Shown here one piece after another: positions 1 to 43,673 of a stretch of 43,673 nucleotides of DNA (the stretch's first letter is position 1; each line of letters starts with the position of its first letter). The translations under genes and the position numbers were made by a program. The notes beneath the pieces are model-generated. The model did no database searches and had not been told where the DNA came from. It worked only from the letters and a program-made list of their open reading frames with translations. This DNA comes from Candidatus Atribacteria bacterium (GTDB lineage: Bacteria; Atribacterota; Phoenicimicrobiia; Phoenicimicrobiales; Stramentimicrobiaceae), in the NCBI GenBank assembly GCA_029553585.1, contig JAKPKS010000060.1, forward strand, positions 1-43,673, given 5' to 3'.

Positions 1-1
1 G

Positions 2-388
2 CCGGTCTATAAGATGTTTCATATTCGGCTAGACCGTATCTTGACAGACAATGGTAAAGAGTATACCACTCACTGGGTAAATGGGAAGCATGACTATGAG
101 ACATTCCTGGCCTCCTGTGGTATCGCTCATTCCAGGATTAAGCCCAGGTGTCCCAAGAGTAACGGGATGGTAGAAAGGTTCAACCGAACACTGTTAGAGG
201 AGTTCTACCAGATTGCCATGATCAAGAAGATTTATACCTCTTTGGGTGAGTTACAGGATGATCTGGATCAGTTTATCTACTATTACAATTTTAAAAGGAC
301 GAATCAGGGTTACCGGCTTAAAGGTAAGATTCCTTACCAGAAATTTACCGATGGTAAGCGTAAATTAACTTTACCGGAACCCGGTTAA
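2..388 (+). CDS. IS481-like transposase, 3' part (cut by window edge)
   Basis: This is the C-terminal part of an integrase-core (DDE) transposase. The frame is open to the first base of the window, so the true start lies outside; the first ATG at 14 is internal. Visible features are the second catalytic Asp in LTDNGKEY and the Glu in GMVERFNRTLLEEFY, followed by a C-terminal tail with YYYNFKRTNQGYRLKG, typical of IS481/IS3-type integrase cores. It is the only plus-strand gene in the window. It ends in TAA, and short palindromes follow within 50 bp (395-410 and 421-434). I cannot tell whether the element is intact because its left part is missing. The family is clear; the exact IS group is an inference. 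Confidence 0.85.
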   Translation, partial: PVYKMFHIRLDRILTDNGKEYTTHWVNGKHDYETFLASCGIAHSRIKPRCPKSNGMVERFNRTLLEEFYQIAMIKKIYTSLGELQDDLDQFIYYYNFKRTNQGYRLKGKIPYQKFTDGKRKLTLPEPG

Positions 389-1073
389 ATAGTATCCTAT
401 TTCTATAGGAAAGAACTGTAATGTGTAAACACATCATGAAATTAATACATAAACTATTTTTAAAAATTAAGTATCCATTTATAATGTTTTTTATTAAAGA
501 TTGGTGTTTTATTACTGATATCTAAAAAGCTGATATTATAATTAATTTTATTGCTTATCTTAATATAAAAGAGAAAACCCAATGTAAATAGCAAAGAATA
601 ATACCGTGTCACTTTTTAAGCTCTTTTGAACTTTGCCTAACTCAAGCCCTGACTTAATTGAAATTAGACATATATTATGATATTCATTCAATTGATTTCG
701 GCCTTGATATAAAGTAACCTGGTAACCAGATGAAGGTCAATTCCATTATACTTTGGGAAAACAGAGAACCTCCTTCTTAGGTCTGTCGACAGATTGTGAT
801 ATTATCTGCCTTTTAATTCCAAAAGCCCTTATTCTTATGTGGTGTGATCATTCTTAGATGATATATCCATTATTGGATTATGGTAAATCACAAACCAGAA
901 TGATCTATAAGAACTTAGAAAAAGGTTTTAAATATTCATCAAAACCAAGATTTGTGAGAAGTGCCAATACTTAAACATTCTAATGATTTGAGAATATTTT
1001 AGTAATTTGGCACCTTCCCATAAACCTGATAGTAATCTTATGATTTAAATCTTAAAATATTAAGAAATGAAAT
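389..1073. other. Gene-free stretch after transposase with several short palindromes
   Basis: No convincing gene is seen on either strand. There are small palindromes: TCCTAT-N4-ATAGGA (395-410), ATGTGT-AA-ACACAT (421-434), a perfect 12-bp palindrome TCTGTCGACAGA (782-793), and a 9-bp inverted pair GATCATTCT (846-854) / AGAATGATC (897-905). The first two could be the right end of the transposable element. The rest looks like decayed intergenic DNA between that element and the 3' end of the minus-strand operon. A weak hairpin CTTAA-N4-TTAAG (1051-1064) lies just after the mmdB stop but has no T-run, so I do not call a terminator. Confidence 0.5.
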
Positions 1074-2192
1074 TTATTTTAATAGAGTTAGCATAACCCC
1101 GGCAGCCACTGCTGTGCCTATTACTCCAGAAACATTGGGACCCATGGCATGCATTAATAAGAAATTACGGGGATTGGCTTCCTGGCCTACTCTTTGTACA
1201 ACCCGGGCTGCCATTGGTACAGCAGATACACCGGCTGACCCGATTAAAGGATTAATCTTACCTCCGGACAATTTATACAATACCTGACCGAACATTACAC
1301 CTCCAAAGGTACTGAAACCAAAAGCAATCAATCCTAAAGTAACAATTTTGATAGTCTGGAGAGTTAAAAAATATTGTGCTTCCATGGTTGCCCCCACGCA
1401 GGTCCCTAAAAAAATAGTTACAATATTAATAAGTTCATTTTGAGTAGTGTTGGATAACCGGTCTACCACCAGACTTTCCCGAAATAGATTTCCTAACATC
1501 ATGATTCCGACAATTGGAACAGTAGCCGGTAGTAATAAACCTACCAGAATAGTACATAGAATGGGAAATAGAACTTTTTCAGTCTTGGAAACAGGATGTA
1601 ATTGTTTCATAACAATTTTTCTCTGCTCCAGGGTGGTGCATAGCTTCATGATAGGGGGTTGAATCAAGGGTACCAAGGACATATAGGAATAGGCAGAAAC
1701 TGCAATAGCTCCCAAAATTTGTGGTGCCGTCTTGGAGGCAAAATAGATAGCAGTAGGTCCATCGGCACCTCCAATAATACCTATTGAAGCAGCCTCTCTA
1801 ATATCAAAACCCAATAATACTGCGCCGATAAGTGCCACAAAGACACCTAACTGAGCGGCTGCACCTAACAGAAAGGTTACCGGGTTAGCTAAAAGTGGAC
1901 CAAAATCAGTCAGAGCCCCTATACCCATAAATATTATAATCGGAAAAAGCTCGTGTCGAATACCATAAGATAGGATGTACAAAAAACCGCCTTCTTCCAT
2001 TAAGCCGGTAAGAGGCAAGTTCACCAGTATGGAGCCAAAGGCAATTGGCAAAAGTAACAGTGGTTCATATTTTTTTACAATTGCCAAATAAAGCAGGATG
2101 CATCCTACTATTAGCATTATCGTACTTGACATGTTTAAACCGGTAAACCCTGATATTTTTATTAATTCGAAGATGGAACGTAAAAGATCCAT
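1074..2192 (-). CDS. mmdB: Sodium-pumping methylmalonyl-CoA decarboxylase, beta subunit
   Basis: This is the membrane subunit of a biotin-dependent, Na+-translocating decarboxylase (OadB/MmdB/GcdB family). It decarboxylates carboxybiotin and couples this to Na+ export. The protein has 372 residues, the short form typical of MmdB, and is hydrophobic throughout. Conserved family stretches are visible: [14 protein letters not shown] near residue 140 and [15 protein letters not shown] near residue 320. The ATG follows a good ribosome site (AAAGGAG about 6 nt upstream). It is the last gene of the block, 22 bp after the biotin carrier. Specificity for methylmalonyl-CoA rather than oxaloacetate or glutaconyl-CoA is inferred from the neighbouring mutase, epimerase and carboxyltransferase. 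Confidence 0.93.
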
Positions 2193-2214
2193 AATTTACT
2201 CCTTTCCTATTTTG

Positions 2215-2625
2215 TTACCCTATAATTAATAGTGTATCATCGGTTTCCACCATATCATTTACCGCTACAAATATCTTTTTTATCTTACCGCTGGAATTGG
2301 CTAAAATCTCATTTTCCATCTTCATTGCTTCCAGTATCACAACTGTATCTCCTTCATTAACCGAGTCGCCCTCTAAAAAATTAATTTTAAGGATTTTACC
2401 AGGCAGCGGGGCTTTGAGCTCATCCCCTTCCGCGCTACTAACCAGAGCTGGTTGTTTTTCTTCAGTCTTTTCTGGTTTAGTTTCAACTTTTTTAGTTTCC
2501 CCTGTTCTTTCTTTTGGTTCAACTTTGGCAATGACAGGAGCGGCCGGTGAGCTTTCTACTGCACCTACCTCCTCGACCTCTACCAGATATTCTTTACCAT
2601 CTACTTTAATCTTAAATTGTTTCAT
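2215..2625 (-). CDS. mmdC: Biotin carboxyl carrier subunit of methylmalonyl-CoA decarboxylase
   Basis: A 136-residue biotin carrier. The N-terminal strand (MKQFKIKVDGKEYLVEVEEV) is of the type found in OadA/MmdC carriers. Residues 22-65 form an Ala/Pro/Glu/Lys-rich flexible linker. The C-terminal lipoyl/biotinyl domain (about 68-136) carries EAMKMEN, in which Lys102 is the expected biotinylated residue. The carrier moves CO2 from methylmalonyl-CoA on MmdA to MmdB in the membrane. It sits between mmdD (4 bp away) and mmdB (22 bp away), so the genes should be co-translated. Family assignment is firm; the substrate is inferred from context. Confidence 0.93.
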   Translation of the reverse strand: MKQFKIKVDGKEYLVEVEEVGAVESSPAAPVIAKVEPKERTGETKKVETKPEKTEEKQPALVSSAEGDELKAPLPGKILKINFLEGDSVNEGDTVVILEAMKMENEILANSSGKIKKIFVAVNDMVETDDTLLIIG

Positions 2626-2629
2626 TATA

Positions 2630-3040
2630 TTAAAACCCTCCTTTTATTCTATTACTGAAAGATAGTCTTTTTGCTATCATATTTTGTATTCCAGAAATCG
2701 CCCAGGGATTTATCGCAAGGGGCATAATTCTTCTGATACTGATGACATGAACTCGCCGTAGAGTCTTAGTTTGAGATAGATAGCTTGATAGTGCGGCTGA
2801 AATTACAGCTACTATTTCTCCGCTTTTCCTTTCTTCGGTGACAACGCTGGTCTTTTCTTTCTGGCTCAGATCTTTTGATGTAGTATCAGATATTTTTATC
2901 CCTTTGGTTGTTTTATTAGAAAAGAAAGCTACTATTTTCCTCAATCCTACCATCAATAAAGCCAATGAACCCAAAACTATAAAGACTATTGTCATAGAAA
3001 TAAGCGATACTAAAATCGCGCCCTTTATTCCCTCATACAT
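2630..3040 (-). CDS. mmdD: Decarboxylase delta/gamma subunit (OadG family)
   Basis: A 136-residue small subunit with one N-terminal membrane helix (about residues 9-32, LVSLISMTIVFIVLGSLALL) followed by a charged region and a C-terminal IPxNPWAISG-like end (here INPWAISGIQNMIAKR). This is the layout of the OadG/MmdD family, which anchors the carboxyltransferase to the membrane beta subunit. It lies between mmdA and mmdC in the usual A-D-C-B order. A central stretch (residues 65-110, AVISAALSSYLSQT...RRVHVISIRR) matches the extra domain seen in longer OadG proteins. Sequence conservation in this family is low, so the call rests on layout and position together. Confidence 0.85.
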   Translation of the reverse strand: MYEGIKGAILVSLISMTIVFIVLGSLALLMVGLRKIVAFFSNKTTKGIKISDTTSKDLSQKEKTSVVTEERKSGEIVAVISAALSSYLSQTKTLRRVHVISIRRIMPLAINPWAISGIQNMIAKRLSFSNRIKGGF

Positions 3041-3112
3041 AACCTGCTCCTTCTTCTAATTTTAAAGATTTACTCAAAAATTGAAATTTATTAATTTAAA
3101 AACAATTGACTA

Positions 3113-4669
3113 TTAAAGAGGAATATTGCCATGTTTTTTACCCGGCAAACTCTCTCTTTTGGTAGAAAGCATCTCTAAGGTATTAATTAAGACAGGCCTG
3201 GTTTCCCGGGGATCAATTATCATATCAACAAAACCTCTACTCGCTGCAGCGTAGGGATTGGAAAATCTTTCTTTGTATTCATCTATTTTTTGTTGCCGAT
3301 ATTGTTCCGGATCTTTCGCCTCATCAATCTCTTTTCGGAAAATAATATTAGCCGCCCCCTGGGAACCCATTACCGCTATCTCGGCAGTTGGCCAGGCAAT
3401 GACCTGGTCGGCACCCATATCTCTGCTACACATGGCTAGATAAGCCCCGCCATATGACTTTCTAACTACCAAGGTTATTTTGGGCACGGTTGCCTCCGAA
3501 TAGGCATATAGCATCTTGGCTCCATGTCTGATGATTCCTCCATATTCCTGAGCAGTACCTGGTAAAAATCCCGGAACATCCACCAGGGTTAAAATCGGGA
3601 TATTAAAAGCATCACAGAAGCGAATGAAGCGGGCCGCCTTATCTGAAGCATCAATATCGAGACATCCAGCCAGCACTTTCGGCTGATTGGCAATTATTCC
3701 AATACTCTGCCCATTAAGTCGGGCAAAACCGGTAATGATATTGCGAGCAAAATGCTCATGTGACTCAAAAAAATCAGCATTATCTACTATTTGTCTGATA
3801 ATATCTTTCATCTCATAAGGCTTATTGGGATCAATTGGTACTATAGTTAACAGTGCTTCTTCGCATCTATCAGGACTATCCCCGGTAGTAAGGACTGGCG
3901 GGGTTTCCATATTATTGGAAGAAATATAGCCAAGCATCTTTCTGGCGGATTTAAATACTTCCTGTTCAGTATCTATAGCAAAATGCGCAACTCCGCTTTT
4001 TTGATTATGAGTCATTGCTCCTCCCAGTTTTTCGGGAGAAACATCTTCACCTGTCACTGCTTTTATAACGCTGGGACCGGTAATATGCATAATTCCGATC
4101 TTTTTAACCATGAAAACAAAATCCATTATTGCAGGCGAATAGACCGCCCCTCCTGCTGCCGGACCAACCACAATGGATATCTGGGGTACCACTCCAGAGG
4201 CAATGGTATTGCGATAGAATATTTGTCCATATCCACTTAAGGAATCGACACCCTCTTGAATACGGGCACCTCCTGAATCATTGATACCTATGATAGGAGC
4301 CCCCATTTTCATGGCCATATCCATAACCTTACAGATCTTTTTGGAATGCATTTCTCCTAAAGAACCACCAATCACGGTAAAATCCTGAGAAAAAACATAA
4401 ACCAGGCGCCCCTCAATGGTACCATATCCAGTTATCACTCCTTCTCCAGGCACTTCTTTACCCGCCATATCAAAATTAGTACAGCGATGTTCTACAAAGA
4501 GGTCAAGTTCATTAAAACTGCCTTCATCAAGAAGCAGCGATATTCTCTCTCTGGCAGTTAGTTTACCCTTTTCGTGCTGTGCTTGAATCCTTTTTTCACC
4601 ACCACCAGCAATAATCTTTTCTTTTTTTTCTTGTAAAACTTTCATTAAATCATCAATACTTTGTTCCAT
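3113..4669 (-). CDS. mmdA: Methylmalonyl-CoA decarboxylase alpha (carboxyltransferase) subunit
   Basis: Carboxyltransferase that moves the carboxyl group of methylmalonyl-CoA to biotin. It has two crotonase-like halves with the expected oxyanion-hole glycines: GGARIQEG and GGAVYSPAI in the first half and GGAYLAM in the second. The reading frame is open back to 4810, but the start at 4669 (MEQSIDDLMKVL) is preferred: it follows AGGTGGAG by about 7 nt, gives 518 residues as usual for the family, and removes an improbable overlap with the upstream epimerase gene. The upstream 47 codons have no homology-like character. The family also includes propionyl-CoA carboxylase beta chains; adjacency to mmdD, mmdC and mmdB favours the sodium-pump decarboxylase. 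Confidence 0.94.
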   Translation of the reverse strand: MEQSIDDLMKVLQEKKEKIIAGGGEKRIQAQHEKGKLTARERISLLLDEGSFNELDLFVEHRCTNFDMAGKEVPGEGVITGYGTIEGRLVYVFSQDFTVIGGSLGEMHSKKICKVMDMAMKMGAPIIGINDSGGARIQEGVDSLSGYGQIFYRNTIASGVVPQISIVVGPAAGGAVYSPAIMDFVFMVKKIGIMHITGPSVIKAVTGEDVSPEKLGGAMTHNQKSGVAHFAIDTEQEVFKSARKMLGYISSNNMETPPVLTTGDSPDRCEEALLTIVPIDPNKPYEMKDIIRQIVDNADFFESHEHFARNIITGFARLNGQSIGIIANQPKVLAGCLDIDASDKAARFIRFCDAFNIPILTLVDVPGFLPGTAQEYGGIIRHGAKMLYAYSEATVPKITLVVRKSYGGAYLAMCSRDMGADQVIAWPTAEIAVMGSQGAANIIFRKEIDEAKDPEQYRQQKIDEYKERFSNPYAAASRGFVDMIIDPRETRPVLINTLEMLSTKRESLPGKKHGNIPL

Positions 4670-4784
4670 TAAAATCTCCACCTCTCTTTGATTACTTATT
4701 TTTAGTTCACTACTTAAAACAGTCAGAAAACCAAACAATTCAATATAATAACTATAAAATTCTTTTCTTTTACCTCCTACCTCT

Positions 4785-5189
4785 TTAAACTTTATGTTCA
4801 CACAACTCAATCAAGACGCCATTGGTACTTTTTGGATGTAAAAAAGCAATTAGGGCACCATCAGCACCACTGCGTGGTTCTTGATCAATTAATTGTATCC
4901 CTTTTCTCTTTAAATCTTCCAGCACTGCTTTTAAATTATCTACTTCAAACGCTATATGATGAATCCCTTCGCCTCTTTTTTCAATATATCTGGCAATATT
5001 GCCATCTGGTGAGGTAGATTCTAATAATTCAATTTTACTTTCACCAACCGGTAAACAAGCCACTTTTACTTTCTGTTCAGGCACTTCTTCAATCTCTGAA
5101 TAATTCATTCCCAATGCGCCTTGAAAAATTGAAAGAGAATCTTCCAATTTTTTTACGGCAACTCCGATATGGTCAATCTTCTTAAACAA
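4785..5189 (-). CDS. mce: Methylmalonyl-CoA epimerase
   Basis: Interconverts the S and R epimers of methylmalonyl-CoA, needed between mutase and decarboxylase. It is a small vicinal-oxygen-chelate protein with the metal-binding pattern of the family: DHIGVAV at the N-terminus, KIELLE mid-protein, [11 protein letters not shown], and a terminal VLIELCEH. The frame allows a GTG start at 5201 that would overlap meaB by 11 bp. I prefer TTG at 5189, which begins [12 protein letters not shown], the usual N-terminus, and has AGGTGG 8 nt upstream. That TTG starts one base after the meaB stop, so the two are probably translationally coupled. The protein is about 134 residues. Confidence 0.92.
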
Positions 5190-5190
5190 A

Positions 5191-6144
5191 TTAATTACCA
5201 CCTTTCAGAAATTTTACTTTAAAGTCTTTCGTAAGTTCCTGGGCTGTAAAATAAGGGTCACTGTTTTGCTTTAATACCCTTTCCACTTCATTTTCCAATC
5301 TGTCCTCTCCGATAAACTGCAAAAATAATTCTTGCCAGTTCTCTAAAAAGAGATCATAAATCTCTTTTTTTATCCGATTTCTTCTTCTTTGATAAATTTC
5401 CCCATTCTCTTGTAAAATTACTACCAATCTTTCAATCTCTTTCCACAACCTGTCTATACCCAAATTTTCAGTACCAACTGTTTTTATTATGGACGGGTTT
5501 CTTTTTTTATGGCCATTTAAGCTTATCATCATTTCAATTTCAGAGATTAATCGATCAGTTCCATCCCGATCTGACTTGTTGACTACAAAAATATCACCTA
5601 TCTCCATGATTCCTGCCTTAATTACCTGGATATCATCTCCCATTCCAGGCATTACCACCAATAAGATGATATCTGAAACTTTAATTACCTCTATCTCAGA
5701 TTGTCCTACTCCAACTGTCTCAATAAATATAATATCTTTCCCCATTGCATCCATAATTTTAACAATGGCCTGGGTTGACCGTGATAAACCTCCTAAGTGG
5801 CCTCTGGTTCCAATACTCCGTATAAAGACCTCTTTATCGGTTGATAAATCCTGCATTCTGATACGATCACCAAGAATGGCCCCGCCGGTAAATGGACTGC
5901 TCGGATCTATGGCAACTATACCAACCTTCTTACCCATCTTTCTGATATGTTTGGTTAGCCGGTCGGTAATGGTGCTTTTTCCCGAGCCAGGCGGACCGGT
6001 TATACCTACAACGATGGCTTTACCACAATACTGGTGCAATTCTTTCAGAATCTCCTGAGCATGCTGAAAATCGTTTTCTACCATTGTAATAAGCTTTGCT
6101 GCAGCCCTGATGTCACCTTTCCTTACTCTATCGCTTAAGTTCAT
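5191..6144 (-). CDS. meaB: MeaB/ArgK-type G-protein chaperone of methylmalonyl-CoA mutase
   Basis: A 317-residue GTPase that loads and protects the B12 cofactor of methylmalonyl-CoA mutase. The Walker A loop [12 protein letters not shown] lies at about residues 48-59. It is followed by [21 protein letters not shown], the switch region [12 protein letters not shown], and the guanine-specificity motif NKSD. A helical C-terminal dimerisation arm follows. The gene starts 22 bp after the mutase small subunit and ends one base before the preferred epimerase start. Old annotations call this family ArgK (LAO/AO transport kinase); the operon makes the mutase chaperone role much more likely. Confidence 0.95.
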
Positions 6145-6166
6145 TTAATTCCTCACTTATTCAAGG

Positions 6167-6568
6167 TTAGGGTAAATTTACATTTGCTCTGATAAATTTT
6201 ACTATTTCGTTAGTATCTGTTCCCGGCGTAAATATTTCTTTAATACCAATCTTTTTCAATTCAACTATATCTTCCCTGGGAAAGATTCCTCCGGCAATCA
6301 CCAGTATATCGGAAGCATCCCTTTCAGCTAACAATTTCAAGATTTTGGGAAATAGATGCATATGAGCACCAGATAGAATACTCAGGCCAATGACATTTAC
6401 ATCCTCCTGTATTGCTGTTTCTGCTATCTGCTCCGGGGTCTGTCTTAACCCGGTATAAATCACTTCCATTCCGGCATCACGTAAAGCCCGGGCAATCACC
6501 TTGGCACCACGGTCATGTCCATCCAAGCCTGGCTTGGCTACTAAAACTCTAATCCTGGAATTTTTCAT
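6167..6568 (-). CDS. mcmA2: Methylmalonyl-CoA mutase, B12-binding small subunit
   Basis: A 133-residue stand-alone cobalamin-binding domain. It carries DGHDRG at residues 16-21, where His18 is the expected axial ligand to cobalt, plus the downstream GLSILSGAH and VIAGGIFP loops that hold the nucleotide tail. In many enzymes this domain is fused to the catalytic barrel; here it is a separate gene 18 bp after the large subunit, as is common in archaea and some bacteria. Together the two subunits interconvert succinyl-CoA and methylmalonyl-CoA. Confidence 0.96.
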
Positions 6569-6586
6569 TGCACACCTTCCTTGTCA

Positions 6587-8263
6587 CTATATCTTTAAAG
6601 ATTCTTTATATTCACCAAATACTGCACGAAGCTGATCGCATATTTCTCCCAGTGTGGCATAGCTTTTGACACAATCAAGAATGGCAGGCATAATATTCTG
6701 TTCAGAATTGGCCATTTTAGTCAATAATTTCAGATTTTCCTGGACTTTTAATTCATTTCTGTTCTTTTTTAACTTATTCAGTCTTTCAGTCTGCCTTTTT
6801 TCTATCTTCGGATTTACTTTTAATAGATCTTTCATTGGCTCTTCTTCTGACTGAAATTGATTGACACCAACAATTATCCGTCTCTTTTCTTCAATATCTT
6901 TCTGGTATTGATAGGCACTATTCTGTATTTCTCTCTGGATAAATCCGTGTTCAATGGCTTTGGGAGAGCCACCTAACTGATCGATCTTGGTAATATAGTT
7001 CATTGCTTCCTGTTCAATTATTTTAGTCAAGCTTTCCAGATAATAAGAGCCCGCCATAGGGTCTACTGTTTCTGCAACTCCGCTCTCATAGGCTATAACC
7101 TGTTGAGTCCTTAAGGCTATTCTTACTGATTGTTGAGAAGGAAGTGAAAGAGCCTCATCTCTGGAATTGGTATGCAGAGATTGAGTACCACCCAGCACGG
7201 CTGCCAGCGCCTGTATAGCAACCCGAACAATATTATTATCAGGTTGCTGAGCAGTAAGAGTACATCCCGCAGTCTGAGTATGAAAACGAAGCATCATGGA
7301 TCTTGGATCTTTAGCGCCAAAACGTTCTTTCATAATTTTTGCCCATATCCTGCGAGCTGCCCTGAATTTTGCCACTTCTTCAAACAGATCATTATGGGCA
7401 TTAAAGAAAAAAGATAGCCGTGGCGCAAAGGTATCAATATCCAGCCCTTGTTTAGCTGCTGCAGCAACATAGGCAATCCCATTGGCTAAAGTAAAAGCGA
7501 TCTCCTGAATGGCAGTAGCCCCTGCTTCTCTGATATGATATCCACTAATACTGATGGTATTCCATTTCGGTAATTCTTTTGAGCAATAATCAAAGATATC
7601 TGTAATAAGTCTCATAGAAGGCAGAGGTGGAAATATGTAGGTGCCTCTGGCAATATATTCTTTCAAAATATCATTTTGAATGGTCCCGTTTAATTGAGAT
7701 GCCGGGATCCCCTGTTTCTCGGCAATAGCAATATACATAGCAAGCAAAATAGCAGCAGGGGCATTTATAGTCATAGAGGTGCTAACCTGGTCTAAAGGAA
7801 TTCCTGCAAACAAAACCTCCATATCCTCCAAACTATCAATCGCTACACCGACTTTCCCCACCTCCCCATAGGCCATGGGATGATCAGAATCATAACCAAT
7901 CTGTGTAGGCAGGTCAAAAGCAATACTTAAACCGGTCTGACCATTTTTGAGCAGATATTTATATCTTTTATTGGATTCTTCGGCATCTCCAAAACCAGCA
8001 TACTGCCTCATCGTCCATAGTCTGCCCCGATACATGGTTGGTTGTACTCCTCTGGTGTAAGGATACTCTCCCGGAAAATTTAAATCATCGAGATAATTTA
8101 AATCTGTCAAATCAAGCGGGTCATACAGTCTGTTAACTTCCGTATTAGAGCCAGTAACAAATACCTTCTTTCTCTCAGGAAATTTTTTTAAGACTGGATT
8201 TAATGAATTTTCTTCCCATTGCTTCTTAGCTTCTTCTATTATTTGTTTATCCTGATTGGTCAA
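6587..8263 (-). CDS. mcmA1: Methylmalonyl-CoA mutase, catalytic large subunit
   Basis: A 558-residue TIM-barrel subunit of adenosylcobalamin-dependent mutase. Characteristic stretches are [20 protein letters not shown] and [15 protein letters not shown] near residues 65-105, [26 protein letters not shown], and [16 protein letters not shown]. The acyl-CoA pocket motif RGVQPTMY is of the methylmalonyl-CoA type. The length fits the two-gene form that lacks the B12 domain, which is the next gene. Translation starts at TTG, with AAGGAGGT 8 nt upstream. It is the first gene after the P-loop/Asp23-like gene in the operon. Confidence 0.95.
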
Positions 8264-8322
8264 TTTGCCGCACCTCCTTTAGATTTGTCTAATTGTCAAT
8301 TGCTGAAATTTATTTAAACATT

Positions 8323-9174
8323 TTATTTTTTATAGGTATAAATATGCTGAGAGTTCCTATTTTTTTCTATGATTAAATCTTCTACCAGGATATCTATTTT
8401 TTTAACATTTATCCCGGTAATATGGTCTAATTCCCTCTTTAAATTATCTTGAATCTCTCTTATTATGTCCGGTATATTCTTGCCATATTTCAAGGTGAGA
8501 TTAATCTGTATTAAAATACCCTCTTCATTAATATTAATTTTTGTCTTACCAATTTTGATAACATCTTTATAGTTTTTTATATTAAAAAAGATGATATCTA
8601 AAATGGCGCTTTCTGAAATAAACAATTTACCAAAATAACTAAAAGGTGGCCGAACGACTGTCCTTTCTCCAATTTTTCTATTGCTATATCGTTTCTTATA
8701 AAATATTTCTAATGATTCCACTAAATTGATGGGAAATTTCCTCTGAATTTCAATTCCCGGCAACGGGATGATATGAGTCCCTTCCATATCTCGGCTTGCC
8801 CTGGCTAACTGAATCTCTTTTTCACTGGAAACATCTTCTATATTGAATACCTTATTAATTGAAGGCAATTCCAGTGTATCTACAATCTTGTTAACCATAC
8901 CTATCGAGGTACCCAACACCATTATACTTTCAGGTTCTTCCTGTTTTATCATTTCTTTTACTGCTTTGGCATGTTTTTTATCATAAAAAATAGCCCTTCT
9001 GATAGCCTGAATCTTGTTAAGTTCTTTTTTTGCTGAAAGACCGGCTAAAATCTTATTTTTATTAATCAGCAAGCCGTCATCAATAATATATTCAATATTT
9101 TCCCTATGGGCAATTAAGAGAGCCTTATGGCTTTTACCGGTTCCGCTCTCTCCTACCAAAGCAAATACCTTCAT
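8323..9174 (-). CDS. P-loop ATPase fused to an Asp23/Gls24-like domain (function unknown)
   Basis: A 283-residue protein. The N-terminus has a Walker A loop (VGESGTGKS, residues 7-15) and a kinase-like half of about 160 residues, including YIIDDGLLINKNKILAGLSAK. From about residue 168 the pattern GERTVVRPPFSYFGKLFISESAILDII followed by INEEGILIQINLTLKYGKNIPDIIREIQ resembles Asp23/Gls24 (DUF322) envelope-stress proteins. The second assignment is by pattern and is less sure. No membrane helix is seen. It sits inside the metabolic block, after gdh and before the mutase, but has no obvious catalytic role there. A strong hairpin lies between it and gdh (9200-9233). I do not assign a function. Confidence 0.7.
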   Translation of the reverse strand: MKVFALVGESGTGKSHKALLIAHRENIEYIIDDGLLINKNKILAGLSAKKELNKIQAIRRAIFYDKKHAKAVKEMIKQEEPESIMVLGTSIGMVNKIVDTLELPSINKVFNIEDVSSEKEIQLARASRDMEGTHIIPLPGIEIQRKFPINLVESLEIFYKKRYSNRKIGERTVVRPPFSYFGKLFISESAILDIIFFNIKNYKDVIKIGKTKININEEGILIQINLTLKYGKNIPDIIREIQDNLKRELDHITGINVKKIDILVEDLIIEKNRNSQHIYTYKK

Positions 9175-9199
9175 AGTCTATTAAATTACCTCCATTAAA

Positions 9200-9233
9200 G
9201 TTCAGCCAGGGAATATCTTTCCCCTGGCTGAAC
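9200..9233 (-). terminator. Perfect 12-bp hairpin between gdhA and the P-loop/Asp23 gene
   Basis: GTTCAGCCAGGG (9200-9211) pairs perfectly with CCCTGGCTGAAC (9222-9233) across a 10-nt loop. On the minus strand the stem is followed by CUUUAAUGG, a poor U-tract, so it could be a weak terminator, an RNA-processing stem, or a 3'-end stabiliser for the upstream transcript. It lies 12 nt after the gdhA stop. The structure is plain in the sequence; the mechanism is inferred. Confidence 0.65.
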
Positions 9234-9244
9234 AAAATAAAGTA

Positions 9245-10555
9245 TTATTTTTTTGTTTTTACCCAGCCCCTGCCAGCAACCGAATGGGCTACTCTTTGTA
9301 TGGCAATAACATAGGCTGCATCTCTGGGATATAAATTTTCCTGTTCTGCCAAATCAATAACATCATTAAAGGCTGAGGTCATGATATGATCTAATTTTTC
9401 AAAAACTTCCTCTTTTGGCCAGTAATAATTCATGTTATTCTGAACCTGTTCAAAATAAGAAACAGTCACACCACCAGCATTACACAGGAAGTCTGGAATG
9501 ACAAAAATACCTTTTTCTTTAATGACCTTATCTGCCTCAGGAGTAGTCGGGGTATTGGCTGCTTCTGCATAAACCTTGACAGTATTAAAGTTTATTTCAT
9601 TAACGTTGTCTTTATGTACAGCCGAACCCAGAGCAGCGGGGATTAGTAATGTAACAGGTTTACTTATCCATGCATCAGCATCTTCCTGTTTCCATCCGAA
9701 GGCTTGTGCCTTTTCTGGATTAATGGTGCCAAACTTATCTAAAGTACCGGGGGTAAATAGATCTTTGGGATCAATTCCCTCCTGACAGCTATAGGTGAAG
9801 GCTTTTTTAGCATTGGAATCCCAGCAGGACATAGCAATTACCTTCCCGCCATATTCCACAAACTTTTCACAACAATATTGTGCATTATTACCGGCTCCTT
9901 GAATTGATGCTGTGGCACCTTCAAAATTGATATTCAATCTTTTAAAGGCTTCTCTGACACAATAAATAACACCATAACCGGTTGCTTCCACTCTGCCTAA
10001 AGAACCACCTACTCCAACCGCTTTACCGGTTACAAATCCCGGTTTCCTGCTTCTGGCGATAGTATCATATTCATCCATTATCCATAACATATCCTGAGGA
10101 TTGGTAGCCACGTCAGGTGCCGGAACATCCATCTCAGGACCAACAAGATCATATACTTTTCGAACCCAACCACGGCAAAGTCTCTCAGTTTCTCGCTCGG
10201 AAAGCTCTCTCGGATCGACCGCTATTCCACCTTTTCCACCACCTAAAGGAATATTTACCACTGCACATTTCCAGGTCATCATTATGGCTAAAGCTCTCAC
10301 CATATCTATGGTTTCATTTGCCGCAAATCTTAAACCACCCTTGGCAGGACCCCTTGCAGTGGAATGCTGCACTCTAAATCCGGTGAATGTCTTGGTAGTC
10401 CCATCATCCATATCTATCGGGATTCGAACCTGTATCTCTCTCTCGGCTTCCCTTAAAAATTCTTGCATAGAGCTGTCTAAATTACTCTTCTTTGCGTTTT
10501 GGTCAAACTGTTGTTGTACAATCTTGAAAGGATTCATTTCTTTATCTTGAGCCAT
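9245..10555 (-). CDS. gdhA: Glutamate dehydrogenase
   Basis: A 436-residue oxidoreductase that converts glutamate to 2-oxoglutarate and ammonia with NAD(P)+. The substrate-binding lysines lie in KGGLRF (about residue 72) and MTWKCAVV (96), and the catalytic Lys in PLGGGKGG (about 108). APDVATNPQDMLWIMDEY follows, then the dinucleotide fold ASIQGAGNNAQY and the AEAANTPTTPEAD loop. The length and hexameric-type motifs match class I enzymes. Cofactor preference cannot be decided by eye. AGGAG precedes the ATG. It starts 21 bp after nfnB, which places glutamate oxidation beside the ferredoxin/NADPH exchanger and the 2-oxoacid oxidoreductase. Confidence 0.96.
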   Translation of the reverse strand: MAQDKEMNPFKIVQQQFDQNAKKSNLDSSMQEFLREAEREIQVRIPIDMDDGTTKTFTGFRVQHSTARGPAKGGLRFAANETIDMVRALAIMMTWKCAVVNIPLGGGKGGIAVDPRELSERETERLCRGWVRKVYDLVGPEMDVPAPDVATNPQDMLWIMDEYDTIARSRKPGFVTGKAVGVGGSLGRVEATGYGVIYCVREAFKRLNINFEGATASIQGAGNNAQYCCEKFVEYGGKVIAMSCWDSNAKKAFTYSCQEGIDPKDLFTPGTLDKFGTINPEKAQAFGWKQEDADAWISKPVTLLIPAALGSAVHKDNVNEINFNTVKVYAEAANTPTTPEADKVIKEKGIFVIPDFLCNAGGVTVSYFEQVQNNMNYYWPKEEVFEKLDHIMTSAFNDVIDLAEQENLYPRDAAYVIAIQRVAHSVAGRGWVKTKK

Positions 10556-10576
10556 TTTGCTCCTCCTAAAATATTT

Positions 10577-12010
10577 TTATTTTATTTTTTTTAAACTTCC
10601 GCCTGATGATAAATATGCATCGATTGATCTTGCGGCAAACTTACCATCTCCAACGGCAGATATTACTGTAGCAGATCCCCGAACTATATCACCCCCTGCA
10701 AAAATTCCTTCATAAGTAGTCATTTTAGTCACTTCATCTACTTTAAAATATCCCCATTGATTGACCTCAACTCCTTCAGCACTTTGAGCCACAATAGGAT
10801 TAGCCATTGTGCCAATTGCATCAATTACCATATCTACTTCCAGTACAAAGTTAGAGCCTTTAATTGGAAACGGTTTCCTTCTGCCTGATTCATCAGGCTC
10901 CCCTAATTCCATTTTCAGACATTCCATACCTGTTACCATACCATTTTCATCCCCTAAAATTCTGACCGGCAGGGTAAGAAAATGAAAAACTATACCTTCA
11001 TCTTCGGCATGATGCACCTCTTCTGCCCGTGCTGGCACTTCTATTCTGGAGCGTCTATAGACAATGTAGGATTTTTCAGCGCCAAGCCGCAATGCTGTTC
11101 GGGCAGCATCCATTGCCACATTACCTGCTCCGATAGTGGCGGCTCTTTTTCTAACCTTGATAGGTGTATCATATTCCGGAAACAGGTATGCTTTCATTAA
11201 ATTGGAACGGGTTAGGAATTCATTGGCTGAATAAACATCATTCATATTTTCACCAGGTATATCCATAAAACGGGGTGCGCCGGCACCATTGGCTAAAAAT
11301 ATAGCATCAAACTCTTTTTTTAATTGCTCTACACTGATGGTGGCACCAATAACCTGATTAGTAAGCACTTTCACTCCCAATTTCTCTATACCTGTGACCT
11401 CATATTGTACAATTGATTTAGGAAGTCTAAACTCAGGAATTCCATAAACAAGCACTCCCCCCGGTTTATGTAAAGCTTCAAAAAGTGTCACCTGGTATCC
11501 TAATTTAGCCAGATCAGCTGCGCAGGTTAGACCAGCAGGCCCGGATCCAATAACCGCCACCTTTTTACTTATTTGTTCAGTTGATTCTTTCAAACCCTGT
11601 ATACCATTCATCCTGGCCCAATCAGCCACAAAGCGCTCTAATCTGCCTATGGCTATAGGCTTACCTTTTTTATTTAAAACACATTCTCTCTGGCATTGCT
11701 CTTCCTGCGGGCAAACTCTGCCCGTTACCGCTGGCAGGGCATCTGTCTCTAAAATAGTCAGATAAGCCTTTTCAAAATCTTCTTCCACGATATAACGAAT
11801 AAAGTCAGGAATATTTATTTCTGCCGGACAGCCTTTCATACAGGTCGGTTTTTTACACTGCAAACAACGTTGCGCTTCATAAATTGCCTCTTCTTTAGTA
11901 TATCCTAAAGGAACTTCCTCAAAATTATGTATACGGTCAGAGGGAAGCTGTTCTCTCATGGGAACTTGCTCTCTGCTTGTTCTTTCTTTCATATCTATCA
12001 TCTCAGCCAT
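10577..12010 (-). CDS. nfnB: NfnB-type NADPH-binding flavoprotein (GltD-like subunit)
   Basis: A 477-residue FAD and iron-sulfur oxidoreductase related to the small subunit of glutamate synthase. The N-terminal cluster motif CLQCKKPTCMKGCP is followed by CPQEEQCQRECV, then two dinucleotide folds (VIGSGPAGLTCAADLA and TIGAGNVAMDAARTAL) and the C-terminal GIFAGGDIVRG. The frame is open to 12109, but the ATG at 12010 is preferred: AAGGAG lies 7 nt upstream and it begins one base after the nfnA stop. The direct pairing with nfnA points to an electron-bifurcating NADH-dependent reduced-ferredoxin:NADP oxidoreductase, or the related sulfide dehydrogenase SudAB. Annotation as glutamate synthase is possible but less likely, since no large subunit is present. 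Confidence 0.9.
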   Translation of the reverse strand: MAEMIDMKERTSREQVPMREQLPSDRIHNFEEVPLGYTKEEAIYEAQRCLQCKKPTCMKGCPAEINIPDFIRYIVEEDFEKAYLTILETDALPAVTGRVCPQEEQCQRECVLNKKGKPIAIGRLERFVADWARMNGIQGLKESTEQISKKVAVIGSGPAGLTCAADLAKLGYQVTLFEALHKPGGVLVYGIPEFRLPKSIVQYEVTGIEKLGVKVLTNQVIGATISVEQLKKEFDAIFLANGAGAPRFMDIPGENMNDVYSANEFLTRSNLMKAYLFPEYDTPIKVRKRAATIGAGNVAMDAARTALRLGAEKSYIVYRRSRIEVPARAEEVHHAEDEGIVFHFLTLPVRILGDENGMVTGMECLKMELGEPDESGRRKPFPIKGSNFVLEVDMVIDAIGTMANPIVAQSAEGVEVNQWGYFKVDEVTKMTTYEGIFAGGDIVRGSATVISAVGDGKFAARSIDAYLSSGGSLKKIK

Positions 12011-12011
12011 A

Positions 12012-12860
12012 TTAACTCTCCTTGCACCTGCATCTATTTTCATTCTTAAAATGCTGCCAGGATTCTTTTTCTTCCATTTGATAACGATTATTCCTATGTA
12101 TAAATTCATCCCAGTTTACTAAACGACCATCAAATTCAGGTCCATCGGTACAGACAAATTTAGTTTCACCACCAATGGATACCCGGCAGGAACCACACAT
12201 ACCGGTTCCATCAACCATAATAGTATTAAGGGAAACAATAATATCAACCGGATAAGGTTTAATAAGATTGGTAGTTACTTTCATCATAATTGGTGGTCCA
12301 ATTGCCCATATTTTTTTGATAGAGTGGTCCTGGTCCAGCTTTTCTTTTAAAGCCTCGGTTACAAAACCCTTTCTCCCATAACTACCATCATCTGTAGTGA
12401 TTATAAGTTCATCAGAAACTGACCTTAATTCCTTTTCCATAATAATCAGATCTTTATTGCGAGCTCCTATGATAGCAATTACCCTATTACCTGCTTCTTT
12501 TAAGCCTCGTGCTATGGGATGAATACAGGCTATGCCAGTCCCGCCTCCTACCACGACGACAGTTCCAAATAGTTCAATTTCTGACTGACGTCCCAGGGGG
12601 CCAATAAAAGAATATAAATACTCACCTTCCTGAAAACAGGATAATTCTTCACTGGTTTTACCCACCACCTGAAAAACGATCTGCACTAACCCATTATTAC
12701 GATCATAATCAGCGACGGTCAGAGGGATTCTTTCTCCTTTTTCTGTGGTCATCAAGATAATAAACTGACCGGGCTGTACCGTTTTTGCTATTTCCGGTAC
12801 TTCTATCCACATACTATACATATCCTGATACAATTTTGTTTTCTCTTTAATAAGGTACAC
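12012..12860 (-). CDS. nfnA: NfnA-type ferredoxin-NADP reductase subunit alpha
   Basis: A roughly 282-residue flavoprotein of the dihydroorotate dehydrogenase electron-transfer/NfnA family. The FAD-binding barrel shows VQPGQFIILM and GERIPLTVAD. The NAD fold shows VVVVGGGTGIACIHPIA. A C-terminal [2Fe-2S] site shows GMCGSCRVSIGGETKFVCTDGPEFDG. The open frame goes back to a TTG at 12884, but GTG at 12860 is preferred: it is 6 nt after GGGGAGG and gives the typical N-terminus MYLIKEKTKL. It is followed at once by nfnB. Together they would exchange electrons among ferredoxin, NADH and NADPH, balancing the gdh and kor steps. Confidence 0.9.
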   Translation of the reverse strand: MYLIKEKTKLYQDMYSMWIEVPEIAKTVQPGQFIILMTTEKGERIPLTVADYDRNNGLVQIVFQVVGKTSEELSCFQEGEYLYSFIGPLGRQSEIELFGTVVVVGGGTGIACIHPIARGLKEAGNRVIAIIGARNKDLIIMEKELRSVSDELIITTDDGSYGRKGFVTEALKEKLDQDHSIKKIWAIGPPIMMKVTTNLIKPYPVDIIVSLNTIMVDGTGMCGSCRVSIGGETKFVCTDGPEFDGRLVNWDEFIHRNNRYQMEEKESWQHFKNENRCRCKES

Positions 12861-12920
12861 CCATTGCCTCCCCTTTTTTAACAATTTACCAATATTTTTG
12901 ATTTTTTTTAAATCGTTTTT

Positions 12921-14126
12921 CTATGAATTATTACAAATTTCGGCTGTATCCCGGGCAATCATCAACTCTTCATAAGTTGGTATTACTAAAACAGCTACCC
13001 TTGAATCCGGTGTGCTAATTACGGCTTCTTTGCCTCTTAATCCATCATTTTTGGTATTATCTATATTTATACCAAAAAAGCTTAAATCCTGACATACGGT
13101 CTTTCTTAATTGAGGTGCATTTTCCCCTATGCCTGCTGTAAATACCAAAACATCCAGCCCATTCATTGCGGCAGTATAGGCGCCAATATATTTCTTCAAA
13201 CCATAAAATAAAACATTTAGAGTTCTTTGCGCCCTCTGATTGCCTGCCAATGCTTGTTCTTCCAAATCACGCATATCACTTGATATGCCTTCTGACAGAC
13301 CCATAAATCCACTCTTCCTATAGAGGATATTGTTCATTTCTTCAAAATTAAGGCTTTCTTTTTCCATTAAATAAGGGATAATTGCTGGATCAATATCGCC
13401 ACATCGAGTTCCCATAATTAAACCAGAGATAGTGCCAAAACCGAGACTGGTATCAATCGATTTGCCCTCTTTGACAGCAGTTATGCTGGAACCATTACCA
13501 AGGTGACAGGTGATTATTTTTAATTTCTTAATATCTTTACCCAATACTTCAGCTGCTCTCTGGGCAACATATTTATGAGATGTACCATGAAAACCATATC
13601 TTCTTATCCGGTATTTCTCATAATAGGTATACGGTAAGCCGTAAAGAAAGGCATGTTCAGGGATGGTTTGATGAAAAGCTGTATCGAATACACCAATCTG
13701 GGGAGTATCCGGTAATAGTTCCTGACATACTTTGATACCAAGGATATTTGGCGGATTATGCAATGGGGCTAATTCAATAAATTTATTCAAGGTTTTCATT
13801 ACATCTTCGGTTATTAATACTGAGCCAGAATATTTTTCACCACCATGCACTACCCGGTGACCAACTGCCGTTATTTCAGTAATATCTTTAATTACACCAT
13901 ATTCATTGTTTAACAAGGCATCTATTACTAATTCAATTCCCTTACGGTGATCAGGTATGCTGATTTCTTTTTTAAACGGATCTCTACCGGCAGGGTAGTG
14001 ATTCAAGAGTGAACCCCTGATACCAATCCTTTCCACCAGACCTTTTGCCAATAATGATTCATCAGCCATATCAAAAAGACAATATTTAATTGACGAGCTT
14101 CCACTGTTTACCACTAAAATCTTCAT
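12921..14126 (-). CDS. ackA: Acetate kinase (may also act on propionyl phosphate)
   Basis: A 401-residue acetokinase-family protein that makes ATP and acetate (or propionate) from the acyl phosphate. Family signatures are NSGSSSIKY at the N-terminus, VVHGGEKYSG (with the catalytic-region His), GVFDTAFHQTIP, YGFHGTSHKYV, CHLGNGSSI, and the C-terminal FTAGIGENAP. Length is standard. It stands between korC and nfnA in the block. No phosphotransacetylase is present in this window, so the partner enzyme that makes the acyl phosphate must be elsewhere. Placement in a propionyl-CoA-forming operon makes propionate kinase activity plausible, but sequence alone cannot separate the two. Confidence 0.95.
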   Translation of the reverse strand: MKILVVNSGSSSIKYCLFDMADESLLAKGLVERIGIRGSLLNHYPAGRDPFKKEISIPDHRKGIELVIDALLNNEYGVIKDITEITAVGHRVVHGGEKYSGSVLITEDVMKTLNKFIELAPLHNPPNILGIKVCQELLPDTPQIGVFDTAFHQTIPEHAFLYGLPYTYYEKYRIRRYGFHGTSHKYVAQRAAEVLGKDIKKLKIITCHLGNGSSITAVKEGKSIDTSLGFGTISGLIMGTRCGDIDPAIIPYLMEKESLNFEEMNNILYRKSGFMGLSEGISSDMRDLEEQALAGNQRAQRTLNVLFYGLKKYIGAYTAAMNGLDVLVFTAGIGENAPQLRKTVCQDLSFFGINIDNTKNDGLRGKEAVISTPDSRVAVLVIPTYEELMIARDTAEICNNS

Positions 14127-14151
14127 TTATTTACTCCTTTTTAGATACTAC

Positions 14152-14697
14152 TTATAAACTATTTAAATTTTCCCCTATTTGAAAACCATGTTCTAATGCT
14201 TTTTTATTTAACTCTCTTATTTTTTCAGGAATTCTATCCTGTAATGCCTGTCTGAGAGCATCTTTAGACACAATGCCGCTTATGGGGATAAGGATACCTA
14301 ATGAGATTATATTGGCTACCAACTGGTTACCTAAAACCTTAATAGCATCTTCAGTTATAGGATATTGATATATTTTGCCACCAAAAGAGGGAATGTTTGT
14401 GACATTGGTTGAATCAATCAGCAGTATTCCTTCTTCTCTTAAATTTTCCACATATTTATCACAGGACTTTTGGGTTAGAGCTAATAGTATATCTGATTTT
14501 ATAATTTTAGGATAATCAATCTTCTCGTCACTAATAATTATTTCAGATCTACTGGCACCGCCTCTGGCCTCCGGGCCATAAGACTGAGTTTGGACAACTT
14601 CAAAGCCATCATAAATGCCAGCTGCCTCAGCCAAAATAATTCCAGCCAGAATTAACCCCTGACCACCTGAACCGCTTAAACATACTTCTTTTCTCAT
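14152..14697 (-). CDS. korC: 2-oxoacid:ferredoxin oxidoreductase gamma subunit
   Basis: A 181-residue subunit of the pyruvate/2-ketoisovalerate/2-oxoglutarate:ferredoxin oxidoreductase family. The N-terminus LSGSGGQGLILAGIILAEAA and the QSYGPEARGGASRSEIIIS loop are characteristic of gamma subunits that contact CoA. The start overlaps the end of korB by 4 bp (ATGA type), so the two are translationally coupled. Assignment to 2-oxoglutarate rather than another 2-oxoacid is inferred from glutamate dehydrogenase and methylmalonyl-CoA mutase in the same block. Confidence 0.9.
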   Translation of the reverse strand: MRKEVCLSGSGGQGLILAGIILAEAAGIYDGFEVVQTQSYGPEARGGASRSEIIISDEKIDYPKIIKSDILLALTQKSCDKYVENLREEGILLIDSTNVTNIPSFGGKIYQYPITEDAIKVLGNQLVANIISLGILIPISGIVSKDALRQALQDRIPEKIRELNKKALEHGFQIGENLNSL

Positions 14698-15521
14698 TTT
14701 TCTTTCCTCCCTTGCTGCACTCCCATACTGATTTCTTTATATCTTTCAGTATATTCGGGTATATTAAGATCTAAAAATTCTCCCGTAGGTATTTTCCCTT
14801 CTTTTTCATCTTCGGATAATTTCTCCCATGTTTTTTGAGGAACTGATATACTCTTTATCCACTCTAACATTTGAACAGGAGTTCTTAATTGGTTAATTCT
14901 ACCAAAGGAAATTGGACAATCAGAAATTATTTCAACTACAGAAAATCCTTTCTTCAGTAAGGCCTTTTTAATAAAACGGGTACATTGATTAACATCAAAA
15001 ATATTGCTCCGGGCAACATAAGAAGCGCCGGCACTAGCCGCCAGAGCTGATAAATCAAAACTTTGATCAATATTGCCATAAGGTGCAGTAGTACCATATC
15101 TGCCGGTTGGAGTTAAGGGTGAGTATTGCCCCCCGGTCATGCCATAAATCATATTATTGATGATAATAGCTGTAATATCAATATTCCTACGAGCTGAGTG
15201 AATAAAATGATTACCTCCGATTGCAGCACAGTCTCCATCACCCATTACCGCGATTACTTTTAAATCAGGATTAGCCATTTTGATGCCGGTAGCAAAAGGC
15301 AAAGCCCGTCCATGGGTAGTATTCATAGTATTAAAATCAACATAACCGGTTATACGACTGGAGCAACCAATCCCTGAAATCATCACTATCTCATCTTTTT
15401 CCCAGCCTATACTGTTAATTGCTCTTAATATTGCTCCCAGCACAATACCTATCCCACAGCCAGGACACCAGATATGGGGAAACATTTCTTTTCGAAAATA
15501 CTGAGTTATATCATTATTCAT
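14694..15521 (-). CDS. korB: 2-oxoacid:ferredoxin oxidoreductase beta subunit (thiamine diphosphate binding)
   Basis: A 275-residue TPP-binding subunit. It shows the cluster/TPP motif WCPGCGIGIVLG at the N-terminus, the TPP-Mg2+ signature GDGDCAAIGGNHFIHSARR, and NNMIYGMTGGQYSPLTP, which is typical of KorB/VorB-type enzymes. The enzyme oxidises a 2-oxoacid with CoA to an acyl-CoA and CO2 and reduces ferredoxin. The gene overlaps korA by 4 bp upstream and korC by 4 bp downstream. Family and subunit are firm; the exact 2-oxoacid is inferred. Confidence 0.93.
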   Translation of the reverse strand: MNNDITQYFRKEMFPHIWCPGCGIGIVLGAILRAINSIGWEKDEIVMISGIGCSSRITGYVDFNTMNTTHGRALPFATGIKMANPDLKVIAVMGDGDCAAIGGNHFIHSARRNIDITAIIINNMIYGMTGGQYSPLTPTGRYGTTAPYGNIDQSFDLSALAASAGASYVARSNIFDVNQCTRFIKKALLKKGFSVVEIISDCPISFGRINQLRTPVQMLEWIKSISVPQKTWEKLSEDEKEGKIPTGEFLDLNIPEYTERYKEISMGVQQGRKEK

Positions 15522-16666
15522 AATTTACTCTCCTCCTCAACTTTAGCAAGAATTTCCATTGGGTTTATCAGCTCGCCATCAACTCTGCCATAAGAAATAA
15601 CACGGCACTTACCTTCAGCTGCCCTTTGCACCTCACGTGATATCTGTCCTAAATTCATTTCAGGAACCACTATTAAGTCTACCTGTTCCGCTAATTTTTT
15701 AATGGTAACATCGCTGAAGGGCCAAAGTGTGATAAGCTTTAATAAACCAGCCTTGATACCCTTTTCCCTGGCTATCTTTACTGTTCTTTCTGCTGCCCTG
15801 GCTACTGAGCCATAGGCCACAATTGCTATCTTGGCATCATCCAGTAAAAAATTTTCCTCCAAAATAATATCCTTTTTATTTAATTCCACTTTGTCAGTCA
15901 ATCTTCTTATTAATTGATCTATCTCTTTATTATTGGAGGTTGGGTATCCTTTTTCATTATGAATTAAACCTGTCACATGGTACCGGTAACCACTGCCAAA
16001 ATTAGCCATAGGTGGAACAAGATCTTGGTCAGCTTTATAAGGTAAAAATTCTTCTTTAGTTACTGTTGGTTGTTTTCTATTTATTATCTCTATATCTTCT
16101 CTGGTAGGAACATTTACTTTTTCCCGCATATGTGAAATCACTTCATCTAACAACAACATCACCGGGGTACGATATTTTTCACTAAAATTAATAGCTTTGA
16201 TAGTAACATGGAAAACCTCATTTACATCAGAAGGTGCCAGGGCTATCATGGGATGATCTCCATGTGTTCCCCAGCGAGCCTGCATTACATCGCCTTGTGA
16301 GGGCTTGGTTGGTAATCCGGTACTGGGACCGCCTCGCTGGGCATTAACTATAACACAGGGGACTTCACAGATTGCCGCAAAACCAATATTCTCCTGCTTT
16401 AAACATATTCCCGGGCCTGAGCTAGCAGTCATGGCTTTGGTCCCTGTTAAAGAAGCTCCTATCACTGCTGCCATACTGGCAATCTCATCTTCCATCTGCA
16501 TAAATACTCCCCCCAATTCAGGAAGTTTGATGGCCATACCTTCAGCTATTTCAGAAGCAGGAGTTATGGGATAACCGGCAAAAAAACGTACTCCAGCCAA
16601 AATTGCTCCCTCTACACATGCTTCATTTCCCTGTAAAATTTTAACTGTTTTATTCTTATACATCAT
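15518..16666 (-). CDS. korA: 2-oxoacid:ferredoxin oxidoreductase alpha subunit
   Basis: A 382-residue alpha subunit. The N-terminal pyrimidine-binding domain shows GNEACVEGAILAGVRFFAGYPITPASEIAE, then the MEDEIASMAAVIGAS helix with the conserved Glu and TASSGPGICLKQENIG. The substrate loop NAQRGGPSTGLPTKPSQGD is of the KorA/VorB type. The C-terminal transketolase-like domain ends near the stop. GGAGG lies 7 nt before the ATG and overlaps the last codons of korD. With korB, korC and korD it forms a complete four-subunit enzyme. Confidence 0.93.
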   Translation of the reverse strand: MMYKNKTVKILQGNEACVEGAILAGVRFFAGYPITPASEIAEGMAIKLPELGGVFMQMEDEIASMAAVIGASLTGTKAMTASSGPGICLKQENIGFAAICEVPCVIVNAQRGGPSTGLPTKPSQGDVMQARWGTHGDHPMIALAPSDVNEVFHVTIKAINFSEKYRTPVMLLLDEVISHMREKVNVPTREDIEIINRKQPTVTKEEFLPYKADQDLVPPMANFGSGYRYHVTGLIHNEKGYPTSNNKEIDQLIRRLTDKVELNKKDIILEENFLLDDAKIAIVAYGSVARAAERTVKIAREKGIKAGLLKLITLWPFSDVTIKKLAEQVDLIVVPEMNLGQISREVQRAAEGKCRVISYGRVDGELINPMEILAKVEEESKL

Positions 16667-16668
16667 AG

Positions 16669-16941
16669 CTAATCCTCCAGGCCTTTATGTTCTAAATTAG
16701 GGCTAAGCTTTTCTTCTTTTTTTTCTACATTTATGGCAAAATCGGGACATCTTAACTCACATAACATACAATTAATACAATCATCTATATTTTCTGCCAC
16801 TGGGAACCCCTTTTCTCCAGCTACTAAGACTTTTTTAGGACAGAAATGAATGCAAATACCGCAGGCTTTACACCAATCTTCATTGACGGTGATAGTGGTC
16901 TTTTTATTTTGATAAATCTTTTTATTAATTTTTTTATTCAT
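16669..16941 (-). CDS. korD: 2-oxoacid:ferredoxin oxidoreductase delta subunit (two 4Fe-4S clusters)
   Basis: A 90-residue ferredoxin-like subunit with two CxxCxxCxxxCP motifs, CKACGICIHFCP and CINCMLCELRCP, each binding a 4Fe-4S cluster. The N-terminus is Lys/Asn-rich and ends at the TVNEDWCKACG entry strand. It passes electrons from the TPP site to external ferredoxin. The ATG overlaps the stop of the upstream regulator gene as TAATG, so the enzyme genes are translationally coupled to the regulator. Confidence 0.93.
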   Translation of the reverse strand: MNKKINKKIYQNKKTTITVNEDWCKACGICIHFCPKKVLVAGEKGFPVAENIDDCINCMLCELRCPDFAINVEKKEEKLSPNLEHKGLED

Positions 16942-17936
16942 TATTCCGTTAAGTCACCCCTTTCTTTTTTAATATCAAATATAGTTTTGTTTAAAGTATC
17001 AATGGAACCTTTGTCCGGAATATAAACAAATTCAATCAAGGGTATCTTTTTAAAAACCAATTTTTGTATTTCTTTCTTTCTTCCAGGAGAGACTATTAAG
17101 ATATCACTATTTTCTATTAACTTTGCTAGTTCATTTGTATCCCCGGTTGTAGTAAAGATAATTTTCTTATATTTTATCCCTCCCTGATTAATTGATTTTA
17201 TAACCCTTTCGGCAAATTTATCAGTTAAACAGATTAAACCAATATTTGTATCTGGGGATGTATCGCGAGCTATTTGTACCATAGTCTCAATCTGCGGATC
17301 TAAGGCAATAGCCACAATTTTTTTGTTTTCATGCTGTAAAAAGTCCAGTACCTCCTGAAGGTGAAAGAAAGTGGTTACTATCAGATCAACTGACTTTATT
17401 TTATTTAAAAAAATATCCTGGTTATGATACATTTCATCAATTAATAAAGGAATAATATGAATACCGGTACCAAGTTCTAATCTCTGAGAAAAATACTGTA
17501 ATTGTTCCTGATTACATTCAATAAAAGCTATATGTAAATTATTAACCGTATTTCTCTGTTCTTTAAAACGACTGCTTGCTAAACGTATAAAATCTTCATA
17601 TGAAATATTTAATGCCAGGGCTTTTTGAATGGCAGAATCAATATTTTTCATTATCGGGGATTTTTTTATGGTATTAAATATATGGTTATCACGAGCACCC
17701 TCAGAGGTAATGAAAGTACCTTTACCGGTAATTGAAGTAATTATTTTCTCCTGAACCAGTTCCTTATAAGCCATACTGACAGTATTACGGCTGACTTTAA
17801 GTTTTAGAGAGAGGATTCTTTCGGTGGGCAGTTGTGAGCCACTTTTAAGCTGACCATTTTGAATAAATTCTTTAAGCTGTTCTTTAATTTGTAAATATAA
17901 TGGTATTTTAGAACTTCTGTTAATTTCTATTTCCAT
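16941..17936 (-). CDS. GntR-family regulator with periplasmic-binding-protein-like sensor domain
   Basis: A 331-residue regulator. The N-terminal winged helix (about residues 5-75) is clearly GntR: IPLYLQIKEQLKEFIQNGQLKSGSQLPTER, then LKVSRNTVSMAYKELVQEKII and GKGTFI. The C-terminal two thirds (from about 130) alternates strands and helices in the manner of a periplasmic-binding or LacI-like domain (LHIAFIECNQEQ..., VDLIVTTFFHLQEVL, NIGLICLTDKFAERV); the ligand is unknown. It is the first gene of the block, with TAATG coupling to korD. Just upstream are a promoter and a triple 8-bp repeat covering the expected transcription start, so autoregulation and control of the operon are likely. SD is weak (AGGG). 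Confidence 0.88.
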   Translation of the reverse strand: MEIEINRSSKIPLYLQIKEQLKEFIQNGQLKSGSQLPTERILSLKLKVSRNTVSMAYKELVQEKIITSITGKGTFITSEGARDNHIFNTIKKSPIMKNIDSAIQKALALNISYEDFIRLASSRFKEQRNTVNNLHIAFIECNQEQLQYFSQRLELGTGIHIIPLLIDEMYHNQDIFLNKIKSVDLIVTTFFHLQEVLDFLQHENKKIVAIALDPQIETMVQIARDTSPDTNIGLICLTDKFAERVIKSINQGGIKYKKIIFTTTGDTNELAKLIENSDILIVSPGRKKEIQKLVFKKIPLIEFVYIPDKGSIDTLNKTIFDIKKERGDLTE

Positions 17937-17960
17937 AAACAGCTGACCCTATTAATTGGA

Positions 17961-17984
17961 CTAATGGTCTAATGGACTAACCAT
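17961..17984. promoter_or_regulatory. Candidate operator: three tandem 8-bp repeats
   Basis: Three adjacent octamers CTAATGGT / CTAATGGA / CTAACCAT span 17961-17984. They also contain an inverted pair ATGGT-N11-ACCAT (17964-17968 and 17980-17984). They overlap the start-site region of the promoter immediately upstream of the GntR gene, where a repressor would block initiation. The repeats are seen directly; the binding protein is inferred from adjacency. Confidence 0.6.
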
Positions 17985-17988
17985 TTAT

Positions 17989-18016
17989 AGAATATCATAG
18001 CTTTTAAATTTGTCAA
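17989..18016 (-). promoter_or_regulatory. Sigma-70-type promoter of the regulator/kor operon
   Basis: On the minus strand TTGACA (18016-18011, perfect -35) is followed after 16 nt by TATTCT (17994-17989, 4 of 6 to consensus). Transcription would start about 17980-17985, inside the repeat cluster and about 45 nt before the regulator ATG. Confidence 0.6.
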
Positions 18017-18416
18017 TTTATTTTTACAAAAAATATTATTTTTAGATAGTTATTATCATGCTAAAACCAACCTCGTTAGAATTATTCTCAATCTAACAAA
18101 ATAATTCAGCTTGCTAAATATAAATAGTAAAACAGATCCAGAGTATTTGGTGGGCAAATTAATACAAGAGTCTTTCTTGAACACCCTGTAAGATACGGGC
18201 AGCTGTAGCGGTAAAACTCAATACTAATAGGGTATTATTAATGAAGGTCTAAACAATAATGCCGTTATAATATAACTAAAACATAATTATAACTTACTCA
18301 GTTTTTAGAAACTTTCACCATTCATTTTTTGTTAAGATGTTTATTTTTATTGTTAGTAAATTCATTTCACTTTCTAAAGAAGATTTTAAGATACTCTGGT
18401 TTCAGAAATTGAGACT
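18017..18416. other. Intergenic stretch between fchA and the kor-operon promoter
   Basis: No supportable gene. A loose hairpin GTTAGA-N11-TCTAAC lies at 18075-18097. A short minus-strand frame (18159-18248) translates to about 29 residues ending in a well-formed helix, but lacks a start codon; it may be a gene remnant. No clear terminator is visible after fchA. Confidence 0.4.
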
Positions 18417-19040
18417 TTATAGTCTTTGTAATACTAATTCCAAAACTTTTTCCTTTTTACCTTTTACCAGTCCAGTAAGGTTTTCTATTTTATTAATTAG
18501 TTCTTTTTTTATTTTTTCATCCTTAATCAGGTTTAAATTTATTTTTACATTAATTATCGCACTATTATAGGCAGCTTCTGCCAATAGTACCCCTACCCCG
18601 GCATCGCTTATGGCGTTTCTACTGCCAATGCCGGCTATTTCCTGACAGATATCTATTAATTCCTTGCTCTTTTGGGCTACTGCCAGAGGGACCAGCGCAG
18701 CCTCCTTTAAAGCTATCTGCATTTTTCCATTTCTATATTCTTTTTCCTCTTCAGTTATCCTGGGCAGCTTCATAATTGCCATTAATTCATTAAATACTTC
18801 CACATCTTTTTCCATTAGCTCTTCAAATCTTGCTCTCAAGTTTTCACTTTTTTCCAATAATTTTTTAATCTCACCTTCCACATCCCGATATTTTTCTTTT
18901 CCGGTAGTGAGATTGCCCACCATAGAGAGCAAGGCAGCTCCCATGGCACCGGTCAATGCCGCCACACTTCCTCCTCCAGGCGTGGCAGACCGGGAAGCAA
19001 GCTGGTCTAAAAAATTTTTAATTTTCTGGTCTTTTAACAT
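18417..19040 (-). CDS. fchA: Cyclodeaminase/cyclohydrolase family protein (FchA-like)
   Basis: A 207-residue helical protein of the FTCD C-terminal / methenyltetrahydrofolate cyclohydrolase family. The N-terminal ATPGGGSVAALTGAMGAALLSMVGNLT is the family signature, with conserved helices through KEKYRD, AALVPLAVAQKS and GSRNAISDAGVG. Stand-alone members either hydrolyse methenyl-THF (FchA) or deaminate formimino-THF in histidine or glycine/purine breakdown. The gene follows prfB by only 27 bp and has no folate neighbour, so the exact reaction stays open. Confidence 0.85.
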   Translation of the reverse strand: MLKDQKIKNFLDQLASRSATPGGGSVAALTGAMGAALLSMVGNLTTGKEKYRDVEGEIKKLLEKSENLRARFEELMEKDVEVFNELMAIMKLPRITEEEKEYRNGKMQIALKEAALVPLAVAQKSKELIDICQEIAGIGSRNAISDAGVGVLLAEAAYNSAIINVKINLNLIKDEKIKKELINKIENLTGLVKGKKEKVLELVLQRL

Positions 19041-19067
19041 AAATATTACCCCTTCTATTTTCTTGAA

Positions 19068-20190
19068 TTAATTATTTTCATTCTTCGGGTGGTAGCGCAG
19101 ATAAGCATCTATAAAATCCTGTATCTCTCCATCCATAATTTGCTGAATGTTGCTGCTTTCTAATTTAGTGCGATGGTCTTTAACCATCTGATAGGGCTGA
19201 AATACATAGGAACGAATCTGGTTTCCCCAGGCAATTTCTTTTTTATCCCCGCTTAGCTTTTCCAGGTCTTCTTCTTTTTTTCTCTGATAATATTCAAACA
19301 ACCTGGCTTTTAATATTCTCATGGCAGTTAGCCGGTTACTATGCTGGGAACGCTCGTTCTGACATTGCACCACTATCCTGGTAGGCAAATGAGTTATACG
19401 TACTGCTGAATCAGTAGTATTAACATGCTGACCCCCAGCACCGGTAGCACGGTAAGTGTCTATCTTTAAATCCGATTCGGCAATATCAATATCTATATCA
19501 TCTTCAATTTCCGGTATTACTTCAACTGAAGCAAAAGAAGTATGTCTTCTTTTATTGGCATCGAACGGCGAAATACGAACTAAACGATGGATACCTTTTT
19601 CTGATTTCAATAAACCAAATGCATTTTTACCGGTAACCGTAAAGGTAACACTTTTAACTCCTGCTTCATCTCCATGCATAAAATCAATTATTTTGGTCTT
19701 TAAATTATTTTTTTCAGCCCATCTCAGATACATCCTGAGCAGCATCTCAGCCCAGTCCTGGGATTCAGTGCCACCTGCGCCGGGATGTATAGAAACGATG
19801 GCATTGTGTTTATCATATTTACCAGAGAAGAGTATACCTCGCTCCTGGTTATTAACTTCTTCTTCAATGTCTTTGATTTTAGCAGTTAATTCTTGCCAGA
19901 TTTCAGCTCTATTTTCCTGGCTGTTTAGCTCGAAGAGAATATTTAATTCTTCTATCTGTTCGGTTATGGTTTGATATTCTTCTACCACGCCCTGTAAGTC
20001 TTTGAGCTCTTTACTTACAATATTTGCTTTAATCTGATCCTGCCAGAAAGTCGGTAATTGCATTTCTTGGGAAATTTCTTTGATCTTTTTTTCTTTATTG
20101 CTAACTTCAAAGATGGTCTCCGAGATCTTTTATCTTACTATTTAGCTGATTAATTCTCGTTTTTATTTCAAGTATATCAATTTCTACCAT
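19068..20190 (-). CDS. prfB: Peptide chain release factor 2 with programmed +1 frameshift
   Basis: Release factor that ends translation at UGA and UAA. A first frame starts at ATG 20190 (MVEIDILEIKTRINQL...) and stops after 27 codons at TGA 20109-20107. Shifting +1 at CTT-TGA continues as EVSNKEKKIKEISQEMQLPTFW and joins the long frame ending at 19068. The full product is about 373 residues, the normal RF2 length. The catalytic GGQ lies in RATGAGGQHVNTTDSAVR and the stop-recognition region in the middle domain. The gene is 69 bp after secA, the common secA-prfB order. AGGAG is 14 nt before the ATG, an unusually long spacing. Confidence 0.96.
20107..20112 (-). promoter_or_regulatory. prfB programmed frameshift site (CUU UGA)
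   Basis: The classic RF2 slippery codon CTT followed by in-frame TGA and A. A Shine-Dalgarno-like GGAG lies five bases before the CTT, on the minus strand. Low RF2 lets ribosomes pause at UGA and slip +1, giving autoregulation. The open frames on both sides join exactly at this site. Confidence 0.93.
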
Positions 20191-20259
20191 TCTATATTCA
20201 TATACTCCTAATTATTTTTAAACTTTCTTATAGTATTTTTTTAAAATAAACCCTTAATA

Positions 20260-22791
20260 TTATTTACCACAACAATGTTTATATTTCAATCCACTTCCAC
20301 AGGGACAAGGATCATTTCTGCCAATCTTCTTTTTAGAGGATATATCTTTTCCCATTTGTTTTTTTTGTTCACTCTTTACTCCCTCACCACTTAACACTGG
20401 CGCTGGCTGGTCAACTGCAATTTTTTGTTCTGCTATATGTGGTTTTTGTTCAATCTTGACCCGGTAAATAAACTTAATACAGTCTTCTTTTATGTTGTCA
20501 ATCATATTTTGAAACATATTATGAGCCTCAAAGTGGTACTCAGTTAATGGGTCTTTTTGCCCATAGGCTCTTAACCCAATCCCCTGTTTTAAGTCATCTA
20601 ACCTTTTAAGGTGGTCTTTCCACTCCCTATCCACAATTCTTAGCAGGATCATCTTTTCAATCTGCCTCATTAATAAAGAGCTGAGTTCCTTTTCTTTTTC
20701 CTGATAACCTTCCCGGGCTTTTTCCAATAAATTATTCTGCAGGTATAGAATGGTAAGTGAGGTAATATCCCGGGGCGAATCCATGGTAATACCGAATATT
20801 TCAAAAAAATTTTCTTTGAGAGCTTCTAAATTCCATTCTTCAGGATAGACATCTTTGCTGGTATACCTCTGTACCATATTTTCTACAGTATCTTCTACCA
20901 TACCTACAATGATATCCCTGATATTATCACTTAACAGAACGGTTTTTCTCTGTTCATAGATAATCTTTCTCTGGAATTCCATTTCATTATCAAATTGCAA
21001 TAGCTGTTTTCTTATTTCGAAGTTTCTGGCCTCTATCCTTTTCTGAGCACCTTCTATAGAACGTGTGATAAAAGGATGTTCTATAGGTGTACCCTCTTCT
21101 ACTCCTAATTTTTCCATAAAATTAGCTATACGGTCTGATCCGAACAAACGCAAAAGGTCATCTTCTAAGGCTAAAAAGAATCTTGAAGATCCTGGATCTC
21201 CCTGCCTGCCAGCTCTACCTCTTAACTGATTATCAATCCTTCTACTCTCATGCCGTTCAGTGCCGATTACATGCAGGCCCCCCATTTCAGCTATTCCTGT
21301 ACCTAAAACAATATCAGTCCCCCTGCCTGCCATATTGGTAGAGATAGTCACTTTCCCCCGTTGCCCTGCTTCGGCAACAATCTCGGCCTCTTTTTCATGA
21401 TTCTTAGCATTTAATACATTATGTTCAATATGTTCCCGGTCCAGTAATTTGCTTAGCCTTTCTGATTTTTCAATAGATACTGTTCCCACCAGTATCGGTC
21501 TGCCCTGCTGATGCAACTCTTTAATTTCTTCCACCACAGCAGTAAACTTTTCTTTTTCAGACTTATAGATAACATCGGGATAGCTATGTCTGATTAAGGG
21601 TCTGTTGGGAGGTATTACTGCCACCGGTAAATTATATATCTCAATGAATTCATCCTCTTCTGTTTTGGCAGTACCAGTCATTCCAGCCAACTTATGGTAT
21701 AATCGGAAAAAATTTTGGAAGGTAATGGTGGCCAGAGTCTGACTTTCACGGGCTATAGCCACATTTTCTTTGGCTTCAATGGCTTGATGCAAACCATCAC
21801 TATATCGCCTACCAAACATAAGACGTCCGGTAAATTCATCTACAATGATAACCTCTCCATTTTTTACCACATAATCTACATCTCTTCTAAATAATTTGTG
21901 GGCTTTCAAAGCCTGAATTATATGATGCTGCAAGTGTACATTATTCTGGGCATAGAGATTATTCACTGCCAGTAGTTTTTCCATTCGAGCTACACCCTCT
22001 TCTGTTAAATAGGCAGTCTTTTCCTTTTCATTAATCTTATAATCCTGCTCTTCTTTCAGATGGTATATCAATTTATCTATTTGAAAATATTTACTGGTGG
22101 ATTCCTCAGTAGGTCCTGAAATGATTAAAGGTGTTCTTGCCTCGTCAATTAAAATACTGTCTATCTCATCAACTATGGCAAATTCGTGTTCGTATTGTAC
22201 AATCTCCTCAGGGCTAATACTCATATTATCCCTCAGGTAATCAAATCCAAATTCATTATTAGTCCCGTAAACTACATCTGACTGATAAGCTTCCTTCCTT
22301 TGCTCGGTATTCATATCATGTTGAATCAAGCCTACCTTCAACCCTAAAAATTCATAAACCGGGCCCATCCAGAAACGGTCTCTTTTGGCTAAATAATCAT
22401 TAACTGTAATAATGTGAACACTTTTTCCTGTTAACGCATTTAAATAGGCAGGAAGAGTTGCCACCAGGGTTTTTCCTTCACCAGTAGCCATTTCAGCAAT
22501 CTTACCCTGATGCAATACCATACCTCCAATCAACTGAACATCGAAATGGCGCATATTGATAGTCCTGCGGGCAACCTCTCTCACCACAGCAAAAGCCTCA
22601 GGCAGTATCTCATCTACGGTAATACCCTGAGCAATCTGTTTTTTAAAATATAATGTTTTTTCCTGTAAAACAGTATCCCCTAAATTTTTTATTTCTTTAT
22701 CCAGCTGATTAATTTTATCTACCAGGGGATTTAATTTATTCAATTCCCTGATATTGGGATCGCCGAATAATTTATTGATAATGTTAACCAT
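20260..22791 (-). CDS. secA: Preprotein translocase ATPase SecA
   Basis: An 843-residue motor of the Sec translocase. Walker A is MATGEGKTL at residues 101-109; Walker B is [14 protein letters not shown] at about 207-220. The preprotein cross-linking domain, the second nucleotide fold ([45 protein letters not shown]) and the helical wing domain follow. The C-terminus ends in a zinc-binding SEC-C motif, [16 protein letters not shown]. Length is standard. It lies between the DUF5317/HD-GYP pair and prfB. It is cytoplasmic and membrane-associated, acting with SecYEG and SecDF (encoded at 32815-34988). Confidence 0.98.
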
Positions 22792-22815
22792 TATTTAAAG
22801 TATTCCCTTCAAATT

Positions 22816-23394
22816 TTATTCTGAATTTGCTTCTTCTTGCCGTAACGGCTCTTTTTTCATCATTGTTTTTTGAATAAAAATAAATAGACCAACAAAAATC
22901 ATTATATCACCGACACTGATAAGTTCATTAGTCGGGAATGATTTTGGCATTGCAAAAACATCTCCCAAAAAAGCAAACAAAGTATTGTTATTCATCAAAA
23001 AATGAATTGTACTATTTTCTGTTCCTGAAAAACTTGCAGTATTGTTATTTCCTATCATACTCTGTTTGAACAATACCGGCATTTTTCCTCCATTCAAAAC
23101 AATGACAAAACCATTGAGCAATAATCCCAGAATAATATACTTAAAACCAGGTAATTTTATATTACGTATTGATACAAAGGTAAGTAGAAAATAGGAAATA
23201 ATTATTAAATGAGGACCATATTTTAAAATACTGGAATAATTCAGTAATCCAACTAACCATACTCCCAACCTCAATAAAAGGGCTATTGCAAATAGTGGGA
23301 TCCCTTCTATAGTAATATGGCTCAGTCTATCTAATTCACCCCCACGTAATAATCCTCCTGTTATACTAATAATAATTATTATTATATATAGCAT
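22816..23394 (-). CDS. DUF5317 family membrane protein
   Basis: A 192-residue membrane protein with about five hydrophobic helices. Features typical of DUF5317 are visible: an N-terminal GGLLRGG, a central LNGGKMPV, and a C-terminal LGDVFAMPKSF...ISVGDIMIFVGLFIFIQ. The family has no established function. It starts two bases after the HD-GYP gene stop, so the two are almost certainly co-translated, suggesting a shared role at the membrane. The end lies 25 bp before secA. Confidence 0.8.
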   Translation of the reverse strand: MLYIIIIIISITGGLLRGGELDRLSHITIEGIPLFAIALLLRLGVWLVGLLNYSSILKYGPHLIIISYFLLTFVSIRNIKLPGFKYIILGLLLNGFVIVLNGGKMPVLFKQSMIGNNNTASFSGTENSTIHFLMNNNTLFAFLGDVFAMPKSFPTNELISVGDIMIFVGLFIFIQKTMMKKEPLRQEEANSE

Positions 23395-23396
23395 TA

Positions 23397-24629
23397 TTAA
23401 ACCTTCTTTTCTTTTAATAAAGAAATAAACGTTTTTATCATTTCAGGATCAAATTGTTTTCCCGATTCATTTTCTAATTCTTCTAAAATATCTTCTTCCG
23501 AAAATTTTTTACGATAAGGACGATCTGAATTCATAGCATCATATGCATCAACAATAGCCAGTAATCGTGCAGTTTTAGGAATATCCTCCCCTTTCAGCTG
23601 GTTAGGGTACCCCTTTCCATCAAAACGCTCATGATGATACAATACTGTTTTGGAACATTTTTTTAAAAATTCAACTGATTCAATAATATTCGCTCCGATA
23701 ACAGGATGTTCTTTTATTTTCTCATATTCCTTTTCGGTTAATTTATCTTTTTTCCCCAGTATACGGTCTTCTATGCCAATTTTCCCAATATCGTGCAGGA
23801 TAGCGGCATATTCTAAATATTCAATCTCTGGTTCAACAAAACCCAGTCTTTTAGCCAATTGTACAGCCATCTGGGAAACTCTTTCTGAATGGCCAAGGGT
23901 ATAAGGATCTTTAGCATCTATGGTAGCAGCTAAGGTGCGAATAGTATCCAAATACATTTTACGCATTCTGGCATATAGTTCAAATGATTGCCGGGCTAAT
24001 AAAAGCGGTAAGAAAAACAAAAGAATTCCAAGAATACCAATCTGTACGTAAATAACAGCCATTATAAAGCCTAAGGGTGCCTCTGCAATATAGCTAGGAA
24101 GTACCTCTTTAATATTAATCCTGTATACTTTGCTAATATTCATTCCCGTATCCAGGGAAATCACTATAGCAACCAAAAAAGAATTAATCAAACAATAAGA
24201 AAAAGCACACAAGGCTGCTGGTCCCAAATAATTAAAAAAATTCTCTTTTCCTACCATACCTCCGGCAAGAAGGTATACTACACCAGCCAATCCTGAGGAT
24301 AAAGAATATTGAGAAGCATTAAATATTGATTTGTACCATGATCTTTCTTTTCTGAAAACAGTCCAGATAATACTAAAAAATTCCAAAACCATGGCTAATA
24401 AGGGACCGTAGACCAGGATTACAACAAAACTGATGGGAAAAGAAACGGAAATAAAACCTCCTACAGGTAATGAGACACGAGTATATTCGGCTAAAATTGA
24501 AATTATGATGAAAAACAATATGGGAAGCCATATTGTAGAGATTATGGGCATAGTGGGCAACAATAAGATAAACAGAGTGATGGATGATAAGGTAACCAAT
24601 GAAATATATATTTTTAACTTATAATTCAA
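23397..24629 (-). CDS. Membrane-bound HD-GYP domain protein
   Basis: A 410-residue protein. The N-terminal half (about 1-215) has six to eight hydrophobic helices forming a membrane sensor domain. The C-terminal half is an HD-GYP domain: TLGHSERVSQMAV, ILHDIGKIGIEDRIL, HPVIGANIIE, LYHHERFDGKGYP, IVDAYDAMNSDRPYR. In this family the domain hydrolyses cyclic dinucleotides, usually c-di-GMP; all metal-binding His/Asp residues seem present, with the GYP triplet intact. The start is TTG, about 8 nt after AGGGAG. Just upstream on the same strand are a small peptide gene and an inverted-repeat arm. Signal and dinucleotide are unknown. Confidence 0.88.
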   Translation of the reverse strand: MNYKLKIYISLVTLSSITLFILLLPTMPIISTIWLPILFFIIISILAEYTRVSLPVGGFISVSFPISFVVILVYGPLLAMVLEFFSIIWTVFRKERSWYKSIFNASQYSLSSGLAGVVYLLAGGMVGKENFFNYLGPAALCAFSYCLINSFLVAIVISLDTGMNISKVYRINIKEVLPSYIAEAPLGFIMAVIYVQIGILGILLFFLPLLLARQSFELYARMRKMYLDTIRTLAATIDAKDPYTLGHSERVSQMAVQLAKRLGFVEPEIEYLEYAAILHDIGKIGIEDRILGKKDKLTEKEYEKIKEHPVIGANIIESVEFLKKCSKTVLYHHERFDGKGYPNQLKGEDIPKTARLLAIVDAYDAMNSDRPYRKKFSEEDILEELENESGKQFDPEMIKTFISLLKEKKV

Positions 24630-24679
24630 CTTGCATTCTCCCTGACTGTTGAATTGATAGGTCGGTGACTCTTAATTAT

Positions 24680-24766
24680 TTACCAACTAAACTTTGCGCC
24701 ACCGGCCAGTAGCAGGGCCATGACACTGATTAAAAAGCTGATTAATTTAGCTTTATTAATTTTCAT
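24680..24766 (-). CDS. Small hydrophobic peptide, 28 residues (unrecognised)
   Basis: A short frame with an excellent ribosome site, GGAGGT five nt before the ATG, and a TAA stop. The peptide begins MKINKAKL (basic), has a hydrophobic core ISFLISVMALLLA, and ends GGAKFSW. This is the layout of a secretion-signal-like or membrane peptide with a short C-terminal tail. It lies within a 20-bp inverted repeat, downstream of a strong hairpin, and 50 nt upstream of the HD-GYP gene on the same strand. It could be an exported signal peptide, a regulatory leader peptide, or a small membrane partner of the HD-GYP/DUF5317 pair. I do not recognise the family. Confidence 0.6.
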   Translation of the reverse strand: MKINKAKLISFLISVMALLLAGGAKFSW

Positions 24767-24780
24767 GTCGCACCTCCACG

Positions 24781-24813
24781 GTTTTTCTTTGTTCTAAAAG
24801 AACAAGCAAAAAC
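24781..24813 (-). promoter_or_regulatory. Hairpin just upstream of the small peptide gene
   Basis: GTTTTT and AAAAAC close a stem, then after one C/C mismatch TTTGTTCT pairs with AGAACAAG (one G-T pair) around a 3-nt loop. On the minus strand it ends 3 nt before the GGAGGT region. It is preceded by a GC-rich segment with repeated GCG steps (24814-24831), unlike the AT-rich surroundings. It may control translation of the peptide. Confidence 0.6.
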
Positions 24814-24943
24814 CGCTACGCTTCGCTCGGGTACAAATTTTTTTGCTACTTATTACCCTCTCTTAATTGGCTTTATTTAAGAATCACCGACCTATCTGTT
24901 TATCTTTTAAACTGAAAACAATTTTTATATTATTGAATGTTTT

Positions 24944-25612
24944 TTATTTCACCAGTATTCTACGATTGACTGCCTGTAATATTGCCTTAACTACAGACTT
25001 GTGCTGATCATCATCTACGAGTGCAGCACCAATTAAATTCTCCTTTCCCTGTTCATTAATCAAATTAATTAATATTAAGATAATCTCTCTATCTTCCAGT
25101 TTTACTTTTTTAATCTCTTCTACCTGAAAAAATATTTTCCCGTTTAAAAAAGAGGTAATGGCCTCCAAAGTTGCCAGGGTTATGATATACTCTCTGTTTT
25201 TATCCCAGTTAACACAATTAATCTTACCTTCAAAAATTTTGTTATTATTTTCTAATTTGACTATTATCTGTAAATTATCCCCTTCAGCAGAAATTAAAAT
25301 ATCTGTAAATTTTAACCTTGGTGAAAGATTTTTTTCTTCTGTTACCTGGGCAATACTTATCTTACGATAATCAATGGCAATATTGTACTTAGCCATTAGC
25401 AGAGATTCCACATCGCGACTAATCTTTTTAGGACTGTAAAAATCTTTGGTGATAATATGGATTTCTTCAATCTCTTTATTCTCAGCTAAGACAATTTTAG
25501 AAAATAATACACCGTTTAAAGAATTAATCGAATTTTCAATATCTTTTGTCTTGGAACCGGGCTGAGGCGGAATAATAAAATTACGGAAATTATTTATGGA
25601 GACATTATTCAT
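24944..25612 (-). CDS. Conserved protein of unknown function, two-part
   Basis: A 222-residue soluble protein with no membrane helix. The N-terminal half shows SKIVLAENKEIEEIHIITKDFYSPKKISRDVESLLMAKYNIAIDYRKISIAQ, a pattern (in several short pieces) that I associate with unnamed conserved bacterial proteins; the C-terminal half (about 95-222) has alternating strands and ends VVKAILQAVNRRILV. The two halves could each be an alpha-beta domain of similar fold. It lies between hpf (21 bp away) and the small peptide locus. No function can be given. Confidence 0.65.
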   Translation of the reverse strand: MNNVSINNFRNFIIPPQPGSKTKDIENSINSLNGVLFSKIVLAENKEIEEIHIITKDFYSPKKISRDVESLLMAKYNIAIDYRKISIAQVTEEKNLSPRLKFTDILISAEGDNLQIIVKLENNNKIFEGKINCVNWDKNREYIITLATLEAITSFLNGKIFFQVEEIKKVKLEDREIILILINLINEQGKENLIGAALVDDDQHKSVVKAILQAVNRRILVK

Positions 25613-25633
25613 TTAGTGCTCCCTCTTTTTAAA

Positions 25634-26182
25634 CTATATTTCAGGTTCTATTAAGCCAAAATTGCCATCCTTCCTCTTATAAAGAACATTAATCTGAGCA
25701 GTCTCTTCATTACTAAAAACGTAGAAATTATGGCCTAAAAGTTCCATTTGTAAAGTAGCCTCCTCTGGAGACATTGGTTTTAGAACAAACCTCTTATTTT
25801 TAACAATTCTTCTTTCCTGGTTGAGATGGGCACTGCTATCTGGTTCTTCGGTCTCAACAATAACGGAAACCCTTTCTTTATTGTACTCATTGCTATACTT
25901 AGAGTAAAGTCTTTCTTTATATTTAATTATCTGCCTTTCTAATCTTTCTACAACTCTGTCAATAGAATTGTAAATATTATCACTTTCTTCTTCTGCCCTG
26001 ATTATAGCCCTTTTTGCCTGCAAGGTTACTTCAAAAATATGTCTGTTTTTTTCCACACTGACAGTAGCCACTGCTTCAATAATCTGGTCAAAGTACTTTT
26101 CTAATTTCATCATTTTTTTTCTAACATAATTTTCTATAGAGTCATTTACCTCAAATTGTTTTCCTTTTAAAATTAAATTCAT
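25634..26182 (-). CDS. hpf: Ribosome hibernation promoting factor, long form
   Basis: A 182-residue long-form HPF (also called RaiA/YvyD). The N-terminal S30AE domain (about 1-100) begins MNLILKGKQFEVNDSIENYVRKKMMKLEKYF. A charged linker follows, and the C-terminal dimerisation domain (about 125-182) shows VKNKRFVLKPMSPEEATLQMELLGHNFYVFSNEETAQINVLYKRKDGNFGLIEP. The long form pairs 70S ribosomes into inactive 100S dimers in slow growth. A good promoter lies at 26328-26356, and a raiA-type structured RNA lies further upstream, as is known for this gene in Firmicutes. Confidence 0.96.
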   Translation of the reverse strand: MNLILKGKQFEVNDSIENYVRKKMMKLEKYFDQIIEAVATVSVEKNRHIFEVTLQAKRAIIRAEEESDNIYNSIDRVVERLERQIIKYKERLYSKYSNEYNKERVSVIVETEEPDSSAHLNQERRIVKNKRFVLKPMSPEEATLQMELLGHNFYVFSNEETAQINVLYKRKDGNFGLIEPEI

Positions 26183-26327
26183 ATTGCTGTGCCTCCTTTA
26201 AACAATTTAATTTTAAAATTCATAATTTTATAAATTTCTTATTTTAAAAAAAGATTAATTATCTTGCCAGATTATTTCCCAGTTAAGGTTGCAAACGATA
26301 TTGTTCTTAATAATCTCGTATTATATT

Positions 26328-26356
26328 ATTATAACATCCTTATAGTTTTTTCCCAA
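26328..26356 (-). promoter_or_regulatory. Promoter of hpf
   Basis: On the minus strand TTGGGA (26356-26351) and a perfect TATAAT (26333-26328) are separated by 17 nt. Transcription would start near 26321, leaving a leader of about 140 nt before the hpf ATG. It lies downstream of the raiA RNA, so hpf may be transcribed separately from that RNA. Confidence 0.65.
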
Positions 26357-26403
26357 TTTTTTTAAAAAATTAATTATTATATTGAGGGAACTATGTATAA
26401 GAC

Positions 26404-26423
26404 ATTCTTATGAATTTAAGAAT
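26404..26423 (-). terminator. Hairpin at the 3' edge of the raiA RNA
   Basis: ATTCTTA and TAAGAAT form a perfect 7-bp stem with a 6-nt loop directly after the closing stem of the structured RNA. There is no good U-run after it on the minus strand, so it may be a 3'-end structure rather than a true terminator. Confidence 0.4.
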
Positions 26424-26640
26424 ATCCCTCCTTAGGCTGACCTGGTCTTTTACCCCACATTCGCCTGCTGAGAGGTTTGCTATCTTTTCACTACTACTCT
26501 TCTCCTGTTATATCTCTAAAACAGGGCAGGACTAACTCCAAAGCCGCACCATGCTCGGTAACTAATAATCGTTACCTTACGTGGGTCGTTTTGCCTGCGG
26601 CTGGCATCGACTTTCAACCACAGCCCAAAGGAGGGAAATC
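26424..26640 (-). ncRNA. raiA: raiA RNA (structured noncoding RNA upstream of hpf/raiA)
   Basis: About 217 nt between comF and hpf, GC-richer than its surroundings and closed by a long-range stem: minus-strand CCCTCCTT-TG-GGCTG (from 26635) pairs with CAGCC-T-AAGGAGGG (26439-26426). Internal pairs include GGTAAC-N8-GTTACC (26558-26577) and GCCGCA/TGCGGC. There is no credible protein frame. The position, just upstream of the hpf (raiA) gene and after comF, is that of the raiA motif RNA known from Firmicutes and Actinobacteria. Its cellular role is not settled. Identification rests on position and visible pairing, not on a covariance-model match. Confidence 0.8.
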
Positions 26641-26650
26641 TTTACAGTAT

Positions 26651-27406
26651 TCATACCCCTCTGGCTAATGTTAAAACATATAGCTTACTTATTCCTGTTT
26701 TTTTCAATTCCAGGCAAATAGCTTCAATGGTCGCTCCGGTCGTAAAAATATCATCCAGCAATAGAATACTGGAAATACCATTTAATTGAAAATCGGGATT
26801 TATAGCATAGACATTTTTCACATTATTTTTTCTCTCTACTTTTGATAAACCAACCTGTGAGAGATTTTTTTTATACTTTATTAATAAATTTTCGGTGTAT
26901 TTAATGGAAAAATAATCAGCGATATATTTTGCCAATAGACCACTCTGATTGAAACCCCTTTTTAAACAATCATCTTCAAACAATGGTACCGGAGTGATTA
27001 ATCCAATTTCTTTAATCTTTATTAGGTCATTTGCAGATAGATAATTAATCATTAACTTCCCCAGAGGCTGCACTAATTTTACCTGTTTTTGGTATTTAAG
27101 CAAATGAATACATTCCCTTAATACTCCCTGGTAATATGCGACTGACCGGGTAAAATAGAAATGGCGTTCTTTATGGCGGCAGTCAGCACATAGAGCGCCT
27201 TTCTCAAAATCAACTTCTGGTGAAAAGGGTTTACCACATTGATAGCAATAGGGCATAGGGATTAACTTGATTAGTTTCAGACAATCACCGCAAATACTAT
27301 AACCATGGGATTCCTTGATTGGTCTGCCACAATTCTGGCAACTGATAGGATAAATAAGACTAAGAAATCCTTCTTTTAGATAATCCCAGAAATTACTATC
27401 AGTCAT
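26651..27406 (-). CDS. comF: ComF family phosphoribosyltransferase-like protein
   Basis: A 251-residue ComFC-type protein. The N-terminal zinc-ribbon-like part has CxxC pairs: CQNCGRP, CGDC, CYQCGKPF, CADCRH. The C-terminal phosphoribosyltransferase-like domain has the PRPP loop ILLLDDIFTTGATIEAI near the end. In Firmicutes ComFC acts in DNA uptake with the helicase ComFA; no comFA is next to it here, and many non-competent bacteria keep comF alone. It ends about 11 bp before the raiA RNA, so both may share a transcript. Confidence 0.9.
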   Translation of the reverse strand: MTDSNFWDYLKEGFLSLIYPISCQNCGRPIKESHGYSICGDCLKLIKLIPMPYCYQCGKPFSPEVDFEKGALCADCRHKERHFYFTRSVAYYQGVLRECIHLLKYQKQVKLVQPLGKLMINYLSANDLIKIKEIGLITPVPLFEDDCLKRGFNQSGLLAKYIADYFSIKYTENLLIKYKKNLSQVGLSKVERKNNVKNVYAINPDFQLNGISSILLLDDIFTTGATIEAICLELKKTGISKLYVLTLARGV

Positions 27407-27455
27407 ATTGTTGAAATTTAATTATTTCGCCCCCCCCCGAAACTTAATTACACAA

Positions 27456-28715
27456 TTAGGTTCCTTCCTGCCAGCTCTCTAGATACTTTCTTTGTTCGAC
27501 AGTAAGTTCATCTATTTCAATTCCCATACTTTTTAGCTTTAGAGTTGCTACCTGTTGGTCAATACCTGCAGGAACCGGGTAGACTCTTTTCGATAGCAAA
27601 TTCGCCTCTTTGATTAAATATTCTACAGATAAAGCCTGGTCAGCAAAGCTCATATCCATAACGCTGGCTGGATGCCCTTCTGCTGCAGCTAAATTTAATA
27701 ATCTGCCCTCTACTAACAAAAATAGTTGTTTTTGATTTGGTAGAATATAGGAAACTACCCCATTCCTGGCCTCTTCTTTTCTTTTGGCTACCTTTTCTAA
27801 TTCAGGGATATCGATTTCGGTATTAAAATGTCCCGCATTGGCCAAAACAGCTCTATTTTTCATAAGTATAAATTCATTCCTGCTTATAACATTTTTATTT
27901 CCAGTTAAAGTAATAAATATATCCCCTATCTTTGCTGCTTCATTTATTTTTATTACCTGAAATCCATCCATTATTGCCTCTAATGCTTTTAGAGGATCTA
28001 TTTCTGTGACAATCACTCTGGCGCCCATCCCCCTTGCTCTATTAGCCACTCCTCTACCGCACCATCCATACCCGCATATAACCACTATTTTCCCTGCCAG
28101 TAAAATATTAGTAGCTCTGAACAGGCCGTCTATGGTACTCTGTCCAGTTCCATATCTATTATCGAAAAGATGTTTGGTCAAGGCATCATTTACTGCAATA
28201 ATGGGATACTGCAAAACTCCTTCTTTTTCCATACTCCTCAGGCGTATAACGCCGGTGGTGGTTTCTTCGGTTCCGCCTATTATATTCTTAATGTATTCTT
28301 TCCTGTGACTATGAACGGTGGTAACCAGGTCTGCTCCGTCATCCATAGTAATTTGTGGTTCACATTCCAATGTTCTCTCAATATGCTGATAATAACCTTT
28401 GGAGTCAATACCCCGTATTGCAAAAACTGGAATTTGATAATCCTGCACTAATGATGCCGCTACATCATCCTGTGTGCTTAAAGGATTAGAAGCACATAAG
28501 ACCGGGTTTGCCCCACCCGATTTCAGGGTAATCATTAAAACGGCTGTTTCAGTGGTAACATGCAAACATGCAGAGATCCTGATATTTTTTAATGGCTGTT
28601 CCTCATTAAAACGTTTTTTTATAGTTGCCAGGACAGACATCTGGCTTTGTGCCCATTTTATCCTTTTTAAACCTGTGTCAGCCAGGGCAATATCCTTTAC
28701 TTCATAGGGTTCCAT
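27456..28715 (-). CDS. ahcY: Adenosylhomocysteinase
   Basis: A 419-residue NAD-dependent enzyme that splits S-adenosylhomocysteine to adenosine and homocysteine. The substrate-site pieces are visible: CLHVTTETA (about 50-58), MDDGADL (about 124), GGTEETTTGV (about 149), and NDALTKHLFDNRYGTGQS (about 175-190). The NAD fold follows as VVICGYGWCGRGVA, and the C-terminal LTVEQRKYLESW closes the site in the partner subunit. It lacks the insertion of the longer eukaryotic form, as in archaeal and many anaerobic bacterial enzymes. A C9 tract flanked by TTTCG/CGAAA lies just after its stop (27430-27438). Confidence 0.95.
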   Translation of the reverse strand: MEPYEVKDIALADTGLKRIKWAQSQMSVLATIKKRFNEEQPLKNIRISACLHVTTETAVLMITLKSGGANPVLCASNPLSTQDDVAASLVQDYQIPVFAIRGIDSKGYYQHIERTLECEPQITMDDGADLVTTVHSHRKEYIKNIIGGTEETTTGVIRLRSMEKEGVLQYPIIAVNDALTKHLFDNRYGTGQSTIDGLFRATNILLAGKIVVICGYGWCGRGVANRARGMGARVIVTEIDPLKALEAIMDGFQVIKINEAAKIGDIFITLTGNKNVISRNEFILMKNRAVLANAGHFNTEIDIPELEKVAKRKEEARNGVVSYILPNQKQLFLLVEGRLLNLAAAEGHPASVMDMSFADQALSVEYLIKEANLLSKRVYPVPAGIDQQVATLKLKSMGIEIDELTVEQRKYLESWQEGT

Positions 28716-28750
28716 ATTTTCTCCTCTTTAAGTTCTTTTTAATACCTCTT

Positions 28751-29392
28751 TTATGATAGCCATGGATTATGCTCTAATTCATGCTTTAAAGTAGTACCAG
28801 GTCCATGTCCAGGCCATACCTCGCAGGAATCATCAAAAACCAGGAGTTTTTCTTTGATAGATCTCATTATATCGGCCATGGAGCCTCCCGGAAAATCGGT
28901 ACGTCCAATACTTTCACGGAATAAAGTATCACCTGTAAAGATAGTATTATTAACTTTAATAGCTACACTCCCCGGCGAATGGCCTGGAGTATGAATGATA
29001 GAGAGACATAGTAAACCTAAATTTATTTTCATTCCATCGGTTAAATAGTCATCAGGTGGAGGAGATTGAACTGAAGTCCCGGTATAAAAAGAAAAATTTT
29101 TCTTAGGTTCTATCAACATATCCTGATCAAGCCTATGTATCAATAATTTAGCTGAGTATCTCTCCTTTAACTGTTTATTTCCACCAATATGGTCAACATG
29201 TCCATGGGTATTAATAATGTATAATAAATGCCATCCGCCATCTTCTATCAAATCTAAAATAACCTTACTTTCCTCAGCAGGGTCAATAACAGCGGCCTCT
29301 TTAGTTTCAAGACACCCTAACAGATAGCAATTGGTGGCCAGAGGGCCCATAATTATCCTCTTTAGGTAGAAATCTTTCTGCTTTTTATCCAT
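28751..29392 (-). CDS. Metallo-beta-lactamase-fold hydrolase (glyoxalase II-like)
   Basis: A 213-residue protein with the full metal-site set of the family: THGHVDH (about 63-69), HTPGHSPGSV, FTGDTLFRESIGRTDFPGG, and the C-terminal PGHGPGTTLKHELEHNPWL. These are the stretches of the hydroxyacylglutathione hydrolase / persulfide dioxygenase-like group, but substrate cannot be read from them. The gene is often found beside dtd and rel, as here, with gaps of 26 and 13 bp. Confidence 0.88.
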   Translation of the reverse strand: MDKKQKDFYLKRIIMGPLATNCYLLGCLETKEAAVIDPAEESKVILDLIEDGGWHLLYIINTHGHVDHIGGNKQLKERYSAKLLIHRLDQDMLIEPKKNFSFYTGTSVQSPPPDDYLTDGMKINLGLLCLSIIHTPGHSPGSVAIKVNNTIFTGDTLFRESIGRTDFPGGSMADIMRSIKEKLLVFDDSCEVWPGHGPGTTLKHELEHNPWLS

Positions 29393-29418
29393 TACATTTT
29401 TTCTCCACTATATCATGT

Positions 29419-29865
29419 TTAGAAGTCTTCACTATCTAAAATAATAGTAACCGGTCCTTCATTAACTAATTCCACCTGCATCATAGCCTGAAACTGCCCG
29501 GTTTGAACATTAGCACCCTCTTTTTTTAAATATTCCGCAAAATATTGATAAAGGAAATCTGCCTCAGCTGGTAAAGCAGCATCGATAAAGCTGGGTCTTC
29601 TGCCTTTTCGACAATTTCCATAGAGAGTAAATTGAGATACTACTAAAGCCTCACCTGCTATGTCTAACAATGATAGATTCATCTTGCCCTCTTCATCACT
29701 GAAGATGCGCAGGTTTACTGTTTTTTTGGCCATCAGCTCTGCCTCTTTTTCAGTATCCTCTTTTTTTACGCCCAGCAAAATCAGCAATCCCTTGCTAATC
29801 TGAGCAATTTCCTGTTCTCCCACTTTTACCCGTGCTTCACTTACCCTCTGAATAACTGCTTTCAT
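29419..29865 (-). CDS. dtd: D-aminoacyl-tRNA deacylase
   Basis: A 148-residue proofreading enzyme that removes D-amino acids from tRNA. It shows the start [13 protein letters not shown], the active-site SQFTLYG motif ([17 protein letters not shown]), and the terminal [11 protein letters not shown] that contains the Gly-cis-Pro element. The frame is open to 29916, but the ATG at 29865 is preferred: AAGGAG lies upstream, the length is standard, and it no longer overlaps rel. It is 13 bp after the rel stop, the frequent rel-dtd order. Confidence 0.95.
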
Positions 29866-29878
29866 CAGCTTACTCTCC

Positions 29879-32032
29879 TTATTCCCCCTCAGTTCTTCTA
29901 ACTTCTTTGATTCCATTAAGATTCCTGAGGCGAATCATTATTTCTTTTAAATGGTCAAGTGAATTAACCTCTATAGTCAGGTGTATTATAACCATATTAT
30001 TTTTGTCAGTTATACCGTTAATGTATTTAATCTCTGCCTTAAAGTTAGAGAGCACCATCGAGATATCAGAAAGTAAATTCTTTCTATCCAGTGATATTAT
30101 TTTTATATTTACCGGGAAATAGCTATTTTCCGTATCATACCATTCAGCTTTAATAAACCTTTCTGCCTCATGTTTGTAGCTTATTAGATTTGGGCATTCT
30201 ACCCTATGTATGGTAACCCCTCTTCCTCTGGTAATATAACCAATAATATCATCTCCTGGAACAGGGTGACAACATTTAGCAAATTGGATAAGTAAGTCTT
30301 CAACTCCATCAATCTTAACTCCCTTCTCCACCCTTTTCTCTTTTATTATTTCTTCTTTAACCTGGTATTCCTGTTTTTTCTCCTGAGGTAATAGTTTGTT
30401 TATTAAATGAATGGGGTTCATTCTCTTACATCCGATTGCTTCCAGTAATGAATCGGGATCAGTATAGCCCATAGTCTGGCATATATCAGCCACCCTTTTT
30501 TCTAACTCAGGACTCCAGGGAGTTTTAAATTTTTCCAGCTCCTTCAATACCAGCATTTTCCCTTTTTCCACATTTTCAGCACGGAATTCTTTCTTGAACC
30601 AGGACTTTATCCTGGATTTGGCAGAGGTGGTTTGCACAAACTTTAACCAATCCCGACTAGGGCCATCGGAGGTTTTTGAGGTTATTACCTCAACAATATC
30701 ACCGCTCGATAATTTACGATCAAGTGGCACAATCCGGTTATTAACCTTGGCTCCAACACAATGATGACCAATTTCAGTATGTATGGCATAGGCAAAATCT
30801 ACTGGAGTAGCCCCTAAAGGTAATATTTTTACATCACCCTTGGGAGTAAAGGTATAGACTTCATATTGCAAAAGATCTATTTTTAGATTCTCCATGAATT
30901 CACGCGGATCTTTTAACTCTTTTTGCCAATCAAGAATTTCTCTTAGCCAGGATAATCTTTCTTCAAATTTACTATCTTTAAAAAACTCTCCCTTTTCTTT
31001 ATATTTCCAATGAGCGGCAATCCCATACTCAGCCGTACGGTGCATCTCCTCTGTTCTAATCTGAACTTCCAATGGCTCACCTTCAGAGGTTATAACAGTA
31101 GTATGCAAAGACTGGTACATATTTGATTTAGGCATAGCAATATAGTCTTTAAATCTTCCGGGCATGGGTTTCCAGATAGAATGTAACAGCCCTAAAGAGG
31201 CATAGCAATCGGTGATATTTTGACAAATAATTCTAATAGCCATTAAGTCAAATATTTGAAAAAAATATTTCTCCTGTTCAGCCATTTTTTTGTAAATACT
31301 ATAAATATTTTTTGGCCGGCCCTGTATTCTGGCTTTGATACCAAACTTCTGTAACTCTTCTTCCATTTTTTTCTTAATAAATTCAATATACTGTTCCCGG
31401 TCAGCCCTGGTTTTAGCAACTTTTTTAGCTAATTCCCTATATTTTCTGGGATCTAAATTTAAGAGTACATAGTCTTCTAATTCCCACTTCACCCAGTAAA
31501 GACCCAATCTATTGGCAATAGGCACATATATATCTAATGTTTCCTGAGCTTTCTGCAAACGTTTTGGGGCAGGCATATATTTTAAAGTTCTCATATTATC
31601 TAATCTATCGGCTAATTTTATCAGAATAACCCTGATGTCTTCTGCAATAGCTAAAAACATCTTTCGGAAATTTTCAGCCTGTACTTCCTCTTTGGTTTGA
31701 AAAGAAATTTTGCTCAGTTTGGTTACCCCATTTACCAACATAGCAACTTCTTCTCCAAAGACATTCTTAATTTCCTCCAGGCTTACCTGTGTATCTTCTA
31801 CCACATCATGTAATAAACCTGCTGCAATGGTGATAACATCCATATTTAAATCCGCCAGTATATCAGCTACTTCTAAAGGATGAGATAAATAAGGTTCACC
31901 AGAATACCTTTTCTGGTTTTGATGGGCTTCTTGAGAAAAAACATAGGCCTTCCACAATAAATCAAGATCTGCTTCCGGATTGTATGCCTTAATTTTTTCA
32001 ATTAACGTCTCGACTACAACAGGTTTATCTAT
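29879..32032 (-). CDS. relA: Bifunctional (p)ppGpp synthetase/hydrolase Rel, probable AUA start
   Basis: Stringent-response enzyme that makes and degrades (p)ppGpp. The hydrolase HD domain shows [12 protein letters not shown] and LLHDVVEDT, the synthetase domain follows ([34 protein letters not shown]), then TGS ([27 protein letters not shown]), a helical/zinc part with CCHPVPGD, and a C-terminal ACT domain. The first ordinary start in frame is TTG at 31957, which would remove the conserved N-terminal helix. The frame upstream still reads like Rel ([24 protein letters not shown]), and ATA at 32032 has GAGGT 8 nt upstream, giving 717 residues. A TATAAT box lies at 32095-32090. Confidence 0.9.
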
Positions 32033-32225
32033 TTTTTGATACCTCTTTATTTTATTAAGGTTATTATGGAAAGGGTTCAGGTTTATCTTATTATAACAGG
32101 GAAAAAGTTTTATGTTTTAATATATTTCAGTAATGATTATCATTCATAATATATTTTTGGAAAGAGTCAGGGATGATTATATATGACTGGGAAAAACAAT
32201 TATCTAGATTATTTTTTATTTTATA

Positions 32226-32744
32226 TTATATATCGTATTTTACTAGAGAAAAGACTTCATACCCCTGAAGTTTTTCTCTCCCTCTTAACATTTCTAACTC
32301 TATAATGAAATCCGCACCCACCACTATGCCATTTAGTCTTTCAATTAGTTTAAATACGGCCAGAGTCGTTCCCCCGGTAGCGAGCAAATCATCAACCACC
32401 ATAATACGGTCACCTTTCCGGAAAGCATCCTGGTGAATTTCTATGGTGCTCTCACCGTATTCCAGTTGATAAGTAATCTGTTCCACTTTATAGGGAAGTC
32501 TGCCTTTTTTACGAATAGGTATAAATCCTATCCCTAAATTATAAGCAACAGGGGCACCGATGATAAAACCGCGTGCTTCAATTCCTGCAATATAATCAAT
32601 ATTTAGCCCTTCGCAATGCTGAGTAATCTGATCAATACAATATCGGAAACCATCTTTATCTTTTAATAAAGTAGTAATATCTTTAAACTGAATCCCTTTA
32701 ATTGGGAAATCCGGTACATTTCTAATTATGTTCTTTAAATCCAT
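32226..32744 (-). CDS. apt: Adenine phosphoribosyltransferase
   Basis: A 172-residue purine-salvage enzyme making AMP from adenine and PRPP. It begins LKNIIRNVPDFPIKGIQFKDITTLL (typical Apt start region), has the purine-site GIEARGFIIGAPVAYNLG, and the PRPP loop MVVDDLLATGGTTLAV. Length is standard. GAGGG lies upstream of the ATG. It lies between secF and rel, an arrangement shared with many Firmicutes. About 190 bp separate it from the rel start and hold the likely rel promoter region. Confidence 0.96.
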   Translation of the reverse strand: MDLKNIIRNVPDFPIKGIQFKDITTLLKDKDGFRYCIDQITQHCEGLNIDYIAGIEARGFIIGAPVAYNLGIGFIPIRKKGRLPYKVEQITYQLEYGESTIEIHQDAFRKGDRIMVVDDLLATGGTTLAVFKLIERLNGIVVGADFIIELEMLRGREKLQGYEVFSLVKYDI

Positions 32745-32814
32745 TAGTTTTAGCCCTCGCTTTCAGAATTAAATCATAGTTTTATGGTTTAGTTTATCGG
32801 TATTTAGAGAGAAA

Positions 32815-33774
32815 TTACTTAGTTTTTGCTTTCTTTACTTTTTTAATTGCCTTCAGCTCCTTTTCTTGTTCTCTCTGAGGAGCTGATGATACTTTTTTAC
32901 CCGATATTTTGAATCTTTTCTTAAAATCCAAAAGCATAGGTCCTGCAATACAGATTGAGGAAAAAGTCCCTACCGATATCCCCACCAGTAAAACAAGTGC
33001 AAAATCTGATAAAGTTCCACCGAAAAAATATAGAGCAAAAAGTGGCAATAAAGTAGTGAGAGCAGTATAAATAGTTCTGGTCAAAGATTGATTTATGCTC
33101 AAATTAATTACATTTTCCATGGAGATTCGTATTTTAGATTTTAAATTCTCTCTCAGTCTGTCAAAGATGACAATGGTATTGTTAATAGAATAACCCACAA
33201 TAGTCAGGATAGCAGCTACAATGGGAATAGTAACTTCCTTCTGTAATATAGAAAGTACACCTAAGGTTATCAAAACATCATGGGCTAAAGCTAAAATAGC
33301 AGTAATAGCATACAGGAACTGGAACCTTACCGTTATATAAATAATAATACCTATAAAAGCAAAGATAATAGCCAGCACAGTCAGACTTTTTAGAGATTCA
33401 CCGATAACCGGACCTACCATTTCTACCCTTAATACTTGAAAAGGACCAATCCTGTTTTCTATGGCATTCAGTATTTTCTGCCTTTCCTGCAACTCGGTTT
33501 GAGTTGTCCTAATTACAAATTCATCATTGGATAATGATTGTATAGTACTGCCAGCCAGGTTTATTTCACCTAATGCACCTCTAATTTCAGCAACGGTCAC
33601 ATTTTTTTGATTAAATTCCAGCTGCAGCAAGGTACCACCAGCAAAATCTATACCATAATTAAAGCCCTGAGCCAGAATGGAGATAATTCCAACTAAAATA
33701 ACTAATCCGGAAAGAAGATAACTCTTTTTTCTAAACGAAACGAACTTTATGTCAGTATTTTTTAGAATATCCAT
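32815..33774 (-). CDS. secF: Protein-export membrane protein SecF
   Basis: A 319-residue partner of SecD that uses the ion gradient to help pull exported proteins across the membrane. It has one N-terminal helix, GIDFAGGTLLQLEF after it, and a five-helix C-terminal bundle with DRLRENL and the ALTTLLPLFALYFFGG segment. The frame is open to 33795, but the ATG at 33774 (MDILKNTDIKF) is preferred because GGGAGGG lies 6 nt before it. The C-terminal tail is lysine-rich. It lies 23 bp after secD. Confidence 0.96.
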   Translation of the reverse strand: MDILKNTDIKFVSFRKKSYLLSGLVILVGIISILAQGFNYGIDFAGGTLLQLEFNQKNVTVAEIRGALGEINLAGSTIQSLSNDEFVIRTTQTELQERQKILNAIENRIGPFQVLRVEMVGPVIGESLKSLTVLAIIFAFIGIIIYITVRFQFLYAITAILALAHDVLITLGVLSILQKEVTIPIVAAILTIVGYSINNTIVIFDRLRENLKSKIRISMENVINLSINQSLTRTIYTALTTLLPLFALYFFGGTLSDFALVLLVGISVGTFSSICIAGPMLLDFKKRFKISGKKVSSAPQREQEKELKAIKKVKKAKTK

Positions 33775-33797
33775 TAAAAACCCTCCCATGCACATTA

Positions 33798-34988
33798 TCA
33801 GATTAGAGCATTCTTAGTAAATTTTGGTCCTAACAGTTCCAAAAGTAATTTAGTAACCACAATAGCTGTAAACATACTTACCACAATCCCTATACTTAAA
33901 GTAACCGCAAAACCTCTTATGGGACCACTGCCAAAATACAGAAGGGCAGCTGCCGCTATTAAGGTAGTCAGGTTGGAATCAAATATGGTGGTAAAGGCCT
34001 TGGAAAATCCGGCATCAATGGACGCCCTGAAGGTCTTGTCTAATTGCAACTCTTCTTTTATCCTTTCAAATATCAGTATATTGGCATCCACAGCCATTCC
34101 GATGGTCAGTACAATTCCGCCTATGCCCGGTAAAGTCAAAGTAGCATTAAATATAGCCAATCCTCCCATTATCAAAAGCATACATATCAATAAAGCAAGA
34201 TCAGCAATAAGCCCAAACCATTTGTAGAAAATAGGCATAAAAACAAGTACCAATAATAATCCCACCAGGCCTGCTTTCAATCCACGTTCGATGGAATCTT
34301 TACCCAGCGTTGGACCAACTGAACGATTCTCCAAAATCTTAACCTCTACAGGAAGAGCACCGCTTCTCAATAATAAAGCCAGCCTTTGTGCTTCCTCTAT
34401 GGTAAATTGACCAACTATTGAGGCTTCCCCATTGGGAATAGGTTCCTGTACTACCGGAGCCGATATTTCCTGTCCATCCAGGGTAATAGCCAGAATTCTA
34501 CCCACATTTTTAGCAGTAGCCTGTTCAAATAACTTGGCACCTTCCTCGTTAAACTCTAATATAACATTGGTTCTACCAAATCTGTCGAAAGAGGTTTTGG
34601 CATTCTTCAAATAAGCCCCAGTCAATAGAGTCTCTCCGCTCTCATCTTTAAATTCCAGCAAAGCGGTTTTGCCAATAATATTTTCAGCTTCCTGGGGATC
34701 ATCCACCCCTGGCAGCTGTACCAAAATCCTCCTTTCGCCCTGACGCTGAATAACGGGTTCCTTCACCCCTTCTGGATTGATACGGTTATTGATAATTTCT
34801 ATCACCCGATTTACAGCATCGCTATCCACAATGGCATTGGGCGAATCAAGACACTCCAGTACAATATGAGAGCCTCCCTGTAAATCAAGTCCCAAGTGTA
34901 TGTTTTTATTTAAGGGAAATACGTAATAGAGAGCAATTCCAATAACCGTAATAACCAGAACCAATCTCAGTATTTGCATTTGTTTCAT
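33798..34988 (-). CDS. secD: Protein translocase subunit SecD
   Basis: A 396-residue membrane protein with one N-terminal helix, then the LGLDLQGGSHIVLE motif, a periplasmic domain, and five C-terminal helices containing TLPGIGGIVLTIGMAVDANILIFERIKEEL. It is the short form that lacks the extra first periplasmic insertions of E. coli SecD. SecD pairs with SecF, encoded 23 bp downstream, and works with SecA. Together with yajC upstream this gives the usual yajC-secD-secF order. Confidence 0.96.
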   Translation of the reverse strand: MKQMQILRLVLVITVIGIALYYVFPLNKNIHLGLDLQGGSHIVLECLDSPNAIVDSDAVNRVIEIINNRINPEGVKEPVIQRQGERRILVQLPGVDDPQEAENIIGKTALLEFKDESGETLLTGAYLKNAKTSFDRFGRTNVILEFNEEGAKLFEQATAKNVGRILAITLDGQEISAPVVQEPIPNGEASIVGQFTIEEAQRLALLLRSGALPVEVKILENRSVGPTLGKDSIERGLKAGLVGLLLVLVFMPIFYKWFGLIADLALLICMLLIMGGLAIFNATLTLPGIGGIVLTIGMAVDANILIFERIKEELQLDKTFRASIDAGFSKAFTTIFDSNLTTLIAAAALLYFGSGPIRGFAVTLSIGIVVSMFTAIVVTKLLLELLGPKFTKNALI

Positions 34989-35262
34989 ATTAAAAAACTC
35001 CTCAATAAATATATCAGAGGGAAGTTAATTCCCATAAATTTTTTACTATTTATACCGCTATTTTTTATTATACTCCACGACTGTCTATCTCAACTAGTAA
35101 AAAAGGTCTTCACTATGTGATAGTATAAAAACACTTTAAAAGTGCAAATATTTTTTTATTTTCTATCCTTTAATTAATTCAGGGAATGGATTAATTCTAT
35201 GGTAAAAAGAAATGAATAATAGGGTCTTAGGTTAAAAAGATAATGAAAATAAAATAAGAAGA
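34989..35262. other. Intergenic stretch between yajC terminator and secD
   Basis: No gene is seen. A candidate minus-strand promoter for secDF is TTGCAC (35147-35142), 16 nt, TACTAT (35125-35120); the match is only moderate. A small symmetric element CACTTT-A-AAAGTG lies in its spacer. With the yajC terminator just upstream, a separate promoter for secDF is expected. Confidence 0.4.
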
Positions 35263-35285
35263 AGGGCTGGTTGAAAACCGGCCCT
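35246..35285 (-). terminator. Rho-independent terminator after yajC
   Basis: AGGGC-C-GGTT pairs with AACC-A-GCCCT (35285-35263; one mismatch, 3-nt loop) and is followed on the minus strand by a T-rich run (TCTTCTTATTTTATTTT). It begins about 34 nt after the yajC stop and would separate tgt-yajC from secDF. Confidence 0.8.
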
Positions 35286-35318
35286 CTTAAGTCTTTTCTT
35301 TCAGTTATCTTTAGAATG

Positions 35319-35582
35319 TTAATTCTCCCTTTTGGAGCCAATAGCATTCCTGGTGGTATTTATTTTTACGTCTTTACTGACTTCCAGAGTAAATACATCA
35401 CCTTTAATTTCTCTTATAATCCCATATATTCCGCCAATAGTAATGACCTTATCCCCCACTTTTAAACTGTCTAACATTTCTTTGTGTTTTTTTTGTCTCT
35501 GCTGCTGAGGACGTATCAGGATAAAATAAAAAATGGCGAAGATAATAATTAATGGTAAGAATTGCTGAATGCTTTGAGACAT
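35319..35582 (-). CDS. yajC: Preprotein translocase subunit YajC
   Basis: An 87-residue single-helix protein. The helix FLPLIIIFAIFYFILIRPQQQRQKKHKEML is followed by the conserved KVGDKVITIGGIYGIIREIKGDVFTLEV domain. YajC associates with SecDF. The frame is open to a GTG at 35597; the ATG at 35582 (MSQSIQQFLP) is preferred as it gives the usual N-terminus. It lies 85 bp after tgt, the common tgt-yajC-secDF order, and ends before a strong terminator. Confidence 0.93.
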   Translation of the reverse strand: MSQSIQQFLPLIIIFAIFYFILIRPQQQRQKKHKEMLDSLKVGDKVITIGGIYGIIREIKGDVFTLEVSKDVKINTTRNAIGSKREN

Positions 35583-35667
35583 ATGCTTGGTCCACACCTT
35601 TCTTTAATAATTCCATTAAATTATAACTAAATAATTTATTTTTATCAAATGTTTTAATACTTTATTT

Positions 35668-36798
35668 TTAGAGTGTCTCTTCCTGAATCAAGTAATGATC
35701 ATAAAAATCTTTCGTAAAAGATTCTAAGCTGTTTTCTGAAATAGCTTTTCTTATTTTCTGCATTAATTGATTCATAAAATAAAGATTGTGAATTGTTCCT
35801 AAAATTGGTGCTAACATCTCTTTAGCTAAATAAAGATGGCGCAGATAGGCACGAGTAAAATTTTGGCAGGTATAACACTGACAATCTGAATCAAGTGGCC
35901 GAAGGTCTTCTTTGTATCGGGAATTGGTAATTGAAATCTTCCCATCAGTAGTGAGCAGACAGCCATTTCTTCCATTTCTGGTTGGCAAAACACAATCAAA
36001 CATATCAATCCCCCGGCTGACACCTTCCAAAATAGACTCCGGTGCTCCCACCCCCATTAAATATCTTGGTTTTTGAGAGGGTAGTAATGGAATTACAGAA
36101 TCGAGTATTTCATACATTAAATGCTTCGGCTCACCAACGCTGAGGCCACCTAAGGCATAACCGGGAAAATCTAATTCCATTAGTTTTAATGTATTATCCT
36201 TACGAATATCAGGGAAAAGACCGCCCTGAATAATGCCAAATAATACCTGTTCAAGACTGTTATGGTAACCCTGGCACTCCCTTGCCCACTTAAAAGTGCG
36301 GTCAGCAGCTGATTGAGTTTCAAACCTGCTGGAGGGATAGGGGATACATTGGTCAAAGACCATGGCGATGTCAGAACCTAAAGCCGTTTGTATCTCCATT
36401 GCCATTTTTGGATTAATAAAATGCTGAGAACCATCGAGATAAGACTGAAAGGTAACCCCTTCATCGCAAACTTTATTTATCTTTCCCAGACTAAAGACTT
36501 GAAAACCCCCACTATCAGTTAAAATTGCTTTATTCCAGCCCATAAATTTATGCAATCCGCCGCACTCGGCAACCAGCTTGTGCCCTGGTCTTAAAAAAAG
36601 ATGGTAGGCATTGCATAATATTATAGAGAATCCCAGATCATCTATTTCTTTAGGCAATATCCCCTTGACGGTAGCTTGTGTCCCTACCGGCATAAATACC
36701 GGTGTTTCAATGGAACCGTGACTGGTCTTGATAAGACCTAATCGGGCTTTATGGCCAGAATTACAATATTCTTTAATAACCTTAAAACTAAATGGCAT
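35668..36798 (-). CDS. tgt: Queuine tRNA-ribosyltransferase
   Basis: A 376-residue enzyme that exchanges the anticodon-wobble guanine for preQ1. It shows TPVFMPVGTQATVKG, LCNAYHLFLRPG, the catalytic TDSGGFQVFSLG (about 94-105), and GGLSVGEPKHLMYEIL. The zinc site near the end has CQCYTC and a downstream His in LRHLYLAKEM. Length is standard. It follows queA, whose product acts on the next step, by 55 bp. Confidence 0.96.
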   Translation of the reverse strand: MPFSFKVIKEYCNSGHKARLGLIKTSHGSIETPVFMPVGTQATVKGILPKEIDDLGFSIILCNAYHLFLRPGHKLVAECGGLHKFMGWNKAILTDSGGFQVFSLGKINKVCDEGVTFQSYLDGSQHFINPKMAMEIQTALGSDIAMVFDQCIPYPSSRFETQSAADRTFKWARECQGYHNSLEQVLFGIIQGGLFPDIRKDNTLKLMELDFPGYALGGLSVGEPKHLMYEILDSVIPLLPSQKPRYLMGVGAPESILEGVSRGIDMFDCVLPTRNGRNGCLLTTDGKISITNSRYKEDLRPLDSDCQCYTCQNFTRAYLRHLYLAKEMLAPILGTIHNLYFMNQLMQKIRKAISENSLESFTKDFYDHYLIQEETL

Positions 36799-36853
36799 GG
36801 TAATCCTTTATTTCTGAAGGTGATAATAAGAAAAATAAGTAATTTGATTAAAA

Positions 36854-37876
36854 TTAACTGATTAACATAGCATCTCCAAAACTATAAAAGCGATAATTTT
36901 CCCGAATAGCTTCCTCATAAGCCTTAAAAAGATTGTCTCTGCCGGCAAAGGCTGCTGCCAGCAAAAGAGGGGTGGAACGGGGTAAATGAAAATTAGTGAT
37001 TAAAGTATTAATTATTTTAAAATGATACCCTGGATAAATAAATAGATCTGTCCAGGAGGTACCTGTCATAACTTTATCTTCAGAAAAGGCAGATTCCAGA
37101 GCACGGGTAACCGAGGTCCCTACCCCTACCACCCTTCTCTTTTCCAGAAGCGCTTTATTAATAGCCCGCGCGTTTTCCTTACTGATAGTGTATAACTCTT
37201 CTTTCATCTGGTGGTTTTCAACCTGATTAACTCTCACTAATTCAAAAGTACCTCGACCAATATGTAGTGTTAAAAAGATTATCTCGATTCCTTTTTTTTC
37301 AATATTGTTTAAAAGCTTTCTGGTAAAATGGATGCCTGCGGTAGGAGCAGCGATAGAGCCATCTTCTTCAGCATAGACAGTCTGATAGGCAGAGGGATTT
37401 TGTAGATTCTTTTTAATATAGGGCGGAGTTGGTGTTTTGCCGATTTTATGTAAAATCTTTAATAGATTACCCTCTGTTTTCAGTTCCAGCAAGAAGGTGC
37501 CCTGCTCTTCATCTTTTTGTAATACAACTGCTCTCAGCTCCTGAGAAAATATTATTTCGGTGTATGGAGAGATTTTACGGCCAGGTTTTAATAAAGCCTG
37601 CCAGTGACCTTCTGATGGAGAATTCAGCAACAGAGCTTCAACTTTACCACCTGTATCTTTTTTATATCCGAGTAGACGCGCAGGTATTACCCTGCTATTA
37701 TTCAATACCAGCAGGTCACCGGGATTTAAATAATCAATGAGCTGAAAAAACTGTTTATGTTCCACATTTCCTGTTTTCCTGTCCAGAATCATTAACCGGC
37801 TTTCATCCCTCTCCTTAGATGGCTCCTGAGCAATATAATGGGGAGGTAATTCATAATCAAAAAGAGTTATATCCAT
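36854..37876 (-). CDS. queA: S-adenosylmethionine:tRNA ribosyltransferase-isomerase
   Basis: A 340-residue enzyme that adds the epoxycyclopentane part of queuosine to preQ1-tRNA. It begins MDITLFDYELPPHYIAQEPSKERDESRLMIL, and shows NNSRVIPARLLGYK, YAEEDGSIAAPTAGIHFT, and LITNFHLPRSTPLLLAAAFAG. The frame is open to a GTG at 37894, but the ATG at 37876 matches the family start. The ribosome site is weak in either case, perhaps because translation is coupled to spoIID, which ends 22 bp upstream. Confidence 0.95.
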   Translation of the reverse strand: MDITLFDYELPPHYIAQEPSKERDESRLMILDRKTGNVEHKQFFQLIDYLNPGDLLVLNNSRVIPARLLGYKKDTGGKVEALLLNSPSEGHWQALLKPGRKISPYTEIIFSQELRAVVLQKDEEQGTFLLELKTEGNLLKILHKIGKTPTPPYIKKNLQNPSAYQTVYAEEDGSIAAPTAGIHFTRKLLNNIEKKGIEIIFLTLHIGRGTFELVRVNQVENHQMKEELYTISKENARAINKALLEKRRVVGVGTSVTRALESAFSEDKVMTGTSWTDLFIYPGYHFKIINTLITNFHLPRSTPLLLAAAFAGRDNLFKAYEEAIRENYRFYSFGDAMLIS

Positions 37877-37898
37877 TGTTAGCTCTAAGTACACATTT

Positions 37899-39320
37899 TT
37901 AATAAATTTTAGTTAATTCAATTCCTTGATAATAGTATTTTAAAATTTCCTCATAACTGAACCCAAGTTTAGCCATACCATAGGCACCCCACTGGGAAAG
38001 CCCCACGCCATGCCCAGAGCCCTTACCATTAAAGATAATTGTTAAATTAGATGGAACATTGTTATTTTCAAAGACTTTTGGGTTATTCTTTTCCTTTATT
38101 TCTGGTGTTTTTTTGGGACGGTTTAGCAATGCAATCAACTCAGAGATAGTAAAACTTCTATCCTCCTTAAGAATTTCGGTTACATCTTCTTGTGGATTTT
38201 CCTGGGTTGGTTTTGATATTGGCAATTCATTTTTTTGAGGTTCTGGTTCTAACCTGCCTCCCCCCTGACTCTCCATATTGAAGAGAGAGCTTCTAACTAA
38301 GTTAGGTCCGATTAACAATCTAAAATCATTTGTCTTAAGAGTGATTTTTTTACCATTATCCCCCAGAATATTTATTGACTTCACCCGACCGGTTATGGTT
38401 TGTTCTCCAATATTAATTTCCTGAATGGAATTTAACTGATGTCCATTTTGTGCTAGTTTAGTCAAAATCTCCTGTTCTGAGAGAGAACAACTCCATTTAT
38501 GATTAGGAGGTGAAACTAATTCCTCATACTCAGAAGAAACACTTCTAAGATAGGGAACATATCCTCCCCATACATCCTCGCTATTTTCCGTGGAACCACC
38601 ACAATCTGAATGATATACCGCATTAATTGGTTCCCCCTTATAGGTAGCAATTATACCTTTGGTATCATTTACTGCCTTATTAGTAGCAGGATGTTCATAA
38701 GAAACACCACCATACTCCTGGCTGTTTGCGGTAGCACAGATATTATAACCCTGGTCAATGTATTTATTCATATTAGCCAGAGCAAAGGTTCTGGCTGCAA
38801 TAGCTTGAGCCCTTAGCGCTTCTCCAGGCCAGTCTGGTGAAATCTCTTTTTTTAAAACCCCAAATAGATATTGCTCTAATCCTATAATATTTATCACTTT
38901 TAAGAGTGACTTTTGTACCCTTATTTCTAGGTCACCCCTGTACTTTGTTCCTTCAACCTGAAGAAAACCATCTTCTCTGGGGATAATTTTGATGCCCTGA
39001 CTTGTCTTAAAAGATTGGTTATTAATTTTTAATCCCTGTGCTTCAGCAATTATTTTCAAGGCACAACTATCCTTCTGTATCCACAAATTATCTCCGGACT
39101 GAAGTGCAAAAATCTTTAATCCTTTATCTCCTTTAATGGTAACTTCTTTACAATTGAGTAAGATTCCCACTCTTAAAACGGGCGTTGCTGCCACAGCTTC
39201 TAAATTAATAATAAAAAAAATAATAAAAAGCCAGAGTATGTATATAGACTGAAAGTATCTTTTTTTAGGCGGACAGCTTCTAAAATAGTTCAATAAATGT
39301 ATCATACAAATACTCCACAT
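37899..39320 (-). CDS. SpoIID/LytB domain protein
   Basis: A 473-residue exported protein. The N-terminal hydrophobic segment (about 24-42, IYILWLFIIFFIINLEAVA) is a signal peptide or anchor. A first beta-rich region follows, then the SpoIID domain: LEQYLFGVLKKEISPDWPGEALRAQAIAARTFAL, ANSQEYGGVSYEHP, YHSDCGGSTENSEDVWGG, and the terminal GHGVGLSQWGAYGMA. A Pro/Glu/Lys linker of about 80 residues (350-430) is inserted before this last motif. SpoIID is a lytic transglycosylase of engulfment in spore formers; homologues in other bacteria modify peptidoglycan. No sporulation gene is near, so a cell-wall role is more likely. No clear terminator is seen. Confidence 0.88.
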   Translation of the reverse strand: MWSICMIHLLNYFRSCPPKKRYFQSIYILWLFIIFFIINLEAVAATPVLRVGILLNCKEVTIKGDKGLKIFALQSGDNLWIQKDSCALKIIAEAQGLKINNQSFKTSQGIKIIPREDGFLQVEGTKYRGDLEIRVQKSLLKVINIIGLEQYLFGVLKKEISPDWPGEALRAQAIAARTFALANMNKYIDQGYNICATANSQEYGGVSYEHPATNKAVNDTKGIIATYKGEPINAVYHSDCGGSTENSEDVWGGYVPYLRSVSSEYEELVSPPNHKWSCSLSEQEILTKLAQNGHQLNSIQEINIGEQTITGRVKSINILGDNGKKITLKTNDFRLLIGPNLVRSSLFNMESQGGGRLEPEPQKNELPISKPTQENPQEDVTEILKEDRSFTISELIALLNRPKKTPEIKEKNNPKVFENNNVPSNLTIIFNGKGSGHGVGLSQWGAYGMAKLGFSYEEILKYYYQGIELTKIY

Positions 39321-39351
39321 AGTCCCTTTTTTGGTAGATTCAGGAAAAATA

Positions 39352-39573
39352 TTATTTAAAAATTCGTAAGATAAGAGTTAACAGGATACTTAACAGAATG
39401 GATATCCCCAATGGGAAATAAAAAACAAAATTTTTTCTCTTTATTAAAATATCTCCTGGTAAACGAAAAGAAAGAGAAGGTAATTTACCCAGTAATAAAA
39501 GAACAAGTCCGGAAATTAAAATCAACACTCCGGTTATAATAAGCATTTTAGCAATGGCATTTACACTATTCAT
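39352..39573 (-). CDS. DUF2905 family small membrane protein
   Basis: A 73-residue protein with two membrane helices (about 9-27 and 50-70) and the family loop GKLPSLSFRLPGDILIKRKNFVFYFPLGISI between them. The function of DUF2905 is unknown. It is commonly found next to ruvB and spoIID or queA genes, as here. It follows ruvB by 19 bp. Confidence 0.88.
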   Translation of the reverse strand: MNSVNAIAKMLIITGVLILISGLVLLLLGKLPSLSFRLPGDILIKRKNFVFYFPLGISILLSILLTLILRIFK

Positions 39574-39592
39574 AATCTTTTAAATATCTCCC

Positions 39593-40627
39593 TTAAAACA
39601 GCGTCGCATTATCATCGTCTTCTAAGCTGTATCTGTGTAGGGAAAAATAATTATAAGCCATTTCGGTTGTTCTCCGACCCTGTGGGGTTCTTGCTAAAAA
39701 TCCTTTTTGTAAGAGATAAGGCTCATGCACATCACATATCGTCTCCTTATCTTCATTTAAGGAGGCAGCAAGAGTATCCAGACCCACCGGTCCACCTTTA
39801 AATTTATCTAAGATGACTAAGAGTAATCTCTTATCAATATCACATAAGCCCTGGTCGTCAATTCCCATATTTTTCAAGGCAAAGAGGGCTATTTCATCAC
39901 TTATTATCCCCTCTCCTTCAATTTGCGCATAATCACGAACCCTTTTTAACAGCCTGTTGGCAATTCGGGGCGTTCCCCGGGAACGTTTGGCAATCTCCCG
40001 GGAAGCGCTCTCTTCTATCTTAATGTCCAGAATAACAGCTGAACGAACAATAATCTGATGAAGCTCTTCTTCATTGTAATACCCTATTCTGGAAATTACA
40101 CCAAAACGGCTCCTTAAAGGTGAGGTAATCAAACCGGTCCTGGTAGTAGCACCTATTAAGGTGAATTTGGGCAAATCTATCCGAATGGAGCGGGCACTGG
40201 GACCCTTTCCAATCAAGATATCCAGTGCAAAATCTTCCAAAGCAGGATATAGAATCTCTTCCACAGAACGATTAAGCCGATGGATTTCATCGATAAAGAG
40301 AACCTCTTTTTCTTTAAGATTAGTCAGAATAGCTGCCAGGTCGCCAGCCCTTTCAATAACAGGACCAGAGGTCATTTTAATATTAACCGACATCTCTTTA
40401 GCGATGATATTGGCCAAGGTGGTTTTTCCTAAACCAGGAGGTCCATAGAGCAGAATATGGTCTATTGGCTCATCTCTCTGCAGAGCAGCCCGAATATAAA
40501 TAGAAAGATTGCCTTTCACATTTTGCTGACCAATAAAGTGCAGTAGTTTTTGTGGTCTTAAATTAGCTTCAGAATCCAGGCTTTCTGTTTTTAAGTCTTT
40601 TTCAATTAAATCTTCTTTTTTATTCAT
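39593..40627 (-). CDS. ruvB: Holliday junction branch migration ATPase RuvB
   Basis: A 344-residue AAA+ motor. It shows [12 protein letters not shown], Walker [13 protein letters not shown] (about 61-72), Walker [16 protein letters not shown], sensor [18 protein letters not shown], and arginine-finger region [19 protein letters not shown]. The C-terminal winged helix reads [16 protein letters not shown]. Length is standard. It is the last member of the yebC-ruvC-ruvA-ruvB cluster, 123 bp from ruvA, with no obvious promoter in that gap. Confidence 0.97.
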
Positions 40628-40750
40628 AATCCAGTTACTTTTTCATAATATATGTACTATGCTTGAATTATTTATAAAAGTTATGCTTTTACTATAATCT
40701 GGTCTGAATTATAATTCATCAATATTAATAATATTATCAAAAAATATAAT

Positions 40751-41338
40751 CTATTTTTTTAAAGCCTCTTTGATTAAATCTTCAATTCCCATAGAACTAT
40801 AGTCAGGTATTTTTTCCATTGCATTTAATATTTTTTGTTTTGCTTCCCTTTCAGAATAACCTAAGCCTTTCAAAGCCTCAATGCCTTCATAGACAATATC
40901 TTTCTTTTCCTCTTTAGTTATTATTTCCTGGTTAACCTTTAACAATTTGAATTTTTCTTTGAGTTCCAAGACCATCTTTTTAGCAGATTTGAGACCAATA
41001 CCAGGAATACTGCTGATAGTAGTTAAATTTTCTGATAGAACAGCGTATTGAAAACGTTCTGCTCCCATATCAGAAATTATATTCATAGCTACCTTCGGTC
41101 CAATACCTGGGGTATCTAATAAAATTTTAAAAAAATCGCGTTCACCCTTTTCCAGAAAACCATATAAAGCCAGACGATCTTCTCTTATATATAGATAAGT
41201 ATAGACAGTCTGGGAAGATTTATTAATATCAAACTCGGCATTCAGAGGTACCTGCACATGGTAGCCTATTCCATTAACATTAACAATAAGGGAACCTGGT
41301 TCAGTTAACTCCAGTATCCCTGTTAAAGATGATATCAC
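40751..41338 (-). CDS. ruvA: Holliday junction binding protein RuvA
   Basis: A 195-residue tetrameric DNA-binding protein. The N-terminal barrel begins MISSLTGILELTEPGSLIVNVNGIGYHVQVP. Two helix-hairpin-helix motifs follow, LLDTPGIGPKVAMNIIS and ISSIPGIGLKSAKKMVLEL, and a C-terminal three-helix domain (EGIEALKGLGYSEREAKQKI) contacts RuvB. The start codon is GTG, with AAAGGA 7 nt upstream. Confidence 0.96.
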   Translation of the reverse strand: MISSLTGILELTEPGSLIVNVNGIGYHVQVPLNAEFDINKSSQTVYTYLYIREDRLALYGFLEKGERDFFKILLDTPGIGPKVAMNIISDMGAERFQYAVLSENLTTISSIPGIGLKSAKKMVLELKEKFKLLKVNQEIITKEEKKDIVYEGIEALKGLGYSEREAKQKILNAMEKIPDYSSMGIEDLIKEALKK

Positions 41339-41437
41339 AGTATTTTCCTTTACAAGGATGGATATAGAAAAATTTTAAAATAATTCTATAAAAATTATAA
41401 AACATACCATCAACGAGACGAGGATAGAATTTTTATT

Positions 41438-41914
41438 TTAATATGAATATTTATGGTGAATATGACAAATTGCTACTGCCAGAGCATCAGCGGCATGTTC
41501 ATAATCAGGTTTTTTCATTAAACTCAATAAAACTCTAACCATTTCCTGAACCTGATTTTTACTGGCTCGGCCATATCCTACAACAGATTGCTTGACCTGC
41601 AGGGGGGTATATACATAAAAATTAATTCCCGTCAATGTAGCCGTTAAGGCCAATGCCCCCACTACCTTTCCCACATTAAGTGCACTTCTGGTATTTTTAC
41701 TAAAAAATATCTCCTCAAGAACAAGGTCATGAGGAGAATACTGTTTAATAAGGTCATCTATCTCGAAATGTATATTCTTTATCTTATCAGCTAATGTTTC
41801 ATTTACACAATTAACAATACAACCATGGCTGACTGCTCTTATTTTATCTTTTTGAATTTCAATTAATCCATAACCGGTATGGTTAAGGCCTGGATCAATA
41901 CCTAAAATAATCAA
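41438..41914 (-). CDS. ruvC: Holliday junction resolvase RuvC
   Basis: A 158-residue endonuclease that cuts Holliday junctions. The four acidic catalytic residues are visible in ILGIDPGLNHTGYG (Asp7), LVLEEIFF (Glu about 67) and HAADALAVAICH (Asp about 143, Asp or neighbour near 146). The gene starts two bases after the yebC stop. A 99-bp gap separates it from ruvA. Confidence 0.96.
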   Translation of the reverse strand: MIILGIDPGLNHTGYGLIEIQKDKIRAVSHGCIVNCVNETLADKIKNIHFEIDDLIKQYSPHDLVLEEIFFSKNTRSALNVGKVVGALALTATLTGINFYVYTPLQVKQSVVGYGRASKNQVQEMVRVLLSLMKKPDYEHAADALAVAICHIHHKYSY

Positions 41915-41916
41915 AT

Positions 41917-42672
41917 TTATTCCTGCCCAGTGGTAAGTTCTTCTATAACCTGGTCATCAATATTAAAATTAGCATATACATTTTGTACATCATCCTGGTC
42001 TTCTAATTGTTCCATCATCTTTAACATCTGTTCAGCCTGATGTCCTTCCAGTTCTACGGTAGTCTGAGGAATCATGGTAATTTCTGCCAGGGAGTATTTT
42101 ATCTGTTTTTCATCTAACAATTTTTTAAATTTTTCAAACTCGGCCGGGGGCATGGTGACCTCAACATTTTTTTCATCTATCTCAATGTCATCGACTTCTA
42201 CTTCTAAGGCTAAATCAAGTATCTGGTCCTGATTGACCTTTTCTCTATCGAAAGAAAAATAAGCCTTCTGAGAAAAAATCCAAGCCACACAACCGGTGGA
42301 CCCAAGGTTTCCTCCACCTCTGGTAAAAATTCTTCTTATCTCTGAAACTGTTCTATTGCGATTATCAGTAAGGGCTTTAACCAAAACAGCCACACCGCCA
42401 GGCCCATAGCCTTCATAAATAACCTCCTCATAAGACACTCCCTCCATCTCACCGGTACCCTTTTTAATTGCCCGTTCAATATTTTCACTGGGCATATTAT
42501 TCTCTCTGGCCAGTAGGATGGCATTACGCAATTCAGCATTTGTTTCCGGATCTCCTCCATTGCGGGCAGCTACAGAAATAAGCCTGATTATCTTTCCAAA
42601 CAGTTTGCCCCTTTCAGCATCAGCTTTTCCTTTTTTTCTCTTAATAGTACTCCACTTTGAATGTCCTGACAT
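41917..42672 (-). CDS. yebC: YebC/TACO1-family protein
   Basis: A 251-residue protein beginning with the strong family signature MSGHSKWSTIKRKKGKADAER. It continues with AARNGGDPETNAELRNAI, ARENNMPSENIERAIKKGTG and YEGYGPGGVAVLVKALTDNRNRT. Family members are described as transcription regulators or, more recently, as translation factors easing polyproline stalls. It is the first gene of the ruv cluster and has a near-consensus promoter at 42700-42728. AGAGGA lies 7 nt before the ATG. Confidence 0.96.
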   Translation of the reverse strand: MSGHSKWSTIKRKKGKADAERGKLFGKIIRLISVAARNGGDPETNAELRNAILLARENNMPSENIERAIKKGTGEMEGVSYEEVIYEGYGPGGVAVLVKALTDNRNRTVSEIRRIFTRGGGNLGSTGCVAWIFSQKAYFSFDREKVNQDQILDLALEVEVDDIEIDEKNVEVTMPPAEFEKFKKLLDEKQIKYSLAEITMIPQTTVELEGHQAEQMLKMMEQLEDQDDVQNVYANFNIDDQVIEELTTGQE

Positions 42673-42699
42673 AAATTAGTCCTCTTAAAAGTTTTTCTT

Positions 42700-42728
42700 A
42701 TTTTAACATATAAAAAAAACCGTTTCAA
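42700..42728 (-). promoter_or_regulatory. Promoter of the yebC-ruvCAB operon
   Basis: On the minus strand TTGAAA (42728-42723) and TAAAAT (42705-42700) are separated by exactly 17 nt; each hexamer matches consensus in five of six positions. Transcription would start near 42693, about 20 nt before the yebC ATG. Confidence 0.7.
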
Positions 42729-42793
42729 TTACTGTATAAAAACAAAAAACCTGTATAATAAAATTTCTATTTCTTTTATTAAAGGTTATTAAT

Positions 42794-43546
42794 CTATTTT
42801 TTAAATTTAAAGGCAGGTGGCCTGTTTCTTTTGTGAACACTCGACTGACTCATTGTTAAAATTAATTTTTCTGTTTTTTTATCTGTTATTTCTCCATTTT
42901 TTAAAAAATTATCCAGTTGTTTATAACTGAAACCCATTTCTTCTTCATCGGTCTGGTTTTCCCATAAGCCACCCGAAGGTGGTTTAGAAATTATATTTTG
43001 TGGAATTTCTAAAAATTGGGCTATTTCAATAACCTCACTCTTTAAAATATTCCCCAGGGGCAAAATATCAACCCCCCCATCTCCATATTTCGTAAAATAG
43101 CCAACAGAAATTTCACTTTTATTTCCGGTCCCCACCACTAAATATCCGAAAATACTGGCGAAGTAATAAAGGGTTATCATTCTTAATCTTGGCTTAATAT
43201 TAGCTTTTGCCATCCTGTTGTTGAAGGTGGTGTCCATGGTGGATAACAACTGGTGGTATATTGGAGTTAGATCAATATTTTTATAACTAAGATGATATTT
43301 TTTAACAATACTCATTGCGTCATTAATATCATCATTTGTGCTTTCACAAGGTAAGATTAAAGCCATAGTATTATCAGGGAATGCTTTTTGACACAAAGCA
43401 GCGATAACTGCAGAATCCAACCCTCCACTCAAACCGAAAATAACACCATTCTTTTTGGCAGATAACACTTTCTTTTTTATCCAGAAAATTATTTGGTCAA
43501 CTTTTTCCTTTAACAGTATTTTTTTTGATTGAATATCTACTTCCAT
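42794..43546 (-). CDS. nadE: Ammonia-dependent NAD+ synthetase
   Basis: A 250-residue enzyme that amidates deamido-NAD+ to NAD+ with ammonia. The ATP-pyrophosphatase loop is FGLSGGLDSAVIAAL. LILPCES, then NIKPRLRMITLYYFAS and GTGNKSEISVGYFTKYGDGGVDILPLGN match the family, with PPSGGLWENQTDEEEMGFSY near the end. No glutaminase domain is present. The frame is open to 43612, but those extra codons lie in the 5S rRNA; the ATG at 43546 (MEVDIQSKK) is preferred, with GGGGAGGT directly upstream. The gene begins about 20 nt after the 5S 3' end. Confidence 0.95.
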   Translation of the reverse strand: MEVDIQSKKILLKEKVDQIIFWIKKKVLSAKKNGVIFGLSGGLDSAVIAALCQKAFPDNTMALILPCESTNDDINDAMSIVKKYHLSYKNIDLTPIYHQLLSTMDTTFNNRMAKANIKPRLRMITLYYFASIFGYLVVGTGNKSEISVGYFTKYGDGGVDILPLGNILKSEVIEIAQFLEIPQNIISKPPSGGLWENQTDEEEMGFSYKQLDNFLKNGEITDKKTEKLILTMSQSSVHKRNRPPAFKFKK

Positions 43547-43565
43547 ACCTCCCCCTGAAATAAAA

Positions 43566-43673
43566 AATTCCCGGCAGTGTCCTACTCTCCCACAGATAAA
43601 CTGCAGTACCATCGGCGCTGGAGGGCTTAGCTACTGTGTTCGGGATGGGAACAGGCGGTTCCCCTCCGCCATC
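43566..43673 (-). rRNA. rrf: 5S ribosomal RNA (5' end cut by window edge)
   Basis: The minus strand reads as 5S rRNA: GCGGAGGGGAACCGCC, the conserved CCCATCCCGAACAC loop, GCGCCGATGGTACTGC and GTGGGAGAGTAGG, ending in ACTGCCGGGAA followed by TTTTTT. About 108 of the usual 115-120 nt are present. The rest of an rRNA operon is probably just outside the window. Confidence 0.95.

Follow-up and report, generated by a model that had tools for sequence, protein, structure and literature searches.

A short membrane peptide gene within a structured leader RNA, linked to an HD-GYP phosphodiesterase and DUF5317: a candidate peptide-controlled c-di-GMP switch in Atribacterota

In the peptide pheromone systems Agr, Phr and SHP/Rgg, and in the lipoprotein-signal-peptide pheromones, a short precursor with a basic and hydrophobic leader carries a small variable tail next to a conserved residue, and the peptide gene adjoins a receptor gene. 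The same plan was found in 43,673 nt of DNA from a Candidatus Atribacteria bacterium (the whole stretch analysed, hereafter the window), in which a 28-codon peptide gene adjoins the gene of a candidate receptor. Among GTDB contigs, the closest relatives of the genome that were found were Atribacterota MAGs. Unlike in the pheromone systems, however, the candidate receptor here belongs to the HD-GYP phosphodiesterases and has a membrane domain resembling the S-components of ECF transporters, the tail comprises 4–7 residues only, and identical peptide genes can stand in tandem. No exporter, AgrB or modifying enzyme was recognised with the peptide system. With 25–36 residues, a single hydrophobic segment and a membrane-protein partner, the peptides also resemble MgrB (on PhoQ), KdpF and CydX, from which they differ by their presence in many phyla under one fixed signature, their tandem arrays, and their tie to a c-di-GMP enzyme and DUF5317.

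On the basis of its Pfam MASE9 and HD_5 domains and its canonical motifs, the HD-GYP protein of the window is a member of the MASE9-HD_5 membrane-sensor phosphodiesterases, and for none of these was a dedicated peptide gene or a DUF5317 partner described in the open PubMed Central literature; nor did the open part of PubMed Central hold anything relevant on DUF5317, MASE9 or HD-GYP with a peptide pheromone. The predicted sensor fold is that of the ECF S-components RibU, BioY and ThiT, from which the domain is set apart by its fusion to a phosphodiesterase and by an identity of 10–17% to the solved chains matched. The mRNA of the peptide gene, in turn, recalls the hok and aapA mRNAs in the 5′–3′ helix closing round a tiny membrane-peptide ORF, and departs from them in its constant enzyme partner and broad conservation. 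The cues sensed by membrane c-di-GMP enzymes are mostly obscure, and here a candidate ligand with a simple signature is encoded beside a candidate sensor. A 2022 review of c-di-GMP counted thousands of sensor architectures, with many sensor domains still unrecognised (PMC8846402). The reading that we favour, at somewhat short of an even chance, is that the locus encodes a peptide-controlled c-di-GMP switch, the peptide being the ligand of the HD-GYP sensor.

Table 1. Features of the peptide locus, in positions of the window.
Feature	Position	Strand	Evidence and remarks
DUF5317 membrane protein, 192 aa	22816..23394	(-)	PF17248 match
Membrane HD-GYP protein, 410 aa, TTG start	23397..24629	(-)	ORF and Pfam
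N-terminal membrane sensor of HD-GYP protein	23964..24629	(-)	MASE9 match; AlphaFold2 model ECF S-component-like
P1 helix 3′ arm, TAATTAAGAGTCACCGACCTATC	24656..24678	(-)	starts just past the peptide stop codon
Peptide gene, 28 codons, MKINKAKLISFLISVMALLLAGGAKFSW	24680..24766	(-)	ATG start; purifying selection, family conservation, conserved register
Shine-Dalgarno GGAGG	24773..24777	(-)	6 nt 5′ of the peptide ATG; invariant in alignment A3
P2 hairpin	24779..24815	(-)	directly 5′ of the Shine-Dalgarno; 17-nt arms, 88% complementary; f4–f7 equivalent covaries
Leader motif CGAGCGAAGCGTAGCGG (AGCGRAGCG motif)	24813..24829	(-)	invariant or nearly so in alignments A3, A4 and A9; also in f257 leaders
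P1 helix 5′ arm, GATAGGTCGGTGATTCTTAAATA	24874..24896	(-)	inverted repeat, folding, covariation
Companion protein, 222 aa, no Pfam match	24944..25612	(-)	tied to the system by synteny only

The start of the HD-GYP gene came 50 bases after the stop codon of the peptide, and a gap of two bases divided the end of HD-GYP from DUF5317, with secA next beyond DUF5317; the 5′ side of the peptide gene was occupied by the companion protein and an hpf-type gene. The initial annotation had described a 28-codon gene with a good ribosome site, adjoining a membrane HD-GYP protein with DUF5317 two bases further on, and all of this was borne out by the coordinates, the Pfam matches (HD_5, MASE9, PF17248), the GGAGG before the ATG and the low pN/pS ratio of the frame. 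It had said nothing of a structured RNA, of tandem arrays or of the fold of the sensor.

The companion protein belongs to a family of ca. 210–227 aa, without Pfam match and with an EIHVLA-type motif, which precedes the peptide in Atribacterota and in family f257 (members at window 24944–25612, L168 1143–1769, L170 1351–1986 and L172 2296–2931). Upstream of the peptide locus, a raiA RNA (Rfam RF03072, 173.7 bits) was located at window 26428–26633 (-), between ComF-like and hpf/S30AE genes.

In an alignment of 19 same-order homologues, pN/pS was 0.107 in the peptide frame, and 0.97 and 2.5 in the shifted frames. Synonymous changes dominating in the peptide frame only indicate more than a chance ORF, and the 28-codon ORF is, judging from this substitution pattern, a real gene. 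The same pattern leaves hardly any probability to the idea that the frame is not a gene and that the RNA alone is conserved, since the RNA helices described below are real but the peptide is also kept in lineages where no such helix was seen. Across 19 loci of the window's order (families f1 and f2) the peptide was nearly identical, whereas the HD-GYP and DUF5317 proteins were only ca. 55–80% and ca. 33–65% identical, respectively, to those of the window; in other Atribacterota families the peptide sequence differed, yet was alignable (MAKVLSILLGLLAIVLASGAGFSWRP type). Within the peptide, pN/pS was 0.056 for codons 1–24 and 0.47 (pN 0.29) for codons 25–27, the Ala-to-Trp stretch. Such variation in an otherwise fixed peptide is the pattern expected of a specificity tail, as the peptide-controlled switch would have it, although it may merely mean weaker constraint.

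Comparison of 50 distinct peptides resulted in the signature [KR]-X16-A-x-Phi-[KRSTH]-W-x(0-3)-stop. From the last basic residue to position four before Trp the distance was exactly 17 residues in 49 of the peptides; this position was Ala in 49 and Ser in the other, the residue before Trp was K, R, S, T or H in all 50, and the distance from Trp to the stop varied by 0–3 codons. The family was present in some 15 groups at family level, drawn from several phyla: f1, f2, f4–f7, f20, f26 (which we take to be Thermus-like, judged from gene content), f53, f83, f108, f167, f252 and f257, and, with a partial peptide, f236. The peptide had no match in Pfam, NCBIfam or PDB, and the family is undescribed. 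Standard gene finders do not reach down to a peptide of this length, which is absent from gene catalogues and has probably gone unnoticed in many genomes.

As in pheromone precursors, the peptide is a selected frame with a signal-like leader, judged by composition, and the conserved Ala stands where a signal peptidase would cut, at a putative site. A competing explanation, with a substantial minority share of the probability, is that the peptide serves permanently as a small subunit: as a lone transmembrane helix, it would join the HD-GYP sensor and/or DUF5317 for stability or activity and carry no message. KdpF, CydX and MgrB are microprotein precedents for such a subunit. Both neighbours are membrane proteins, and the peptide is conserved over its full length with an ungapped [KR]-17-Ala-3-Trp register in all lineages, as is usual for helices that have fixed contacts and an interfacial Trp. 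The residues beside Trp, on the other hand, change fast within one order, which a small subunit would not lead one to expect.

Co-occurrence was sampled in ca. 550 distinct genomes, most of them MAGs, with DUF5317 as bait, so that peptide–HD-GYP pairs without DUF5317 are under-counted. DUF5317 was above cut-off in 55 of 386 sampled genomes, i.e. in a minority of bacteria. A script run over the fetched loci placed an HD-GYP gene directly before DUF5317 at 53 loci, and the peptide was 5′ of HD-GYP in 44 of the 44 loci with enough upstream sequence; the nine others, without peptide, were cut short by contig ends, which left under 350 nt on the upstream side, and additional positive loci fell outside the distance rule of the script. 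The background of the peptide filter, with its chance rate estimated on the same fetched loci, was low (83 matches in 1,143 kb on both strands, mostly true peptides). In family f257 (G432, G434, G436) the companion protein came first, followed by the peptide and then HD-GYP, and DUF5317 was located elsewhere. Two genomes (G241, G244) had DUF5317 without a neighbouring HD-GYP gene, and no peptide was found there. A search for short frames upstream of homologous HD-GYP genes, proposed in the initial annotation as a check, was hence positive wherever it could be made, and coding constraint was strong. Of the “small signalling system” suggested there, peptide, HD-GYP and DUF5317 stand as a conserved unit, and signalling is the most economical reading of the sequence evidence; “GGAK-type tail” proved too narrow a description, as A-x-x-x-W is invariant while GGA and K vary.

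Copy number provided further evidence. In the closed genome G390, six peptide ORFs encoding an identical protein followed one another at a period of exactly 104 nt, with HD-GYP and DUF5317 directly behind the array; every ORF had a separate ribosome site, and the 18-nt leader was identical in all six. Two or more copies were also present in G062, G386, G395, G409, G423, G430, G150 and G223, giving nine genomes with G390, and the two diverged copies in G423 shared the LANLKWH end. In G095 and G370 the peptide and DUF5317 were both present and unlinked to each other, and no HD-GYP gene was downstream of the peptide. Tandem copies, together with copies away from HD-GYP, suggest that the peptide product probably acts in trans, and both would be unusual for a stoichiometric subunit; against an argument from dose, however, slippage can create tandem copies without selection.

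The same copies weigh on the idea that the ORF is a leader peptide, whose translation or ribosome stalling would control read-through to HD-GYP in cis, the peptide itself being disposable. This idea accords with the position of the ORF in an mRNA leader, the enclosing helix in Atribacterota and f257, the hairpins with T-rich tails after the ORF elsewhere, and the Trp codon near the stop. It is nevertheless improbable, as the copies in G095 and G370 are not confined to a position in cis of HD-GYP, tandem copies recur in nine genomes with up to six ORFs that have separate ribosome sites, the N-terminus is conserved as well, and the spacing of Trp and stop is variable.

Outside Atribacterota, hairpins were often located 3′ of the peptide ORF, and promoter-like TTGAC...TATAAT or similar sequences, read by eye, were directly upstream of the peptide in f257 and in the Thermus-like loci. 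Together these suggest that the peptide is probably transcribed as a separate unit, and more strongly. Unlinked peptide genes (...LLLAGGANLKWW) were observed at L122 1305–1379 and L123 3996–4070, beside glycoside hydrolase and MCP genes, with a strong hairpin 3′ of each.

In the window, leader and ORF are surrounded by a 23-nt inverted repeat (P1 arms, 91% complementary), and the folding z-score of the region was -7.6 in reference to shuffles. The plan was common to all Atribacterota families: an enclosing P1, the AGCGRAGCG motif, P2, the Shine-Dalgarno, the ORF, and the P1 3′ arm a few bases past the stop. In f4–f7, compensatory changes were found at 17 of 21 tested pairs, and 92.8% of cells paired versus 77.5% in shuffles and 44–56% after a slide of 1–3 columns; this pairing percentage is biased upwards, because the structure that served for counting had been derived from single sequences, and more weight attaches to the double changes. 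The covariation score of f4–f7 was reached by none of 500 shuffles, support in f1 and f2 was weaker because these vary less, and RNAalifold independently recovered both P1 and P2. Family f257 had the same layout with another P1 sequence (GGACGGCG... / ...CGCCGTC). By this covariation the helix around the Shine-Dalgarno and ORF is real, and it was present in Atribacterota and one further family (f257). The leader RNA may serve to shield the short mRNA, or to control translation, as the P1 3′ arm would come within reach of a ribosome stationed at the stop codon.

RNA model R1 gave one strong match per genome in Atribacterota families f4–f7, always at the peptide locus, and weak matches (E 0.04–0.6) in f1, f2 and f257, yet on the peptide leader. 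A general riboswitch at other genes was ruled out by this tie of the R1 matches to the peptide locus. A known Rfam RNA was likewise ruled out, with nothing above gathering score at 24600–24980 (best chance match 19 bits, cut-off 41.8), and so was a repeated mobile element, the 281-bp element being present in single copy in the genome.

Closed, silent mRNAs are known from the toxins Hok and AapA, and a type I toxin-like membrane peptide, silenced in this manner and by chance beside HD-GYP, would be small and hydrophobic, with a 5′–3′ helix closing round its ORF and tandem copies, as observed here. This explanation is very improbable, however: rather than a stand-alone module, the peptide is constantly tied to one enzyme in about 15 families (44/44 loci), the protein is near-identical within the order under strong selection, and the 104-nt array leaves no space for antisense genes.

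The HD-GYP protein returned Pfam matches to HD_5 (E 1.1e-38) and MASE9 (E 5.2e-11), and contained the HDIGK and HHERFDGKGYP catalytic motifs characteristic of HD-GYP phosphodiesterases; judged by these motifs it should break down c-di-GMP, which can be made in this genome as four GGDEF proteins are encoded. For the AlphaFold2 model of the N-terminal domain (pLDDT 83.8, pTM 0.80), the best 20 PDB matches by Foldseek were all ECF transporter components, nearly all of them S-components, including TmRibU, FolT, BioY, ThiT and one CbiM. Probability was mostly 1.00 and TM-score on target ca. 0.55–0.71, with a best E-value of 0.017 and none below 0.001. The sensor domain models as a six-helix ECF S-component fold. 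As S-components bind small extracellular ligands, the HD-GYP sensor domain is plausible as a small-ligand receptor.

The amplification of gene dose, the unlinked copies and the three variable residues that precede an invariant Trp in an otherwise fixed framework point to a trans-acting, specifically recognised product, and the constant linkage to a membrane HD-GYP protein with a ligand-receptor-like domain makes the latter the candidate recogniser. In the peptide-controlled switch, the short peptide would be translated from a structured mRNA of its own and then enter or cross the membrane. Its basic end would stay inside, and the 4–7 residues that follow the conserved Ala would form an outer tail (x-Phi-[KRSTH]-W-x), which may remain anchored or be freed by signal peptidase at the Ala. 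The conserved Ala and the fast tail favour cleavage and release, whereas the rigid 17-residue register favours a peptide staying in the membrane as a helix with exposed tail; the fixed spacing is stricter than in usual signal peptides and, suiting a resident helix, speaks against an exported signal. Sensing of the tail by the S-component-like domain would alter c-di-GMP phosphodiesterase activity, and DUF5317 may help in the membrane, e.g. as a partner or processing factor.

A role in cell-to-cell communication may be envisaged. In its widest form the proposal is doubtful: an ancient, undescribed peptide-to-c-di-GMP communication system, in which a Trp-containing tail of 4–7 residues, dosed by copy number and made from a dedicated structured RNA, would be either set free or put on display, and its receptor would be the S-component-like part of a fusion with a c-di-GMP phosphodiesterase. 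DUF5317 would add a new membrane protein to this system, acting as partner or in processing. We know of no peptide signalling in the thermophilic and subsurface bacteria that carry the peptide. If true, this would be the first peptide signal for Atribacterota and several thermophile lineages, and would provide a context for DUF5317 and a new RNA family embedding a peptide gene.

The DUF5317 ORF matched PF17248 with an E-value of 1.3e-33, and has five predicted helices (structure model pLDDT 80.6) and nine invariant residues (G90, N94, G103, P106, D145, S160, G162, D163, G169). Foldseek queries against PDB and viral models returned no structural relative of the model, which leaves a processing role unsupported. 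An LspA-like signal peptidase, considered for the two invariant Asp in the LGD and SxGD motifs, was rejected as unsupported, with no LspA match in Pfam (to E 10), the PDB profile search or Foldseek.

In G244, which has neither peptide nor HD-GYP at the locus, a divergent DUF5317 was directly before an apparent CdaA-type diadenylate cyclase (L086 6176–7571), and DUF5317 may partner other cyclic-dinucleotide enzymes, too. In the 7.3-Mb genome G375, DUF5317 was followed by a different small ORF, MKKFEGIKYSRIVINAIIVASVVVALTSGYKLGG, possibly a variant peptide, and then by a GGDEF-HD-GYP protein (L075 2050–4769). Tandem duplicates of DUF5317 were present in family f252 (L165 1148–2432), with doublets in G417, G421, G429 and G431.
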